DNA of 64,000 nucleotides, taken from assembly GCF_947488025.1 (NCBI RefSeq), contig NZ_CANKYS010000009.1:62001-126000 (forward strand), read 5' to 3'. The notes under the pieces were generated by a model. It was given only the letters and a program-made list of their open reading frames with translations. It did no database searches and was not told where the DNA came from. This stretch comes from an uncultured Nocardioides sp. (GTDB lineage Bacteria; Actinomycetota; Actinomycetes; Propionibacteriales; Nocardioidaceae). The position numbers and the translations under genes are program-made. Position 1 is the stretch's first letter. Each line of letters begins with the position of its first letter. Shown here piece after piece: positions 1 to 64,000 of this stretch.

Positions 1-92
1 TCGACGGGCTGCACGGCGCTGCGGAAGGCCCGCGCGAACACGCCGGAGATCACGGTCTCGAGCCGCTGCTCGAAGCGCTGCAAGGGGTTCAT
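1..92 (-). CDS. fhaA: FhaA-like DUF3662/FHA-domain protein, N-terminal fragment
   Basis: Only the first 30 codons are inside the window; the gene runs off the left edge. The start is the ATG at 90-92, preceded on the minus strand by a GAGGAGG-type ribosome site. The peptide begins MNPLQRFEQRLE and continues with an AFARAF/SAVQPV-like stretch. This resembles the amino end of the DUF3662 domain that precedes the FHA phosphothreonine-binding domain in FhaA proteins, which act with PknB-family kinases in cell-wall control. A tRNA-Leu next to fhaA also occurs in other actinobacteria, which supports the call. The FHA domain itself cannot be seen. Confidence 0.75.
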   Translation of the reverse strand, partial: MNPLQRFEQRLETVISGVFARAFRSAVQPV

Positions 93-257
93 CCTCAGGC
101 CTCCTCTCGTCGAACCGTCGGGGTGGGCAGGCATCAACGACCGCCCGACCGGTGCCGCCGAGCGTACCGGCCGGGCGCGCCCGCGCCACGCTGGCGCCCC
201 GGCGTCCAGCCGATTGGGAGGGCGCGTCGGGGGTGGGGTAGCCTGAGCCCGCTTCTT

Positions 258-340
258 GCGCGAGTGGCGGAACGGCAGACGCGCTGCGTTCAGGTCGCAG
301 TGTCCGAAAGGGCGTGGGGGTTCAAATCCCCCCTCGCGCA
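258..340 (+). tRNA. tRNA-Leu (anticodon CAG)
   Basis: A class II tRNA with a 7-bp acceptor stem GCGCGAG/CTCGCGC, the D-arm GCGG..GCAGACGC, anticodon stem-loop CTGCG-TTCAGGT-CGCAG giving anticodon CAG, a long variable arm TGTCCGAAAGGGCG, and T-arm GGGGG-TTCAAAT-CCCCC. The discriminator is A340. The next bases are CCC, so the CCA tail is not encoded exactly. A -10-like TAGCCT lies at 239-244. A strong hairpin follows at 352. Confidence 0.97.
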
Positions 341-351
341 CCCAGTGTGAC

Positions 352-379
352 AAGGCCCCGGACTTCGGTCCGGGGCCTT
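352..379 (+). terminator. Intrinsic-type hairpin after tRNA-Leu
   Basis: A perfect 12-bp stem (AAGGCCCCGGAC paired with its complement) is closed by a TTCG tetraloop, 12 nt after the tRNA. There is no long T tract, as is usual in high-GC actinobacteria. Confidence 0.85.
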
Positions 380-415
380 CGTCGTTGCGCTTGTCCGCGT
401 CGGCATGCTCGGGGC

Positions 416-718
416 ATGGCGCCCACCGAGCCGACCGAGGACGAGAAGTGGCTGGTCGTCGACGGCCGGCGCTGGCGGCGTACGGACCCGGCCATCCCGG
501 CGGACGAGCGGGCGCGGCTGAAGTCCCACCTCGGTCGCGGCCGCTCGGGCGTGCGTACGGCGCGCGACGACGCGGAGCTCGAGGCAACCCGCCACCGCAC
601 CCAGCTGGCCAAGGTCGGGCTCGGCGAGCGCGGCCCGACGTGGTGGGAGCAGACCGACGCCGAGCGGCGCGAGCGGTGGGAGTCCGCGCTGGCCGAGCTC
701 GACGCCCTCGACGACTGA
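416..718 (+). CDS. Small conserved actinobacterial protein (often annotated Tol biopolymer transporter-like)
   Basis: A 100-residue soluble protein with no signal peptide or membrane segment. It opens with DEKWLVVDGRRWRRTDPAIP and is rich in Arg/Glu, with helical segments such as ERARLKSHL and ERRERWESALAEL. Short proteins with this amino end are common in actinobacteria and often carry the name biopolymer transporter Tol, for which I see no functional basis. The ATG at 416 is chosen because a -10-like CATGCT (404-409) lies exactly 6 nt upstream, consistent with leaderless initiation. Function is unknown. Confidence 0.75.
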   Translation: MAPTEPTEDEKWLVVDGRRWRRTDPAIPADERARLKSHLGRGRSGVRTARDDAELEATRHRTQLAKVGLGERGPTWWEQTDAERRERWESALAELDALDD

Positions 719-749
719 GGCGACGTAGGCGCGCGGCATACTCGCCCGG

Positions 750-1385
750 GTGACCGATCGCGCGCCGCAGCCCACCGCCGCCGGACTGGCCGAGCCGTTG
801 CGGTCCCGCTGGAGCCCGAGCGTGTACGACGACGCGCACCGGTTGGGCGGCGACGAGATCGAGACCCTCCTGCGTGCCGCGCAGTGGGCGCCGAGCAAGG
901 GAAACACCCAGCCGTGGGCGTTCGTCGTCTGCGTCCCGGGCACTCCCCAGCACGACCGGCTCGTCGCGACGCTGAGCCGCGGCAACGCCGGCTGGGTGCC
1001 GCGGGCCTCGGTCGTGTTCGTCACCACGGCGCACGTGCACGAGAGCGAGGAGCCCGGCGCGGCGTCGTACAGCGACCACGCCCTCTACGACGTCGGCCAG
1101 GCCGCGGCCCACCTCACCCTGCAGGCGCGGGCGATGGGGCTGCACGCCCACCAGTTCGCCGGCTTCGACCACGACGCGCTCGCCGCGGCGCTGGGCGTGC
1201 CCGCCACCCACCGGGTGCTCACCGGCATCGCCGTCGGCGTGCCCGGCGACCCGGGCGAGGTCGACGAGCGCACCGCGGCCCGCGACCGCCGCGACCGGGA
1301 GCGCCGCCCGCTCGAGGAGTGGGCGTTCGGTGAGCGGTTCGGCGTGCCGTTCGTGACAGTGCCGCTGGCAGACTCGGCGCCATGA
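750..1385 (+). CDS. Nitroreductase-family FMN oxidoreductase
   Basis: A 211-residue protein of the FMN-dependent nitroreductase superfamily. Visible hallmarks are RSRWSPSVYDD near residue 17, the FMN phosphate-binding segment LLRAAQWAPSKGNTQPWAFV (about 39-58), and a later DVGQAAAHLTLQARAMGL helix (about 109-127) typical of the dimer core. The substrate cannot be read from sequence; relatives reduce nitro or quinone compounds with NAD(P)H. The GTG start at 750 follows CATACT (737-742) by 7 nt, suggesting a leaderless mRNA. The stop overlaps the next gene by ATGA, so it is probably co-transcribed with the peroxidase, a plausible redox-stress pair. Confidence 0.88.
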   Translation: MTDRAPQPTAAGLAEPLRSRWSPSVYDDAHRLGGDEIETLLRAAQWAPSKGNTQPWAFVVCVPGTPQHDRLVATLSRGNAGWVPRASVVFVTTAHVHESEEPGAASYSDHALYDVGQAAAHLTLQARAMGLHAHQFAGFDHDALAAALGVPATHRVLTGIAVGVPGDPGEVDERTAARDRRDRERRPLEEWAFGERFGVPFVTVPLADSAP

Positions 1386-1858
1386 CCTCACTCTCCGACT
1401 TCTCGGCCACCGCGATCGACGGCACCGACACCGACCTCGCGCAGTACGACGGCAAGGTCGTGCTCGTCGTCAACACCGCCTCGCAGTGCGGCTTCACCGG
1501 CCAGTACAAGGGCCTCCAGCAGCTGCAGGACACCTACGCCGACCAGGGCCTGGTCGTGCTCGGCTTCCCGTGTGACCAGTTCGGCAACCAGGAGCCCGGT
1601 GACGAGGCGGAGATCTCCGACTTCTGCGAGCGCAACTTCGGCGTGACGTTCCCGCTGTTCTCCAAGGTCGACGTGAACGGCGACGGCGCCCACCCGCTGT
1701 TCGACTGGCTCAAGGACTCCAAGGGCGGGTTGCTCGGCAGCAAGATCAAGTGGAACTTCACCAAGTTCCTCGTCGGCCGCGACGGCCAGGTGATCGACCG
1801 CTACGCCCCGACCACCGAGCCGGAGAAGCTGTCCGACGACATCGAGAAGGCCCTCTGA
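1382..1858 (+). CDS. Glutathione peroxidase-family thiol peroxidase
   Basis: A 158-residue, full-length bacterial Gpx-like peroxidase. The catalytic Cys is C36 in NTASQCGFTGQY, the Gln is Q70 in FPCDQFGNQEPG, and the Trp/Asn pair is W124-N125 in KWNFTKFLV. C82 in SDFCERNFGVTF is placed as a resolving Cys, so it likely works with thioredoxin rather than glutathione, as in other actinobacteria (inference). There is no signal peptide, so it is cytoplasmic. It overlaps the nitroreductase by ATGA and its TGA overlaps the next ATG, giving a tight three-gene unit. Confidence 0.93.
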   Translation: MTSLSDFSATAIDGTDTDLAQYDGKVVLVVNTASQCGFTGQYKGLQQLQDTYADQGLVVLGFPCDQFGNQEPGDEAEISDFCERNFGVTFPLFSKVDVNGDGAHPLFDWLKDSKGGLLGSKIKWNFTKFLVGRDGQVIDRYAPTTEPEKLSDDIEKAL

Positions 1859-2877
1859 TGCGCGCCGGCGTCGTCGCCGCGGCGGTGCTCGCCGCGGTGG
1901 TGGCGTCGGCACCTGCGACGGCTACGGCGTCGCTGGTCGAGGAAGGCGCCCTGGCGCCTGTCACGAGACCCCTCAGCCGAGCGGCCGACGTGGTCGTCGG
2001 GACCGGCACGCCCGCGTCGTGCACCTCGCGCGCCGTCGTACGCGCCGTGGCGAAGGGCGGCGTGATCGGCTTCGACTGCGGCCCGTCGCCGGTGACCATC
2101 GCGATGAAGCGGACCGCAAAGGTCGTCAACACCTCGGCGCGCGTCGTCCTCGACGGGGGCGGCCTGGTCACCCTGAGCGGCGAGGGCCGGCGGCGGATCC
2201 TCTACCTGAACACCTGCGACCGCGCGCAGGTGTGGACGACCTCGCACTGCAACGACCAGGCCGAGTCGCGGCTCGTGCTGAAGCGGATGCGGTTCGTCCG
2301 CGGCAACAGCACGGGCGAGGCGACCGACGGCGGGGGCGGTGGCGCGGTGTTCGTGCGCGGTGGCCGGCTGCGCATCCTCGACTCCACCTTCGCCGACAAC
2401 CGCTGCGACCGCACCGGCCCCGACGTGGGCGGAGCCGCGGTCCGGGTGCTCGACCAGCACCGCGACCGCCCCGTCGTCGTACGCCGCTCCACCTTCACCG
2501 GCGGGCGGTGCAGCAACGGCTCGGCGATCAGCAGCATCGGCGTCTCGTGGCGGATCAGCGGGTCGACGTTCACCGGCAACCGCGCGGTCGGCCGCGGCGC
2601 CAACCCCGCGCGACCCGGCACCCCGGGTGGCGGATCGGGCGGCGCGATCTACCTCGACGGCGACGACATCCACCTGACCGTCGAGGACTCCACGATCACC
2701 GGCAACCGCGCGCGTGAGGGCGGCGGCGCGATCTTCTTCGTCTCCAACGACCGCACCGGCACGCTGACGATCGACGGCTCCCGCCTCACCGACAACCCCA
2801 GCGACGGCTTCGAGACCATCCCCGGGATCTTCTTCCTCGGCGCGAGCCGGACGATCACCGACTCGGTGGTGCGCTGA
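1858..2877 (+). CDS. Secreted parallel beta-helix repeat protein
   Basis: A 339-residue exported protein. Residues 1-25 form a signal peptide (MRAGVVAAAVLAAVVASAPA). The rest has repeated GGAVFV, GGAAVRV, GGAIYL and GGGAIFF turns alternating with RILDSTFADN, VVRRSTFTGG, ISGSTFTGN, VEDSTITGN and IDGSRLTDN, the pattern of right-handed beta-helix (polymorphic-repeat) proteins. Several Cys residues (about 53, 73, 120, 127) could form disulfides outside the cell. The ligand or substrate is unknown. The segment just after the signal peptide (LVEEGALAPVTRP, residues about 26-38) is encoded by a palindromic repeat found elsewhere in the window, suggesting a tolerated insertion. The start is TGATG-coupled to the peroxidase. 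Confidence 0.8.
   Translation: MRAGVVAAAVLAAVVASAPATATASLVEEGALAPVTRPLSRAADVVVGTGTPASCTSRAVVRAVAKGGVIGFDCGPSPVTIAMKRTAKVVNTSARVVLDGGGLVTLSGEGRRRILYLNTCDRAQVWTTSHCNDQAESRLVLKRMRFVRGNSTGEATDGGGGGAVFVRGGRLRILDSTFADNRCDRTGPDVGGAAVRVLDQHRDRPVVVRRSTFTGGRCSNGSAISSIGVSWRISGSTFTGNRAVGRGANPARPGTPGGGSGGAIYLDGDDIHLTVEDSTITGNRAREGGGAIFFVSNDRTGTLTIDGSRLTDNPSDGFETIPGIFFLGASRTITDSVVR
1934..1978 (+). repeat. REP-like palindromic element (family A) inside a coding sequence
   Basis: A 45-nt element starting TGGTCGAGGA, with an inner GGCGCC..GGCGCC hairpin and ending CCTGTCACGAGACC plus CCTCAGCC. Related copies lie at 37279-37314 (inside recQ) and, as a double inverted copy, at 60008-60109 (intergenic). Confidence 0.8.
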
Positions 2878-2882
2878 TCGAA

Positions 2883-2899
2883 GCGGGGGCCGACCCCGC
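2883..2899. terminator. Hairpin between convergent genes
   Basis: GCGGGG and CCCCGC arms with a GCCGA loop lie directly downstream of the beta-helix gene and just outside the end of the convergent phosphatase gene. It is short but GC-only, and could serve as a terminator for the plus-strand unit. Confidence 0.5.
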
Positions 2900-2904
2900 T
2901 CGGC

Positions 2905-3828
2905 CTACGCGGGGTCCGGCGCGAAGACGGTCTCCCAGTCGCGCCGCATGCTGACGACCGTCCAGTCGGAACGCTCGGCGACCTCGAGGATGGGCTCGAC
3001 GGCGTCGAAGGTCCCTGCCTCGCTGGTGTAGGCGACCTCGCGCTCGTGGTCGTCGTGGTCGAGCAGGAGCGCGAGCGAGGGACCGTCTCCCGTCAGGGCC
3101 CAGTCGAGCATCTCCCGGTCCCCGGCGGAGTTGCCCGCAGCCAGGCACGGCCGACGTCCGAGCTGGGTCTGGATGTTGGTCACCTTGGTCGCGCCCTCGT
3201 TGGCGTCGCCGACGACTCCACGCGTGCGGAGCAGGCGTGGTCGTCCGAGGTCGTCGGGGGTGTACTCGTACTGGACGAGGGTCCCCACCACCGACTCCGG
3301 TGGGATGCCGTAGAGGTCCTGGCTGACCGCCCGGACGAACTCTGCGCCGCCTCCTGTGGAGATGGTCACGGCGAAGTCCAGCGCGCGCAGCTCGGCGATC
3401 AGCTCCAGCATCGGCTGGTAGGTGGTGGAGGCGTGCCTGCGGCCGAGGGTCGGGTGCTCGGCGCGCGACATGAACTCGCGGGCCGCCGACGTGAAGGCCT
3501 CCGGGGTGATGCCCGCGAAGAGCCCGTTGAGTGCCATCGCGATGCGCACGAGGCCGAGCTCGGCGATGGCGGCGCGGTCACCGCCGAGCACAGCAGCCAG
3601 CTCGGGCTCGCGTGCCAGCGACGCGTCCTCGGCCGACCTCGTGGTGAGCGCGTCGACGAAGAAGTCCCACTGGACGTAGGTCGGTCGTTCCACCCACAGG
3701 GTGCCGTCGTTGTCGAAGCAGGCCAACCGCTCGGCGGCCGGCAGCTCCGGCGCCGCGTCGAGGAAGCCGATCACCGAGTCCCTGGTCGGTCCGGGACGCC
3801 ACGACGGCAGGCGCAGGTCGTCCATCAT
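2905..3828 (-). CDS. HAD-family phosphatase, third gene of the sulfatase operon
   Basis: A 307-residue haloacid dehalogenase-superfamily hydrolase. Motif I is LACFDNDGTLWVE (about residues 35-47, nucleophile in DNDGT), motif II lies in AVTISTGGG, and the acidic motif III/IV is AGNSAGDREML. The all-helical cap between motifs I and II resembles phosphoserine phosphatase-like HADs. The substrate is unknown. The ATG at 3826-3828 overlaps the stop of the FGE gene by ATGA, making it the last gene of sulfatase-FGE-HAD. This order suggests a role linked to the sulfatase, for example removing phosphate from the same class of substrates (inference). Confidence 0.85.
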   Translation of the reverse strand: MMDDLRLPSWRPGPTRDSVIGFLDAAPELPAAERLACFDNDGTLWVERPTYVQWDFFVDALTTRSAEDASLAREPELAAVLGGDRAAIAELGLVRIAMALNGLFAGITPEAFTSAAREFMSRAEHPTLGRRHASTTYQPMLELIAELRALDFAVTISTGGGAEFVRAVSQDLYGIPPESVVGTLVQYEYTPDDLGRPRLLRTRGVVGDANEGATKVTNIQTQLGRRPCLAAGNSAGDREMLDWALTGDGPSLALLLDHDDHEREVAYTSEAGTFDAVEPILEVAERSDWTVVSMRRDWETVFAPDPA

Positions 3829-4772
3829 CCCGCCTCGCTCGCGCCCCGTCGTACGCAGCGGAAGCCCACGTGGCTCATCCCGGTGTCCACCATCTGCGGT
3901 CGGCGTGCCGCGGGCCGGTAGCGCAGGCAGTAGGAGTCGGCGCAGAGGTGGGACCCGCCCTTGATCACCTTGCGTCCGGTGCGGAACTGCGGCTGGTGTC
4001 GGTCGAGGCTGCCCTCCAGGTCGCCACCCCGCGGGTCGAGGGGAGCGCAGCACGCCGACGTCGCGTCGTCGGGGTGCCGGCTGGTCCACCAGTCGTCCGT
4101 CCACTCCCAGACGTTGCCCGCCATGTCGAAGAGCCCGAACCCGTTGGCGGGGAATCGCCCCACCGGCGCGGTGCGCAGGTATCCGCTCTCCTTCGTGTGG
4201 CGCCACGGGAAGTCCGGACCGTCCCAGGTGTTCGCCATGATCCGACCTCCGGGTCGCTTCTCGTCACCCCAGGTGTACGCCGCTCCCTCGAGGCCGCCGC
4301 GGGCGGCGTACTCCCACTCCGCCTCCGTCGGGAGGTCGAGACCTGCCCAGTCGGCGTACGCGCGCGCGTCCTCGTGGCAGACCTGCACCACGGGATGGTC
4401 GGGGAGCCGCTTCACCGAGCTGCCCGGCCCGTACGGCGCCCGCCAGCTCGCGCCGGGCGCCCACGTCCACCACTGGCTGAGGTGGCGCAGGTCGACCGGT
4501 CCGTCCGTGGGTGTGAACACCATCGAGCCCGGGACGAGGTTCTCCGCAGGGGCGTCGGGGAACTCGGCCGGGTCGAGCGGGCGCTCGGCGACCGTGACAT
4601 AGCCGGTCGCCCGCACGAAGCGCGCGAACTCGGTGTTCGTCACCGCGGTGGCGCCGATCGAGAAGTCGCCGACCCGCACCAGGTGAGTCGGCGCCTCCTC
4701 GGGATAGTGCTCGTCGGAGCCCATCCGGAACGTCCCGCCGGACAGGCGCACGAGCTCAGGCGCTGCCGACAC
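3825..4772 (-). CDS. Formylglycine-generating enzyme (sulfatase-activating)
   Basis: A 315-residue FGE/SUMF1-family protein that oxidises the active-site Cys of sulfatases to formylglycine. Family hallmarks are GGTFRMGSD near residue 12, PTEAEWEYAARGG, NVWEWTDDW, and the copper-binding, catalytic CxxxxC pair in GGSHLCADSYCLRYR near residue 285, followed by the closing HVGFRCVR. Presence of both Cys separates it from the catalytically different FGE-like proteins such as EgtB. The GTG start (4770-4772) lies inside the end of the sulfatase gene (17-nt overlap), so the enzyme and its substrate are translationally coupled. Confidence 0.93.
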   Translation of the reverse strand: MSAAPELVRLSGGTFRMGSDEHYPEEAPTHLVRVGDFSIGATAVTNTEFARFVRATGYVTVAERPLDPAEFPDAPAENLVPGSMVFTPTDGPVDLRHLSQWWTWAPGASWRAPYGPGSSVKRLPDHPVVQVCHEDARAYADWAGLDLPTEAEWEYAARGGLEGAAYTWGDEKRPGGRIMANTWDGPDFPWRHTKESGYLRTAPVGRFPANGFGLFDMAGNVWEWTDDWWTSRHPDDATSACCAPLDPRGGDLEGSLDRHQPQFRTGRKVIKGGSHLCADSYCLRYRPAARRPQMVDTGMSHVGFRCVRRGASEAG

Positions 4773-6255
4773 CGGCCTTCAGCTTCTCCATCACCTTGCC
4801 GACCGTGAAGCTCGCCGGCTCCTGGCGCGGCGGGAACTCCACGAGGGTCTGCAGCATCCGCGCGACGTAGGCCTGCATGGGCACGAGGACGAATGCGTGG
4901 TCGAGGAGCCAGTCGTAGTAGGTGTTCGACGTGATGTCGGCCCGCTCGAAGGGATCGGTGCGGAGGTTGAAGATCTTCGGCACCCGCAGCTCGGTGTAGG
5001 GCTCCGCCCACACGTTCAGCGTGCCGGTGGCGCGTTGCTCGAGGAACACCACCTTCCAGTTGTCGAAGCGCAGCGCCGTCAGGTCGCCGTCGTCGGAGAC
5101 GTAGAAGAAGTGCTGGCGCGGGCTCGTCTCCGTGCTCCCGGAGATGTAGTCGAGCTGGTCGTGGCCGTCGAGGTGGACGTGGTAGCTCGACCCGGCGAGC
5201 TCGGTGCCGGCCTTGAGGCGGCCCTTCACGTCGGTGTCGCCGGCGGCGGCCAGGAGCGTGACGAACCAGTCGGCGTGGCTGACGATGCCGTTGCGCACCT
5301 CTCCGGCCGGGAAGTGCCCGGGCCAGCGCACGAGTGCGGGCACGCGGTAGGCGCCCTCCCAGTTGGAGTTCTTCTCGTTGCGGAACGGCGTCATGCCGGC
5401 GTCGGGCCAGGTGTTCATGTGGGGACCGTTGTCGGTCGAGTACATGACGATCGTGTTCTCGGCGAGCCCCTGCTCGTCGAGCCAGTCCAGCACCGCGCCG
5501 ATCAGCTCGTCGTGGTCGCACATGGTGTCGTGGTACTCCGACTGCCACCGTCCGGCCTTCCCGCGGCTGCCGTCCTTGACGTGCGTGCGGAAGTGCATGT
5601 GGGTGGTGTTGAGCCACACGAAGAACGGGGTGTCGGACGCCTTCGCGTCGCCCATGAAGCGCAGGGCCTCGGGCACGACCTCGTCGTCGATGGTCTTCAT
5701 CCGCTCCTTGGTCAGCGGGCCGGTGTCCTCGATGCGCTGCGTGCCGTCCTCCTGCGCCCAGGAGTGGATCACGCCCCGGGGACCGAAGTTCTTGTGGAAG
5801 TCCGGGAAGTCCTCCTCGGTCGGGTAGTCGTCGAGCTCGGGCTCCTCCTCGGCGTTGAGGTGGTAGAGGTTGCCGAAGAACTCGTCGAAGCCGTGGGCGG
5901 TCGGCAGGAACTCGTCGCGGTCCCCGAAGTGGTTCTTGCCGAACTGGCCCGTCGCGTAGCCCAGGTTCTTCAGGGCGGTCGCGATCGTCGGGTCCTCGGC
6001 GCGCAGCCCGATGTCGGCACCGGGCATCCCGACCTTGGTGAGACCCGTGCGATAGGGGTTCTGGCCGGTGATGAACGCCGCCCGCCCAGCCGTGCAGCTC
6101 TGCTCGCCGTAGTAGTCGGTGAACCGCACACCTTCGTCCGCGATGCGGTCGATGTGGGGGGTGCGGTATCCCATCAGCCCGTCGCTGTAGCAGCTCAGGT
6201 TGGAGATGCCGATGTCGTCACCCCAGAGAATCAGGATGTTGGGTCGGTCTGACAC
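4756..6255 (-). CDS. Type I arylsulfatase
   Basis: A 499-residue formylglycine-dependent sulfatase. It starts NILILWGDDIG, where D13/D14 are Ca2+ ligands, and carries the maturation motif C54-T-A-G-R (CxxGR of the CxA/PxR type) in EQSCTAGRAAFITGQNPYR. Later metal and substrate motifs are FGKNHFGD, TTHMHFRTH and STDNGPHMN. Without a signal peptide it appears cytoplasmic, which suits co-translational activation by the adjacent FGE. The GTG start at 6253-6255 is preceded by AGGAGG with 5-nt spacing. Substrate unknown; relatives hydrolyse aryl or alkyl sulfate esters. The 270 nt upstream contains no convincing gene and presumably carries the operon promoter. Confidence 0.94.
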   Translation of the reverse strand: MSDRPNILILWGDDIGISNLSCYSDGLMGYRTPHIDRIADEGVRFTDYYGEQSCTAGRAAFITGQNPYRTGLTKVGMPGADIGLRAEDPTIATALKNLGYATGQFGKNHFGDRDEFLPTAHGFDEFFGNLYHLNAEEEPELDDYPTEEDFPDFHKNFGPRGVIHSWAQEDGTQRIEDTGPLTKERMKTIDDEVVPEALRFMGDAKASDTPFFVWLNTTHMHFRTHVKDGSRGKAGRWQSEYHDTMCDHDELIGAVLDWLDEQGLAENTIVMYSTDNGPHMNTWPDAGMTPFRNEKNSNWEGAYRVPALVRWPGHFPAGEVRNGIVSHADWFVTLLAAAGDTDVKGRLKAGTELAGSSYHVHLDGHDQLDYISGSTETSPRQHFFYVSDDGDLTALRFDNWKVVFLEQRATGTLNVWAEPYTELRVPKIFNLRTDPFERADITSNTYYDWLLDHAFVLVPMQAYVARMLQTLVEFPPRQEPASFTVGKVMEKLKAGVGSA

Positions 6256-6527
6256 GTGAGCCTCCTGGAGATGGGACGAGCGTCGGCAGGGTCGGGCCCG
6301 CGCACGAACGGCCGAGGGTTCGAGCGTCGCTCGCGGCGGAGACCGCCCGCGTCGCCCGAACCGGGTGAACGGCCGCCCGCTGGGGCGTCACCCAGCTGCT
6401 CGAGGGACGGTGACCGGTCGGGGGGTGGTTCACCCTTCTCAGGTGACGCCCGTCGGCGCGCCGGTCGAGAGGATCGGCCCGCCGTCGAGGAGCGGGCGCC
6501 GCGAACGACGATGAGGAGGTCGCAGCC

Positions 6528-7796
6528 TCACGCGGGGAGCGAGGGAGCGTCCGGCCCGACCCGCTCGGCCAGCCACTGTGCGACCTGTTCCTCCGACGGC
6601 GCCAGCCCGTCGCTGATCACGTGGGGCGCGACGCGGGAGAAGTAGTCGGTGACCATGCTGTCCGACTCGCGCACCAGCATCCCGGCGGCCTCGCCGTCGA
6701 CGATCCACGACCCGAGCACCACGCGGTTGCCCTCGAAGCTCGGCAGGTCGGTGTAGGCCTGGTAGACCCAGCCCTCCGCGCCGTAGCCGCCGGGCATCAC
6801 GACGTCCTCGACCATGTCGTCGAGGTGGATGCGGATGTTGTCGCCCTCGCGCCCGTGCAGCGGCTTGGCGACCCAGCGCTCGAGGTCGCGCGGCTCGTCG
6901 AAGTACGCCGGCAGCAGCAGGCGGTGTCGCGGGAAGAGCTCCCAGAGCACCGGCAGGATCGCCTTCGTGCTGAGCAGCACCTTCCACGCCGGCTCGATCC
7001 ACTTGGTGGGTCGGGCCTCGGACCGGTCGACGACCATCCGGCCGAACGGCTCGGCGAGCATCTCCTCCCAGGCGTAGAGCTTGAACGCGTTGCGCAGCGG
7101 CTCGTCGTGGACGTCGCGGAAGTCCCGGGTGTCGGGGTTCCACCCGACCTCGGCCACCGGGTGGGCGAGCGCGAGCCACCCGGCCTGGACGGCGGCGTCC
7201 ATGAGGTAGTGGACGGTCATCTCCATCTCGCCGCCGTCGTAGGAGTCCTCCTCGCCGAGGTCGTAGAGGAAGTGCATCCGGTCGCCGTCGAAGTGGCCCG
7301 ACCGGCGCAGCGTGCGCCACCCCTCGATGAGCCGGTCGTGGACGGAGTTCCACTGGTCCATCTCCGGCATCACGTCCTCCATCCAGTTCCACTGGATGAT
7401 CCCGGTCTCCACGAGACCGGTCGGGGTGTCGCCGTTGATCTCGAGCATCTTGATCGACCCGTCGGCGCCGTAGGCCAGGTCGAAGCGCGCGTAGAGCGCC
7501 GGGTCGCCGGCCTCGATCGAGCGGCGTACGACGCCCAGCGAGCCGGGCGGCAGGCCGAGCCGCTCGTCGGTCATCGTCGTGGCCATGTGGGTGACGGCCT
7601 GCAGGCACATCGCCCACAGCTCCTCGGTGGCGGCCTCGAGCGCCTCCACCTCCTCCATCGTCACCTCGTACCAGGCGTCCTCGTTCCAGTAGGGCAGCTC
7701 GGAGCCGTCGGGCATCTTGGTGGTCGGGAAGACCAGCCCCTGCTCCACGACGGTGTCGCGCCAGCCCTCACGCGCCCGCGACCGGTGCCGCCACAT
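6528..7796 (-). CDS. Glutathionylspermidine synthase-like ATP-grasp ligase
   Basis: A 422-residue protein of the GSP_synth (YjfC/YgiC-like) amidoligase family. Recognisable parts are SIEAGDPALYARFDLAYG, LEINGDTPTGLVETGIIQWNW (nucleotide/Mg site), ARPTKWIEPAWKVLLSTKAIL and KPLHGREGDNI (ATP-grasp Lys and Gly-rich loop), then GSWIVDGEAAGMLVRESDSMVT near the end. The amidase domain of true glutathionylspermidine synthetase is absent, so it probably ligates another amine or peptide. It is the last of four same-strand genes with a K+ channel, a lipoprotein and a DUF350 protein (19-nt gap upstream), an arrangement like enterobacterial yjf clusters. Confidence 0.85.
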   Translation of the reverse strand: MWRHRSRAREGWRDTVVEQGLVFPTTKMPDGSELPYWNEDAWYEVTMEEVEALEAATEELWAMCLQAVTHMATTMTDERLGLPPGSLGVVRRSIEAGDPALYARFDLAYGADGSIKMLEINGDTPTGLVETGIIQWNWMEDVMPEMDQWNSVHDRLIEGWRTLRRSGHFDGDRMHFLYDLGEEDSYDGGEMEMTVHYLMDAAVQAGWLALAHPVAEVGWNPDTRDFRDVHDEPLRNAFKLYAWEEMLAEPFGRMVVDRSEARPTKWIEPAWKVLLSTKAILPVLWELFPRHRLLLPAYFDEPRDLERWVAKPLHGREGDNIRIHLDDMVEDVVMPGGYGAEGWVYQAYTDLPSFEGNRVVLGSWIVDGEAAGMLVRESDSMVTDYFSRVAPHVISDGLAPSEEQVAQWLAERVGPDAPSLPA

Positions 7797-7815
7797 GTCT
7801 GGGTGCCCTCCCTGC

Positions 7816-8274
7816 TCAGGCGATGCTGGCGCACACGATGGCGCCGACGGAGAGGGCGACGGCCGCCGCGACCTGCGCGAGAGGACGTACGGGCCCGGGC
7901 GCGGTGACGATCTGCCGCAGGTCGCCCGGGGTGATCGCCTCGACCGCGAAGAACATCAGGGTGTTGAGGGCGATGCCGACCACGCCGAAGCACACGGTCC
8001 ACACCAGCGCCCAACCCAGCGAGGTCTCGCCGTTGGTCCAGATCGCGGTGAACAGCACCGCGGCGTTGGAGACCAGCCACGCCGAGGTCACCAGGCCGGC
8101 GCCCTTGGAGTGGGCGTGCACCGACTCGTTGCCGTTCTCGTCGACGCCGCGCAGGTGGGTGCCGAGGTGGCCGGGCGTGGCGAGGTCGAGGACGTAGTAG
8201 GCCACCACCAGCATCGCGCCGCCGACGAGGGCGTAGGCGACGGCGTGGAGGAGGGCGTCGATCAGGTCGGTCAC
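7816..8274 (-). CDS. DUF350 (YjfL-like) integral membrane protein
   Basis: A 152-residue protein with about four hydrophobic helices: AVAYALVGGAMLVVAYYVLDL, GLVTSAWLVSNAAVLFTAIW, GWALVWTVCFGVVGIALNTLMF and AQVAAAVALSVGAIVCASIA. A short hydrophilic loop after helix 1 contains HLRGVDENGNESVHAHSKGA. The pattern matches DUF350, whose members neighbour ATP-grasp YjfC-like enzymes. Function is unknown; a role in the membrane with the adjacent ligase and channel is inferred from context only. Confidence 0.8.
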   Translation of the reverse strand: MTDLIDALLHAVAYALVGGAMLVVAYYVLDLATPGHLGTHLRGVDENGNESVHAHSKGAGLVTSAWLVSNAAVLFTAIWTNGETSLGWALVWTVCFGVVGIALNTLMFFAVEAITPGDLRQIVTAPGPVRPLAQVAAAVALSVGAIVCASIA

Positions 8275-8332
8275 GGAAGGTCTCCTGGGAGCGGTGCTGG
8301 CGGGATCGGGTGGTGGGTCGGTGCGCTGGGGC

Positions 8333-8719
8333 TCAGCCGAAGCCGCGGTTGCTGCCGCCGAAGCCGCCCTTGGTGGTGGCGGACTTCACCGTCGAGCCGC
8401 CGGTGGTGGGCAGCCCGCCGCGCTGCACGACGCCCGTGAGGCTGCTGCCTCGGAAGGTGCCGCCGGTGGCGGTCTGGCCGATGCCCGGGACGACCGACCT
8501 CGCGGCGAGGTAGTACCAGAAGAAGCCGGTGCCGCCGCCGTTGTAGTCGGAGTCGTCGTCGCACTGGTCGTCGTCGACGCGCTCCTGGGTGTCGGGGTCG
8601 ACGCACACCGCGGCGTAGTCGGCGCTGGACGAGCACCCGGTGAGGCTGCTCGCCATCACGGCGGTAATGCCCAGCGAGATGCTGGTCGACCGCATGCGGC
8701 GGCGGGTGGGCGTGGTCAT
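8333..8719 (-). CDS. Small lipoprotein with Gly-rich tail, YgiB/YjfM-like
   Basis: 128 residues. A basic start (TPTRRRMR), a hydrophobic stretch and the lipobox LTGC place a lipidated Cys near residue 29. The mature part has a Cys/Asp-rich segment (VCVDPDTQERVDDDQCDDD), the aromatic patch FFWYYLA, and a Gly/Ser/Thr tail ending GGFGGSNRGFG. This composition recalls DUF1190 (YgiB/YjfM) proteins, which in enterobacteria sit beside YjfC/YgiC ligases, but the similarity is by eye. The ATG at 8717-8719 overlaps the channel stop by ATGA, and 58 nt separate it from the DUF350 gene. Confidence 0.7.
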   Translation of the reverse strand: MTTPTRRRMRSTSISLGITAVMASSLTGCSSSADYAAVCVDPDTQERVDDDQCDDDSDYNGGGTGFFWYYLAARSVVPGIGQTATGGTFRGSSLTGVVQRGGLPTTGGSTVKSATTKGGFGGSNRGFG

Positions 8720-9303
8720 CGGGAGCCTCCGGGCGGGTCCTGGCTGGCGTTCGTCTCTGGGGCGTTCTTCTGCGCGAACATCGCCAGCATCTGCTCGGCG
8801 ACGTCGGTGGTGGCGGCGTCGGCCGCCTCGTGCTCGGCGAGCCGCTCCTCGAGCCACGCGCGGCCGTGCTGTGCCTCGAGGGAGGCGAGGGTGAGGTGCT
8901 CGAGCCGGTCGATCCGCGCGTGGACGTCCTCGAGGACGGTCGCCACGGCGAGGGACTCCTTGTCGAAGACGAGGTTGGCGATCACGTGGCCGATCGCGAT
9001 CGGGACGAGCACCAGCATCGACACGATGAGGACCGCGCCGACCGCGCGGCCGGCGGTGGAGGACGGGTAGAAGTCGCCGTAGCCGACGGTCGAGCCGGTC
9101 ACGATGCCCCACCACAGCCCTTCGACCGGGCCCTTGTCCTCGAGCGCGGCGTAGGTGAAGGAGCACACGACCCAGATGCCGAGCACCACGAGCACCAGCA
9201 GGTGCGGGGCGTTGACGAGCCCGCGCACCGGGCGCGCGACGAAGCCGATGCGTCGCGCGATCGCCTTCTCGGCGCCGTCGACGTCCGTGACCTGCTCGGC
9301 CAT
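8716..9303 (-). CDS. Two-TM potassium channel
   Basis: A 195-residue ion channel protein. Helix 1 is LLVLVVLGIWVVCSFTYAAL, the pore helix ends in the K+ selectivity filter T72-V73-G74-Y75-G76-D77, and helix 2 is AVGAVLIVSMLVLVPIAIGHVIA. The C-terminal 80 residues are a charged, probably coiled-coil cytoplasmic tail (ARIDRLEHLTLASLEAQHG...). There is no RCK/TrkA domain, so gating may depend on partners encoded downstream. It is the first gene of the four-gene cassette. Confidence 0.92.
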   Translation of the reverse strand: MAEQVTDVDGAEKAIARRIGFVARPVRGLVNAPHLLVLVVLGIWVVCSFTYAALEDKGPVEGLWWGIVTGSTVGYGDFYPSSTAGRAVGAVLIVSMLVLVPIAIGHVIANLVFDKESLAVATVLEDVHARIDRLEHLTLASLEAQHGRAWLEERLAEHEAADAATTDVAEQMLAMFAQKNAPETNASQDPPGGSR

Positions 9304-9388
9304 GCCTGATCCCCGTTCCCCCGTGTCGTCGCCGCGACTTTAGGCGTGCGCGTGTTCCGGCCCGCATACGCCTCGCGGACCCCCCGGC

Positions 9389-9667
9389 TCACGCGACGAG
9401 GTCGGCGTACTCCGGGTGCTTCTCGATGTACGACGCCACGTAGGGGCAGTCGGGCCGCACGGTCAGGCCGCGCGCGCGGGCGTCGTCGAGCGCCGCGCGG
9501 ACCAGCGTCGAGGCGTGCCCCTGGCCGCTGAAGGCCTCCGGCACCTCGGTGTGGATCAGCCGGATCACGTCGCCGTGCAGGCGGTAGTCGATGAAGCCGA
9601 CGAGCGTGTCGCCGGAGCGCAGTTCGTAGCGGTGGTGGTCGGGGGCGTCGACGAGCTCGGTGTCCAC
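9389..9667 (-). CDS. Small GNAT-family N-acetyltransferase (YjdJ type)
   Basis: A 92-residue minimal GNAT. It has the strands HRYELRSGDTLVGFIDYRLHG and VIRLIHTEVPEAFSGQG, an acetyl-CoA loop (SGQGHASTLVRAALDDAR) and the end motif VRPDCPYVASYIEKHPEY typical of the Yjdj/Gcn5-related short family. Start is GTG at 9665-9667, in the divergent interval shared with malic enzyme. The acetyl acceptor is unknown. Confidence 0.87.
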   Translation of the reverse strand: MDTELVDAPDHHRYELRSGDTLVGFIDYRLHGDVIRLIHTEVPEAFSGQGHASTLVRAALDDARARGLTVRPDCPYVASYIEKHPEYADLVA

Positions 9668-9728
9668 GACCTGAGCCTAGACGGAGGTGACTTGCCCGTA
9701 ACCCCACCCGGGGGAGAGGGTCTGCTCC

Positions 9729-11108
9729 ATGGCAGCAACCGCATCGTCGTACTCGATCACCATGCGGTTGTACACCGCGGCCGACCACAGCGTCGTCGGC
9801 GCCGTCGCGACCACCATCGCGCACAACGGGGGCGTCGTCACCGCGATCGACGTCGCCGAGTCGCGCCACGACCGGCTCACCGTCGACGTCACCTGCTCGG
9901 CGGCCGACGCCACGCACTCCCAGGAGCTCGTCGCGGCGGTGTCCGAGGTCGAGGGCGTGACGGTCCACAAGGTCAGCGACCGGACCTTCCTGCTGCACCT
10001 CGGCGGCAAGATCGGCGTGCAGTCCAAGGTGCCGCTGCGCACCCGCGACGACCTGTCGATGGCCTACACGCCCGGCGTCGGCCGGGTGTCGATGGCGATC
10101 CACGACAACCCCGAGGACGTCCGCAAGCTCACCATCAAGGGCAACTCGGTCGCCGTCGTCACCGACGGCTCGGCCGTCCTGGGCCTCGGCAACATCGGTC
10201 CCGGCGCGGCGATGCCGGTCATGGAGGGCAAGGCCGCGCTCTTCAAGCGCTTCGCCGACATCGACGCGTGGCCGATCTGCCTGGCGTCGCAGGACACCGA
10301 CGAGATCGTCCGGGCCGTCGAGATGATCGCGCCCGGCTTCGGCGGCATCAACCTCGAGGACATCGCGGCCCCGCGCTGCTTCGAGATCGAGGCCCGGCTG
10401 CGTGAGTCGCTCGACATCCCCGTCTTCCACGACGACCAGCACGGCACCGCGATCGTGGTCCTCGCCGCGCTCACCAACGCCCTGCGCTGCGTCGAGAAGC
10501 AGCTCGCCGACGTGCGCATCGTGGTGTCCGGGGCCGGTGCCGCCGGCACCGCGATCGTCACCCTGCTCCTCGCCGCGGGCGCCCACGACGTCGTCGTCGT
10601 CGACCGGTTCGGCGCGCTGTCGTCCGCGGACGAGTCGCTGTCCCCGGCGCACCGCGACCTCGCCTCGGCCACCAACCCGCGTCGTGCCACCGGCTCGCTG
10701 CAGGAGGTCCTCGTCGACGCCGACGTCTTCATCGGCGTCTCGGCCCCCGGCATCCTCGACCCCGAGTGGATCCCGACGATGGCGCCCAAGCCGGTCGTCT
10801 TCGCCCTCGCCAACCCCGACCCGGAGGTCGACCCGGCCGAGGCCGACAAGTACGCCGCCGTGGTGGCCTCGGGCCGCTCCGACTACCCCAACCAGATCAA
10901 CAACGTGCTCGCCTTCCCCGGCGTCTTCCGCGGCCTCCTCGACGCCGGTGCCCAGCACGTCACGACCGACATGCTGCTGCGCGCCGCCCAGGCCATCGCC
11001 GACACCGTCAGCGCCGAGGAGCTGCACGCCGCCTTCATCATCCCGAGCGTGTTCCACCCCGACGTGACCAAGCGGGTGGCATCGGCGATCAGCGGCCGCG
11101 AGAGCTGA
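9729..11108 (+). CDS. NAD(P)-dependent malic enzyme with N-terminal ACT-like domain
   Basis: 459 residues; oxidatively decarboxylates malate to pyruvate. Residues about 8-85 form an ACT-like regulatory domain (SITMRLYTAADHSVVG...). The catalytic part begins near YTPGVGRVS, continues with VVTDGSAVLGLGNIGP, the metal site GINLEDIAAPRCFEIE and PVFHDDQHGTAIV, then a Rossmann loop VVSGAGAAGTAI, and ANPDPEV and DYPNQINNVLAFPG. A strong GGGGGAGAGGG ribosome site precedes the ATG. The last 33 nt of coding sequence are duplicated 192 nt downstream, at the end of the convergent MMPL gene. Confidence 0.95.
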   Translation: MAATASSYSITMRLYTAADHSVVGAVATTIAHNGGVVTAIDVAESRHDRLTVDVTCSAADATHSQELVAAVSEVEGVTVHKVSDRTFLLHLGGKIGVQSKVPLRTRDDLSMAYTPGVGRVSMAIHDNPEDVRKLTIKGNSVAVVTDGSAVLGLGNIGPGAAMPVMEGKAALFKRFADIDAWPICLASQDTDEIVRAVEMIAPGFGGINLEDIAAPRCFEIEARLRESLDIPVFHDDQHGTAIVVLAALTNALRCVEKQLADVRIVVSGAGAAGTAIVTLLLAAGAHDVVVVDRFGALSSADESLSPAHRDLASATNPRRATGSLQEVLVDADVFIGVSAPGILDPEWIPTMAPKPVVFALANPDPEVDPAEADKYAAVVASGRSDYPNQINNVLAFPGVFRGLLDAGAQHVTTDMLLRAAQAIADTVSAEELHAAFIIPSVFHPDVTKRVASAISGRES

Positions 11109-11297
11109 GGGCGGGCTGGTCCTTACGCGTCGGCGTACGAGGGCGCATGGGGCGGCGCGCCGTGTCATAACGGCGTGCTTGTAGGGGAAGTCCGTCACTT
11201 CGTGCAGGTTGTGCACCCCTCCAGGTGGCGGACTCCCCGCTCGAGCGGGGAGTCCACCAGCAGCCGGGTGGCATCGGCGATCAGCGGCCGTGAGAGC
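11073..11297 (+). repeat. 33-bp direct repeat bracketing a palindromic insert
   Basis: The 33 nt ending the malic-enzyme gene (11073-11105) recur at 11265-11297 with one mismatch, where they form the last codons and stop of the convergent MMPL gene read on the other strand. The 159 nt between the copies hold no gene but carry a family-B palindrome. Confidence 0.85.
11230..11255. repeat. Family-B palindrome, likely bidirectional terminator
   Basis: A perfect 26-nt palindrome centred on CTCGAG, with arms GGACTCCCCGCTC. The preceding CCCCTCCAGGTGGCGGACT recurs at 54772-54788 with one change, near a second copy of the palindrome at 54723. It lies between convergent genes. Confidence 0.8.
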
Positions 11298-13434
11298 CGA
11301 CGTACGCCGCCTCCGGGCGCGGTTCCGCACCGGCGTCCGGCGGGCCGACCTTGCGCGGCCACCAGAACTTCTCGCCGAGGGTGAGCGCGAGCGCCGGCAC
11401 GAGGACGGTGCGCACGACGAGGGTGTCGAGCAGCACGCCGACGAAGATGATCGCGCCGAGCTGGGCGAGCACCACCAGCGGCAGCACGCCGAGGACGGCG
11501 AAGACCGCGGCGAGCAGGATGCCCGCGCTGGTGATCACGCCGCCGGTCGCGGTCAGGGCGCGCAGCATGCCGGTGCGGGTGCCGTGCTCTCGCGCCTCCT
11601 CACGGGCCCGGGTGACGAGGAAGATGTTGTAGTCGACGCCCAGTGCGACCAGGAAGAGGAACGCCAGGAGCGGCACGCCGGTGTCCATCGCCTCGAAGCC
11701 GAAGACGTTCTGGAACAGCCACCACGACGCGCCCATGCTGGCGGCGTACGTCGCCACGACGGTCGCGACGAGCAGCAGGGGCGCCACGATCGAGCGCAGC
11801 AGCAGGAGCAGCGCGCCGAGCACCAGCAGCAGGATGAGCGGCAGGATCACCTGGCGGTCGCTGGCGGCGTACTCGGCCGCGTCGATGGCCTCGGCGTCGC
11901 CGCCGCCGACGTGCGTGTCGTCGAAGTCGGCCACCGCGTCACGGACGTCGAGCACGACCGCCTGGGCCGCGTCGCTGCCGGGTGCGGCGTCGGGCACGGC
12001 GTCGATGCGGGTGATGCCGTCACCGCTGCTGGTGACGCGCGCGGAGTCCACGCCCTCGACCTCCTCGACGGCAGCGAGCACCTGCTCGGGGTCGTCACGG
12101 GTGAGGACCTGGACCGGGTCGCTGGTGCCGGCGGGGAACGACTCACCGAGGCGCTCGGCGGCCGCGATGGCCTCGGGGCGCTCGAGGAACTGGTCGGCCG
12201 GGTCGAGACCGGTGGTGATCGTCGTGGCGCCGAGGGCCATCACCGCGAGGACGGTGACGGTGCCGGCGACGAAGGTCCGCGGACGACGGGAGACGGCGCT
12301 GCCGACGCGGTGCCAGACACCGCGCGAGTCGACGAGGACCGGGTCGCCCACGTGCGGCACCCGCGGCCAGAAGACCCACCGGCCGAACAGCACCAGTGCC
12401 GCCGGCAGCACGACCAGGGCGAACGTCGCAGCGATGAGGACGCCGACCGCGCACGCGAGGCCCAGGCCGCGGGTCGTCGGGATCGCCGACAGGAGGAGGG
12501 TGAGCAGGCCCAGCACGACGGTGGTGGCGCTCGAGAGCACCGCCTCGAAGGTCCGGCTGAGGGCGTGCGCCATCGCCTCGTAGCGCGACTCGGTCGTCTT
12601 GAGCTCGTCGCGGTAGCGCGAGATCAGCAGGAGGGCGTAGTCGGTGCCGGCTCCGAAGACGAGCACGCTCAGGATGCCGACCGTCGACTCGTCCCAGGCG
12701 ACGCCGACGACCTCGAGCACGTTGGTCGACACGATCGCGGCCAGGCGGTCGGCGATGCCGACGACCGTCAGCGGGACCAGCCACAGCACGGGACTGCGGT
12801 AGGTGATGATCAACAGGATGGCCACGACGGCCGCGGTCGCGGCGAGGAGCCGGATGTCGGCGCCGTCGAAGACCTGGCCGATGTCGGCCTGGATGCCGGC
12901 GGGGCCGGTCACCTGGACCTCCACGCCGTCGGGGACGTCCTCGCCGAGCTGGGTGCGCAGCTCCTCGACCTGGTCGATGTTGTCGGTGGCGGAGGTCGAG
13001 GAGACGGGTACGGCGACGAACGCGGCGGTCTGGTCCTCGGCCACCACGAGAGGCGACTGCTTGCCCTCACCACCACCGGGCGGCCCGCCCTGGGGCGCGC
13101 CCTCGGGAGCGCCTCCGCCGCCGGCGTCCGCGAGCAGCGCGCCCGCCTGCTGGGCCAGCTCGTCCTGGGTCGCGGCGTCGAGCTCACCGGACTCTGCGGT
13201 CCACAGCACGATGGCCACCTGGCCCTCGTCGTCGGGCAGCTGCTCCTCGAGCTCGACCGCGAGCGTGCTGTCCGCTCCGGCCGGCAGCGTGTCGACGGGG
13301 GAGGCCTCGCGCTCGCCCTCCGGCACGAACGCGATGACGAAGAGCGCGAGCAGGATCGGCACGAGCGCGAAGAACCAGGCCAGCCGGCGGCCGGCGATCG
13401 CCCGGGCCGGGGCGGGGGTGCGGTGGGAGGGCAC
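11281..13434 (-). CDS. MMPL-family RND transporter
   Basis: A 717-residue membrane exporter. An N-terminal helix is followed by a large extracytoplasmic loop (about 40-190, with a Gly/Pro-rich GGGGAPEGAPQGGPPGGGEG tract). Six-helix bundles follow, the first containing FGAGTDYALLLISRYRDEL and the second FLFLVALGVDYNIFLVTRAREEA; these GxxxDY segments are the proton-relay motifs of MMPL proteins. It probably exports lipids or drugs. GTG start with GAGGAG upstream. It is divergent from a MarR gene across a palindromic operator, so drug- or metabolite-induced expression is likely. Its 3' end lies in a duplicated stretch of the malic-enzyme gene. Confidence 0.93.
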   Translation of the reverse strand: MPSHRTPAPARAIAGRRLAWFFALVPILLALFVIAFVPEGEREASPVDTLPAGADSTLAVELEEQLPDDEGQVAIVLWTAESGELDAATQDELAQQAGALLADAGGGGAPEGAPQGGPPGGGEGKQSPLVVAEDQTAAFVAVPVSSTSATDNIDQVEELRTQLGEDVPDGVEVQVTGPAGIQADIGQVFDGADIRLLAATAAVVAILLIITYRSPVLWLVPLTVVGIADRLAAIVSTNVLEVVGVAWDESTVGILSVLVFGAGTDYALLLISRYRDELKTTESRYEAMAHALSRTFEAVLSSATTVVLGLLTLLLSAIPTTRGLGLACAVGVLIAATFALVVLPAALVLFGRWVFWPRVPHVGDPVLVDSRGVWHRVGSAVSRRPRTFVAGTVTVLAVMALGATTITTGLDPADQFLERPEAIAAAERLGESFPAGTSDPVQVLTRDDPEQVLAAVEEVEGVDSARVTSSGDGITRIDAVPDAAPGSDAAQAVVLDVRDAVADFDDTHVGGGDAEAIDAAEYAASDRQVILPLILLLVLGALLLLLRSIVAPLLLVATVVATYAASMGASWWLFQNVFGFEAMDTGVPLLAFLFLVALGVDYNIFLVTRAREEAREHGTRTGMLRALTATGGVITSAGILLAAVFAVLGVLPLVVLAQLGAIIFVGVLLDTLVVRTVLVPALALTLGEKFWWPRKVGPPDAGAEPRPEAAYVGSHGR

Positions 13435-13470
13435 GGGGTCTCCTCGGGGGAGTAGCTAGGGAGCGTGATT

Positions 13471-13497
13471 GCTAAGCAAGTTACTTATCAAGTTAGC
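13471..13497. promoter_or_regulatory. Probable MarR operator
   Basis: An AT-rich inverted repeat in an otherwise GC-rich intergenic region: outer arms GCTAA/TTAGC and an inner direct repeat CAAGTTA..CAAGTTA. It sits between the divergent MMPL and MarR starts, where an autoregulating MarR protein would bind. Confidence 0.7.
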
Positions 13498-13550
13498 GGT
13501 AGTATCATCGCCCAGGCAAGTGGACGCCGAGAGCCGGAGGTGGGACGCCC

Positions 13551-14036
13551 GTGACGGACGAGCAGCACGTCGTCGCGCCTCCGCCGTGGGTGGACCGGGG
13601 CCAGGAACGCTCCCAGCCGCCGACGCTCCTGGCGCTGCGTGACCTGGTCGCCGCCGGCAGCCGCGTCAACCACGTGGTGTCGCGACGGGCCGGGCTCAGT
13701 GAGACCGAGCTCGTCACGCTCGAGCACCTCAGCCGCGAGCAGATCGGTCCCGCGGAGGTCGCCCGCCGGCTGGAGGTCTCGACCGCCGCGGCGACGGGCA
13801 TCGTGGACCGGCTGGTCTCCCGGGGTCACGTCGAGCGGCGCCCGCACGAGGTCGACCGCCGGCGCACCGAGCTGCACATCACCGACTCCGGGCGCGGCGA
13901 GATCATCGGCCACCTGATGCCGATGTTCGCCGCGCTCGACCGCCACGACGCGACCTTCACCGAGGAGGAGAAGGCCGTGGTCCGGCGCTACCTCCGCGGT
14001 GCCACCGAGGCGTTCGAGCGCGTGCTGGACCGCTGA
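13551..14036 (+). CDS. MarR-family transcriptional regulator
   Basis: 161 residues with the MarR winged helix: LSETELVTLEHLSREQIGPAEVARRLEVSTAAATGIVDRLVSRGHVERRPHEVDRRRTELHIT. The recognition helix is STAAATGIVDRLVSRG, and the wing carries the D-R-R motif. Amino- and carboxyl-terminal helices would form the dimer interface. Divergent to the MMPL exporter, so it is most likely its repressor. The GTG start at 13551 is the first in-frame start after the palindromic site. Confidence 0.9.
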   Translation: MTDEQHVVAPPPWVDRGQERSQPPTLLALRDLVAAGSRVNHVVSRRAGLSETELVTLEHLSREQIGPAEVARRLEVSTAAATGIVDRLVSRGHVERRPHEVDRRRTELHITDSGRGEIIGHLMPMFAALDRHDATFTEEEKAVVRRYLRGATEAFERVLDR

Positions 14037-14169
14037 CGCCCCGGGGTGGAGCGCCGCCCGCCGAGCGGTGGGTGAGACATGTTCTCGGGCGCGCGAACCT
14101 GCGCCACGCACCGCGAGGTGGTCAGCGGGGCCTGGCCGGGACACCGCCCAGGCGGGGCGGCGTACGGGA

Positions 14170-14925
14170 TCAGTCCTCGACGCCGGCCATCTGGTGCGCG
14201 ACGAGCGCGGCACCGACGATGCCGGCACGGTTCTGCAGCGTCGCGGGCACCATCTCGGTCTCGACCTTGATGAGGTGGCCGAACTTGTCCCACGACTTGC
14301 TCACCCCGCCCCCGATCACGAACAGGTCGGGGGAGAAGAGCCGCTCGAGGTGGCGGAAGTAGGCCGTGAGTCGCTCCGACCACTCCTCCCACGACAGGCC
14401 CTCGCGCTCGCGTGCGCTGGTCGCCGTGGTCGCCTCGGCGACGGCACCGTCGAGCTCGAGGTGGCCCATCTCGGAGTTGGGGACGAGCTGGCCGTTCCAG
14501 ATCATCGCCGAGCCGATGCCGGTGCCGAGGGTGATGACCATGACCAGGCCGCCGCGGCCCTTCGCAGCGCCGTACTCCGCCTCGGCGAGCCCGGCGGCGT
14601 CGGCGTCGTTGACCACGTGCACCTCGCGCCCGAGGGCGGCGGTGAAGATCGCGTCGGCGTCCTCGCCGATCCATGACTTGTCGATGTTGGCCGCCGAGTG
14701 CACCACGCCGTGCCGGACGATGCCGGGCACGGTCACGCCGACCGGCCGCGTGGACACGGGGAAGCTGTCGATGATCTGTCCGAAGACCTTGGCGACCGCC
14801 TGCGGGGTGGCGGGTCGGGGGGTGTCGATCCGGATCCGGTCGTGCGCGAAGTCGCCGACCTCGAGGTCGACAGGGGCGCCCTTGATGCCGGTGCCGCCGA
14901 AGTCGATGCCGAAGGGGTGTTCCAT
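14170..14925 (-). CDS. ppgK: Polyphosphate glucokinase
   Basis: A 251-residue ROK-family kinase that phosphorylates glucose with polyphosphate or ATP, an enzyme characteristic of actinobacteria. The phosphate loop FGIDFGGTGIKGAPVDL starts at residue 5. Further motifs are VGVTVPGIVR, the sugar-binding NDADAAGLAEAEYG, and VITLGTGIGSAMIWNGQLVPNSEMGHLEL. The typical ROK zinc motif is lacking, as in other PpgK proteins. The ATG at 14923-14925 is chosen over an upstream in-frame start because the family begins just before this glycine-rich loop. Confidence 0.95.
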   Translation of the reverse strand: MEHPFGIDFGGTGIKGAPVDLEVGDFAHDRIRIDTPRPATPQAVAKVFGQIIDSFPVSTRPVGVTVPGIVRHGVVHSAANIDKSWIGEDADAIFTAALGREVHVVNDADAAGLAEAEYGAAKGRGGLVMVITLGTGIGSAMIWNGQLVPNSEMGHLELDGAVAEATTATSAREREGLSWEEWSERLTAYFRHLERLFSPDLFVIGGGVSKSWDKFGHLIKVETEMVPATLQNRAGIVGAALVAHQMAGVED

Positions 14926-15053
14926 GGCGCCCAACCTATCGCCAGCCGTACGACGGTGTGACGGGGGCAACACCCGGCGAGACCGGCCGCGGCAGGGGCT
15001 GGTGGTCCTCGAGCTCGCGAGCCGGGTTCCCGCACTTTACACGCGACACCCTT

Positions 15054-15090
15054 TTGTCAACCTTCTTTACAGATCGTATGGTCCTGTAAA
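15054..15090 (+). promoter_or_regulatory. alkB promoter overlapped by a palindromic operator
   Basis: -35 TTGTCA (15054-15059), 17-bp spacer, -10 TATGGT (15077-15082). A 25-bp inverted repeat with arms TTTACAG/CTGTAAA (15066-15072 and 15084-15090) spans the -10, so a bound repressor would block RNA polymerase. The sequence is markedly AT-richer than its surroundings. Confidence 0.75.
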
Positions 15091-15113
15091 CCCGATGGCA
15101 GGAGGTCAGGACG

Positions 15114-16577
15114 ATGGCCGGCTACCCCACCCGACTCGCGCCCAGCGGCACGGTCCCCGAGGGCACGACCGAGATCTGGACCGACAGCAAGCGCTACCTG
15201 TGGCTGATCGGCCTGGTGGTGCCGAGCCTGGCGTTCGTCGCCTTCGGCGGCTACGTCGCGACCGGCTGGGGGGTCTGGTTCTGGGTCGGGCCGATCGTCA
15301 TCCTCGGCATCGTCCCCGCGATCGACCTGGTCGCCGGGCTCGACCGCTCCAACCCGCCCGACGACGTCATCGAGGCGCTCGAGCAGGACCGCTACTACCG
15401 GTGGATCACCTACCTCTTCCTGCCCATCCAGTACGCCGGCTTCCTCGGCGCGATGGCCCTGGTCGCCGGATGGGACGCCTTCGGGTTGCTGGACGAGCCG
15501 CTGTCGACCCTCGACAAGGTCGGCCTGGCGATCTCGATCGGCTGCATCGGCGGCATCGGCATCAACACCGCCCACGAGCTCGGCCACAAGAAGGAGGCCA
15601 ACGAGCGCTGGCTCTCCAAGATCGCGCTCGCCCAGGTCGGCTACGGCCACTTCTACATCGAGCACAACCGTGGCCACCACGTCCGCGTGGCCACGCCCGA
15701 GGACCCGGCCAGCGCGCGGCTCGGTGAGAGCTTCTACGCGTTCTGGCCGCGCACGGTCGGCGGGTCGCTGCGGTCGGCCTGGCGGCTGGAGAAGCGGCGC
15801 CTCGCGCGGCGCAAGCAGTCGCCGTGGCGCCTCGACAACGACGTGCTCAACGCCTGGTTGATGACGCTCGTGCTCTGGGCAGGGGTGCTGGTCGCGTTCG
15901 GGCCCGAGGTGCTGCCGTACCTCCTCGTCCAGGCGGTCGTCGGCTTCTCGCTGCTCGAGGTCGTCAACTACATGGAGCACTACGGGATGCTGCGGCAGAA
16001 GGTCGGGGAGGGCGACCGCCGGCGCTACGAGCGGGTGCTGCCCAGCCACAGCTGGAACTCCAACAACATCGCGACCAACGTGCTGCTCTACCACCTGCAG
16101 CGCCACAGCGACCACCACGCCAACCCGACCCGGCGCTACCAGACGCTGCGGGACTTCGAGGAGAGCCCGGTGCTGCCGACCGGCTACGCCGGGATGATCG
16201 TGCTGGCCGCCGTGCCCGCGGTCTGGCGGCGGGTGATGGACCAGCGGGTCGTCGACCACTTCGGCGGCGACGTGTCCCTGGCCAACATCAGCCCGCGCAA
16301 GCGGCAGACCTACCTCGAGCGCTACCCCGCCCCGGGTCGAGTGCGCGGCTCTGGGGCGACTGCTACCGCGAGCGCACTCGACCCCGGGGCCGAGGTGCTC
16401 GCGGCCCGGTGCCCGAGCTGCGAGTACGTCTACGAGGTCGCGGCCGGTGACGAGCACGAGGGCTTCGCCGCCGGTACGGCCTGGGCGGACGTCCCGGACG
16501 ACTGGTGCTGCCCCGACTGCGGAGTGCGCGACAAGGTCGACTTCGTGCCCTGCGCGCCCGAGCGCGCGGCGGGCTGA
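15114..16577 (+). CDS. alkB: Alkane 1-monooxygenase fused to rubredoxin
   Basis: 487 residues. Residues 1-400 are a membrane di-iron hydroxylase with paired hydrophobic helices and the histidine clusters H154ELGH158, E183HNRGH188H189, NYMEH289YG and LQRH331SDH334H335. Residues 430-480 are a rubredoxin with C433PSC436 and C466PDC469G, which supplies electrons. Such AlkB-Rd fusions (AlkW-type) occur in alkane-degrading actinobacteria. The enzyme hydroxylates terminal carbons of n-alkanes. The linker (about 407-424) is encoded by a 51-nt palindromic element. ATG follows AGGAGG by 8 nt. Probable control is by a TetR protein through the upstream palindrome. Confidence 0.96.
   Translation: MAGYPTRLAPSGTVPEGTTEIWTDSKRYLWLIGLVVPSLAFVAFGGYVATGWGVWFWVGPIVILGIVPAIDLVAGLDRSNPPDDVIEALEQDRYYRWITYLFLPIQYAGFLGAMALVAGWDAFGLLDEPLSTLDKVGLAISIGCIGGIGINTAHELGHKKEANERWLSKIALAQVGYGHFYIEHNRGHHVRVATPEDPASARLGESFYAFWPRTVGGSLRSAWRLEKRRLARRKQSPWRLDNDVLNAWLMTLVLWAGVLVAFGPEVLPYLLVQAVVGFSLLEVVNYMEHYGMLRQKVGEGDRRRYERVLPSHSWNSNNIATNVLLYHLQRHSDHHANPTRRYQTLRDFEESPVLPTGYAGMIVLAAVPAVWRRVMDQRVVDHFGGDVSLANISPRKRQTYLERYPAPGRVRGSGATATASALDPGAEVLAARCPSCEYVYEVAAGDEHEGFAAGTAWADVPDDWCCPDCGVRDKVDFVPCAPERAAG
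16334..16384 (+). repeat. Family-C palindrome encoding the AlkB-rubredoxin linker
   Basis: 13-bp arms GGGTCGAGTGCGC and GCGCACTCGACCC flank a 25-nt loop. The core TCGAGTGCGC-N25-GCGCACTCGA recurs with the same loop length at 52513-52565, also inside a gene. Confidence 0.85.
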
Positions 16578-16584
16578 GTCGGCC

Positions 16585-18360
16585 TCAGCGCACGACCTCG
16601 CGCCGGTCGTCGGGGAGGCGGCGGGTGAGCCCGGCCCGGTCGAGCCGGTCGAGCAGCGGGAGCACGACGCGGCGCGAGGTGGCGAGGTCCTGCCGGGCGG
16701 CGCTGGTGGTGAAGGGCTGCTCGAGACGGGCGAGGCGGTCGGCGGCGTCGCGGTCGGCGCCGGGCAGCAGGACGAGACCCGGGGCGATGCGCCACAGCAG
16801 CCCGGCGCGTTCGGCGGCGCCCAGGGCGCGCTCGTCGAGACCGAGCTCGCGCAGCCGGTCGGCGGTGGGGGCGGCGAAGGGCGCGGCCGCCAGCTCGCGG
16901 CGTACGACGTCGACGGCGGCGGACACCTCCGTCGGGAGCCCCGACCCGGGTGCCCGTACCCGTCCACCCACGACCACCAGTGGCGGCCGCACCAGCGGCC
17001 CGACGAGGTCCGGGTCGGGCAGCCGCAGCCGGTCGGCCAGCACGGTCAACGGCACGTCGGGGTCGAGCGGGTGGGAGCGCGCGTGCTCCTCGACGAGGGG
17101 CGGCAGCCGGTCGGCGAGGGCGACGGCGAAACCGCGGCTGACCAGCCACGGGCCTGCCTCGAGGTGGTCGCCGGGCGCGACGGGCACGCCGATGCGACGC
17201 AACCGGTCGCGGTGGGCGAGACCGCGTCGGGCGAGCTCGTCGGCGAGGCGGGGGGTGCCGTCGGCGCGCGCGAGCTGGGCCGCCCGCCGGCCCGCGGCAC
17301 CGCGCCGACGCAGCCGCGGGGGGTCGGGGTCGAGGACGTCGACCCGCCACAGCCGGCGGTCGCCCGGGTCACGGAGCAGCATCCGGTCGCCCACCCGCAG
17401 CGGCAGGGCGCGCTCCAGCGTCAGCCGGGAGACGCCGCTGCCCGGGTCGCCGAGCGGACGGTGGCGCACGGCGACGTCGGCGGCACCGACGTGCAGCTGT
17501 GGCGCCAGCGGCGGATGGAGGGGAGGGCCGGCGCCTGGCCCCGGCCGCAGGCGTACGTCGACCACCTCGGTGTGGTGCCACGCCGCAGGGGTGGTCAGTG
17601 CCGTCCCGCGGGTGATGCCATCGACGTCGCCGGTGAGGTTGAGCGCCACCCGGGCGGTGCCGGCCACGGCGTCGGCGTCGCGGCCCAGGGCCTGCAGCCC
17701 GCGGACCCGCACCAGCCGCTCGCCGTCGGCGAGGGTGTCGCCGACCCGCACCGTGCCGGCGGGCAGGGTGGCGGTGACCACGGTTCCCGCTCCCCGCACG
17801 GTGAAGCGGCGGTCCACCCAGAGGCGTACGTCGACGTCCGCGGGAGGTGCCGGGAGCGCGGCGAGCATCGTGGTGAGGGCCGTCCGGAGGTCGTCGAGCC
17901 CGGCGCCGGTGCGCGCGCTGACCGCGACGACGGGTGCACCGGCCAGGCTGGTGCGCGACACCTCGGCCGCCGCCCGGGCCATCGCGGGTGCCGGGTCGGC
18001 GAGGTCGCTGCGGGTGACCGCGACGACCCCGTGGCCCACGCCGAGCGCGTCGAGGGCGGCGAGGTGCTCGGCCGCCTGCGGCATCCACGGGTCGTCGGCG
18101 GCGACGACCAGCAGGGCCGCCGGGACGGGCCCGATGCCGGCGAGCATCGTGGTGAGGAACCGCTCGTGGCCGGGCACGTCGACGAACGCCACGTCGCCCA
18201 CGTCGCCCCCGTCCGGCCACGAGGTCCACGCGTAGCCGAGCTCGATCGTCAGCCCGCGTCGCCGCTCCTCCGCGAGCCGGTCGGGATCGGTGCCGGTGAG
18301 CGCGCGCACCAGGGTGGACTTGCCGTGGTCGACGTGGCCCGCGGTCGCGACGACGTGCAT
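16585..18360 (-). CDS. selB: Selenocysteine-specific translation elongation factor SelB
   Basis: A 591-residue GTPase that delivers Sec-tRNA to UGA codons marked by a SECIS hairpin. The G1 motif GHVDHGKST is at residues 7-15, followed by RRGLTIELGYAW (switch I) and FVDVPGHERFLTTML (G3). Domains II and III follow the G domain. The last 200 or so residues contain winged-helix repeats (for example LRELGLDERALGAAERAGLLWRIAPGLVLLPGA) that bind SECIS. It starts at an ATGA overlap with selA. Its end lies 7 nt from the convergent alkB stop. Confidence 0.96.
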   Translation of the reverse strand: MHVVATAGHVDHGKSTLVRALTGTDPDRLAEERRRGLTIELGYAWTSWPDGGDVGDVAFVDVPGHERFLTTMLAGIGPVPAALLVVAADDPWMPQAAEHLAALDALGVGHGVVAVTRSDLADPAPAMARAAAEVSRTSLAGAPVVAVSARTGAGLDDLRTALTTMLAALPAPPADVDVRLWVDRRFTVRGAGTVVTATLPAGTVRVGDTLADGERLVRVRGLQALGRDADAVAGTARVALNLTGDVDGITRGTALTTPAAWHHTEVVDVRLRPGPGAGPPLHPPLAPQLHVGAADVAVRHRPLGDPGSGVSRLTLERALPLRVGDRMLLRDPGDRRLWRVDVLDPDPPRLRRRGAAGRRAAQLARADGTPRLADELARRGLAHRDRLRRIGVPVAPGDHLEAGPWLVSRGFAVALADRLPPLVEEHARSHPLDPDVPLTVLADRLRLPDPDLVGPLVRPPLVVVGGRVRAPGSGLPTEVSAAVDVVRRELAAAPFAAPTADRLRELGLDERALGAAERAGLLWRIAPGLVLLPGADRDAADRLARLEQPFTTSAARQDLATSRRVVLPLLDRLDRAGLTRRLPDDRREVVR

Positions 18361-19700
18361 CAGGCGCTGCCCGCCCCCGCGGCACGGCGTACGACCTCGG
18401 CGAGCGCGGCGTCCTCGGCCGGGTCGACGGCCAGGAGGTCGAGCAGCAGCCGCCCGCGCACGGTGCGGCCCAGCACGGGCGGCTCACCCGCGCGCAGCGG
18501 CGCGGCGAGGTGCTCGGGCAGCGCGATCGCCGCACTGGGCACCTCGACGCCCGGCGCCCCACCGCCGCCGACCGCTCCGGCGGAGTCCACGACCTCGGCA
18601 CCCAGCGACGCCACCAGCTCGGCCGGCCACGCCCCGACGATCGCCCGCGCCCGCACCCGGAGGTCGTCGACGGACCGCCCGAGCGCGGCACGCACCGGCG
18701 GCACGGGGCCGACGAGGGTCGCCTCGAGGGCGGCGAGGGTGAGCTTGTCGACGCGCAGGGCACGCGCGAACGGGTCGCGCCGCAGCCGCTCGACCAGCTC
18801 GGCCCCACCGAGCAGCAGACCCGCCTGCGGGCCGCCGAGCAGCTTGTCGCCGGAGGCGGTGACGAGGTCGGCGCCGGCGCGCAGGGCGGACGCGGCGTCG
18901 GGCTCGTGGGGCAGCCGCGGGTGGGCCTCGAGCAGCCCGGAGCCGATGTCGACCACGAGCGGGACCCGCCGGCCCGCGTGCTCGAGCCCGGCGAGGTCGC
19001 GGGCGGGCACCGAGGAGGTGAAGCCGGTGACGGCGAAGTTGGAGGGATGCACCTTGAGGACGAAGGCGGTCGAGTCGTCCAGCGCGGAGGCGTAGTCGGC
19101 GAGGTGCACCCGGTTGGTGGTGCCGACCTCGCGCAGCCGGGCGCCGACCGACTCCATCAGCTCGGGGATGCGGAAGCCGTCACCGATCTCGACGAGCTCG
19201 CCCCGGGCGATGACAACGGTGTCGCGCCCGTCGTCGCCGCGCGCCAGCACCCGCGTGACCAGGGCGAGCGCGGCCGCGCCGTTGTTGACCACGTGGACCC
19301 CGCCCGCGTCGGGAACGGCCGAGGCGAGCGCCTCCAGCGCACCCCGGCCGCGTCGTCCGCGCTGCCCGGTCGCGAGGTCGAGCTCGACGTCGGTGGCACC
19401 GGCCGCCGTGCGTACGGCCTCGACAGCGGCACCCGACAGGGGCGCGCGGCCGAGGTTGGTGTGGACCACCACGCCGGTCGCGTTGACCACCCGCCGCAGC
19501 GTCGTGGCCGACACCGGCAGGGCGGCCACGGCGACGTCGGCCACCTCGTCCGGAGCGACCTCACCGGCCCGGCACCGCTCCTGCGCCCGGACGACGGCCT
19601 GCTTGACCAGGGTCGGGCCCAGCCGCGTCGCCGCGGACCGCAGCCGCTCGTCGGCCAGGACCTGGTCGGTGCGCGGGACGGCCCGTCTCGGATCCGTCAC
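18360..19700 (-). CDS. selA: L-seryl-tRNA(Sec) selenium transferase SelA
   Basis: A 446-residue PLP enzyme that converts seryl-tRNA(Sec) to selenocysteinyl-tRNA(Sec) using selenophosphate. Family motifs are RRVVNATGVVVHTNLGRAPL (about 69-88), REVGTTNRVHLADY, KVHPSNFAVTGF, DIGSGLL, and the PLP lysine K286 in TASGDKLLGGPQAG. The GTG at 19698-19700 is chosen because the longer reading frame upstream runs through tRNA-Sec. It is co-transcribed with selB, and the tRNA-Sec gene lies immediately upstream on the same strand. Confidence 0.96.
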   Translation of the reverse strand: MTDPRRAVPRTDQVLADERLRSAATRLGPTLVKQAVVRAQERCRAGEVAPDEVADVAVAALPVSATTLRRVVNATGVVVHTNLGRAPLSGAAVEAVRTAAGATDVELDLATGQRGRRGRGALEALASAVPDAGGVHVVNNGAAALALVTRVLARGDDGRDTVVIARGELVEIGDGFRIPELMESVGARLREVGTTNRVHLADYASALDDSTAFVLKVHPSNFAVTGFTSSVPARDLAGLEHAGRRVPLVVDIGSGLLEAHPRLPHEPDAASALRAGADLVTASGDKLLGGPQAGLLLGGAELVERLRRDPFARALRVDKLTLAALEATLVGPVPPVRAALGRSVDDLRVRARAIVGAWPAELVASLGAEVVDSAGAVGGGGAPGVEVPSAAIALPEHLAAPLRAGEPPVLGRTVRGRLLLDLLAVDPAEDAALAEVVRRAAGAGSA

Positions 19701-19721
19701 GCGCCCTCCTGCTCCCACGTC

Positions 19722-19816
19722 TGGCGGAGGCGGACGGGAATCGAACCCGCCCGACCCAGCTGCTGGGTCGCAACGGTTTTGAGGACCGCGTCCGTCACCA
19801 GACGAGAACCGCCTCC
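19722..19816 (-). tRNA. selC: tRNA-Sec (anticodon UCA)
   Basis: A 95-nt tRNA with the 8-bp acceptor stem GGAGGCGG/CCGCCTCC, discriminator G and encoded CCA, a long variable arm (GCGACCCAGC/GCTGGGTC) and T loop GGTTCGATTCC. The anticodon stem CGGT/ACCG closes the loop CCTCAAA, giving anticodon TCA. Position 33 is C rather than the near-universal U. A -10-like TAGTGT lies just upstream on the minus strand (19823-19828). It sits between the divergent selA and selD. Confidence 0.95.
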
Positions 19817-19853
19817 GCCCGCACACTATCCACCCGCGCCCTAGGTTGGACCC

Positions 19854-20855
19854 ATGACGTCACCCCTCCGGCTGACCCAGTACGCCGCCGGCGGCGGGTG
19901 CGCGTGCAAGGTGCCGCCCGGCGAGCTGGAGCGCGTGCTCAGCGGCCTCGGCCGGGGCAGGGAGTCGGGCGACCTGCTGGTCGGTCTCGACCACGGCGAC
20001 GACGCGGCCGCCGTACGCATCGACGACGCGCCCGACGGCACCGGCCGGGCCGTCATCGCCACCGCCGACTTCTTCACCCCGGTGGTCGACGACGCCTACA
20101 CGTTCGGGCGCATCGCCGCGACCAACGCGATGTCGGACGTGTGGGCGATGGGCGGCACGCCGGTGGTCGCGGTCAACCTGCTCGGCTGGCCGCGCGACCG
20201 GATCCCCTTCGACGTGGCGGCGGAGGTGCTGCGCGGCGGCGACGACGCGTGCACCGAGGCTGGCGCCTTCCTCGCCGGCGGGCACAGCATCGACGACCCG
20301 GAGCCGAAGTACGGCCTCGCGGTCACCGGCATGGCCGACCCCGCCGCGCTGCTGCGCAACGACGCGGCGCGGCCCGGGATGCCGCTGACGCTGACCAAGC
20401 CGCTCGGCCTCGGCGTGCTCAACAACCGCCACAAGGCGACGGGCGAGTGGTTCGAGGAGGCGGTCGCGGTGATGACCGCGCTCAACCGCGACGCCAGCCG
20501 CGCGGCCGTCGACGCCGGCGTCCGTGCGGCCACCGACGTCACCGGCTTCGGCCTGCTCGGCCACCTCATGAAGATGATGCGCGCGAGCGGCACGACCGCG
20601 GTCGTCGACGCGGCGGCGGTGCCGTACGTCGACGGAGCGCGGCAGTCGCTCGCCGACGGCTTCGTGCCCGGCGGCAGCCGGCGCAACCTCGACTGGGTAC
20701 GGCCCCACCTGGCGTCCGACCTCGACGAGGACGAGCTGGTCCTGCTCGCCGACGCCCAGACCTCGGGCGGCCTCCTGGTGGTCGGCGAGCTGCCCGGGCA
20801 CCCCGTCGTCGGCGAGGTGGTCGCGGCGGGGGAGCACGCACTCGTCGTCCGCTGA
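19854..20855 (+). CDS. selD: Selenide, water dikinase (selenophosphate synthetase)
   Basis: A 333-residue ATP-dependent enzyme that makes selenophosphate for SelA. The nucleophilic loop is AAGGGC16AC18K19, equivalent to the catalytic Cys-x-Cys-Lys of SelD, with Cys rather than Sec. LDHGDDAAAV, ATADFFTPVVDDAYTFGRIAATNAMSDVWAMGG and ATDVTGFGLLGHL are the AIRS-type ATP/Mg motifs; AQTSGGLLV is the conserved C-terminal motif. TAGGTT at 19842-19847 lies 6 nt before the ATG, indicating a leaderless transcript that leads into the fdh genes. Confidence 0.97.
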   Translation: MTSPLRLTQYAAGGGCACKVPPGELERVLSGLGRGRESGDLLVGLDHGDDAAAVRIDDAPDGTGRAVIATADFFTPVVDDAYTFGRIAATNAMSDVWAMGGTPVVAVNLLGWPRDRIPFDVAAEVLRGGDDACTEAGAFLAGGHSIDDPEPKYGLAVTGMADPAALLRNDAARPGMPLTLTKPLGLGVLNNRHKATGEWFEEAVAVMTALNRDASRAAVDAGVRAATDVTGFGLLGHLMKMMRASGTTAVVDAAAVPYVDGARQSLADGFVPGGSRRNLDWVRPHLASDLDEDELVLLADAQTSGGLLVVGELPGHPVVGEVVAAGEHALVVR

Positions 20856-20938
20856 CGCGCCCACCCCTCGGGTGGTGGACGACGTCGTACGCCGATCCGT
20901 AGGGTCGTGGCTCCACACGTGCTCGGAGGGTGAGGTCC

Positions 20939-23900
20939 ATGGCGGAGTCGAGGTCGCTCCTCCCCTGGCCCGTGCTCCGGCAGCTGACGAGCGGTGACCT
21001 CCTCGGACGCGGCAAGGCCGTGCGCTCGCGCCGCACCGACGAGGTCGAGCCACGGACCAGCACCGCCGACCGGGTCGCACGGAGCGTGTGCCCCTACTGC
21101 GCCGTCGGGTGCGGGCAGAAGATCTTCGTCAAGGACGAGAAGATCGTGCAGATCGAGGGCGACCCCGACAGCCCGGTCAACCGCGGCCGGCTGTGCCCCA
21201 AGGGCTCGGCCAGCAAGAACCTCGTGACGAGCTCGCTGCGCGAGACCACGATCAAGTACCGCCGCCCCCACGGCACCGAGTGGGAGGACCTCGACCTCAC
21301 CACCGCGATGGAGATGGTGGCCGACCGGGTCGTGAAGTCGCGCCGCGACGCGTGGCAGGAGCTCGACGAGAAGGACCGTCGCGTGCGGCGAACGATGGGC
21401 ATCGCGAGCCTCGGCGGCGCGACGCTCGACAACGAGGAGAACTACCTCATCAAGAAGCTCTTCACCGCGATGGGCGCCATCCAGATCGAGAACCAGGCGC
21501 GTATTTGACACTCCGCCACCGTCCCCGGTCTGGGGACCAGCTTCGGGCGCGGCGGCGCCACCGGCTTCACGGCTGACCTGGCCAACGCGGACTGCATCAT
21601 CATCCAGGGCTCCAACATGGCCGAGGCGCACCCCGTGGGCTTCCAGTGGGTCGTCGAGGCGCAGAACCGCGGCGCCAAGGTGATCCACGTCGACCCGCGC
21701 TTCACCCGCACCAGCGCGGTGGCGGACAAGCACGTCCCGATCCGCGTCGGCAGCGACATCGCCTTCCTCGGCGGGATCATCAGCTACGTCCTCGAGAACG
21801 GCCTCGACTTCCGCGACTACGTCGTCAACTACACCAACGCCGCGACGATCGTCAGCGACCGCTTCGAGGACACCGACGACCTCGACGGGCTCTTCAGCGG
21901 CTTCGACCCCGACAAGCGCACCTACGACCCCACCAGCTGGCAGTACGACGTCGAGGACGAACCGGGCCAGCAGAGCGCGGCCCAGGCCGACGACTCCGAG
22001 GAGACCCAGGAGCAGCGCGACTCCGCAGCCGGCATGCAGCACGAGGCCCACGGCATGCAGGTCGAGGGGAAGCCGCGGCGCGACGAGACGCTCCAGCACC
22101 CCCGGTGCGTCTACCAGGTGCTCCGGCGCCACTTCGCGCGCTACACCCCCGAGGTGGTCGAGCAGACCTGCGGCGTCAGCCAGGCCGACTTCCTCGAGGT
22201 CTGCCGGGCGTGGACGGAGAACTCCGGACGCGAGCGCACGACGGCGCTGGTCTACAGCGTCGGCTGGACGCAGCACAGCGTCGGCGTGCAGTACATCCGC
22301 ACCGGCGCGATCCTCCAGCTGCTGCTCGGCAACATGGGCCGTCCCGGCGGCGGCATCATGGCGCTGCGCGGCCACGCCAGCATCCAGGGGTCGACCGACA
22401 TCCCCACCCTCTTCAACATCCTCCCGGGCTACCTGCCCATGCCCAACCCCGACCAGCACGCGACGCTCGGCGACTACGTCGACAGCATCCGCAACCCGGG
22501 CAGCAAGGGCTTCTGGTCCAAGGCCGACGCCTACACCGTCAGCCTCCTCAAGGCCTACTGGGGCGAGGCGGCGACGCCGGACAACGACTTCTGCTTCGAC
22601 TACCTGCCCAAGATCACCGGCGACCACGGCACCTACCGCACGGTGCTCGACATGATCGACGGCAAGGTCTCCGGCTACTTCCTCCTCGGCCAGAACCCCG
22701 CCGTCGGCTCGGCCCACGGCCGGGCACAGCGGCTCGGCATGGCCAACCTCGACTGGCTCGTGGTGCGCGACCTCTTCGAGATCGAGAGCGCGTCGTTCTG
22801 GAAGGACGCGCCCGAGGTCGCGACGGGCGAGATCGTGCCGGAGGAGTGCGCCACGGAGGTCTTCCTCTTCCCGGCCGCCTCCTACGCCGAGAAGGAGGGC
22901 ACCTTCACCCAGACCCAGCGGATGCTGCAGTGGCGCGAGAAGGCGGTCGACCCGCCGGGCGACTGCCGCTCGGAGCTGTGGTTCTTCTACCACCTCGGCC
23001 GGATGGTCCGTGAGCGTCTGGCCGACTCGACCGACGACCGCGACCGACCGCTGCTCGACCTGGCGTGGGACTACCCCGTCCACGACGAGGGCGCCCTCGG
23101 CTCCGAGGGCGCGCAGGCGTGGGGCGAGCCCAGCGCCGAGGCGGTGCTGAAGGAGATCAACGGCTACGACGTCGCGACCGGGCGGCCGCTGTCGAGCTTC
23201 GTGGAGATGAAGGCCGACGGCTCCACCGCCGGCGGTTGCTGGATCTACACCGGGGTGTTCGCCGACGGCGTCAACCAGGCCAACCGTCGCAAGTCCCGCC
23301 ACGACCAGTCGTTCGTGGCACCCGAGTGGGGCTGGGCCTGGCCGATGAACCGCCGCATCCTCTACAACCGCGCGTCCGCCGACCCCGACGGCAAGCCGTG
23401 GAGCGAGCGCAAGGCCTACGTCTGGTGGGACGAGGAGCAGCAGCAGTGGGTCGGCGACGACGTACCCGACTTCGAGAAGACCAAGCCGCCGTCCTACCGG
23501 GCGCCCGAGGGCTCGGACGGCATCGAGGCCATCGAGGGGATCGACCCGTTCATCATGCAGGGCGACGGGAAGGGCGCGCTCTACGTGCCGCAGGGCCTCA
23601 TCGACGGCCCGATGCCCACGCACTACGAGCCGGTCGAGTCGCCGTTCCGCAACCCGCTCTACGGCCAGCAGGCCAACCCGACGCGCATGGACTACCGCCG
23701 CGACGACAACCCGATGAACCCGGCGCCGCCGGAGGAGCACAGCGACGTGTTCCCGTTCGTCTTCACCACGAGCCGGCTGACCGAGCACCACACCGCCGGC
23801 GGCATGAGCCGCTACCTCGAGCACCTCGCCGAGCTGCAGCCGGAGATGTTCGTCGAGGTGTCCCCGACGCTGGCGCGCGAGCGGGGCCTCGAGCACATGG

Positions 23901-24301
23901 GCTGGTGCCACGTCGTGACCGCCCGGTCGGCGGTCGAGGGCCGGGTGCTGGTCACCGAGCGGCTGCGGCCGCTGCGGGTCGAGGGCCGGACGGTCCACCA
24001 GGTCTGGATGCCCTACCACTGGGGCGGTGGCGGCCTGGTCACCGGCGACTCGGCCAACGACCTGTTCGGCATCACCCTCGACCCCAACGTGCTGATCCAG
24101 GAGAGCAAGGTCGGCACCTGCGACGTACGTCCCGGGCGGCGGCCGACGGGTCCCGCACTGCGGGAGCTGGTGGCCGACTACGGCCGGCGGGCCGGGATCG
24201 GCGACCAGCTGCCCGCCCGGATCGTCACCGCGTCGGCGGACGCCCAGGCCCGCTCCCTCGCGGCCGCCGAGACCAGCGACGACGACCAGGAAGGTCAGTG
24301 A
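20939..24301 (+). CDS. fdhA: Selenocysteine formate dehydrogenase, alpha (molybdopterin) subunit
   Basis: 1120 residues, read through an in-frame TGA at 21506-21508 as Sec190. The context ARI-U-HSATVPGL matches the active site of Sec formate dehydrogenases. The N-terminal [4Fe-4S] site is C51PYC54AVGC58...C86PKG. The molybdopterin domains follow (SFGRGGATGF, VIHVDPRFTRTSAVAD, GRPGGGI, FLLGQNPAVG, then the DMSO-reductase-type C-terminal dinucleotide domain with TEHHTAGGMSRYL). It oxidises formate to CO2. No Tat signal is visible, so it is likely cytoplasmic-facing. An unusual acidic, Met/Gln-rich insert lies at about residues 341-384. TGATG coupling to fdhB. A TAGGGT -10 (20900-20905) and a GGAGGG site precede the ATG. 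Confidence 0.95.
21506..21537 (+). promoter_or_regulatory. UGA-Sec codon and bacterial SECIS hairpin
   Basis: TGA at 21506-21508 is followed after 18 nt by the loop GGTCT (21527-21531), closed by a 6-bp stem GTCCCC/GGGGAC (21521-21526 and 21532-21537). The GGUCU loop and its distance from UGA resemble the classical fdhF SECIS that binds SelB. Confidence 0.9.
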
Positions 24302-25218
24302 TGGGCCCCAACAGCCTCTTCGGACCGCTCGACCCGGCATCCGACGCCGGCTACACCGACGCCCCGAAGCGCAAGGGCTTCTTCACCGACACCAGCGTCT
24401 GCATCGGCTGCAAGGCCTGCGAGGTGGCGTGCAAGGAGTGGAACGACGTCCCGGAGAACGCCTTCGAGATGCTCGGCACGTCCTACGACAACAGCCACTC
24501 GCTCAACGCCAACCAGTGGCGCCACGTCGCCTTCATCGAGAAGCCCGCCGCCAAGCCCTCCGCGCCTTCGGTCGACCTCGGCATGCCCGCGGTCGGCGCG
24601 CCGGTGAGCGACGTGCCCCAGGACGAGAAGCCCGACTTCCAGTGGCTGATGTCGTCCGACGTGTGCAAGCACTGCACCCATGCCGCCTGCCTCGACGTGT
24701 GCCCCACCGGCTCGCTCTTCCGCAGCGAGTTCGGCACGGTCGTGGTGCAGGACGACATCTGCAACGGCTGCGGCTACTGCGTCGCCGCCTGCCCCTACGG
24801 CGTCATCGACCGCCGCCGCGGCCCCGAGGGCGACCCCAAGGTGGGCATCGCCCAGAAGTGCACCCTCTGCTACGACCGCCTGACCGACGGCCAGCGCCCG
24901 GCCTGCGCCGCGGCGTGCCCGACGGAGTCCATCCAGTACGGCGACGTCGACGAGCTGCGCGAGCGCGCCACCGCCCGGGTGGAGCTGCTCCACGAGCGAG
25001 GCGTGATGGACGCCCGGCTCTACGGCAACGACCCCGATGACGGCGTGGGCGGCACCGGCGCGATGTTCCTGCTGCTCGACGAGCCCGAGGTCTACGGCCT
25101 GCCGCCCGACCCGGTCGTGACCACCAAGGACCTCCCGCGGATGTTCACCCGGGCCGGGATGGCCGGCACGGCGCTGCTCATCGGCGCAGCGCTCTCGTTC
25201 GTGCGGAGGCGGCCGTGA
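24301..25218 (+). CDS. fdhB: Formate dehydrogenase iron-sulfur subunit
   Basis: A 305-residue electron-transfer subunit with four [4Fe-4S] ferredoxin-type sites: CIGCKACEVAC near residue 35, CKHCTHAACLDVC, CNGCGYCVAAC and CTLCYDRLTDGQRPAC..C. The last 30 residues include a single hydrophobic helix (AGMAGTALLIGAALSFV) that would anchor it in the membrane next to FdhC. The ATG overlaps the fdhA stop (TGATG), and fdhC begins 4 nt before its own stop. It passes electrons from the Mo/Sec site to the membrane subunit. Confidence 0.95.
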   Translation: MGPNSLFGPLDPASDAGYTDAPKRKGFFTDTSVCIGCKACEVACKEWNDVPENAFEMLGTSYDNSHSLNANQWRHVAFIEKPAAKPSAPSVDLGMPAVGAPVSDVPQDEKPDFQWLMSSDVCKHCTHAACLDVCPTGSLFRSEFGTVVVQDDICNGCGYCVAACPYGVIDRRRGPEGDPKVGIAQKCTLCYDRLTDGQRPACAAACPTESIQYGDVDELRERATARVELLHERGVMDARLYGNDPDDGVGGTGAMFLLLDEPEVYGLPPDPVVTTKDLPRMFTRAGMAGTALLIGAALSFVRRRP

Positions 25219-26270
25219 GCCCCGCCCCGGACGCCTCCACCCACGGAGACGGGTCCGGCACGCAGGTCCGCCACGGCGGCAGCCCCGGCCGCTCGCGGGG
25301 CAGGTCACGCGGCGGCGACCGGGTGATGGTGCCCGACGCCGACTTCACGTCCTACTACGGCCGCCCGATCGTCAAGGCCGCGCCGTGGGAGCACGACATC
25401 GCCTACTACCTCTTCACCGGTGGCGTCGCAGCCGGCTCCTCGCTCCTCGCCGGCGGTGCGGACCTGACCGACCGGCCCGGGCTGCGACGCGCAGGACGGA
25501 TCGGCTCCTTGGTCGGGCTGCTCCTCAGCATCGTGGCCCTGGTCCACGACCTCGGCAAGCCGAGCCGCTTCCTCAACATGCTGCGCGTGGTCAAGCTGAC
25601 CTCGCCGATGTCGGTCGGCACGTGGATCCTGTCGTTGCACGGGCCGTTCGCGGGCCTGGCCTCGGCCGCTGAGCTGGTCGGCATGTTGCCCACCCGCTGG
25701 CAGCGCGGGCCGGTGCGCCTGCTGCTGCGGCTGGGACGCCCGGCCGGGTTGGTGGGGGCCGTGACCGCCCCGCCCGTGGCGGCGTACACCGCCGTGCTGC
25801 TCGCCGACACCGCCACCCCGGCGTGGCACGCGGCCCACGAGGAGCTCCCCTTCGTCTTCTGCGGCTCCGCCGCCGCGGCCTCCGGCGGCTGGGCGATGGT
25901 CACCGCCCCGATCGCCGAGGCCGGACCGGCCCGCACCTTCGCCGTCGGCGGCGCCGCCGTCGAGCTGGTGATGGCCCACCGCATGGAGACGTCGATGGGC
26001 CTCGCGGCCGAGACCCTCCACACCGGCACCGCCGGCAGGTGGATGCGGGCCAGCAAGGTGCTCACCGCGACCGGCGCCGCCGGCGCCCTCCTCGGCGGAC
26101 GCAGCCGGGTGCTCTCGGTCGTCTCGGGCACGGCCCTGATGGCCGGGTCGTTCTGCACCCGCATGGGTGTCTACGAGGCCGGGATGGCCTCGGCGAGGGA
26201 CCCGAAGTACACCGTGGTGCCGCAGCGCGAGCGCGTCGAGCGCGGCGAGCAGGTACGCCACCAGGGGTGA
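25215..26270 (+). CDS. fdhC: NrfD-type membrane subunit of formate dehydrogenase
   Basis: A 351-residue polytopic protein of the NrfD/PsrC family that hands electrons to quinone. After a hydrophilic 40-residue start it has WEHDIAYYLFTGGVAAGSSLLAGGADL and further hydrophobic helices, including IGSLVGLLLSIVALVHDLGKPSRFLNMLRVVKLTSPMSVGTWIL, which carries the family motif DLGxPxRxxxxLR. GTG start overlapping the fdhB stop. With FdhA and FdhB it forms a membrane formate:quinone oxidoreductase. Confidence 0.9.
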   Translation: MSPAPDASTHGDGSGTQVRHGGSPGRSRGRSRGGDRVMVPDADFTSYYGRPIVKAAPWEHDIAYYLFTGGVAAGSSLLAGGADLTDRPGLRRAGRIGSLVGLLLSIVALVHDLGKPSRFLNMLRVVKLTSPMSVGTWILSLHGPFAGLASAAELVGMLPTRWQRGPVRLLLRLGRPAGLVGAVTAPPVAAYTAVLLADTATPAWHAAHEELPFVFCGSAAAASGGWAMVTAPIAEAGPARTFAVGGAAVELVMAHRMETSMGLAAETLHTGTAGRWMRASKVLTATGAAGALLGGRSRVLSVVSGTALMAGSFCTRMGVYEAGMASARDPKYTVVPQRERVERGEQVRHQG

Positions 26271-26323
26271 GCCACAGGTCACCTCGGGCCGTCGGACGGC
26301 CGGACCGTACGAAGGAGACAGGC

Positions 26324-27610
26324 ATGGAACGGACATCCACACGCGCTCGTGACGACGCCGCGCGGGACGGCTCCACCCCGGGCGGCTTCCGCTGGCTGCT
26401 GGTCGCCGGCGCGCTGCTCCTGCAGTTCTCGATCGGTGCCGTCTACGCCTGGTCGGTCTTCGGCGGCGCCCTGGAGGAGGCCGAGTCGTGGCAGCTCGGC
26501 AAGGTGCGCGCCTCGCTGCCCTTCACCGTGACGATCGGCATGATCTTCGTCGGCAGCTACGTCGGTGGCCGTGTGCAGGACGCCAGGGGCCCGCGCGTCG
26601 TGGCGCTCGCCGGTGGCGTCATCTACTCGGTCGGCATCCTGCTGGCCGGGCTGACCAACGGCGCCGAGGACTACTGGCTGCTCATCCTCGGCTACGGCGT
26701 GATCAGCGGCTTCGGCCTCGGCGTCGCCTACATCGTTCCCATCGCGATGCTGCAGAAGTGGTTCCCCGACAAGACCGGGCTCATCACCGGCCTCGCCGTC
26801 GGCGGCTTCGGGTTCGGCGCGGTGCTCACCTCGCCGGTGGCGCAGCTGCTCATCGACCGCGATCCGGAGGACCCCACGGGCGCCTTCGTGCCGCTCGGCC
26901 TGGCCTACCTGCTGATGTCGCTGGTGGGCGCCTCGATCTTCCGCAACCCGCCCGCGGACTACGTCGTACCCGGCGTCGAGGAGAGCGACGGCGCTGCCGA
27001 CACCGGCGACACCGACTACACCCAGGCCGAGGCGCTGCGCACCCCGCAGTGGTACTTCCTCACCGCCATCCTCACCCTCAGCGTGAGCGCCGGGATCGCG
27101 CTGATCTCGCAGGCCAAGCTCAGCGCCACGGACATCGCCGGCGTCAGCGTCACCGGTGCCGCGACGCTGGTGGGCGTGCTGGCGATCTTCAACGGGGCCG
27201 GCCGCATCGTGTGGGCCGGCATCTCCGACCGCATCGGGCGGATGAGGACCTTCGCCACGATCCTGGCCCTGCAGGGCATCTGCCTGATCCTGCTCCCGCA
27301 CGCCGGCAGCGTGCTGCTGTTCTCCGCGCTCGCCGCGGTCATCTACCTCTGCTACGGCGGCACGTTCGGCACGATGCCCGCCACCGCGGGCGACTTCTTC
27401 GGCGTCCGCAACGCCGGCGCGATCTACGGCCTCATGCTCATCGGCTGGAGCCTCGGCGGCGTCATCGGCCCGGTGCTCGCCTCCGCGCTCATCGGTGACG
27501 AGAAGGCCTACACGCTCGCCTACACGACCATCGGCGTCATCGCGCTGGCCTCCGTCGCGCTCACCTTCGTCACCAAGGTGCCCGCCGGCCGGGACGGCGC
27601 GCGCGACTGA
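26324..27610 (+). CDS. OFA-type MFS transporter (oxalate/formate antiporter family)
   Basis: 428 residues, 12 predicted helices. The opening LLVAGALLLQFSIGAVYAWSVFGGAL and the later GLGVAYIVPIAMLQKWFPDKTGLITGLAVGGFGFGA are signatures of the oxalate/formate antiporter branch. GRIVWAGISDRIGR is the MFS loop motif, and YGGTFGTMPATAGDFFGVRNAGAIYGLML is also typical. ATG at 26324 with a GAAGGAGA ribosome site. The 53-nt gap after fdhC and same-strand order suggest it feeds formate or an exchanged acid to the dehydrogenase (inference). Confidence 0.9.
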   Translation: MERTSTRARDDAARDGSTPGGFRWLLVAGALLLQFSIGAVYAWSVFGGALEEAESWQLGKVRASLPFTVTIGMIFVGSYVGGRVQDARGPRVVALAGGVIYSVGILLAGLTNGAEDYWLLILGYGVISGFGLGVAYIVPIAMLQKWFPDKTGLITGLAVGGFGFGAVLTSPVAQLLIDRDPEDPTGAFVPLGLAYLLMSLVGASIFRNPPADYVVPGVEESDGAADTGDTDYTQAEALRTPQWYFLTAILTLSVSAGIALISQAKLSATDIAGVSVTGAATLVGVLAIFNGAGRIVWAGISDRIGRMRTFATILALQGICLILLPHAGSVLLFSALAAVIYLCYGGTFGTMPATAGDFFGVRNAGAIYGLMLIGWSLGGVIGPVLASALIGDEKAYTLAYTTIGVIALASVALTFVTKVPAGRDGARD

Positions 27611-27629
27611 AGCCTGCCAGAATCCCGTC

Positions 27630-28196
27630 ATGGCCACGACCACGACCCGCGAGCGCATCGTCGCGGCGGCCGTGGAGATGACGACCTCGTCGGGCTGGGC
27701 CGCGGTCACGATGGCGCGCCTCGCCGACGCGGCCGGGGTGAGCCGCCAGACGGTCTACAACGAGGTCGGCTCCAAGCCGGTGCTCGCCGAGACGATGATC
27801 CTCGAGGAGCTCGCCCGCTTCCTGCAGGTCGTCGAGCAGGCCTTCGACGCCGAGCCCGACGACCTCACCCGGGCCATCGAGCGTGCCGTCACCGACGTGC
27901 TGACCTATGCCCGCGCCAACAAGCTGCTGCACGCCGTCGTCAGCGCGACCCACGGCGCCGACACCGAGCTGCTGCCGCTGCTGACGACCAACGCCGGCTC
28001 GCTGCTCGGTGCCGCCAAGGACGTCATCAGCGCCCGCGTGGCGCCGTACGCACCGGGCATCGACGTCGCCCACCTCGACCCGGCCATCGACATGGTCGTG
28101 CGCGTGGTGCTGAGCCACGTCATGCAGCCCTCGGGCTCGCCCGAGCAGACCGCCGCCGACATCGCCTGGCTCGCCGGTCAGGCCCTGCGCGGCTGA
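27630..28196 (+). CDS. TetR-family regulator, AlkX-like
   Basis: 188 residues. The helix-turn-helix is in TRERIVAAAVEMTTSSGWAAVTMARLADAAGVSRQTVYNEVGSKPVLAE, then helical ligand-binding segments. The start, especially TTSSGWAAVTMARLAD and TVYNEVGSKP, closely recalls the TetR proteins encoded next to alkB in other alkane-degrading actinobacteria. Here alkB is 11 kb away with the selenocysteine/formate module in between. It may therefore still control the TTTACAG-N11-CTGTAAA site at alkB (inference), or it may now serve the fdh genes. It starts 20 nt after the transporter stop, so it is probably co-transcribed with it. Confidence 0.88.
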   Translation: MATTTTRERIVAAAVEMTTSSGWAAVTMARLADAAGVSRQTVYNEVGSKPVLAETMILEELARFLQVVEQAFDAEPDDLTRAIERAVTDVLTYARANKLLHAVVSATHGADTELLPLLTTNAGSLLGAAKDVISARVAPYAPGIDVAHLDPAIDMVVRVVLSHVMQPSGSPEQTAADIAWLAGQALRG

Positions 28197-28264
28197 ACGA
28201 CGACGGGTGGCCGCCGCGGTTCTCCGGGAGGCCTGCGACCGGGTGGGCCACCTAGGGTGTGCGC

Positions 28265-29653
28265 GTGAGCGGAGTCGTCTGGGGTACGCCGACCGCGCGG
28301 GGGATCGTGGCCGCCGCGACCCTCGGCTCCGGGCTGACGCTGCTCGACGGCACGGTGGTCAACGTCGCGCTGCGGTCGATGGGCGCCGACCTCGACGCGT
28401 CGCTGGCGCAGCTGCAGTGGATCACCAACGGCTACTTCCTCTCCCTCGCCTCGCTCATCCTGATCGGCGGGTCGCTCGGGGACCGCCTCGGCCGCCGTCG
28501 GGTCTTCGTCATCGGCACCGTGTGGTTCGCGCTCGCGTCGCTGCTGTGCGGGCTCGCGCCGACCGCCGAGGTGCTGATCGCGGCGCGCGTGCTGCAGGGG
28601 ATGGGCGGCGCGCTCCTCACACCGGGCAGCCTGGCGATGATCCAGGCGTCGTTCCGGGCCACGGACCGGGGTCGCGCGATCGGCGCCTGGTCGGGGCTGG
28701 GCGGCATCGCCGCAGCCGTCGGACCCCTGGTCGGCGGGCTCCTGATCGACTACGCCTCGTGGCGCTGGATCTTCTTCATCAACCTGCCCCTCGCCGCCCT
28801 GACGGTGTGGTTGGCGCAGCGCTGGGTGCCGGAGAGCCGCGATGAGCAGGCCAGTGGGCGCTTCGACGTCGCCGGGGCGACCCTCGCCGCGCTCGCCCTC
28901 GCCGGCATCACCTGGGCCCTCACCGACGCCGGTGGCACCGCGACGCCGTACGCCGTCGCCATCGGGGTCGTCGCCGCGGTCGGCTTCATCGTCGTCGAAC
29001 GCCGGCTGCACGACCCGATGGTCCGGCTGGAGCTGTTCGCCGACCGCACGTTCAGCGCGGCCAACGGCATGACGCTGCTGGTCTACGCCGCCCTGGGGGC
29101 GATCCTGTTCTTCCTGGTGCTCCAGCTGCAGACGGTCGGCGGCTACTCCGCCCTCCAGGCCGGCCTCGCCACCTTGCCGATCACGGCCTGCATGCTGCTG
29201 CTCGCCTCCCGGGGCGGCGCCCTCGGCCAGCGGATCGGACCGCGGATCCCGATGACGGTCGGGCCGCTGGTGATGGCGGCCGGCGCCGTGTGGCTGCTCG
29301 TGGTGGGTGAAGACGTGACCTGGTGGCGCGACGTGCTGCCCGGGCTCACGGTCTTCGGCCTGGGCCTGGCGCTCATGGTGGCGCCGCTGACGTCGACCGT
29401 GCTCAACGCCGCCCCGGACGACAGTGCCGGCATCGCCAGCGGCATCAACAACGCGGTCGCGCGTGCCGGTTCCCTGCTCGCAGTCGCCGCGTTGCCCGCG
29501 GCGGTCGGCCTCGCCGGCGACGACTACCGCGACCCGGCGCTGTTCGATGCGGCGTACGGCACCGCGATGCTCGCGTGCGCCGCGCTGCTCGCCCTGGGCG
29601 GGCTGGTCTCGTGGATCACGATCCCGAGCGGTGTCCAGACACCGAGTGCCTAG
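28265..29653 (+). CDS. DHA2-family MFS drug exporter
   Basis: 462 residues and about 14 membrane helices. DGTVVNVALRSMGADLDASLAQLQWITNGYFLSLASL (motif D1 region), GDRLGRRRVFVIG (motif A) and RVLQGMGGALLTPGSLAMI (motif B) with AVGPLVGGLLIDYASWRWIFFINLP (motif C) identify the EmrB/QacA-like H+ antiporters. The GTG at 28265 is preferred over GTG 28259 because TAGGGT (28253-28258) lies 6 nt upstream, the spacing seen for leaderless genes here. Substrate unknown. Confidence 0.9.
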   Translation: MSGVVWGTPTARGIVAAATLGSGLTLLDGTVVNVALRSMGADLDASLAQLQWITNGYFLSLASLILIGGSLGDRLGRRRVFVIGTVWFALASLLCGLAPTAEVLIAARVLQGMGGALLTPGSLAMIQASFRATDRGRAIGAWSGLGGIAAAVGPLVGGLLIDYASWRWIFFINLPLAALTVWLAQRWVPESRDEQASGRFDVAGATLAALALAGITWALTDAGGTATPYAVAIGVVAAVGFIVVERRLHDPMVRLELFADRTFSAANGMTLLVYAALGAILFFLVLQLQTVGGYSALQAGLATLPITACMLLLASRGGALGQRIGPRIPMTVGPLVMAAGAVWLLVVGEDVTWWRDVLPGLTVFGLGLALMVAPLTSTVLNAAPDDSAGIASGINNAVARAGSLLAVAALPAAVGLAGDDYRDPALFDAAYGTAMLACAALLALGGLVSWITIPSGVQTPSA

Positions 29654-29663
29654 GGTCGGGGGC

Positions 29664-30890
29664 GTGGGCGTACGACGACGGGCGGGCGCGGCGGCGACAG
29701 CCGTCCTCCTGACCGCGCTCGCCGCGTGCAGCGCGCCGGCCGCGCCGGAGGAGCCGGACCCCGCGCCGGCCACGACCGCCGAGCCGACGAAGCCGACCGA
29801 GCCGACGGGGCAGGCCTCGACGGCCCCCGTGGCCGACCCCGCCCACGCCGTCGACCCACCCGGCGAGCGCGACGGACGGCTGTGGAGCGCCGACATCCTC
29901 GTGCAGTGGGACAAGACCATCGACGACGAGCTGCTGAAGCAGGTCGAGCAGCTGGAGGGCGTGGCCCACACCGAGCGCATCGGGCTGGGCCAGGTGAGCC
30001 TCGAGAACCGGGTGCTCACCGTCGCCTCGGTCGACCCCGCCCGCTACCGCAACTTCACCCAGGCGCAGGTCGCCGACCTCCAGGAGGCGTGGGACCGCGT
30101 CGCCGGCGGCGAGCTGGCCATCGACCGTGCGGTCGCGCGACGGCTGGTCGACGACGAGGGGATGATCCGGCTCGGGGTCGAGGACGACGCGCCGGACCTC
30201 CACGTCGGGGCGTACACCCCGCAGGTCCCGACCATCGACATGGTGGTCAACACCGCGTGGGCCGAGGACATCGAGATGGCCACCGACAACGGCCTGCTGA
30301 TCTCGACCGACGACATCACCCCCGCCACCATCCGCAAGCCGCTGGAGCGGCTCGTCGGCAAGGACGCCTCGGTGCAGATGCTCGACGTCGCCTCGCGGCT
30401 CGGCCTCGACCCCGACGCCAAGCTCACCGCCGTCCCCACCGGCGGCACGCTGGGCAGCGTCGTCGGCACCTTCCGCTACCGCGTGCTCGGCGGCGGCCGG
30501 ATCGCCCCCGAGCCGGCCTGGGTGTCGGCCCACATCCGCACCGAGCAGGTGCCGATCCTCGGCAGCGTCACCTGCCACAAGGACCTCTTCCCGCAGCTGC
30601 GCGCCGCCCTGCTCGAGGTGCAGCAGCGCGGCCTGTCCGACGCGATCGACCCGGGTCAGTACGCCGGGTGCTACTACCCGCGCTTCATCGCTGACACGAC
30701 GACGCTGTCCAACCACTCCTTCGGCCTGGCCCTCGACCTCAACACCGCAGGCAACCAGCGCGGCACCGTCGGCGAGATCGACCGCGACGTGGTGGCGATC
30801 TTCAAGACGTGGGGCTTCGCCTGGGGCGGCGACTGGCGCTGGACCGACCCGATGCACTTCGAGCTCGCCGAGGTGAAGCGGGTCGGCTGA
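29664..30890 (+). CDS. M15-family peptidase-like lipoprotein
   Basis: 408 residues. Signal peptide with lipobox LAAC (lipid Cys about 22), a Pro/Thr/Glu-rich linker to about residue 75, a middle domain of unknown type, then a D-alanyl-D-alanine carboxypeptidase (VanY/M15) domain. The zinc signature SNHSFGLALDLN (SxHxxGxAxD) and DPMHFEL supply the two His and the Asp ligand. It likely trims peptidoglycan peptides on the outer face of the membrane. TAGGGT (29651-29656) lies 7 nt before the GTG, so it is leaderless. Confidence 0.88.
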   Translation: MGVRRRAGAAATAVLLTALAACSAPAAPEEPDPAPATTAEPTKPTEPTGQASTAPVADPAHAVDPPGERDGRLWSADILVQWDKTIDDELLKQVEQLEGVAHTERIGLGQVSLENRVLTVASVDPARYRNFTQAQVADLQEAWDRVAGGELAIDRAVARRLVDDEGMIRLGVEDDAPDLHVGAYTPQVPTIDMVVNTAWAEDIEMATDNGLLISTDDITPATIRKPLERLVGKDASVQMLDVASRLGLDPDAKLTAVPTGGTLGSVVGTFRYRVLGGGRIAPEPAWVSAHIRTEQVPILGSVTCHKDLFPQLRAALLEVQQRGLSDAIDPGQYAGCYYPRFIADTTTLSNHSFGLALDLNTAGNQRGTVGEIDRDVVAIFKTWGFAWGGDWRWTDPMHFELAEVKRVG

Positions 30891-30913
30891 GCCGCCGTCG
30901 CTAGGGTCGCCAC

Positions 30914-31891
30914 ATGCGCGCAGCCCAGGTCGTCACGCTCACCGGTCCCGCCGACGTCGAGGTGCGCGAGGTCGACCCGCCGACCCCGGGCCACGACGAC
31001 GTCCTGGTCGAGGTGCACAGCGTCGGCGTCGCCTTCCCGGACCTGCTGCTGAGCCGGGGGGAGTACCAGTTCAAGCCGGAGCCGCCGTTCACCCTCGGCG
31101 TCGACTTCGCCGGCGTGGTCCTCGACCCGGGCTCGCCGGAGTCGAGCGGGTTCGCTGTCGGCCAGCGGGTCGCAGGCGTCAACCTCAGCGGCGGGGCGGC
31201 CGAGCAGGTCGCCAACCCGGCGATCTTCACCTTCGCGCTCCCCGACGCGATGTCGTACGACGAGGGGGCGGCGCTGCCCATGAACTACCTCACCGCCCTG
31301 TTCGCGCTCGAGGAGCGCGGGGGCCTGCGCGAGGGCGAGACGGTCCTCGTCCACGGCGCGGCCGGCGGGGTCGGCACCGCCACGCTGCAGGTCGCCAAGG
31401 GCCTCGGCGCCCGGACGATCGCCGTGGTGAGCACCCAGGAGAAGGCGGCGTTCGCGCGGGCGGCGGGGGCCGACGAGGCCGTGGTCGGCCCCGACTTCAA
31501 GGCCGCGGTCAAGGACCTCACCGGCGGCCGGGGCGTGGACGTCGTCCTCGACGTCGTCGGCGGCGACGCGTTCACCGACTCGTTGCGCTGCCTCGCGGAG
31601 CAGGGCCGCGTGCTCGTCGTCGGCTTCGCCGCCGGCCAGGGCATCCCCGAGGTCAAGGTCAACCGGCTCCTGCTGGGCAACACCGACGTCCGCGGCGTCG
31701 GCTGGGGGGCGTACGCCATGACCCGACCCGGCTACATGCAGCAGCAGTGGCACCGCCTCGTCCCGATGATCGAGTCGGGCGTCGTGAAGCCGCCGGTCGG
31801 CGCGACGTACGACCTGGCCGGCTTCGGGCAGGCACTCGTCGACATGGACGGGCGGCGCACCCTCGGCAAGTCGGTCGTGCGCGTGCGCTGA
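30914..31891 (+). CDS. Zinc-independent quinone oxidoreductase (MDR family)
   Basis: A 325-residue medium-chain dehydrogenase/reductase. It has the GroES-like fold (PGHDDVLVEVHSVGVAFPDLLLSRG, TLGVDFAGVV), no catalytic zinc ligands, then the Rossmann part ETVLVHGAAGGVGTATLQVAKGLGA and the QOR end LVVGFAAGQGIPEVKVNRLLLGN. It reduces quinones or enones with NADPH; the physiological substrate is unknown. TAGGGT (30902-30907) is 6 nt before the ATG, so leaderless. Confidence 0.92.
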   Translation: MRAAQVVTLTGPADVEVREVDPPTPGHDDVLVEVHSVGVAFPDLLLSRGEYQFKPEPPFTLGVDFAGVVLDPGSPESSGFAVGQRVAGVNLSGGAAEQVANPAIFTFALPDAMSYDEGAALPMNYLTALFALEERGGLREGETVLVHGAAGGVGTATLQVAKGLGARTIAVVSTQEKAAFARAAGADEAVVGPDFKAAVKDLTGGRGVDVVLDVVGGDAFTDSLRCLAEQGRVLVVGFAAGQGIPEVKVNRLLLGNTDVRGVGWGAYAMTRPGYMQQQWHRLVPMIESGVVKPPVGATYDLAGFGQALVDMDGRRTLGKSVVRVR

Positions 31892-31927
31892 TGCCGCCGC
31901 TGGGCCCCCGGCGTTAGGGTCGAGCGC

Positions 31928-33871
31928 GTGACGATCCTCGACGCCGCCCGCGACGGCATGAACCCCGACATCCGCCCGCAGGACGACCTCTTCGGCCACG
32001 TCAACGGCCGGTGGCTCGACGAGACGGAGATCCCGTCCGACAAGTCGAGCTGGGGCGCGTTCATCGCGCTCGCCGACGCTGCCGAGCAGCAGGTGCGCGA
32101 CATCATCACCGAGCTCGCCGACCGGCCGGCGGACGGCCTCGACGAGGACGAGCGCAAGATCGGCGACCTCTACGCCTCCTTCATGGACACCGAGACCATC
32201 GCCGCCAAGGGCCTCAGCCCGGTCCAGGGCCTGCTCGACCAGGCCCACGGCATCGCCGACCTGACCGAGCTCGCCGCCTTCCTCGGCGCCTACGAGCGCA
32301 TCGGCGGGCCCGGCCTCTTCGGCTCCTACATCACCCCCGACCGCGGCGACGCCTCGAAGAACATCGTCTACCTCGCGCAGGGCGGCCTCGGCCTGCCCGA
32401 CGAGTCCTACTACCGCGAGGACAAGTTCGCCGAGATCAGGGAGAAGTACCTCGCCTACCTGACGACGCTGCTCACCCTCAGCGAGCACGACGACCCGGCC
32501 GGCGCGGCGGCGCGCGTGCTGGCGTACGAGACCCGCCTGGCCGAGGGCCACTGGGAGGCGGCCGAGACCCGCGACGTCCAGAAGACGACCAACCACAAGA
32601 GCCTCGAGGAGCTGCGCGAGCTCTGCCCGGCCTTCGACTGGATCACCTACGTCACCGGCCTCGGCGGCACCGAGGAGACGCTGCGGCGCTCGATCGTGAT
32701 GCAGCCCGACTTCTTCTCCCACCTCTCCACCGTGCTGGAGGAGACGCCGATCGAGACCTGGCGCGACATCCTGCACGTGCGCATCGTCCGCAGCTCGGCC
32801 CCCTACCTGCCCGACCCGTTCGTCGAGGCCAACTTCGACTTCTACGGCCGCACCCTCAACGGCACGCCGGAGCTGCGGGCCCGGTGGAAGCGCGGCGTCG
32901 ACTTCGTCGAGGGCGCGATCGGCGAGGCCGTCGGCAAGGTCTACGTCGAGCGCCACTTCCCGCCCACGTCGAAGCAGATGATGGACGAGCTGGTCGCCAA
33001 CCTGGTCACGGCCTACCGCCGCTCCATCGAGGCGCTCGACTGGATGGGCGAGGACACCAAGCAGAAGGCCTACGACAAGCTCGACCGCTTCTACCCCAAG
33101 ATCGGCTACCCGACGGAGTTCCGCGACTACTCCTCGCTCACCGTCTCCGCCGACGACCTGCTGGGCAACGTCGCGTCCGCGTCGGCGTTCGAGACCGACC
33201 GCCAGCTCGAGAAGGTCGGCCAGCCCGTCGACCGCGACGAGTGGCTGATGCTGCCCCAGACCGTCAACGCCTACTACCACCCCGGCACCAACGAGATCTG
33301 CTTCCCGGCCGCCATCCTGCAGCCGCCCTTCTTCAGCCCCGACGCCGACGACGCCGAGAACTACGGCGGCATCGGCGCGGTCATCGGCCACGAGATCGGC
33401 CACGGCTTCGACGACCAGGGCGCCCAGTACGACGGCGACGGCAACCTGCACGACTGGTGGACCACCGACGACAAGTCGGCCTTCGAGGCCAAGTCGCAGG
33501 CGCTCATCAGCCAGTACGACGCCTTCGAGCCGCGCAACCTGCCGGGCGAGCACGTCAACGGCAGCCTCACCGTCGGCGAGAACATCGGCGACCTCGGCGG
33601 CCTGACCATCGCCCACAAGGCGTACGTCATCAGCCGCGGCGGCGAGGCCTCCGTCGAGGACCGGCGCACGCTGTTCCTCAACTGGAGCCACGTGTGGCGC
33701 ACCAAGCGCCGCAAGGAGCAGGAGCTGCAGTACCTCACGATCGACCCGCACAGCCCCGCCGAGTTCCGCGCCAACATCGTGCGCAACCTCGACGAGTTCC
33801 ACGAGGTCTTCGAGACGCAGCCGGGCGACGGCCTGTGGCTCGAGCCCGAGGGTCGGGTGCGCATCTGGTGA
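31928..33871 (+). CDS. M13-family (neprilysin-like) metalloendopeptidase
   Basis: 647 residues, full length for bacterial PepO/M13 enzymes. The zinc motif is H488EIGH492 in IGHEIGHGFDDQGAQYDGDGN, the third ligand is E551 in ENIGDLGG with D555, and the closing WR and NLDEFHEVF blocks (HVWRTKRRKEQE, NIVRNLDEF) are family marks. The helical N-terminal lobe encloses the site, restricting it to short peptides. No signal peptide, so it is cytoplasmic, as for related actinobacterial enzymes. TAGGGT (31915-31920) is 7 nt before the GTG, so leaderless. Confidence 0.95.
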   Translation: MTILDAARDGMNPDIRPQDDLFGHVNGRWLDETEIPSDKSSWGAFIALADAAEQQVRDIITELADRPADGLDEDERKIGDLYASFMDTETIAAKGLSPVQGLLDQAHGIADLTELAAFLGAYERIGGPGLFGSYITPDRGDASKNIVYLAQGGLGLPDESYYREDKFAEIREKYLAYLTTLLTLSEHDDPAGAAARVLAYETRLAEGHWEAAETRDVQKTTNHKSLEELRELCPAFDWITYVTGLGGTEETLRRSIVMQPDFFSHLSTVLEETPIETWRDILHVRIVRSSAPYLPDPFVEANFDFYGRTLNGTPELRARWKRGVDFVEGAIGEAVGKVYVERHFPPTSKQMMDELVANLVTAYRRSIEALDWMGEDTKQKAYDKLDRFYPKIGYPTEFRDYSSLTVSADDLLGNVASASAFETDRQLEKVGQPVDRDEWLMLPQTVNAYYHPGTNEICFPAAILQPPFFSPDADDAENYGGIGAVIGHEIGHGFDDQGAQYDGDGNLHDWWTTDDKSAFEAKSQALISQYDAFEPRNLPGEHVNGSLTVGENIGDLGGLTIAHKAYVISRGGEASVEDRRTLFLNWSHVWRTKRRKEQELQYLTIDPHSPAEFRANIVRNLDEFHEVFETQPGDGLWLEPEGRVRIW

Positions 33872-33916
33872 CCGGCGCGAACTAGGGCCCTTCGACCCAT
33901 CCCGCGGGACGCGCGT

Positions 33917-33933
33917 GCTTCATAGGATGAAGC
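33917..33933 (+). promoter_or_regulatory. Palindrome abutting the universal stress gene start
   Basis: GCTTCAT-AGG-ATGAAGC, a perfect 7-bp-arm inverted repeat, ends at the base before the ATG and contains the -10-like TAGGAT (33923-33928). A regulator bound here would control both transcription start and initiation. Confidence 0.55.
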
Positions 33934-34392
33934 ATGGTCAGGAAGGAAGCCGACATCACCGGCGGGATCGTCGTCGGCCACGACGGCTCGCGCGCGTCGG
34001 GTGCCGTCGTACGTCGTGCGGGCGACCTCGCCAGGCGGCTCGGGGTGACGCTCCACGTCGTCCGGGTCTGGAACCTCGCCACCGCGCCCCGGCCCGACTC
34101 CATGGTCGGCGGCTACGTCCCCCCGTTCGCGGAGTTCGAGCAGGCGGTCGTCACCGACCTGAAGGCCGACTGCGCGGCGGCCGGGCTGGCCGACGACCTC
34201 GACCTCCAGCTCTACGCCCTGCGGGGCCAGACCACCGAGTGCCTCATCGCGGCGGCCGCCCACGCCGAGATGCTCGTGGTCGGCACGCGCGGCGCCGGCG
34301 GGTTCAAGGGCCTCCGCTTCGGCTCGACGGCGACCCAGGTCGTACGCCACTCGACCGTGCCCGTGCTGGTCGTCCCCAACACCCCGGACTGA
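33934..34392 (+). CDS. Universal stress protein
   Basis: A single 152-residue Usp domain. It starts GGIVVGHDGSRASGAVVRRA (first strand and nucleotide-binding Asp) and ends with the ATP-binding signature GTRGAGGFKGLRFGSTATQVVRHSTVPVLVV (G-2x-G-9x-G-S/T). Expected to bind ATP and act in stress or growth-arrest physiology. A palindrome overlaps its promoter, so it may be individually regulated. Confidence 0.94.
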   Translation: MVRKEADITGGIVVGHDGSRASGAVVRRAGDLARRLGVTLHVVRVWNLATAPRPDSMVGGYVPPFAEFEQAVVTDLKADCAAAGLADDLDLQLYALRGQTTECLIAAAAHAEMLVVGTRGAGGFKGLRFGSTATQVVRHSTVPVLVVPNTPD

Positions 34393-34432
34393 GGCGACGG
34401 GGTTTGCGCGGGTGCCACGCGGGGGTTGTTGA

Positions 34433-35242
34433 ATGGCTCGCGTGACGCTGCCGGGACACGACCAGTCGACCTATCGGCTCCGCATGGAGTGGGGCCCGAC
34501 GGGCGCGGAGGCGGTGCCGGCCGACTACGCCGTCGTGGTCGACGTGCTGTCCTTCACCACGACCCTCACCGTCGCGCTCGAGCGCGACATCGAGGTCTTC
34601 CCGTTCCGCTGGAAGGACTCCCGCGCCGCCGAGCACGCTCTGCGCCACGGCGCGACGCTGGCCGTCGGCCGGTTCGAGGCGCTCTCGCGCGGCGACGCGC
34701 GCCACGTGTCGCTCTCGCCCGCCAGCCTCGCCGAGGTGGAGGGCGTCCAACGGCTCGTCCTGCCCTCACCCAACGGCTCGACCATCGCCTTCGCGCTCGC
34801 CGACTCCGGTGCCCGGGTGGTCGGTGCCTGCCTGCGCAACGCCGGCGCGGTGGCCCGGTGGCTGGCGCCGAAGGTGGCCGATGGCGCCAGCGTGGTCGTC
34901 GTACCCGCGGGGGAGCGGTGGTACGACGACACGCTCCGGCCGGCCGCCGAGGACCTGTGGGGTGCCGGTGCGGTCCTCGCCGCACTCGATGCGGAGGCCG
35001 AGGCCGGGGCCAGCCCGGAGGCGCGGATGGCGATCGCGGCCTGGCACGCCGCCGTGCTGCCCCACGACCTGCTCCACTGCGCGGGCGGACGCGAGCTGGC
35101 CGAGGCCGGCTTCGTCGCCGACGTGGAGATCGCCGCCCGGCACGACGTCAGCGACGTCGTCCCGGTGCTGGTCGGGGAGTCGTTCCGCGACGCCGCCTCG
35201 CTTCCGCCGGCGGGCGCGCGACTGCGCCGGGTGGACGGCTGA
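34433..35242 (+). CDS. 2-phosphosulfolactate phosphatase family protein (ComB-like)
   Basis: 269 residues. DYAVVVDVLSFTTTLTVALERD, RFEALSRGDARHVSLSPASL, LPSPNGSTIAF and VVVPAGERW match the ComB family, whose founding member dephosphorylates 2-phosphosulfolactate in coenzyme M synthesis. Actinobacteria do not make coenzyme M, so the true substrate here is unknown, perhaps another sulfonate or phospho-acid. An alternative GTG start at 34442 lies 7 nt after TTGAAT and would be leaderless; the ATG at 34433 adds three residues. Confidence 0.87.
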   Translation: MARVTLPGHDQSTYRLRMEWGPTGAEAVPADYAVVVDVLSFTTTLTVALERDIEVFPFRWKDSRAAEHALRHGATLAVGRFEALSRGDARHVSLSPASLAEVEGVQRLVLPSPNGSTIAFALADSGARVVGACLRNAGAVARWLAPKVADGASVVVVPAGERWYDDTLRPAAEDLWGAGAVLAALDAEAEAGASPEARMAIAAWHAAVLPHDLLHCAGGRELAEAGFVADVEIAARHDVSDVVPVLVGESFRDAASLPPAGARLRRVDG

Positions 35243-35344
35243 GGTCGCGCAGACCGACCGATCGCCTCTGGTGGAGCGGGACGTCCTGTCCCTACTGTGA
35301 TCGAGGCCACACTCGGGTGGCCCCTTCGCGACAGGATCGACCAG

Positions 35345-36352
35345 ATGAATCGAACGTCCCGCCTCGCCGTGCTCGGCGCGGCTCTCGCCGGCCTGCTCAC
35401 CCCGCTGCTGCTCCAGCCGGCCCAGGCTGCCGCCCCGGCCTACGTCGCCCTGGGTGACTCCTACTCCTCGGGCACCGGCACCCGCTCCTACCTCGCCGAC
35501 GGCACCAGCTGCCAGCGCTCCACCTCGGCGTACCCGAGCCTGATCGCAGCCGCCCGCGGCTACGCGCTGAACTTCCGCGCCTGCTCGGGTGCCACGGTCG
35601 CTGACGTCACCACCACCCAGCTCTCCGCGCTGACCTCGGCCACCACCTACGTGTCGATCTCGGTGGGCGGCAACGACGCCGGCTTCGCCGACGTGCTGAC
35701 CGAGTGCGCGCTGCCGGGCTGGATGAGCAGCTGCGACCGCGCGATCAACGGCGCCCAGTCGTTCATCACCGGCACCCTGCCGGCCCGGCTCGCGACCCTC
35801 TACTCCGGCATCCGCAGCCGCTCGCCGTACGCCACGGTCGTCGTCGTCGGCTACCCGCGCATCTTCAACGGCGAGGACTGCAACGCCTTCACGTGGTTCT
35901 CGCCCGCCGAGGAGTCGCGGCTCAACCAGACCGCCGACCTGCTGAACTCACGGCTGGCGACGGCGGCCTCCGCCGCCGGCTTCTCGTTCGCCGACCCCAC
36001 CAGCCGCTTCGTCGGCCACGCCGTCTGCGACGACGACGAGTGGATCAACGGGCTCTCCAACCCGATCACCGAGAGCTACCACCCCAAGGTCACCGGCCAC
36101 GCCGGCGGCTACACGCCCACCGTGAGCCCGCTGCTCACCGGTGCGACCGTGGCGGTCACCGCCGACGTGGTCGCCGCCTCCTCCTCGAGCGGTGAGCAGC
36201 AGGCCGCCCTCCAGCGGAAGTACGCCGACGCCGACCGCGCGATCGAGCCGAAGGCCTTCGTCGCGCCCGACCTGACCACCCCCGCGGCGCGTCGCGCCGC
36301 CCGCCGGGCCGGCGTCGACATCGACCGGTTCATCGCGCGCAGCACCCGCTGA
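35345..36352 (+). CDS. Secreted SGNH/GDSL hydrolase
   Basis: 335 residues. Signal peptide ending near LLLQPAQAAA (about residue 29). Catalytic blocks: Ser in YVALGDSYSSGTGT (block I), the oxyanion Gly/Asn in SVGGNDAGF, and the His in ITESYHPKVTGHAGGY (block V). Paired Cys residues (CQRS, FRAC, ECALPG/SSC, DCNAF, AVCDDDEW) suit an extracellular disulfide-stabilised esterase or lipase like the Streptomyces enzymes. The 60-residue C-terminal tail is Ala/Arg-rich and may mediate attachment. TACTGT lies at 35293-35298. A strong terminator follows at 36361. Confidence 0.93.
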   Translation: MNRTSRLAVLGAALAGLLTPLLLQPAQAAAPAYVALGDSYSSGTGTRSYLADGTSCQRSTSAYPSLIAAARGYALNFRACSGATVADVTTTQLSALTSATTYVSISVGGNDAGFADVLTECALPGWMSSCDRAINGAQSFITGTLPARLATLYSGIRSRSPYATVVVVGYPRIFNGEDCNAFTWFSPAEESRLNQTADLLNSRLATAASAAGFSFADPTSRFVGHAVCDDDEWINGLSNPITESYHPKVTGHAGGYTPTVSPLLTGATVAVTADVVAASSSSGEQQAALQRKYADADRAIEPKAFVAPDLTTPAARRAARRAGVDIDRFIARSTR

Positions 36353-36360
36353 GGCGGGCT

Positions 36361-36380
36361 CGGGGAGGGTCGCCTCCCCG
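36361..36380 (+). terminator. Terminator after the SGNH hydrolase gene
   Basis: An 8-bp perfect stem CGGGGAGG/CCTCCCCG with a GTCG tetraloop, 8 nt after the stop codon. Confidence 0.8.
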
Positions 36381-36385
36381 CCGGG

Positions 36386-36510
36386 GGTAGTCCAGTGGGA
36401 AGTGGCTGCGGTTGCTGGTAGTCCAGTGGAAGGTGGCTGGACCTGCCGCCCGATGTCGACCGTTGTCCACTGGACCACCGACGTCGATGACCGTTTCCCA
36501 CTGGCCTACC
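36386..36510. repeat. Inverted cluster of CCAGTGG repeats
   Basis: Two direct copies of GGTAGTCCAGTGG (from 36386 and 36417) face two inverted relatives (GTCCACTGGACC around 36466, and TTTCCCACTGGCCTACC at 36494-36510). The outermost copies form a 16-bp imperfect terminal inverted repeat. The block fills the gap upstream of the recQ-like gene. CCAGTGG also marks hairpins at 46396 and 54797. Confidence 0.75.
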
Positions 36511-36620
36511 CCGCTGCGGCCCCGCCCTCACCCCACCCGGGACGAAACCGCCGCGGGCTCGCGACCCGGGCCTGTGGATGCGGCGGTGCGGTCGTCGGTG
36601 GCGGTTGGTAGACAGGGCGC

Positions 36621-38789
<2,169 letters not shown>

Positions 38790-38827
38790 CGACCCGGGCC
38801 GGCGCCCGCTCGCGCGTCGCGCCCCGA

Positions 38828-39016
38828 CGTCGGGCGCCCGCAGCGTCATACGGATCTGCACCTGTGGGATCGGGTTCGTCTGACGTACGGCGTCGGGCGC
38901 CCGCAGCGTCATACGAACCGCCACCCATGGGGTCGGGTTCGTCTGACGTACGGCGTCGGGCGCCCGCAGCGTCATACGGATCGGCACCTGTGGGTTCCGG
39001 TTCGTCTGACGCTTGC
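38828..39016. repeat. Three tandem 63-bp repeats, each a stem-loop
   Basis: Units start at 38828, 38891 and 38954 with CGTCGGGCGCCCGCAGCGTC. Inside each, CGTCATACGAACC (or GGATC variants) can pair with GGTTCGTCTGACG 29 nt later; unit 2 pairs at 12 of 13 positions. The middle of the unit (the loop) is the least conserved part. Confidence 0.88.
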
Positions 39017-39034
39017 GCGCGCGGCGTACGCGGT

Positions 39035-39085
39035 GGGGAACCGTCGGGTCGTGTCAGCGCGCGTTCGAGGCACCGACGGTTCCCC
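39035..39085. repeat. Long hairpin 1
   Basis: Perfect 13-bp arms GGGGAACCGTCGG (39035-39047) and its complement (39073-39085), extendable by one T-A pair, around a 25-nt loop. Confidence 0.85.
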
Positions 39086-39112
39086 AGCCCCAGCCCCAGG
39101 TCGTCGACGGCC

Positions 39113-39173
39113 GCACGTGCGGCGGAAGTGGCCCCGCCGGACGGCGTATGAGGGCGAGATCCGCCGCACGTGC
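39113..39173. repeat. Long hairpin 2 (related to 55584-55648)
   Basis: Perfect 14-bp arms GCACGTGCGGCGGA (39113-39126) and its complement (39160-39173) around a 33-nt loop. With flanking bases it aligns over 65 nt, without gaps, to an element at 55584. Confidence 0.85.
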
Positions 39174-39210
39174 GCGCCGCCTGCCTCCGCCCGGACCGCG
39201 AGCCGGATAC

Positions 39211-39263
39211 CTGAGGACGTCACGGACGGATCGGGGCCCACATCACGCCCACGGCGTCCTCAG
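39211..39263. repeat. Long hairpin 3
   Basis: 9-bp arms CTGAGGACG (39211-39219) and CGTCCTCAG (39255-39263) around a 35-nt loop; partial extra complementarity outside the arms. Confidence 0.7.
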
Positions 39264-39315
39264 ATACCGCCGGCAGGGGACGGGGGGCCGGCCACCCGAC
39301 GGCCGCGGGACGACA

Positions 39316-39347
39316 GCGGCCCGCCCTCCGGCAGGAGGACGGGCCGC
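39316..39347 (-). terminator. Terminator of the DHA2 exporter gene
   Basis: GCGGCCCG/CGGGCCGC and CCTCC/GGAGG paired segments separated by one C-A mismatch, loop GGCA. It lies 20 nt beyond the minus-strand stop. Confidence 0.75.
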
Positions 39348-39367
39348 GGACGACGTACGACGACGGG

Positions 39368-40942
39368 TCAGTGGGCCATGACCGCGGTCGGGTCGACCGG
39401 GGTGACCTTCTTGCGGGGGAGGAACGCCGCCGGGATCAGGCAGCAGGCGACCAGCACCGTGGCGACGACGAAGACGGTCGCGAAGGCGTCGGCCATGTCG
39501 TTGGTGACCAGCTGCTCGAGGACGCCGAGCTGCTCGGGCGAGATGCCGAAGCGGTCGAGGATCGCGGCGACCTGGGTCTGGTCGCCGCCGGCCTCGGCGA
39601 GCGCGTTGCCCGCAGCGACGAAGCGCGAGTCCTTCAGCTCGTTGGTGAGGATCACCGAGAACAGCGCGGTGCCGATCGAGGCTGCCACCTGCTGGGTGAT
39701 GTTGAGCAGGGTCGAGCCGCGCGCGACGTTGTGCGAGGTCAGCGTCGCGAGCGCCGCCGACATGATCGGCATCATCGTGCCGCCCATGCCGAGGCCCATG
39801 ATGAAGAGCGCGCTGAGGATGTAGACGTAGGAGGTGTCGGCCTCGATCTGGGTGAACATCGCCATGCCGACGGTGATCACCGTGATGCCGGTGAGGACGA
39901 TCTTGCCGGGGCCGATCCGGTCGGCCAGGATCCCGGCGAGCGGCATCGTGATCATCGCGCCGATGCCCTGCGGCGCCAGCAGCCAGCCGGTGAAGAGGGT
40001 GCCCTCGCCGCGGACCTGGATGAAGTAGAGCGGGAAGAGCAGCGAGGAGCCGAAGAACGCGATCGCGAAGAGCGTCATCGTGATGACGGCGACGGTCATG
40101 TTCCTGTTCTTGAACAGCCGCAGCTCGACCAGCGGGTGGATGTTGCGCTTGGCCAGCGCCCACGGGACGAACGCGACGATCAGCAGGAGCCCGACGATCA
40201 TCGGCCCCAGCACCCGCACGGCCATCGCCGTGCCCTCCTCCGGGATGGAGCTCACGCCGTAGAGGAACAGCGCGAGGCCGGGGGAGAGCAGCACCATGCC
40301 CAGCCAGTCGAAGGTCTCCGACGGCTCGACGTGGTCCTGGGGCAGCACGATCCAGGCGTAGACGATCGCGGCGATGCCGATCGGCAGGTTGATCAGGAAG
40401 ATCCAGTGCCACGAGGCGCTCTCGATCAGGGCGCCACCGAGGATCGGGCCGAAGATCGGGCCCAGCAGCATCGGGATGCCGAGCACGGCCATCACCCGAC
40501 CGACCCGCTCGGGGCCGGCGGCGCGCGTCAGGATCGTCATGCCGAGCGGCATCAGCATGCCGCCGCCGAGGCCCTGCAGGACGCGGAAGAGGACCAGCAT
40601 CTCCAGCGACGTCGCGGCCGCGCACAGCACGGAGCCGATGGTGAAGAGCAGCACCGCGAGCAGGTAGAGGCGCTTGGTGCCGAAGCGGTCGGCGGCCCAG
40701 CCGGTCAGCGGGATCACGCTCGCCAGGGCGAGGGTGTAACCGGTCATCGTCCAGGCGACCTCGGCCGCGGTCGCGTCGAACTCCTCCTGGAAGGTGTTGA
40801 GCGCGACGGAGACGACGGTGATGTCGAGGATCGACATGATCGCGCCGAGGACGACCACGCCGGCCACCATCAGGACGCTCTTGTCGAGCTTGTCGGAGTG
40901 CTCCGGCTGCGCGGCGCCGGGCTGGGTCTGGGTGTCGGTCAC
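39368..40942 (-). CDS. DHA2-family MFS exporter (EmrB/QacA-like)
   Basis: 524 residues, about 14 helices. Motifs: SILDITVVSVALNTFQEEF (helix 1), WAADRFGTKRLYLLAV (motif A), RVLQGLGGGMLMPLGMTIL (motif B) and GPILGGALIESASWHWIFLINLPIG (motif C). The GTG at 40942 is preferred to an in-frame ATG at 40975 because a -10-like TACCGT (40949-40954 on the minus strand) lies 6 nt upstream, indicating a leaderless start. An inverted repeat GGTTG-N7-CAACC sits just upstream, so a nearby or distant repressor probably controls it. Confidence 0.92.
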   Translation of the reverse strand: MTDTQTQPGAAQPEHSDKLDKSVLMVAGVVVLGAIMSILDITVVSVALNTFQEEFDATAAEVAWTMTGYTLALASVIPLTGWAADRFGTKRLYLLAVLLFTIGSVLCAAATSLEMLVLFRVLQGLGGGMLMPLGMTILTRAAGPERVGRVMAVLGIPMLLGPIFGPILGGALIESASWHWIFLINLPIGIAAIVYAWIVLPQDHVEPSETFDWLGMVLLSPGLALFLYGVSSIPEEGTAMAVRVLGPMIVGLLLIVAFVPWALAKRNIHPLVELRLFKNRNMTVAVITMTLFAIAFFGSSLLFPLYFIQVRGEGTLFTGWLLAPQGIGAMITMPLAGILADRIGPGKIVLTGITVITVGMAMFTQIEADTSYVYILSALFIMGLGMGGTMMPIMSAALATLTSHNVARGSTLLNITQQVAASIGTALFSVILTNELKDSRFVAAGNALAEAGGDQTQVAAILDRFGISPEQLGVLEQLVTNDMADAFATVFVVATVLVACCLIPAAFLPRKKVTPVDPTAVMAH

Positions 40943-40956
40943 CCGGCAACGGTATT

Positions 40957-40973
40957 GGTTGCGTCCGACAACC
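40957..40973. promoter_or_regulatory. Inverted repeat at the exporter promoter
   Basis: GGTTG-CGTCCGA-CAACC, directly upstream of the putative -10 of the exporter gene. Candidate repressor operator; no regulator gene adjoins it. Confidence 0.5.
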
Positions 40974-41006
40974 ACGTAATTGTTTTCGGGGTGGCCTGCG
41001 TCACCC

Positions 41007-42191
41007 TCACGGGTGGAGGGGTCGTACGCCGTCCAGGTCCTCGATGCGGGCCAGGCTGGGGCCGCGCTCGGCCTGCAGGTCCGCGGCCACCGACTCGACC
41101 TCCCGGAGCACGCGCAGGGTGTTGCGGCAGGTGAGCCGCGCGAGGTCGTCGCCCGACCACCCGCGCTCGGCCAGCGCGGCCAGGAGCGCCGGGTAGGTGG
41201 AGACGTCCTCGAGCCCGTCGGGGAGGGTCACGACGCCGTCGTAGTCGCCGCCGAGCCCGATGTGGTCGATGCCGGCCACCTCGCGCACGTGCTCGCAGTG
41301 CGCCACCACGTCGGCGAGCGTGGCGCTCGGCTGCGGGTGGTCGAGCGACCAGGCCTTCTCGAACGCGCTGAACCGCGGGCCGTCGGCCTCGGCGATGCCG
41401 CCCTCGGCGGCGGCCGCGACGAGCTCGCGGTGGGCGTCGGCGCAGGCGGCGTTCACGAACTTCGGCACGAAGGTCACCATGCACACCCCGCCGCCGCGGG
41501 CCATCGCCTCGAGCACGTCGTCGGGGACGTTGCGCGGGCTGTCGGTGACGGCCCGGGCCGAGCTGTGGCTGAAGATGACCGGTGCCTCGGCGACCTCCAG
41601 CGCGTCACGCATCGTCTCGGCCGAGACGTGGGAGAGGTCGACCATCATCCCGACCCGGTTCATCTCCCGCACGACCTCGCGGCCGAACGCCGTCAGCCCG
41701 CCGGCCACCGGGGTGTCCGTGGCCGAGTCGGCCCACGGGGTGTTCGCGTTGTGGGTCAGCGTCAGGTAGCGCACCCCGAGCGCGTGCAGGGCGCGCAGGG
41801 TGCCCAGCGAGCAGTTGATCGAGTGCCCTCCCTCGGCGCCGGCCAGCGACGCGATGCGGTCCGAGGCCCAAGCCTCCTCGACCTCGTCGGCGGTCGTCGC
41901 CCACGCCAGCTGGTCGGCGTACCGCTCGGTGAGCACCCGCGCCGCGTCGACCTGCTCGAGGGTGGCGCTGACGGCGTCGTCCCCGGTGAGCAGGGTGGGC
42001 ACGTAGACCGACCAGAACTGCGCGCCCATCCCGCCCGCGCGCATCCGCGGCAGGTCGGTGTGGGTCGGGGTGCCGCCCGCCCCGACGTCGAGGCGGGAGA
42101 AGTCGTACGCCGCCTGCTCGCGCGCGGCCCACATCAGGTCGTTGTGGCCGTCGATGACGGGGTGGGCCGCCAGCAGCGCCGAGATGTCCAT
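41007..42191 (-). CDS. Membrane dipeptidase (M19, renal dipeptidase family)
   Basis: 394 residues of the amidohydrolase-fold dipeptidases. The first zinc motif is VIDGHNDLMW (H16, D18), the bridging Glu is in GAEGGHSI, and the other zinc histidines are in MMVDLSHVSAETM and FSHSSARAV. Later come VCMVTFVPKF and GIDHIGLGGDYDGV (substrate pocket). It cleaves dipeptides, often with D-residues. The name reflects the family; no signal peptide is seen, so it is probably cytoplasmic. The ATG at 42189-42191 is preceded by TACGGT at 8 nt. Confidence 0.93.
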   Translation of the reverse strand: MDISALLAAHPVIDGHNDLMWAAREQAAYDFSRLDVGAGGTPTHTDLPRMRAGGMGAQFWSVYVPTLLTGDDAVSATLEQVDAARVLTERYADQLAWATTADEVEEAWASDRIASLAGAEGGHSINCSLGTLRALHALGVRYLTLTHNANTPWADSATDTPVAGGLTAFGREVVREMNRVGMMVDLSHVSAETMRDALEVAEAPVIFSHSSARAVTDSPRNVPDDVLEAMARGGGVCMVTFVPKFVNAACADAHRELVAAAAEGGIAEADGPRFSAFEKAWSLDHPQPSATLADVVAHCEHVREVAGIDHIGLGGDYDGVVTLPDGLEDVSTYPALLAALAERGWSGDDLARLTCRNTLRVLREVESVAADLQAERGPSLARIEDLDGVRPLHP

Positions 42192-42285
42192 GGGGCCCGA
42201 CCGTAGCGGCTCGGGAACTCCCTGTCGGTGCGAGGCGTTAGCGTCCCTGTCGTCCGCTGCCAGGCGGGGACAGGAAGGTGGCCAC

Positions 42286-44996
<2,711 letters not shown>

Positions 44997-45000
<4 letters not shown>

Positions 45001-45692
45001 ACGGCACCACCCACCCCCGGCTGCCCGCGCGGCGGGGTGGCGGGAGCGGCACCTGGTGGAGCAAGGCGGTGCTGCGCGCCGTCGAGGAAGCCGCCTTCGG
45101 GGAGAAGGAGCTCCGCGCCGGGCGGGCTCTCGCCCGGGCCGGGGCGGTCGGCGCGATCACGGTCACCGAGGGCGGCGCGGTCGCGGCGGTGACCGAGGGC
45201 CAGGACGCGTTCACCGTCGAGGTCACCGTGCCGGTCCTCGCCGAGGCCGACGCAGCGGCGTTCACCGAGCTCGTCGCGTCCGAGTCCGGACGCATCGGCG
45301 CCCTCCTGGCCGGCCAGCTGCCGCACGCGTTGGTCGAGTCGGTGGAGGAGGTCGGCGTCGAGCTGCTGCCCTACGGCGGCGAGCTGGGCTCGGCCTGCAC
45401 GTGCGAGGCGTGGCTCGACCCGTGCCCGCACGCGCTGGCGGTGCTGACCCAGCTGGCCTGGCTGATCCAGGCCGATCCGTTCGTGCTGACCCACCTGCGC
45501 GGGCTCTCGCGCGAGCGGGTGCTGCGCGACCTGCACCAGCTCCGGCAGCCGGCTGGCGAGCCGGCCGACGCGGCTGGGTCCGGGGGAGACCCGTCCGCCA
45601 CCGACGACGTCGACGACCTGGTGGTCGCCGAGGACGCGGCCGTCCGGGCCGCGCGCCTGCTGCGGCTGGAGAGTCCCTTCGACTCCTGGTGA
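44997..45692 (+). CDS. SWIM zinc-finger protein paired with SNF2 helicase
   Basis: 231 residues. The only recognisable motif is SACTCEAWLDPCPHALAVLTQLAWLI (about residues 131-156), a SWIM-type CxC..CxH zinc site. The N-terminal half is Ala/Glu-rich and the last 60 residues acidic and low-complexity. It is translationally coupled to the SNF2 gene (ATGA). SWIM proteins neighbouring SNF2 helicases recur in actinobacteria, so the two probably act together on nucleic acid or chromatin-like complexes (inference). Confidence 0.82.
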
Positions 45693-45715
45693 GGAGCCCG
45701 CTGCGCGGCCTCGGG

Positions 45716-46267
45716 TCAGGAGAGCCCGAGGGCGCCGTGGGCCATGTCGCGCAGCACGTCGTGCATCTGCGGGTCCGGCAGCCGGCCGCTGTGGGGCGTG
45801 GAGTTGAGCAGGCCGAAGAGGACGTGGGCGCGGGTGCGGGAGGCCTCCGGGCTCAGCGTGGGGTCGTGCCGGCGCACCTGCGCGGCCCACTCGTCGACGT
45901 ACGCACGCTGGAGCGAGCGGACCCGCTCCCGTGCCTCGTCGGGCAGGCTGCTCCAGTCGCGGTCCTGCACGACGATCAGCGCCCGGTGCTCGAGGGCGAA
46001 CTCGATGTGCCACTCGACGAGCGCCTCGAGCGCCTCGCGCGGGCCGTCGGCGGCCGCGACCCGGGCGCGTCCCTCGGCGAGCAGCGTCTCGCTGATGGTC
46101 ACCAGCATCTCGGCGAGCATCGCGTCCTTGGACTCGAAGTGCTTGTAGAGCGCCGGGCCGGAGATGCCGCAGGCGGCGCCGAGCTCGGCCACGGAGACGC
46201 CGTGGAACCCGCGGGAGGCGAAGAGGTCGGCCGCGATGTCGAGGATCTGCCGGCGGCGGGGAGTCAC
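45716..46267 (-). CDS. TetR-family repressor of the leucine-degradation operon
   Basis: 183 residues. HTH: RRRQILDIAADLFASRGFHGVSVAELGAACGISGPALYKHFESKDAMLAEML; the remainder is an all-helical ligand domain. The GTG at 46265-46267 is chosen because the 18-bp operator upstream contains a -10 TAACCT exactly 7 nt before it, which makes the mRNA leaderless; longer in-frame starts would read through the operator. The same operator architecture lies before the divergent carboxylase gene. Homologous position to the TetR gene beside accD1-accA1-hmgL in Streptomyces. The ligand is probably an acyl-CoA of the pathway (inference). Confidence 0.92.
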   Translation of the reverse strand: MTPRRRQILDIAADLFASRGFHGVSVAELGAACGISGPALYKHFESKDAMLAEMLVTISETLLAEGRARVAAADGPREALEALVEWHIEFALEHRALIVVQDRDWSSLPDEARERVRSLQRAYVDEWAAQVRRHDPTLSPEASRTRAHVLFGLLNSTPHSGRLPDPQMHDVLRDMAHGALGLS

Positions 46268-46275
46268 GTCGCCGA

Positions 46276-46293
46276 GGTTAGTGCCTGCTAACC
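46276..46293 (-). promoter_or_regulatory. TetR operator 1 (autoregulatory) with embedded -10
   Basis: Perfect palindrome GGTTAG-TGCCTG-CTAACC. On the minus strand its edge supplies TAACCT, the -10 for the TetR gene. The same site with one base changed lies at 46666-46683. Confidence 0.85.
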
Positions 46294-46395
46294 CCGCCCA
46301 CGGTGCCCGTGGCGCGGGGAGCGGGATGAGGCGGTGCGGCGCCTCCGCGTCGGACAGCGGAATCACTCGTTCCTCCCCATTCACCCGGTTGCTCC

Positions 46396-46424
46396 AGTGG
46401 GCCGCAACCCCGCAGCGGCCCACT
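46396..46424. repeat. Hairpin with CCAGTGG-type core
   Basis: Perfect 10-bp arms AGTGGGCCGC (46396-46405) and GCGGCCCACT (46415-46424), 9-nt loop. It lies in the non-coding stretch upstream of the TetR start. Confidence 0.75.
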
Positions 46425-46488
46425 GACCCCCATTGATGCACCCGACTTGCATCGTAGATCGTAGGCGCTACACCCCTAGGTAGGAGCA

Positions 46489-46569
46489 GTGTCTACCCCA
46501 GTTTTGGGCAAAGATTCCCTCGGTGCGGTGTGTCTTGACCGCGGATTCCCGCACGGATGGTGTAGGTGA
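46489..46569 (+). CDS. Possible leaderless 26-residue small protein
   Basis: A GTG-initiated frame of 26 codons beginning MSTPVLGKDSL and ending FPHGWCR, with two Cys. The GTG is 6 nt after TAGGTA (46477-46482), the spacing of leaderless genes in this window, and also follows a GGAG ribosome-like site. Two tandem ATCGTAG heptamers (46451-46464) lie upstream and two hairpins lie immediately downstream, so promoter, frame and terminator form a self-contained unit. I do not recognise the peptide; the alternative is a small non-coding RNA. Confidence 0.4.
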   Translation: MSTPVLGKDSLGAVCLDRGFPHGWCR

Positions 46570-46570
46570 C

Positions 46571-46610
46571 CTGCGCGATGCGCAGCCGTCCTCCCCTGCC
46601 GGGAGGACGG
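46571..46610 (+). terminator. Double hairpin after the small ORF
   Basis: CTGCGC-GAT-GCGCAG (46571-46585) is followed directly by CCGTCCTCCC/GGGAGGACGG (46586-46595 and 46601-46610, 5-nt loop), both perfect. It would end a short upstream transcript before the carboxylase promoter. Confidence 0.65.
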
Positions 46611-46665
46611 AGCGACCCTCCCGCCCGTCCGTCGCCGGGCTGCGGGTGCGGCGATGGACACGCCA

Positions 46666-46683
46666 GGTTAACGATCGCTAACC
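46666..46683 (+). promoter_or_regulatory. TetR operator 2 at the carboxylase promoter
   Basis: GGTTAA-CGATCG-CTAACC, one base from a perfect match to operator 1. Its right edge forms the -10 TAACCT (46679-46684), 6 nt before the leaderless GTG of the carboxylase gene. Confidence 0.85.
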
Positions 46684-46690
46684 TGAGGGC

Positions 46691-48307
46691 GTGTCCGAGT
46701 CAGAGACCCCGACAGCAGGGGCGGCCCCCACCATGCGTGAGCTCGTCGACGACCTGCGTGCCCGGTTGGCGCGGGTGCGCCAGGGCGGGTCGGAGAGCGC
46801 GCGCAGGAAGCACACCGACCGCGGCAAGCTGCTGGCGCGCGACCGCGTCGACCGGCTGCTCGACCCGGGCAGTCCCTTCCTCGAGCTCGCCCCGCTGGCC
46901 GCCTACGGGATGTACGACAGTGGGACCGGGGGAGGCCGGGGCGACGACTACGCCGTGCCCTCCGCCGGCGTGGTGGCGGGCATCGGCCGGGTGTCTGGTC
47001 GTGAGTGCGTCATCGTGGCCAACGACGCGACGGTCAAGGGCGGCACCTACTACCCGATGACGGTCAAGAAGCACCTGCGGGCGCAGACCATCGCCGCGGA
47101 GAACCGGCTGCCGTGCATCTACCTGGTGGACTCGGGCGGCGCGTTCCTGCCGATGCAGGACGAGGTGTTCCCGGATCGCGAGCACTTCGGGCGGATCTTC
47201 TTCAACCAGGCCAACCTCTCCGCCGCCGGGATCCCGCAGATCGCGAGCGTGATGGGCTCGTGCACCGCGGGCGGGGCCTACGTCCCCGCGATGTCGGACG
47301 AGACGGTGATCGTGCGCAACCAGGGCACGATCTTCCTCGGCGGCCCGCCGCTGGTGAAGGCCGCGACCGGTGAGGTCGTCACGGCCGAGGACCTCGGCGG
47401 CGGTGACGTGCACGCCCGCACCTCCGGCGTGGTCGACCACCTCGCCAACGACGACGCCCACGCCCTCGACATCGTCCGCAGCGTCGTCGCCACGCTGCCC
47501 CCGGCCCGACCCGCGCGGGAGGCGGCCGCGGAGGTCGAGGAGCCGCACGAGCCCGCGGAGTCGCTCTACGACGTCGTGCCGACCGACACCCGGACGCCGT
47601 ACGACGTCCGCGAGGTGATCCGCCGCGTCGTCGACGGCAGCAGGTTCCACGAGTTCAAGAAGCTCTACGGCGACACCCTGGTCTGCGGCTTCGCCCGGAT
47701 CTGGGGCCACGAGGTCGGCATCGTCGCCAACAACGGGATCCTCTTCAGCGAGTCGGCGCTCAAGGGCGCCCACTTCATCGAGCTGTGCAACCAGCGGAAG
47801 ATCCCGCTGGTCTTCCTGCAGAACATCACCGGCTTCATGGTCGGGCGCGAGTACGAGAACAACGGCATCGCCCGCGACGGCGCGAAGCTCGTCACCGCGG
47901 TCGCCTGCTCGGTGGTCCCCAAGTTCACCGTCGTCATCGGCGGCTCCTTCGGTGCCGGCAACTACGGCATGTGCGGGCGCGCCTACGACCCGCGCTTCCT
48001 GTGGATGTGGCCCAACGCCCGCATCTCCGTCATGGGTGGCGAGCAGGCCGCCGGGGTGCTCGCCACCGTCCGCCGCGACGGGCTCGAGGCTCGCGGCGAC
48101 GAGTGGTCCGCGGAGGACGAAGAGGCCTTCAAGGCGCCGATCCGCGAGCAGTACGAGACCCAGGGATCGCCCTACTACGCCAGCGCCCGCCTGTGGGACG
48201 ACGGCATCATCGACCCCGCCGACACCCGCCGCGTGCTGGGGATGGGGCTGGCCGCCACGGCGTACGCGCCGATCCCCGAGCCCCGCTACGGCATCTTCAG
48301 GATGTGA
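46691..48307 (+). CDS. accD1: Acyl-CoA (probably methylcrotonyl-CoA) carboxylase beta subunit
   Basis: A 538-residue carboxyltransferase. [25 protein letters not shown], the acyl-CoA site [19 protein letters not shown] and [18 protein letters not shown], then the biotin site [19 protein letters not shown] and [43 protein letters not shown] are typical of MCC-beta. It carboxylates 3-methylcrotonyl-CoA in leucine breakdown, with AccA1. Leaderless GTG start under the TetR operator. The order beta-alpha-HMG-CoA lyase supports the leucine assignment over propionyl-CoA. Confidence 0.94.
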
Positions 48308-48317
48308 AGGACCTCCG

Positions 48318-50303
48318 ATGAACACCCTCCTGATCGCCAACCGCGGCGAGATCGCCCGCCGCGTCATCCGGACCGCCCGCCGGCTCGGGTGGAGCACCGT
48401 CGCTATCCACACCGACCTCGACGTCGGTGCGCCTCATGTCGGCGAGGCCGACCGGGCGGTGCGGGTGGAGTCCTACCTCGACATCGACGCGGTCGTCGCG
48501 GCCGCGCGGGAGTCCGGCGCCGGGTTCGTGCACCCGGGCTACGGCTTCCTGTCCGAGCGGGCGCCTTTCGCGCGGGCGCTGGCCGAGGCGGGCATCACCC
48601 TGGTCGGCCCGAGCGCCGACGTCATGGACGCGATGGGCCGCAAGGACGCCGCCCGTGACGTCGCCGTGGCCGCCGGGGTGCCCGTCGTGCCGTCGTACGA
48701 CCTCGCCGGTCCCGACGCCACCGACCCGGCGTCGTTCGCCTACCCCGTGCTGGTGAAGGCCGCGGCCGGCGGCGGCGGCAAGGGCATGCGGGTGGTGCGC
48801 AGCGCGAGCGAGTACGACGAGGCCTTCGCGGCCGCGCAGCGCGAGGCCCGCTCGTCCTTCGGCGACGACACGATCCTCATCGAGAAGTACGTCGAGTCCG
48901 GCCGCCACATCGAGGTGCAGGTCATGGGCGACACCCACGGCACGGTGCTGCATTTCTTCGAGCGCGACTGCTCCACCCAGCGCCGGCACCAGAAGGTGCT
49001 GGAGGAGGCCCCCGCGCCCACGATCAGCCCCGAGCAGCGCTCCGCGATCACCAGCGCGGCCGTCGCGCTGGCGCAGCAGTGCGGCTACACCGGCGCCGGC
49101 ACGGTCGAGTTCCTGCTCGACAACGCCACCGGCGAGTTCTACTTCCTCGAGATGAACACCCGCCTCCAGGTCGAGCACCCGGTCACCGAGGAGGTCGTCC
49201 GGGTGCGGACCGACCAGGGGCGCGAGCGGGTCGACCTCGTCGAGCTGCAGCTGCGCGTCGCGACCGGCGAGCCGCTCGGTCTCGCCCAGGACGACGTCAC
49301 CCTCGAGGGCCACGCGATCGAGGCCCGCGTCTACGCCGAGGACTCCTTCAACGGCTTCCTGCCGCAGGCCGGTCGGGCCGGCCACGTGTCGTGGGGCGCG
49401 GCCTTCGGCTCCGGCGCCCCCCGCTTCGGCCCGTCCCTCCACGACGCCGGCGGGAGGAACGTCCGGATCGACCACGCGCTGGAGCCCGGCCAGGAGGTCT
49501 CCACCTCCTTCGACCCGATGCTGGGCAAGGTCATCGCCTGGGGAGCCGACCGCTCCGAGGCGCTGTCCCGCCTGATCTGGGCGCTCGACCGGGTCGCGAT
49601 CATGGGCCTCACGACCAACACCGGGTTCCTGCGAGCCCTCGCGGACACCGCGGAGTTCCGCGAGGCCACGATCGACACCGCCTGGCTCGACCACCACGAG
49701 GTCGAGCCGCCGTCCCGCGAGCTGGCGCGAGTGCTGGCCGCGCTGATGCTCGCCCCGTCGAGTGCCGAGGCCGTCGACGCGCCGACCTCGCCGTGGCACG
49801 CCGACGGCTTCCGGCTCGGCGCCGACCCGGCGCCCGTGCTGGTCCGCCTGGACGAGACCGTCCCGGTCACCGAGGACCGGGTGGGCGAGCACGCCGTCCG
49901 CTGGCTCGGCGGCCAGCGGCTGCGGGGCGGCATCGGCTCGGTGTCCGCGGAGGTGGACGGCGAGCACCACGACGCCACCGCCACCCAGGTCGGGCGCACC
50001 GTCGAGGTGGCCCACCGCGGGCAGCGCCACGTCTTCCACGTCCCCGACCCCTTCGCCGACCACGGCCCCGAGGTCGGCGACGGCACCCTGCTCGCGCCGA
50101 TGCCCGGCACCGTCCTCGCGGTCCACGTCGCCGAGGGCCAGGCCGTGGCCGAGGGTGAGACGCTGGGAGTCATGGAGGCGATGAAGATGGAGCTCGCGCT
50201 CAAGGCGCCCTTCGCCGGCACGGTCACCACGGTCGGATCCGCGACCGGGGACCTCGTCAAGCTCGGCGCAGTGCTGTTCGTCGTGGAGCCCGCCGATGGC
50301 TGA
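48318..50303 (+). CDS. accA1: Acyl-CoA carboxylase alpha subunit (biotin carboxylase + BCCP)
   Basis: 661 residues. Biotin carboxylase domain: LLIANRGEIARRVIRTARRLG, HPGYGFLSERAPFARAL, ATP-grasp loop KAAAGGGGKGMRVV, FFERDCSTQRRHQKVLEEAPAP and FLEMNTRLQVEHPVTEEV. The last 80 residues are the biotin carrier, with biotinylated K623 in MEAMKMELAL. Together with AccD1 it carboxylates branched acyl-CoA. It starts 11 nt after accD1 and overlaps the lyase gene by 8 nt. Confidence 0.95.
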   Translation: MNTLLIANRGEIARRVIRTARRLGWSTVAIHTDLDVGAPHVGEADRAVRVESYLDIDAVVAAARESGAGFVHPGYGFLSERAPFARALAEAGITLVGPSADVMDAMGRKDAARDVAVAAGVPVVPSYDLAGPDATDPASFAYPVLVKAAAGGGGKGMRVVRSASEYDEAFAAAQREARSSFGDDTILIEKYVESGRHIEVQVMGDTHGTVLHFFERDCSTQRRHQKVLEEAPAPTISPEQRSAITSAAVALAQQCGYTGAGTVEFLLDNATGEFYFLEMNTRLQVEHPVTEEVVRVRTDQGRERVDLVELQLRVATGEPLGLAQDDVTLEGHAIEARVYAEDSFNGFLPQAGRAGHVSWGAAFGSGAPRFGPSLHDAGGRNVRIDHALEPGQEVSTSFDPMLGKVIAWGADRSEALSRLIWALDRVAIMGLTTNTGFLRALADTAEFREATIDTAWLDHHEVEPPSRELARVLAALMLAPSSAEAVDAPTSPWHADGFRLGADPAPVLVRLDETVPVTEDRVGEHAVRWLGGQRLRGGIGSVSAEVDGEHHDATATQVGRTVEVAHRGQRHVFHVPDPFADHGPEVGDGTLLAPMPGTVLAVHVAEGQAVAEGETLGVMEAMKMELALKAPFAGTVTTVGSATGDLVKLGAVLFVVEPADG

Positions 50304-51243
50304 GCTGCCGATGACCGTCCGAGCCGACGGCCTCCCCGAGCGGGTCACCATCTACGAGGTCGGCCCCCGCGACGGACTGCAGAACGAGCAGGCGATCGTC
50401 CCGGTCGCGGTCAAGGCCGAGTTCGTACGACGCCTCCTGGCCGCGGGACTTCCGATCGTCGAGGCCACCAGCTTCGTGCACCCGACGTGGGTGCCGCAGC
50501 TCGCGGACGCCGCCGAGCTGATGGCCGAGCTCGGCGAGGCCGGGCGGCACCTGCCCGTGCTGGTGCCCAACGAGCGCGGCCTCGACCGGGCGCTGGAGCT
50601 CGGGCTCGAGCACATCGCGATCTTCGGCAGCGCGACCGAGACCTTCGCGACCAAGAACCTCAACCGCACCTTCGACGAGCAGTTCGCGATGTTCGAGCCC
50701 ACCGTGGCGCGGGCGCGCGAGGCGGGCCTGGACGTGCGGGCCTACGTCTCGATGTGCTTCGGCGACCCGTGGGAGGGCGCGGTGCCGATCGAGCAGGTCG
50801 TCACCGCCGGCACCCGGCTGCTCGACCTCGGCGCGAGCCAGCTCAGCATCGGCGACACGATCGGCGTCGCGACCGCCGGGCACGTCACGGCCCTCGTCGC
50901 CGCCTTCGTCGAGGCGGGCGTCGGCACCGACCGGCTGGCGATGCACTTCCACGACACCTACGGCCAGGCGCTCGCCAACACCTTCTCCGCCCTGCAGTCC
51001 GGCATCACCACCTTCGACGCGAGCGCCGGCGGCCTCGGCGGGTGCCCCTACGCCAAGTCGGCCACCGGCAACCTCGCCACCGAGGACCTCGTCTGGATGC
51101 TGACCGGCCTCGGGATCGAGCACGGGGTCGACCTCGAGGCCGCCGTCGCGACCAGCACGTGGATGGCCGCCCAGCTCGGCCGCCCCAGCCCCAGCGCCGT
51201 CGTACGCGCCCTCGGTGGGGGACTGGCACAATCAGCGCCATGA
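50296..51243 (+). CDS. Hydroxymethylglutaryl-CoA lyase
   Basis: A 315-residue TIM-barrel lyase that splits HMG-CoA into acetoacetate and acetyl-CoA, the last step of leucine degradation. RVTIYEVGPRDGLQNEQ (metal/substrate Arg-Asp), VEATSFVHPTWVPQLAD, MHFHDTYGQALAN (metal His) and the active-site loop GGLGGC250PYAKSATGN are conserved. Its TGA overlaps the ATG of the sulfotransferase-like gene, but an internal promoter is also visible there. Isovaleryl-CoA dehydrogenase and methylglutaconyl hydratase, the partners expected in this pathway, are not in the window. Confidence 0.95.
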   Translation: MAELPMTVRADGLPERVTIYEVGPRDGLQNEQAIVPVAVKAEFVRRLLAAGLPIVEATSFVHPTWVPQLADAAELMAELGEAGRHLPVLVPNERGLDRALELGLEHIAIFGSATETFATKNLNRTFDEQFAMFEPTVARAREAGLDVRAYVSMCFGDPWEGAVPIEQVVTAGTRLLDLGASQLSIGDTIGVATAGHVTALVAAFVEAGVGTDRLAMHFHDTYGQALANTFSALQSGITTFDASAGGLGGCPYAKSATGNLATEDLVWMLTGLGIEHGVDLEAAVATSTWMAAQLGRPSPSAVVRALGGGLAQSAP

Positions 51244-52325
51244 GCCGCGTCGTCCACCTCCACATCGGCGCCCCCAAGACCGGCACGACCTACCTGCAGG
51301 ACCGGCTGCTGCTCAACACCGCCTCCCTGGCGCGTCACGGCGTGACCATCCCGGGCCCGCGCGGCGGGCGGTCCGACATGTTCCACTTCCGGGCGGCGCT
51401 CGACCTGCTCGACCAGGACTGGGGCGGCGCACCCGGGCACGCCGAGGGCGCGTGGGACGCGATGATGCGGCGCGTGCAGCGCGCCGACGGCAACGTCGTG
51501 ATCAGCCACGAGATCCTCGCCGGCGCCAAGCCCGACAAGGTGGCCAAGGCGATGAACGACCTCGCCGGCCACGAGGTGCACCTCGTCTACTCCGCGCGTG
51601 ACCTCGGCCGGCAGCTGCCCGCCGCCTGGCAGGAGTCGATCAAGCAGGGCCGCAAGTGGCCCTTCAAGCGCTTCCTCACCAAGGTCGAGCGCAGCCAGAC
51701 CTGGTTCTTCAACGCGATGGACCTGCCGACCGTGCTCGAGCGCTGGGGCGCCAGGCTGCCCCCCGAGCGGGTGCACGTCGTCACCGTCCCGCACGACCGC
51801 GGCCCCAACGGCGACGAGCTGTGGCTGCGGTTCTGCCGAGCGTTCAGCATCGACCCCGCGTGGGCACCGCTCGACTCCGAGCGGGACAACCGGTCGCTCG
51901 GCATCGCGGAGACCTCGCTGCTGCGCAAGCTCAACCGGCGCCTCGAGCTCGGCCTGTGGCGCGACCCGGCGTACGACGCCCTCATCCGCGAGCTGCTCGC
52001 CCAGCAGGTGCTGGTCTCCCGCAAGGCGATCCCGGTGCGGCTGCCGCCCGACCGCTACGACTTCGCCGAGCAGCAGGCCGACGCCTGGATCGAGTGGATC
52101 AAGGGCAGCGGCGTCGACGTGGTCGGCGACGTGGAGGACCTCCGCCCGCGCCGCCCTGCCGAGGGCGAGAAGTGGAGGGACCCCGACCGGGTGCGCGCCA
52201 AGCTCGAGCTCGGTGCCGCACTCGACGCCCTGACCGTGATGACGCAGGAGGCCGCCAACCGCGCCGCCACCGACACGGTGGGCGGCCGGATCCGCGACGT
52301 CGCGCGCCGGCTGCGGGACCGGTGA
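51240..52325 (+). CDS. Sulfotransferase-like protein 1
   Basis: 361 residues. The 5'-phosphosulfate-binding loop HIGAPKTGTTYLQ (P12-K13-T14-G15-T16-T17) opens the protein. VYSARDLGRQLPAAWQESIKQ is the 3'-phosphate-binding region (Arg in SARDL), followed by VLERWGARLPPERVHVVTVP and, near the end, VDVVGDVEDLRPR. This is a PAPS-dependent sulfotransferase fold, acceptor unknown. The ATG overlaps the lyase stop (ATGA), but CACAAT 7 nt upstream (51227-51232) could give a separate leaderless transcript. It is the first of three related genes. Confidence 0.82.
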   Translation: MSRVVHLHIGAPKTGTTYLQDRLLLNTASLARHGVTIPGPRGGRSDMFHFRAALDLLDQDWGGAPGHAEGAWDAMMRRVQRADGNVVISHEILAGAKPDKVAKAMNDLAGHEVHLVYSARDLGRQLPAAWQESIKQGRKWPFKRFLTKVERSQTWFFNAMDLPTVLERWGARLPPERVHVVTVPHDRGPNGDELWLRFCRAFSIDPAWAPLDSERDNRSLGIAETSLLRKLNRRLELGLWRDPAYDALIRELLAQQVLVSRKAIPVRLPPDRYDFAEQQADAWIEWIKGSGVDVVGDVEDLRPRRPAEGEKWRDPDRVRAKLELGAALDALTVMTQEAANRAATDTVGGRIRDVARRLRDR

Positions 52326-53497
52326 CCGCCAGCGCCACCCGACCGGCAGGGTCCGTGCACGGGTGGGTCGCCCACCTGCGCGCCGGCGGTACGACGCCGT
52401 GGCTGGCGTGGACCGACCCGTCGACCGACCCCGGCTCCGACCCGACCTCGGGAGGTCGCGCCCTCCCCGGCGCCCAGCAGCTCGAGCTCCTGCGCCGCAT
52501 CAACCTCGCCCTCGAGTCGAGTGCGCGGCCCCGCGGCGACCACGACCACCTGCGCACTCGACTCGCCGACCGCGTGCTCGCCGCACCGGCGGCCGGTCGC
52601 GGGAAGGCCGACCTGCCGCTGGTGGGCGCCGCGTCGGGCGGGTTCGGCGCCCAGCCGGTCGACCCCGCGACGGTCAGTGCCCACGAGCTGCTCCGGGTGG
52701 CGAGCACGCTGCTCGCCGACGACCTCGTCGCCCTCGGGCCGGACCCGGTGCGGCGGGGCGTGCCCCGGCCCTGGCGGCGCCGGTTCCGGCTGGTCGGCGA
52801 CCCGGTCGTCGCCACCGCCGCACGCGAGCACCTGCTCGGACGCGGCCGTCCCGAGGGCGGCCCCCGGCCCTTCGTCGTGGCCGTCGGCGGCCCGCTCGAC
52901 GAGCTGCTCGCCCACACCTGGACGCAGCGGTGCTTCGAGCACGGCAGCCGGCCGTGGGCCGACTGGCTGCGGTTCTGGCGCGAGCGCGACCAGCTGCCGG
53001 CCCGCGCCGACCTCGACGACTCGATCCACCGCTGGGGCGGGCGCCGGCCCTACGTCCGGGTGGTGACCGACCTCGCCCAGCTGCCCGAGCACCTGGGCGT
53101 ACGCCGCCTGCCGGAGGTCCGGGTGTCGGGCGCCGACCAGGCCGAGCTGGCGCGCCGGATCTCGGCCGTCGTGGGCATCCGCGTCCCGGTCGGCGAGCGG
53201 CCGGCCCTGATGCGGACGCTGCAGAAGCGGATGCCCGACAGCGGCGTCGCGCCCGTCGTCGTACCCCCGACGGAGCACGACTGGGTCGCGTCGTCCGCGG
53301 CGCGCACGACCCGCGCCCTGACCCGCGCTGGCTACCCTGTCGTCGGCGACCTCGCCGACCTCGCACCCCGTGCGCCGGGCCTCACCGGCCTGTCCCGGCA
53401 CGGCGGCGCCGACGACCGGCAGGTGCTGGACCTGGCGATCCGGATGATCGTCGACACCGGCTGGCGCGCGGGCCGGGAGAGGAGCGTGGAGCGGTGA
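52322..53497 (+). CDS. Unknown protein, apparent diverged sulfotransferase relative without the PAPS loop
   Basis: A 391-residue protein I cannot name. It starts VHGWVAHLRAGGTTPWLAWTD and lacks the PKTGTTYLQ loop of its neighbours. Its middle (VVAVGGPLDELLAHTWTQRCFEHGSRPWADWLRFWRERDQ, in two pieces about residues 180-220) aligns by eye with VYSARDLGRQLPAAWQESIK of protein 1. IHRWGGRRPYVRVVTDL matches VLERWGARLPPERVHVVTV, and TRAGYPVVGDLADLAP matches ERGYDVVGSLDDL of protein 2. It may be a catalytically dead paralogue or partner subunit. GTGA overlaps on both sides couple it to both neighbours. Part of the N-terminal region is encoded by a palindromic element. Confidence 0.75.
   Translation: MTASATRPAGSVHGWVAHLRAGGTTPWLAWTDPSTDPGSDPTSGGRALPGAQQLELLRRINLALESSARPRGDHDHLRTRLADRVLAAPAAGRGKADLPLVGAASGGFGAQPVDPATVSAHELLRVASTLLADDLVALGPDPVRRGVPRPWRRRFRLVGDPVVATAAREHLLGRGRPEGGPRPFVVAVGGPLDELLAHTWTQRCFEHGSRPWADWLRFWRERDQLPARADLDDSIHRWGGRRPYVRVVTDLAQLPEHLGVRRLPEVRVSGADQAELARRISAVVGIRVPVGERPALMRTLQKRMPDSGVAPVVVPPTEHDWVASSAARTTRALTRAGYPVVGDLADLAPRAPGLTGLSRHGGADDRQVLDLAIRMIVDTGWRAGRERSVER
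52513..52565 (+). repeat. Family-C palindrome inside the unknown gene
   Basis: 14-bp arms CGAGTCGAGTGCGC (52513-52526) and GCGCACTCGACTCG (52552-52565) around a 25-nt loop; the loop matches that of the copy inside alkB at 16 of 25 positions. Confidence 0.85.
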
Positions 53498-54687
53498 GCA
53501 GGCGGGTGCTGCTGCACGTGGGCTGCCCGAAGACCGGCACGTCCTACCTCCAGGACGTCCTCTTCCGCAACCAGGAGGTCCTGCGCGAGCACGACATCCT
53601 CTACCCCGCCGACCGGTTCGACGCCCACTTCCTCGCCGCGCTCGACCTGATGACGCTGCCGTGGGGCGGCATCGAGACCGAGGCCGTCGGCGCGTGGGAC
53701 CGGCTCGCCGCCGCGGTGCGCGAGTGGCACGGCACCTCGATCGTCAGCCACGAGATCTTCGCGCGGGCGACCCCGACGCAGGTGGAGCGGGCGCTGGCCT
53801 CGCTCGGCGACGCCGAGGTCCACCTCGTGCTGTCGGCGCGCGACCTGGTGCGCCAGGTCCCGGCCGAGTGGCAGGAGAACGTCAAGCACCGCAGCCACAT
53901 CACGTACGCCGAGTTCCTGCGCACCATCCGCGACCCCGCCCGCGACTCCCGCATCGGATCGTGGTTCTGGGCGGTCCAGGAGCTCCCCGACATCCTCGAG
54001 CGGTGGGGCTCCTCGCTGCCGCCCGAGCACGTGCACCTGGTCACGCTGCCCCCGCCGGGAGCGGACCGTGGCGAGCTGTGGCGCCGCTTCTCCCGGACGT
54101 TCGGGCTCGACGGGCTGCCGCTCGACCTCACCGCCGAGCGGGAGAACCCGTCCCTCGGCGTCCCCGAGACCTCCCTGCTGCGCACCATCAACGAGCGCGT
54201 CACCTCGATCATCGCGCCGCCCGACTACCGCCCCCTGGTCCGCGAGACGCTCGCCCACCAGACGCTGTCGCGGAGCGTGGCCTCGGCCCGGCTCGGCCTC
54301 GCGCCGGCCGACCACGCGTGGGCGCGCGAGCTCTCGCAGCGCTGGATCGAGGTGCTCGACGAGCGCGGCTACGACGTCGTCGGTTCGCTCGACGACCTGC
54401 TGGGTCCCGACGCCGGCACCTTCGCCGATCCCGACACCGCGACGGCCGAAGAGCTGCTGCCCCCCGCCCTCGACGCGATCAGCGCCCTGCTCGTGGAGGG
54501 CGCACGCCTGCGGGCGGTCGAGGAACGGCTGCACCGCGAGCTGCGCGAGGCGCACGAGGAGCTCGAACGCACCCGGGCGACCACGGCCTACCGGGCCCGG
54601 CGCAAGGTGGTGACAACCCTGGAGGGCAGCCCCGCCGGCCGGGGCTCGCTCGACGCCTACCGGCGCCTGCGCGGCCGCAAGGGCTGA
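53494..54687 (+). CDS. Sulfotransferase-like protein 2
   Basis: A 397-residue paralogue of protein 1. PAPS loop HVGCPKTGTSYLQ (K13), VLSARDLVRQVPAEWQENVKH, ILERWGSSLPPEHVHLVTLP, and WIEVLDERGYDVVGSLDDLLGP. It adds a C-terminal charged coiled coil (LRAVEERLHRELREAHEELERTR) and a basic tail, absent in protein 1. GTG start overlapping the middle gene by 4 nt. Acceptor unknown; the three genes probably modify one glycan, lipid or secondary metabolite (inference). Confidence 0.82.
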   Translation: MSRRVLLHVGCPKTGTSYLQDVLFRNQEVLREHDILYPADRFDAHFLAALDLMTLPWGGIETEAVGAWDRLAAAVREWHGTSIVSHEIFARATPTQVERALASLGDAEVHLVLSARDLVRQVPAEWQENVKHRSHITYAEFLRTIRDPARDSRIGSWFWAVQELPDILERWGSSLPPEHVHLVTLPPPGADRGELWRRFSRTFGLDGLPLDLTAERENPSLGVPETSLLRTINERVTSIIAPPDYRPLVRETLAHQTLSRSVASARLGLAPADHAWARELSQRWIEVLDERGYDVVGSLDDLLGPDAGTFADPDTATAEELLPPALDAISALLVEGARLRAVEERLHRELREAHEELERTRATTAYRARRKVVTTLEGSPAGRGSLDAYRRLRGRKG

Positions 54688-54722
54688 ACAGACGACTCCG
54701 GGGCGGCGCCCGCCCTCGTCGG

Positions 54723-54748
54723 GGACTCCCCGCTCGAGCGGGGACTCC
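54723..54748. repeat. Family-B palindrome, second copy
   Basis: 26 nt centred on CTCGAG with one mismatch in the arms compared with the copy at 11230. CCCCTCCAGGTGTCGGACT follows at 54771-54788, then ACCACTACCAGTGGG. It lies between convergent genes and probably acts as a terminator. Confidence 0.78.
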
Positions 54749-54849
54749 GCCACTTCGAGGCCGTTGCAACCCCCTCCAGGTGTCGGACTACCACTACCAG
54801 TGGGCGGTTCCGGGGCCGGACGGCCGTTCAGCCGGCGTACGACGACGCG

Positions 54850-55527
54850 TCAGCGCCTCCGCGGCAGCAGCTCCCGATCGGCGTAGCGGCCGATGCGCCA
54901 GGTCATGAAGCCGTCGGCGCCCATGCCGACCACGCCGCCGACGATCGGCACCCGCCGGGCCACGGTGGTCGCCAGCCGCTTGCCGGCCACGCGCGCGACG
55001 ATGTCGCTCGCGACGGTCGCCGAGATGGTGCCGTCGATGGTGGGGTCGTGGACCGGTGCGGTGGCGATCGCCATCGGCGTGCTGGGCAGCTTGCGCTTCT
55101 TCACCAGCTCGCCGACCTGGTCCTCGCCGAGCATGGTGGCCAGGACGGCGTTGCGCACGCGCGGGTCGGTCAGGTCGTGACCGCGCAGGTGGGCGATGCC
55201 CGCGACCATCCGGCACTGGATGATCGCCAGCCCGGTCACGTTGGCGGGGATCGCGACCGCCATCGTGACCAGTCCGCCGACGTTGGTGGCGAAGCCCTGG
55301 GCGCCGGCGATGCGTACGTTGTTCTCGATGACCTCGTGGATCGCCCGCTCGACGTCGCCGCGCTGCTCGCTCAGCTGCTTGTCGGCCGCGTCGGCCGCCG
55401 GCGCGAGCGGTCCGATGCCGTCGATCGCCCGGTTGAGGGCCTCGCGCACGAAGCCGCCGGTCACCCCCGGTGCGAGGTCGGTGATCCGGGGGGCGAGCTG
55501 CCGCCCGACGGTCTGCTTCAGGCCCAT
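54850..55527 (-). CDS. EcsC-family protein
   Basis: 225 residues. The central GFATNVGGLVTMAVAIPANVTGLAIIQCRMVAGIAHLRGHDLTDPRVRNAVLATMLGE (in parts) is the EcsC-like core: a glycine-rich, membrane-inserting helical hairpin followed by the D-P-R-V-R segment. The C-terminal region VARRVPIVGGVVGMGADGFMTWRIGRYAD fits too. Function unknown; probably peripheral membrane. The ATG at 55525-55527 is selected because TACGAT lies 6 nt upstream on the minus strand (55534-55539), so leaderless. Confidence 0.8.
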   Translation of the reverse strand: MGLKQTVGRQLAPRITDLAPGVTGGFVREALNRAIDGIGPLAPAADAADKQLSEQRGDVERAIHEVIENNVRIAGAQGFATNVGGLVTMAVAIPANVTGLAIIQCRMVAGIAHLRGHDLTDPRVRNAVLATMLGEDQVGELVKKRKLPSTPMAIATAPVHDPTIDGTISATVASDIVARVAGKRLATTVARRVPIVGGVVGMGADGFMTWRIGRYADRELLPRRR

Positions 55528-55583
55528 GGCCCGATCGTACGGTCGGCGGCCCAGCACGGGGCGTGGCGGGAGGTCGCCGAGCT

Positions 55584-55648
55584 GCCGCACGTGCTGCGGG
55601 TGTGGCCCCGGATCAGGCGTCTCGGGGGCCACGACCGCCGCACGTGCG
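55584..55648. repeat. 65-nt element with ACGTG palindromic ends (copy of 39113 type)
   Basis: It begins GCCGCACGTGC and ends CCGCCGCACGTGCG, so that the ends pair, around a GTGGCCCCGGATC middle. It aligns gap-free over 65 nt with the sequence starting at 39111, which has the same ends. Confidence 0.75.
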
Positions 55649-55713
55649 GACACGTGTCCGCGATGTCGCCCCGGATCCGGGGGCGCGGGGGCAAGATCTC
55701 GGACACGTGTCCG
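55647..55713. repeat. Second ACGTG palindromic element, adjoining the first
   Basis: CGGACACGTGTCCG occurs at 55647-55660 and 55700-55713; each is itself a palindrome. The interior GTCGCCCCGGATCC resembles the middle of the neighbouring element. Both lie in the divergent promoter region of the EcsC and aat genes. Confidence 0.8.
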
Positions 55714-55751
55714 GTCCCGGGAGGGTTTGCCCGTTCGCTAGCGTGCGAAGC

Positions 55752-56441
55752 GTGCCCATCGCCCCCGCTCCGACGCCGTGGGCCTTCCCGCCGAGCTCGA
55801 CGTGGGACCCCGACGACGACCTGGTCGCGCTGGGCGCCGACCTCGAGCCGGGCACGCTCGTCACCGCCTACGGGCTGGGGCTGTTCCCGATGCCGGTGAC
55901 CCTGGACGGCGAGGAGCACCTCGGCTGGTTCTCGCCCGTGGAGCGGGGCGTGCTGCCGCTCGAGGGGCTGCGGGTGTCGAGGTCCCTGCGGCGTTCGGCG
56001 CGCGACCTCGAGATCCGCATCGACACCGCCTTCGACGACGTGGTGGACGCGTGCGGGAGCCCGGACCGCGCCGACGGCTGGATCACGCCGGAGTTCCGGC
56101 ACGCCTACGGCCGCCTCCACCGGCTGGGCTGGGCCCACTCGGTGGAGGCCTGGCGCGACGACCGGCTGGTGGGCGGGCTCTACGGCGTCAGCATCGGCGG
56201 GCTGTTCGCCGGCGAGTCGATGTTCCACCGCGAGCGGGACGCGTCCAAGGTCGCGCTGCTGGCGCTCGTCGACCTGCTGCGCGACGACCACGCCGAGCGT
56301 CGCGTGCTCGACGTGCAGTGGCAGACCCCGCACCTCGCGTCCCTGGGCGTCGTACGACGTCCGCGCGCGGACTACCTCGACTCGCTCAGGCGGAGCCTCG
56401 ACGTCCCGCTGCCCAGACCGTTCCGAGTGGACGACGAGTGA
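55752..56441 (+). CDS. aat: Leucyl/phenylalanyl-tRNA-protein transferase
   Basis: A 229-residue N-end-rule enzyme that adds Leu or Phe to proteins with basic N-termini, marking them for ClpAP/ClpS. FPPSSTWDPDDDLVALGADLEPGTLVTAYGLGLFPM, LGWFSPVERGVLPLEGLRVSRSLRRS and GGLYGVSIGGLFAGESMFHRERDASKVAL are the family core, with VQWQTPHLASLG near the end. The GTG at 55752 follows TAGCGT (55739-55744) by 7 nt and is taken as a leaderless start; earlier in-frame codons run through the repeat region. Confidence 0.95.
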   Translation: MPIAPAPTPWAFPPSSTWDPDDDLVALGADLEPGTLVTAYGLGLFPMPVTLDGEEHLGWFSPVERGVLPLEGLRVSRSLRRSARDLEIRIDTAFDDVVDACGSPDRADGWITPEFRHAYGRLHRLGWAHSVEAWRDDRLVGGLYGVSIGGLFAGESMFHRERDASKVALLALVDLLRDDHAERRVLDVQWQTPHLASLGVVRRPRADYLDSLRRSLDVPLPRPFRVDDE

Positions 56442-56481
56442 CCGGCCACGGGAGGGTGGGCCGATCGTGACGCGACCCGGC

Positions 56482-56497
56482 GTGGGACGCGTCCCAC
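56482..56497 (+). promoter_or_regulatory. Perfect 16-bp palindrome upstream of a lipoprotein gene
   Basis: GTGGGACGCGTCCCAC, 14 nt before the ATG and just upstream of the AGGGGGAG ribosome site. Candidate operator or mRNA hairpin controlling translation. Confidence 0.55.
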
Positions 56498-56511
56498 CCG
56501 AGGGGGAGTCC

Positions 56512-57003
56512 ATGAGCGTCCGAGCCCGCCTGACCCTGACCAGCGCCGTGCTGCTGGTCGGCACCGTCACCTCCGCCTGCGGGGGAGGGGGGAGCGGCGC
56601 CCCCAGCGACGCGAGCACGGACGGCTTCTGCGAGGCGGCCAACAGCCTGATGTCCGACCTGGCGCCCGAGGACACGACCACCCCGGAGCTGCCCAGCGAC
56701 GAGGACATGGCCCAGGCGGTCAAGGACTGGGCCTCGCGGATGGAGGAGGTCGGGACCCCCGAGGACATCCCCGACGACGCACGGAAGGGCTTCGAGGCGG
56801 TCGTCGACCAGGCCAAGGAGATCGACGCCGCCGACTTCTCGATGGAGAACCTCGAGGACCTCGAGAAGGGCGGCGCCGACGCCTCGCAGGAGGTCGAGGA
56901 GCAGGCCGACGCCTTCGGCGACTACCTGACCGAGACGTGCGGCAACCCGATGGACGACATCGAGATGCCCGAGCTGCCCGAGATCCCCGAGACGACCGAG
57001 TGA
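56512..57003 (+). CDS. Acidic lipoprotein of unknown function
   Basis: 163 residues. Basic start, hydrophobic stretch and lipobox VTSAC (lipid Cys23) followed by GGGGSGAPSDAS. The mature part is very acidic (for example PSDEDMAQAVKDW and DDIEMPELPEIPE), mostly helical, with two Cys (FCEAANSL, ETCGNP) that could pair. No domain recognised. Expected on the outer face of the membrane. AGGGGGAG precedes the ATG, so unlike many neighbours it is led by a ribosome site, with a palindrome just upstream. Confidence 0.8.
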   Translation: MSVRARLTLTSAVLLVGTVTSACGGGGSGAPSDASTDGFCEAANSLMSDLAPEDTTTPELPSDEDMAQAVKDWASRMEEVGTPEDIPDDARKGFEAVVDQAKEIDAADFSMENLEDLEKGGADASQEVEEQADAFGDYLTETCGNPMDDIEMPELPEIPETTE

Positions 57004-57080
57004 GCGCCGCCGCGCCCGTACGGCGTGGTGCCGGCACTCGACGTACGATTGCCACCGGTGACGCAGAGGGAGGACGTGCC

Positions 57081-57470
57081 ATGGCGATCACGCGCGAGGG
57101 CAGGATCTGCTCCTTCTGTGGCGAGCCCGGAGGCCCCGGCACCGACCTGCGCCTGATCGGCGGTCTCGGCGCCCAGGTGTGCGCGTCGTGCGTGGACGAC
57201 TTCCACGCGATCATCCACGACGAGAAGGCCATCGCGGCGGTGAGCGGTCCCTTCCCGTGGGAGCGGATGGACGACGCCGAGCTGCTGGCGACGCTGCCGC
57301 AGATCCTCGCCTCCGCCGAGCAGAACACCGCGTTCGCCCACGAGTGGGTCGACCTGCTCCGCAGCCGCAACATCTCCTGGGCGGAGATCGGGCGGGCCCT
57401 CGGGGTGTCCCGGCAGGCCGCCTGGGAAAGATTCTCGCGCCGGTCGGGCGACAAGCACGCCACTGCGTGA
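57081..57470 (+). CDS. Small ClpX-type zinc-finger plus HTH protein
   Basis: 129 residues. A four-Cys zinc finger (C10SFC13 and C34ASC37) resembles the ClpX N-terminal finger, with the following VDDFHAII. At residues about 97-120 a helix-turn-helix is visible: ISWAEIGRALGVSRQAAWERFSRR. It could bind DNA or a protein partner; this domain pairing recurs in actinobacteria without a known role. Strong GGGAGG site upstream of the ATG. A 17-bp terminator lies 37 nt after the stop. Confidence 0.85.
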   Translation: MAITREGRICSFCGEPGGPGTDLRLIGGLGAQVCASCVDDFHAIIHDEKAIAAVSGPFPWERMDDAELLATLPQILASAEQNTAFAHEWVDLLRSRNISWAEIGRALGVSRQAAWERFSRRSGDKHATA

Positions 57471-57506
57471 GAGCATTCGGTCGACGTCAGGGTATCCTTG
57501 ACGAGC

Positions 57507-57552
57507 GAGGCGTCGGCCGGGCTGTCACGGGGGTGAGCCCGGCCGACGCCTC
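57507..57552. terminator. Bidirectional terminator
   Basis: Perfect 17-bp stem: GAGGCGTCGGCCGGGCT (57507-57523) pairs with 57536-57552 around a 12-nt loop, between two convergent genes. Confidence 0.92.
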
Positions 57553-57557
57553 TGCTG

Positions 57558-58439
57558 CTACTTGAGCAGCTTGGACAGGCGCCGGTCGGCGAGTGGCTTC
57601 CCGCCCGTCTGGCAGGTCGCGCAGTACTGCAGGCTCGAGTCGGCGAACGACACCTCGCGCACCACGTCCCCGCAGACCGGACAGGCCTGCCCGGTGCGGC
57701 CGTGGACGGCGAGGTTGCTCTTCTTCTCGCCCTTGAGCTCGGCTGCCGCGAGCCCGCTCGAGCGCTGGACCGCGTCGCCCAGGGTCGTGCGCACGGCGTC
57801 GTACAACGTCTGCAGCTCGGCCTCGTCGAGGCTGTTGGCCGGCTTGAACGGGGACATCCGCGCGGCGTGGAGGATCTCGTCGGAGTAGGCGTTGCCGATG
57901 CCGGCGACGATGGACTGCATGCGCAGGACGCCCTTGACCTGCTTGCGGCCCTCGGCCTCGAGGATCTGCTGCAGCACCTCGATGGTGAAGTCGTCGGAGA
58001 GCGGGTCGGGCCCGAGTCGGGCGATGCCCTCGACCTCCTGCGGGTCGCGGACGACGTAGATCGCGAGACCCTTGCGGGTCCCGGCCTCGGTGACGTCGAG
58101 GCCGGGCTGGGTCTCGAGCTCGGGGTCGTCGATGACGATGCGGGCGGCGAGCGGGTTCTTGGAGTTGGGCCTGGCCGGAAGGGCGGGCACCTCGTCGCGC
58201 CACCGGATCCAGCCGGCGCGCGCGAGGTGGATGACGAGGTGCACCCCACTCGCGTCGATGTCGAGGAACTTCCCGTGCCGGGTGACGTCGTCGACGAGCG
58301 TGCCGTGCAGCGCGTGGAGCGGCGGGTCGAAGGTCTTGAGCGCGCTGAAGGCGGCGAGGTCGATGCGGCTGATCGCCCGGCCGACCAGGCGACGGCGCAG
58401 GTCCTGGGCGAGGGCTTCGACCTCGGGCAGCTCGGGCAC
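57558..58439 (-). CDS. Fpg/Nei-family DNA glycosylase/AP lyase
   Basis: 293 residues. The start PELPEVEAL supplies the catalytic P2 (Schiff base) and E3, which fixes the GTG start at 58437-58439. GKFLDIDASGVHLVIHL carries the beta-hairpin Lys, and NAYSDEILHAARMSPF is the helix-two-turn-helix. The C-terminal zinc finger is ACPVCGDVV..YCATCQTGGK. It excises oxidised bases. TAGACT 7 nt upstream on the minus strand (58447-58452) marks a leaderless start. Fpg versus Nei cannot be settled by eye. Confidence 0.94.
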   Translation of the reverse strand: MPELPEVEALAQDLRRRLVGRAISRIDLAAFSALKTFDPPLHALHGTLVDDVTRHGKFLDIDASGVHLVIHLARAGWIRWRDEVPALPARPNSKNPLAARIVIDDPELETQPGLDVTEAGTRKGLAIYVVRDPQEVEGIARLGPDPLSDDFTIEVLQQILEAEGRKQVKGVLRMQSIVAGIGNAYSDEILHAARMSPFKPANSLDEAELQTLYDAVRTTLGDAVQRSSGLAAAELKGEKKSNLAVHGRTGQACPVCGDVVREVSFADSSLQYCATCQTGGKPLADRRLSKLLK

Positions 58440-58485
58440 GGACGCCAGTCTAGGCAACCGCTTGTGGGACGGGTCACAATGGAAC

Positions 58486-58749
58486 ATGGCCCAGCAGCGC
58501 ACGCCTCGCACCCGGACGGTCTTCCTCGACCCCCGCGGTGAGGACCGCTCGCTGCGCGTGACGTGGCACCACGACCGGCAGCTCGTGGTGCTGTCGCTGT
58601 GGCGCGACAACGTCTGTGCCGGCACCTTCCGGCTCGCGGCCGACGAGGTGCCCGACCTGATCGCGATGCTGCGCCGGGGGCTCGACGAGGCGTACGACGC
58701 CGCCCGCGAGCGTGTCGGGCGGCTCGACCGGCCCAGCGAGGCCGGCTGA
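58486..58749 (+). CDS. Small conserved actinobacterial protein of unknown function
   Basis: 87 residues, soluble. It opens TPRTRTVFLDPRGEDRSLRVTWHHDRQLVVLSLWRDNVC (in two pieces) and ends with a helix (PDLIAMLRRGLDEAYDAARERVG). Beta-rich first half, helical second half. Proteins of this length and pattern are common in actinobacteria, but I can give no function. CACAAT (58475-58480) lies 5 nt before the ATG. Divergent from the glycosylase gene. Confidence 0.75.
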   Translation: MAQQRTPRTRTVFLDPRGEDRSLRVTWHHDRQLVVLSLWRDNVCAGTFRLAADEVPDLIAMLRRGLDEAYDAARERVGRLDRPSEAG

Positions 58750-58750
58750 C

Positions 58751-58768
58751 TCGCCGACTATCCGGCGA
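58751..58768 (+). terminator. Short hairpin after the 87-residue gene
   Basis: TCGCCG-ACTATC-CGGCGA, directly after the stop codon; 6-bp GC-rich stem, weak candidate. Confidence 0.5.
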
Positions 58769-58787
58769 TCTAGGGATCGGACTAGAT
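58768..58787 (+). promoter_or_regulatory. Inverted repeat at the ATPase promoter
   Basis: ATCTAG-GGATCGGA-CTAGAT, followed by the -10 TAGGGT at 58795-58800 and a leaderless GTG at 58807. It covers the -35 position, so it is a candidate operator. Confidence 0.55.
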
Positions 58788-58806
58788 TGCCGAATAGGGT
58801 CTGATC

Positions 58807-59997
58807 GTGGACCCGATCCGGAACCCCTACGCCCCCGGCGCAGGTCAGCGCCCGCCCGAGCTCGCCGGTCGTGACGAGCAGCTCGCCGCGTTCGGTGTCG
58901 TCCTGGAGCGGGTGGCCAACGGCCGCCCCGAGCGCAGCCTCGTGCTCACCGGACTGCGCGGGGTCGGCAAGACCGTCCTCCTCAACGCCCTGCGCGGTGC
59001 GGCCGTGCGCAAGGGCTGGGGCACCGGCAAGCTCGAGGCCCGTCCCGGCCAGGGGCTGCGCCGGCCCCTGAGCAGCGCGCTGCACCAGGCCGTCCGCGAG
59101 CTGGGTCACCGCGACGAGGAGTCGGTCGACCACGTCCTCGGCGTGATCAAGTCCTTCGCGCACCGCGACGCGGGCGCAGGGGCCAGGCTGAAGGACCAGT
59201 GGAGCCCGGGCATCGACGCCGCCGCCGTACGCGGCCGGGCCGACTCCGGCGACATCGAGATCGACCTGGTCGAGCTCTTCACCGACCTCGGCGGGCTGGC
59301 GGCCGACGTCGGCAAGGGCATCGGCATCTTCATCGACGAGATGCAGGACCTCGGTCCCGACGACGTGTCGGCACTGTGTGCCGCCTGCCACGAGCTCAGC
59401 CAGTCCGGCCTGCCGGTGATCGTCGTCGGCGCCGGCCTGCCGCACCTGCCAGCCGTGCTGAGCGCGAGCAAGTCCTACAGCGAGCGGCTCTTCCGCTACC
59501 AGCGCATCGACCGGCTCTCCCGCGAGGCCGCCGACCGCGCGCTCGAGGCGCCCGCCGCCGACGAGGACGCGGCGTACGACCCCGACGCGCTCGCGGCGAT
59601 GTACGACGCGACCGGCGGCTACCCCTACTTCATCCAGGCCTACGGCAAGGCCGTGTGGGACCTCGCGCCGCGCTCACCGATCACGGCCGCCGACGTCGCC
59701 GTCGCCGCGCCCGAGGCCGAGTCGGAGCTCGCGGTCGGCTTCTTCGGCTCGCGCTACGAGCGCGCCACCCCGGGGGAGCGCGACTACCTGATGGCGATGG
59801 CCGACGTCGCCGTCGCCCTCGACGAGCCCGACTCGGTCCCGAGCGCCGACGTCGCCGCCGCGCTCGGCAAGAAGCCGCAGTCGCTCTCCCCGGCGCGCGA
59901 CTCGCTGCTCAAGAAGGGCCTCGTCTACTCCGGCGAGCGCGGCCGCATCGCCTTCACCGTCCCGCACTTCGGGCGCTACCTCCGCGAGCGCGGCTGA
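58807..59997 (+). CDS. AAA/STAND-type ATPase with C-terminal winged helix
   Basis: 396 residues. PPELAGRDEQLAAF precedes Walker A G49LRGVGKT56; Walker B is GIGIFIDEMQDL near residue 177; VIVVGAGLPHLPAVLSASKSYSERLFRYQRIDRLS holds the sensor-1/Arg region. The last 80 residues (ERDYLMAMADVAVAL, PSADVAAALGKKPQSLSPARDSLLKKGLVYSGERGRIAFTVPHFGRYL) form a winged helix as in Orc1/Cdc6-like ATPases. Such stand-alone ATPases are frequent in actinobacteria; role unknown. Confidence 0.85.
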   Translation: MDPIRNPYAPGAGQRPPELAGRDEQLAAFGVVLERVANGRPERSLVLTGLRGVGKTVLLNALRGAAVRKGWGTGKLEARPGQGLRRPLSSALHQAVRELGHRDEESVDHVLGVIKSFAHRDAGAGARLKDQWSPGIDAAAVRGRADSGDIEIDLVELFTDLGGLAADVGKGIGIFIDEMQDLGPDDVSALCAACHELSQSGLPVIVVGAGLPHLPAVLSASKSYSERLFRYQRIDRLSREAADRALEAPAADEDAAYDPDALAAMYDATGGYPYFIQAYGKAVWDLAPRSPITAADVAVAAPEAESELAVGFFGSRYERATPGERDYLMAMADVAVALDEPDSVPSADVAAALGKKPQSLSPARDSLLKKGLVYSGERGRIAFTVPHFGRYLRERG

Positions 59998-60007
59998 GCC
60001 CAGCCTG

Positions 60008-60109
60008 TTGGTCGAGGAGGTCGCGCAGCGACCGTCACGAGACCCCTCAGCCTTGGTCGCCGGTCGGTCCGGGTCTCGTGACAGGCGCCAAGGCGCCTTC
60101 CTCGACCAA
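60008..60109. repeat. Family-A element, double inverted copy
   Basis: TTGGTCGAGG (60008) pairs with CCTCGACCAA (ending 60109), and GTCACGAGACCC pairs with GGGTCTCGTGAC further in. Each arm holds its own small hairpin (GGTCGCGCAGCGACC left, GGCGCCAAGGCGCC right). It fills the gap between convergent genes and likely terminates both. Confidence 0.9.
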
Positions 60110-60119
60110 CGGTGGGCGG

Positions 60120-61541
60120 TCAGGCGGACGGCGGCGGCGTGCGGAAGGAGGGCGGCAGCTCCTCGAGGAGCCGGAGCCAGAGCTCCGAGGCGGTGGGGTA
60201 CGACGGCACGGCGTGGCGCAGCACGTGCACCGGGACGCCGCCGGTGATGGCGACCGTCGCCGCGTGGATCATCTCCCCCGACTCGGGGCCGACGAAGGTC
60301 GCGCCGAGCAGCAGGCGGGTGTGGGCGTCGACGACGAGCTGGGCGTCGCCGGCGACGTGGTCGCGCAGGAGCGCCGTGCCGGACGCCGAGGAGGTCGGCA
60401 CCCGGGTCACCACCACCTCGTGACCGGAGTCGCGCGCCTGGGCCTCGGTGAGCCCGACGCTCGCGACCTCGGGCTCGGTGAAGACGACCTGCGGGACCGG
60501 AGCCTCGCGGTCGGGCTCCCAGGCCACCTCGCCCGCCGCGGCGGCCGCGATCCGGGCACCGACGACGCGCGCCTGGTGCTTGCCCCAGTGGGTGAGGGGC
60601 GGTCCGCCCGAGGCGTCGCCGACGACGTGCAGCCACTCGGGCAGCCGGCCCCCGGTGACGTCGTCCGCCGTCAGGCCCACCGACGACAGGCCCAGGTCGT
60701 CGAGCCGCGGGCTCCGGCCGATCGCGAGCAGCACCTCGTCGGCCTCGAGCTCGCCGCGGGTGGTGGTCAGCGTGACGGGGCCGCCGTGGATGCGTCCGGT
60801 GCCGGTGGCCTCGGGGGCCGAGCGGCGTACGTCCTCCACGGAGGTGCCGAGCCGGACGCTCACGCCGCGCTCGCGCAGGCCGGCCAGCACGGCCTCGCCG
60901 GCGAAGGGCTCGGTCCGGCTCAGCAGTCGCGGGCCGCGGACGACGAGCGTCACCGACGAGCCGAGCGCGGCCATCCAGGTCGCCGCCTCGCACGCGACGA
61001 CGCCGCCGCCGACGACGACCAGCCGGTCAGGCACCTCCACCACGCCGGTGGCGTCGCGGGAGTCCCACGGCAGCGCGTCGGCGTACTCCTCGGGGACGTG
61101 CGCCGCGCTGCCCGTGGCGATCACCACGGCCCGTCGCGCCCGGAGGAGCACGTCGTCGCCATCGGTCGACGAGACGCGCACGTCCCGCTCGCCGACGAGC
61201 CGCGCGTCACCGCGTACGACGTCGAGGCCGGCGCCCTTCGCCCAGTCCGCCTGGCCGGAGTCGTCGTAGTGGGAGACCCACGTGTCGCGGCGCTCGAGCA
61301 GCGCCTTGGCGGCGACGTGCGCCGTCGAGACTCCCGGCAGGTCGGCCGTCACGGCAGCCACCGCCACCGGGCGCAGCAGCGCCTTGCTCGGCATGCACGC
61401 CCAGTAGCTGCACTCGCCGCCGAGCAGCTCGCGCTCGACGAGGACGGCCGTCATGCCGGTGCCCTCCACGGCGTACTGCGCGGCGTTCTCCCCGGCGGGG
61501 CCGGCCCCGATGACCACGACGTCGTACTCGACTGTCTCCAT
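60120..61541 (-). CDS. FAD-dependent pyridine nucleotide-disulfide oxidoreductase
   Basis: 473 residues of the dihydrolipoamide dehydrogenase/mercuric reductase group. FAD site VVVIGAGPAGENAA, redox disulfide C44SYWAC49 in GGECSYWACMPSKALLRP, NAD(P) site LVVVGGGVVACEAATWM, second FAD motif LHVVGDASG and the dimer-domain FTEPEVASVGLTEAQA. The usual His-Pro..Glu near the end is changed to HAVPSYPTASELW, so the base pair of the active site may differ. Electron acceptor unknown. TATCGT (61549-61554, minus strand) lies 7 nt before the ATG. Divergent from terC. Confidence 0.93.
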   Translation of the reverse strand: METVEYDVVVIGAGPAGENAAQYAVEGTGMTAVLVERELLGGECSYWACMPSKALLRPVAVAAVTADLPGVSTAHVAAKALLERRDTWVSHYDDSGQADWAKGAGLDVVRGDARLVGERDVRVSSTDGDDVLLRARRAVVIATGSAAHVPEEYADALPWDSRDATGVVEVPDRLVVVGGGVVACEAATWMAALGSSVTLVVRGPRLLSRTEPFAGEAVLAGLRERGVSVRLGTSVEDVRRSAPEATGTGRIHGGPVTLTTTRGELEADEVLLAIGRSPRLDDLGLSSVGLTADDVTGGRLPEWLHVVGDASGGPPLTHWGKHQARVVGARIAAAAAGEVAWEPDREAPVPQVVFTEPEVASVGLTEAQARDSGHEVVVTRVPTSSASGTALLRDHVAGDAQLVVDAHTRLLLGATFVGPESGEMIHAATVAITGGVPVHVLRHAVPSYPTASELWLRLLEELPPSFRTPPPSA

Positions 61542-61604
61542 GCCGGGGACGATACGGGGCGCCAGTGGATGGGAGGTCCGCTTGCCCGTTCAACTAAACT
61601 ACGC

Positions 61605-61724
61605 GGCGAGGGGAGTACCCCACCAACGCTCGTCGGTCACTACGGCGCCTCAGCAGGCGCCCCGGCGAGCGGCCGTCCCAGCACAGCGGGCGGCGGGGGA
61701 GACCTCAGGACACCCATCCTGAGG
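61605..61724 (+). promoter_or_regulatory. yybP-ykoY-type manganese riboswitch before terC, with translational expression platform
   Basis: Conserved elements are GAGGGGAGTA (from 61609) and GGGGGAGACC (61695-61704). The first GAGG can pair with CCTC (61703-61706) as stem P1. The same CCTC is also the start of CCTCAGGA (61703-61710), which pairs perfectly with TCCTGAGG (61717-61724), burying the ribosome site GAGGAG (61721-61726). The two pairings exclude each other: ligand-stabilised P1 would free the ribosome site. A -10 TAAACT lies at 61595-61600. Confidence 0.8.
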
Positions 61725-61730
61725 AGACCC

Positions 61731-62738
61731 ATGTCGTCCATCGCGTCCCCCACCCTGTGGTTCATCACCATCGGAGTGGTGCTCGCCCTGCTCGTCGTCG
61801 ACTTCATCGCCACCCGGCGCCCGCACGAGGTGAAGATGAAGGAGGCCATCGGCTGGTCGGCGTTCTACGTCGCGCTGCCGCTGGCCTTCGGCCTCTACGT
61901 CTGGAACGTCCACGGCGGCGACCGTGGACTGGAGTACTACACCGGCTACCTCGTCGAGAAGACGTTGAGCGTCGACAACCTGTTCGTCTTCATGCTGCTG
62001 CTCGCCGCGTTCGCGGTGCCGGAGGTGCTCAAGCAGCGGGTGCTGCTCTACGGCATCATCGGCGCGCTCGTGCTGCGCGGCATCTTCATCGCCCTCGGCG
62101 CGGCCGCGCTGTCCCGCTTCGACTGGGTCTTCCTGATCTTCGGCGCGATCCTGCTGCTCACCGGCGTCAAGCTGCTGCGCGACGCGATCCGCGGCCAGGA
62201 GCACGAGGTCGACGTCGCCGAGATGCGCGTGGTCAAGGTGATGCGCCGCTTCATGCCGGTCTCCGACGACTACGAGGGCACCCGCTTCACCGTCCTGCAG
62301 AAGGGCCGCCGTGCCCTGACGCCGTTCGCCCTCGTCACCGTCGCGGTGCTCGCGACCGACGTCGTCTTCGCCGTCGACTCGGTGCCCGCGGTCTACGGCA
62401 TCACCGGCGACCCCTACCTGGTCTTCGTCACCAACGCCTTCGCCCTCCTCGGCCTGCGTGCGCTCTACTTCGTGCTCGAGGGTGCGCTCGGCGCGCTGCG
62501 GCACCTCAGCTACGGCCTCGCCGCGATCCTGGGCTTCATCGGCTTCAAGCTCGTGCTGCACTGGGCCCACCTGGTCTGGCCGTCGGTCCCCGACGTGCCG
62601 ACGCTGATGTCGCTCTTCGTGATCCTCGGCATCCTGGGCGTCACCATCGCCACCAGCCTGTGGGCCAACAAGCGGGCCGACAAGCGGCAGGCGGCCGGCA
62701 CCCCGGTCGACGAGCCGGAGGTCGTCGAGACCCGCTGA
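61731..62738 (+). CDS. TerC-family membrane protein (probable Mn2+ exporter)
   Basis: 335 residues, about nine helices. LEYYTGYLVEKTLSVDNLFVFMLLLAAF with the acidic E-x4-D-N pattern, and VLATDVVFAVDSVPAVYGITGDPYLVFVTNAFALLGLRALYF are TerC signatures; the two Asp in DVVFAVDS face each other in the membrane and probably bind metal. A hydrophilic loop (about 155-190) and tail are cytoplasmic. Relatives such as Alx and MeeF/MeeY export Mn2+ that loads secreted enzymes. The upstream riboswitch-like leader supports a manganese role over tellurite resistance. Confidence 0.94.
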   Translation: MSSIASPTLWFITIGVVLALLVVDFIATRRPHEVKMKEAIGWSAFYVALPLAFGLYVWNVHGGDRGLEYYTGYLVEKTLSVDNLFVFMLLLAAFAVPEVLKQRVLLYGIIGALVLRGIFIALGAAALSRFDWVFLIFGAILLLTGVKLLRDAIRGQEHEVDVAEMRVVKVMRRFMPVSDDYEGTRFTVLQKGRRALTPFALVTVAVLATDVVFAVDSVPAVYGITGDPYLVFVTNAFALLGLRALYFVLEGALGALRHLSYGLAAILGFIGFKLVLHWAHLVWPSVPDVPTLMSLFVILGILGVTIATSLWANKRADKRQAAGTPVDEPEVVETR

Positions 62739-62945
62739 CGCCGCCGGAAAGTGCTTTGCCGTCGACGGTGGGTCCCTGGGAGACTCACCGCCGAGGGCGA
62801 CGTCCGCCGCCCAGCCCGACGCGCCGGCCCCAGTCCGCGCACACGGCGAAGGGGAGCAGATCCTCGGACGCATCCGTGAGTCAGGTTCGTCGACGCCCGC
62901 TGCAGCGGCGTACTGGGGGCGCAGCGCAGCCGAAGGTGATCGACC

Positions 62946-63422
62946 GTGACCAGGAACAGTGACTTCAAGCAGGTCGTCCGCGCCCGGATGGCCGCGACCG
63001 GCGAGGGCTACACCGCTGCGCGGGCCGCGCTCGAGCGGGAGGCGTACGACGCCGCCCGTGCCGAGCAGCAGCGTCTCGTCGGCCGGCTCTTCACCGGCGG
63101 CCGCATCGAGCGGGTGCCGGCGAAGCGCAAGGTACGCGCGGGGGTGCTGCTCGAGGTGCTCAGCCGCTTCGAGCCGGGCCGCGACTACTCCGAGCCCGAG
63201 GTCAACGAGGTGCTCCTCGGGGTGCACGAGGACTTCGCCTACCTGCGCCGCGAGCTGGTGAACTACCACTACCTCGAGCGTGGGGACGGCCGCTACCGCA
63301 CGGCCTCGCAGGCACCGCCCCGCACGGCGGTCGAGCGGCAGGAGATCCCGGCCTGGGAGGCTCACTGGCTGCCCGGCTTCCTCTCCGGAGAGGGAGCCGG
63401 GGCCTTCCGCCGCGGGCGGTGA
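62946..63422 (+). CDS. DUF2087 domain protein
   Basis: 158 residues. The first 45 residues (NSDFKQVVRARMAATGEGYTAAR, then AYDAARAEQQRLVGRLF) form helices found in many short actinobacterial proteins. The DUF2087 part is PAKRKVRAGVLLEVLSRFEPGRDYSEPEVNEVL, HEDFAYLRRELVNYHYLERGDGRYR, which looks like a small winged helix. Possibly nucleic-acid binding. GTG start. I see nothing supportable in the 207 nt between terC and this gene. Confidence 0.85.
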   Translation: MTRNSDFKQVVRARMAATGEGYTAARAALEREAYDAARAEQQRLVGRLFTGGRIERVPAKRKVRAGVLLEVLSRFEPGRDYSEPEVNEVLLGVHEDFAYLRRELVNYHYLERGDGRYRTASQAPPRTAVERQEIPAWEAHWLPGFLSGEGAGAFRRGR

Positions 63423-63440
63423 CGGTGCAGGCTGGGGGGC

Positions 63441-63782
63441 ATGACGGCAGGCATCGATCCCGCAGCGACCCCGTCGGGCACCGGGTGCGTGGAGTGCGAG
63501 CAGGACGGCGGCTGGTGGGTCCACCTGCGCCGGTGCGCCCAGTGCGGGCACGTCGGCTGCTGCGACTCCAGCCCCGCCCAGCACGCGACCGCCCACCACG
63601 AGGCGACCGGCCACCCGGTGGTGCAGAGCTTCGAGCCCGGCGAGGACTGGTTCTGGGACTACAGCCGCTCCGTCGGGGTGGAGGGGCCCCGGCTGGCCGA
63701 CCCGCAGAGCCGGCCCGACGACCAGACCGTCCCCGGCCCGGCCGACCGGGTGCCTGACGACTGGCGCGACCACGTCCACTGA
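63441..63782 (+). CDS. UBP-type zinc-finger protein
   Basis: 113 residues. One ZnF-UBP domain covers residues 16-75: C16VEC19 ... WWVHLRRCAQCGHVGCCDSSPAQHATAHHEATGHPVVQSFEPGEDWFWDY in sequence blocks, with the Cys/His set of the eukaryotic ubiquitin-binding finger. Bacteria with Pup-type tagging have such fingers, but what they bind is unknown. The remaining 35 residues are disordered-looking. The ATG is 18 nt after the DUF2087 stop. Confidence 0.9.
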   Translation: MTAGIDPAATPSGTGCVECEQDGGWWVHLRRCAQCGHVGCCDSSPAQHATAHHEATGHPVVQSFEPGEDWFWDYSRSVGVEGPRLADPQSRPDDQTVPGPADRVPDDWRDHVH

Positions 63783-63832
63783 CGCCTGCAGGGGTGACGT
63801 GTCGCGCGCGGTCTGCGTGCCATGCTCAGGCC

Positions 63833-64000
63833 ATGCGACGTACGCCGCGCACGCGCCGCGACCGGACGCCCCCTGACCGGACGTCGGGTGACCGGCCCCA
63901 GGTCGTGGCCCACCGTGGCAGCAGCCACGAGACCGCCGAGCACACGCTCGCCGCCTACGTGAAGGCCCTCGACGAGGGCGCCGACGCGCTGGAGTGCGAC
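63833..64000 (+). CDS. Glycerophosphodiester phosphodiesterase, N-terminal fragment
   Basis: 56 codons are visible before the right edge. After a basic, Arg-rich start of 23 residues comes QVVAHRGSSHETAEHTLAAY and then DEGADALECD, the opening of the GDPD TIM barrel, with catalytic His-Arg-Gly and the metal-binding E-x-D. CATGCT (63821-63826) is 6 nt before the ATG, so leaderless. It hydrolyses glycerophosphodiesters to glycerol-3-phosphate and an alcohol. Confidence 0.88.
   Translation, partial: MRRTPRTRRDRTPPDRTSGDRPQVVAHRGSSHETAEHTLAAYVKALDEGADALECD

Follow-up and report, generated by a model that had tools for sequence, protein, structure and literature searches.

An apparently inactive sulfotransferase paralogue is conserved beside a predicted active sulfotransferase in Nocardioides and related genera

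Introduction

Nocardioides and its relatives are soil bacteria. In the 64,000-nucleotide stretch of an uncultured Nocardioides sp. analyzed here (the window), two genes coding for predicted sulfotransferases, S1 and S2, flank a third gene, MID, whose product lacks the PAPS-binding loop (P-loop) of its neighbors. This arrangement raises the question of what a protein without the loop does between two predicted enzymes. Pairs of an enzyme and a dead paralogue are known in several enzyme families, and the initial annotation of this DNA had proposed a heteromeric sulfation complex with a pseudoenzyme as scaffold.

Results

Organization of the locus

The features of the locus are compiled in Table 1. 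The coordinates of S1, MID, and S2, the two 4-nt overlaps between these genes, and the PKTGT loops of S1 and S2 are as first described. Together with the overlap between the HMGL-like gene and S1, there are three overlaps of 4 nt in total. MID is flanked by S1 and S2 across loci, with 4-nt overlaps being commonest.

Table 1. Features of the S1-MID-S2 locus in the window
Feature	Position	Strand	Description and basis
HMGL-like (leucine catabolism) gene	50296..51243	+	Conserved neighbor, outside the system; Pfam PF00682, E 8.8e-42
CACAAT, -10-like promoter element	51227..51232	+	Precedes the S1 start codon by 7 nt, a spacing of leaderless type; comparison of S1 starts
S1	51240..52325	+	Predicted PAPS-dependent sulfotransferase, 361 aa; P-loop PKTGTT; 42% identity to S2
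S1 P-loop PKTGTT	51273..51290	+	Sequence and conservation among homologues
MID	52322..53497	+	Degenerate sulfotransferase-fold protein, 391 aa, without P-loop; proposed non-catalytic S2 partner; profile, model, and motif counts
MID N-terminal unit, residues 1-138	52322..52735	+	Helical; sulfotransferase-like motifs; own motif PGAQQLELLRRLN
MID motif PGAQQLELLRRIN, residues 49-61	52466..52504	+	Paired with LGVPETSLLRTIN of S2 in the profile alignment
MID C-terminal unit, residues 155-377	52784..53452	+	Sulfotransferase-like core without P-loop; hhalign and VIA-align
S2	53494..54687	+	Predicted PAPS-dependent sulfotransferase, 397 aa, with C-terminal helical tail; adjoins MID; model and homologue motifs
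S2 P-loop PKTGTS	53527..53544	+	Sequence

The promoter that had been suggested for the three genes, CACAAT, is backed by conservation. The pattern [TC]ANNNT ends 5 to 8 nt before the start codon of 61 of 66 S1 genes and 9 nt before that of 4 more, versus 130 of 3,960 random ATG/GTG codons at the same spacing. Among the loci without S1, a -10-like hexamer was found before MID instead in 8 of 11. Generic sigma-70 promoter and terminator scans returned no match, CACAAT included, and the promoter claim therefore rests on this comparison. S1, MID, and S2 may be read as being transcribed together from a leaderless-type promoter of their own. A conserved promoter agrees with the earlier view that only position ties these genes to the leucine operon. 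That position is itself conserved: in the 4.5 kb before MID, an HMGL-like gene is found in 30 of 32 loci of the genus, 74 of 80 named loci, and 10 of 10 loci of other genera.

S1 and S2 are predicted sulfotransferases

Sequence motifs point to S1 and S2 as PAPS-dependent sulfotransferases. The PKTGT P-loop is present in all homologues of S1 (66/66) and S2 (77/77), the SHE motif in 62/66 and 77/77, and the RD motif in 53/66 and 76/77, respectively; 20 of the 42 invariant columns of the S family are polar. The nearest folds to the predicted S2 model (pLDDT 92.8) are those of heparan-sulfate N- and 3-O-sulfotransferases and of a bacterial sulfotransferase, namely, 8ccy (NDST1; VIA-align Z 14.3, 240 aligned), 6xl8 (3-OST-3; Z 13.5, 223 aligned), and 3rnl (Z 13.4, 230 aligned), the last of which was also matched by Foldseek (E 1.7e-4, prob 1.00). 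As modeled, S2 has the sulfotransferase alpha/beta fold, and the same fold is predicted for S1 by its 42% identity to S2. An APS kinase gene is present.

None of the Pfam, NCBIfam, and PHROG models matches S1, S2, or MID of the window as a sulfotransferase, and Sulfotransfer_3 (PF13469) gave weak matches in only 2 of 45 S members (best E 0.0081). Searches of PDB sequences with S1, with the S profile, and with the MID profile retrieved no sulfotransferase; the best row for the S profile, Gp14 (E 2.5e-4, 41 residues), was judged a chance match. This genome also contains three other S paralogues, whose neighborhoods offer weak hints only, such as a LicD/methyltransferase gene beside one of them.

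MID is related to the sulfotransferases

Residues 155 to 377 of MID were aligned by hhalign to residues 81 to 330 of S2 with a probability of 98.3 (E 1.4e-14), and the three segments initially noticed as common to MID and the sulfotransferases align in this comparison. With larger alignments, the C-terminal part of MID scored 149 against the S family (E 4.4e-21), and its highest score against seven unrelated families from the same genomes was 18.3 (an eighth, 'Aat', was built from the wrong frame and scores lower still), indicating a resemblance beyond chance. The structure check proposed in the initial annotation gave a concordant result: over residues 149 to 350, the MID model matched 3rnl (VIA-align Z 6.5) and 1nst (Z 6.1), and the best 17 rows were all sulfotransferases, although a Z of 6.5 is modest and unconvincing alone. 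Chance or convergence of short motifs, for which the weak pairwise BLAST matches (E about 1e-6) and the lack of any Foldseek match to the MID model below E 0.001 might speak, is highly improbable given these profile scores and structural rows.

The two approaches disagree on the first MID strand (residues 155 to 159). The profile alignment places it at strand 2 of S, whereas the VIA-align ranges start near what we take to be the first strand of solved sulfotransferases; under either placement, the P-loop residues are absent from MID. In a midpoint-rooted tree of S1, S2, other S proteins, and the MID C-terminal unit, MID occupies one long branch outside S, and the profile scores of this unit are tied between S1 (97.9) and S2 (95.7). 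As judged from these alignments, MID is a true paralogue of S1 and S2.

The N-terminal unit of MID scored 34.5 against the profile of the whole S family, versus maxima of 21.1 for 150 column shuffles and 20.8 for unrelated families. Its scores against the S1-only (21.9) and S2-only (19.4) profiles were near noise, and the first, smaller alignments had given an E of only 0.014. The pattern PGA..L.L.R is kept in 75 of 77 MID homologues. Since degenerate sulfotransferase motifs occur in its N-terminal third, MID looks like a fusion of two broken units, apparently both of sulfotransferase origin.

MID has lost the active site but is retained under selection

The P-loop, the SHE motif, and the RD motif are each found in 0 of 77 MID homologues, and MID is therefore not classed as an active sulfotransferase. 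The missing PAPS loop, first noticed in the protein of the window, is thus a trait of all 77, and the label pseudoenzyme is well supported. Only 4 of 18 invariant columns are polar, all of them Arg (78 sequences), so there is no conserved catalytic set. At the same time, MID is under purifying selection (dN/dS of 0.18 to 0.29 in four pairs), and it is present in 32 of 37 genomes of the genus and also in other genera. A decaying pseudogene carried in the operon would account for the faster divergence of MID than of its neighbors (mean distance of 0.88 versus 0.45 for S2) and for two of 79 frames that look frameshifted (L093 and L104), but the frame is open in the other 77, and the selection and retention data in practice refute this reading. 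On sequence criteria, MID is a dead paralogue, a predicted family member that has lost its P-loop, the otherwise invariant SHE motif, and the RD motif family-wide while the gene is kept under selection.

The MID gene co-occurs with S2

An S gene lies directly downstream of MID in 32 of 32 loci of the genus, 79 of 80 named loci (the exception, L141, ends at a contig edge), and 10 of 10 loci fetched from other genera. MID thus co-occurs with a predicted active partner, and in the neighborhood survey called for initially, the triad recurred throughout the genus at this one locus and also in the 10 loci fetched from other genera. Directly upstream, an S gene was found in 25/32, 68/80, and 10/10 loci, respectively. 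Seven of the 32 genus loci lack it, as do 11 of the 80 named ones, all 11 with enough upstream sequence; one more named locus is cut by its contig. S1 is dispensable; the locus of Nocardioides (Pimelobacter) simplex (L122), for instance, has MID and S2 but no S1. Of the triad as first described, the constant part is MID with the downstream S, and S1 can be absent.

In the 37-genome genus sample, each of the 32 genomes with MID contains an S2 match of E <= 2.1e-136, and the best S2 matches of the five genomes without MID range from 4.6e-117 to 2.6e-77. The residual rate correlations of the N- and C-terminal parts of MID were 0.61 and 0.63 with S2 and 0.18 and 0.30 with S1; correlations of 0.41 to 0.47 were also seen between these two proteins, MID and S2, and the MutM control, so the MID-S2 correlation is only suggestive.

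Natural variants

Genomes without MID fall into several types. (i) In G006, G027, and G204, the place of MID is taken by a GT2 gene on the reverse strand, and S2 has PKTAT and SNE. As these three genomes share the GT2 arrangement, the loss of S2 active-site residues in 3 of 3 probably reflects a single event. (ii) G111 has an intact S2 (PKTGTS, SHE) beside S1 and no detected MID, and MID is thus not universally required. S2 is therefore substituted in 3 of the 4 MID-less genomes found to have it. (iii) In G018 and G291, both without MID, an S1-type gene was among the loci read. In a further genome, G020, MID and S2 lie beside genes for GlfT2, UDP-galactopyranose mutase, and an ABC transporter. 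The GT2 genes that replace MID and these glycan-gene neighbors are the basis for suggesting a glycan substrate.

Discussion

The homology of MID to the sulfotransferases, the loss of its active site, its conservation, the purifying selection, and its co-occurrence with S2 are observed. We favor, with a probability of roughly 0.6, a reading in which S1, MID, and S2 form one operon, S1 and S2 are sulfotransferases, and S2 requires the dead two-unit MID as a non-catalytic subunit for sulfating an envelope glycan. MID would most likely bind S2, possibly S1 as well, and would keep S2 folded or active or present the acceptor, probably a precursor of a cell-envelope glycan. The heteromeric complex with a scaffold that was first envisaged remains plausible for MID and S2, in view of their pairing, their correlated rates, and the decay of S2 in one MID-less lineage; S1 would not be an obligate part of it. 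A more far-reaching version, in which the two dead units bridge S1 and S2, loss of MID tends to bring decay of the S2 active site, and the product is an undescribed sulfated envelope glycan of the Nocardioidaceae, is doubtful.

MID might instead have taken on a new enzymatic or binding function in the same pathway, for example, by binding a glycan or a lipid carrier or by acting as another type of transferase, without forming a complex with S2. This would suit a conserved protein that evolves faster than S2, is better conserved in its N-terminal than in its C-terminal part (mean distances of 0.66 and 1.03), and is dispensable in G111, and the products of a shared operon do not necessarily assemble; the four Arg as sole invariant polar residues and the fact that, by residual rates, MID correlates best with S2 argue against it, and we regard it as rather unlikely. 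The co-occurrence data, and a gene placed between S1 and S2 with mostly 4-nt overlaps, would equally fit a dedicated chaperone or a regulator (inhibitor) of S1 or S2 that is not a stoichiometric subunit, to which we give a rather low probability.

Compared with known systems, S2 residues 1 to 306 have the fold of the PAPS sulfotransferase superfamily (8ccy, 6xl8, and 3rnl) and a P-loop, and MID residues 149 to 350 share part of this fold (3rnl and 1nst). Identity to the solved members is 12 to 14%, and S1 and S2 of the window lack Pfam sulfotransferase matches. Unlike these enzymes, MID is devoid of P-loop, SHE, and RD, and a second degenerate unit makes up its N terminus. The preferred subunit reading has parallels in trypanosomatid deoxyhypusine synthase (PMC3663545) and BRCC36-KIAA0157 (PMC5106787), in each of which a dead paralogue is kept beside an active enzyme and complex formation and activation were measured. 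MID would likewise be a catalytically dead paralogue kept beside a predicted active enzyme; it differs in that its complex with S2 and the activation are inferred, in its fold family, and in that the dead partner belongs to a bacterial operon and looks like a two-unit fusion. Sulfotransferases of the NodH type and others from bacteria act on glycans (review PMC11625862); 2 of 45 S members have weak PF13469 matches. The passages of this review that were consulted mention no pseudoenzyme partner, and the words 'inactive' and 'heterodimer' are absent from its text. Among the literature matches listed, we found no report of a bacterial operon that pairs a PAPS sulfotransferase with a dead paralogue, and a search for sulfated cell-wall polymers or envelope glycans of Nocardioides and Nocardioidaceae retrieved no relevant study.

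The natural variants, namely, loci without S1, loci with GT2 in place of MID and a substituted S2, and a locus that lost MID and kept S2 intact, make the dependency of S2 on MID directly testable. If the preferred reading is true, the locus would provide a small, family-wide system in which to study the need of a sulfotransferase for a dead partner, and would point to sulfated envelope glycans in the Nocardioidaceae.

Gene organization and promoter

S1 and S2, two predicted PAPS-dependent sulfotransferases, share 42% identity across 366 columns, and both contain a PKTGTT/S loop; the pairwise similarity of either to MID, the protein encoded between them, is only weak. None of the three matched a sulfotransferase model in Pfam, NCBIfam, or PHROG. 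Directly 5' of the three genes is an HMGL-like gene; it belongs to a leucine-type catabolic cluster whose Pfam matches are carboxyl transferase, biotin carboxylase, and HMGL-like. Coordinates, overlaps, and profile alignment agree with the initial annotation, confirming an overlapping triad in which two PKTGTT/S-containing proteins flank a related, loop-less protein.

Coordinates of the triad and of other features (window positions unless a locus, L, or genome, G, is named)
Feature	Coordinates	Strand	Remark
S1	51240-52325	+	4-nt overlap with the upstream HMGL-like gene and with MID
MID	52322-53497	+	4-nt overlaps on both sides
S2	53494-54687	+	4-nt overlap with MID
S2 C-terminal tail	54448-54684		S2 residues 319-397
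Family-2 glycosyltransferase gene, G006	L168:7604-8527	reverse	MID position
Family-2 glycosyltransferase gene, G027	L169:8161-9069	reverse	MID position
Family-2 glycosyltransferase gene, G204	L171:570-1466	reverse	MID position
MID-S2 locus, G020	L060:1-15903		outside the HMGL locus
S paralogue and adjoining gene	L156:4488-5765, L156:5799-7385		window's genome
Doubtful N-part match	G356:C1:3221860-3222150		two internal stop codons

S1-MID-S2 is predicted to have its own promoter, for which the initial annotation had proposed CACAAT. Conservation supports this proposal: a [TC]ANNNT hexamer ends 5 to 8 nt before 61 of 66 S1 starts (9 nt in 4 more), compared with 130 of 3960 random ATG/GTG codons at 5 to 8 nt. 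At that spacing, the hexamer precedes none of 65 MID starts at loci with S1 and none of 78 S2 starts. Of 14 S1-less loci, 3 contig-cut rows were set aside; in 8 of the 11 with upstream sequence, the hexamer is found 6 to 7 nt before the MID start. A TANNNT -10 element and abundant leaderless transcripts are described for Mycobacterium tuberculosis (PMC3898074); the hexamer upstream of S1 resembles this element.

MID as a degenerate paralogue

Judged by profiles and motifs, MID is a dead sulfotransferase paralogue. (i) In profile-profile comparison, MID residues 155 to 377 (the C-unit) align with S2 residues 81 to 330 (probability 98.3, E 1.4e-14). Using 92 MID and 191 S-family sequences (S1, S2, and other sulfotransferase paralogues), the C-unit scored 149 (E 4.4e-21), versus 12.7 to 18.3 for seven unrelated families taken from these genomes; an eighth, 'Aat', was built from the wrong frame and not counted. 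(ii) The top 17 VIA-align rows of the MID model (pLDDT 90.9, pTM 0.91) are sulfotransferases throughout, namely, 3rnl (Z 6.5, rmsd 4.1, 151 aligned), 1nst (Z 6.1, rmsd 3.8, 154 aligned), and later rows falling from Z 4.8 to 3.5, and the first unrelated row has Z 3.3. Values of Z below 8 were regarded as insufficient for MID when taken alone, and Foldseek alone returned no match below E 0.001. (iii) The PKTGT, SHE, and RD motifs occur in 0/77 MID homologues each, in 66/66, 62/66, and 53/66 S1 homologues, and in 77/77, 77/77, and 76/77 S2 homologues. Only 4 of 18 invariant MID columns are polar, every one Arg; in the S family, the number is 20 of 42. The invariant S-H-E and R-D positions would, as in known sulfotransferases, hold the catalytic base and the 3'-phosphate ligand. 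The suggestion that the middle protein is a pseudo-enzyme is well supported.

The N-terminal part of MID (residues 1 to 138) is helical in the model and single-copy in the window's genome, the one other match (E 0.565, far from significant) being the end of an S paralogue. Compared with the S family, its profile reached a score of 34.5 (hhalign probability 49.6, E 1.7e-4; E 0.014 with first, smaller alignments). For 150 column shuffles, the mean was 13.5 and the maximum 21.1; the highest value for an unrelated family was 20.8 (TetR). The alignment pairs PGAQQLELLRRIN with LGVPETSLLRTIN and a DP...ELL..A helix with the S C-terminal helix, in an order common to both. Against MID's own C-unit, the score was 33.0 (shuffles maximum 20.1), with the segment around WVAHLRAGGTTPWLAW matched to W...GSRPWADW. 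The first 42 columns alone scored 28.7 against the C-unit (shuffles maximum 23.8) and a nonsignificant 16.9 against S (17.2); the remainder scored 29.7 against S (19.3). The signal depends on a diverse S set, since S1 alone gave 21.9, S2 alone 19.4, and 47 other S sequences 37.2. In three genomes (G303, G264, and G319) the C-part was found and the N-part profile was weak or not found. It is likely, rather than proven, that MID is a fusion of two degenerate sulfotransferase units.

Fold of S2

The S2 model (71 sequences; mean pLDDT 92.8, pTM 0.83) predicts that S2 is a sulfotransferase by fold. Foldseek ranked the bacterial sulfotransferase 3rnl first (E 1.7e-4, probability 1.00), and VIA-align returned human NDST1 8ccy (Z 14.3, rmsd 4.2, 240 aligned), 3-OST-3 6xl8 (Z 13.5, rmsd 3.8, 223 aligned), and 3rnl (Z 13.4, rmsd 4.4, 230 aligned). 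PAPS can be expected, because the organism's genome has one APS kinase match. S2 ends in a helical tail with a terminal basic YRRLRGR segment, where S1 is shorter; this tail might serve in docking or in membrane contact.

Retention and distribution

The MID gene is kept: dN/dS in four close pairs was 0.18 to 0.29 for MID, 0.12 to 0.17 for S2, and 0.12 to 0.35 for S1. MID occurs in 32 of the 37 genomes of the genus (the window's own counted) and in 0 of 21 from other families of the order; matches in the other five genus genomes were C-part-only S cross-hits and were not counted. Among 196 order genomes drawn, 44 had N-part matches (40 genus, 3 further family members, and 1 doubtful), and the rows listed include at least 7 genus members without one; 132 other rows also lacked one. 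The doubtful match, outside the family (E 3.9e-5), is probably due to chance.

Neighborhoods were compared in 32 genus loci, 80 named loci (the best 80 of 114 relatives, all titled Nocardioides or Pimelobacter simplex), and 10 loci of other genera. In these sets, respectively, an S gene lies directly 3' of MID in 32, 79 (the exception is a contig end), and 10 loci and upstream in 25, 68, and 10; HMGL lies upstream in 30, 74, and 10, and an EcsC-like gene downstream in 31, 78, and 10. S1 and S2 form separate clades, within which the S genes of other genera fall. The commonest gap is -4 nt (43 of 65 S1-MID and 61 of 78 MID-S2 junctions). Two loci (L113 and L147) have no adjoining S1 and carry a distant S-type gene upstream of MID on the opposite strand.

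Relationship between MID and S2

The initial annotation proposed a heteromeric sulfation complex, which is the best, but unproven, explanation. In 54 genomes, once the mean rate of four baseline genes (HMGL, both MCC genes, and MutM) had been removed, residual distances of the N-part and C-unit correlated with those of S2 at 0.61 and 0.63, with those of S1 at 0.18 and 0.30, and with each other at 0.47. This MID-S2 correlation is suggestive only, because MutM, although part of that baseline, gives values of 0.41 to 0.47. Two of the five MID-less genus genomes (G006 and G027) have a family-2 glycosyltransferase gene between S1 and S2; a 91% identical gene adjoins S2 in G204. S2 of these three genomes has PKTAT and SNE; PKTGT and SHE are found in the 77 homologues and in nine other S2-bearing genomes searched alongside, in each of which MID was detected upstream. 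The substitutions in the three genomes may go back to a single event. A strict requirement for MID is disfavored by G111, which keeps an intact S2 adjacent to S1 (P-loop PKTGSA) with no MID detected. Among the loci read for MID-less G018 and G291, both have an S1-type gene, as expected if S1 is independent of MID. The literature matches listed, with subscription papers mostly outside the search's coverage, contained no description of such a system.

Substrate

Adjoining the MID-S2 pair of G020 (assembly with 7% contamination listed) are genes for a UDP-galactopyranose mutase, a GlfT2-type galactofuranosyltransferase, an ABC-2 transporter, and a nucleotidyl transferase. Mere GlfT2 presence does not discriminate, because GlfT2 domain 3 occurs in 37/37 genus genomes (0/21 others). 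By a rough count by eye of the matches listed, at least 21 genomes have GlfT2 on a contig that also carries an S match off the HMGL locus, the nearest S lying within ~52 kb in 19 of those 21 (exceptions, G002 and G003; G020 was entered by its MID-S2 pair). Another S paralogue of the window's genome adjoins a gene that encodes both LicD and methyltransferase domains. Taken together, the fold neighbors, the glycosyltransferase gene at the MID position, and the G020 locus hint at a glycan as the substrate.
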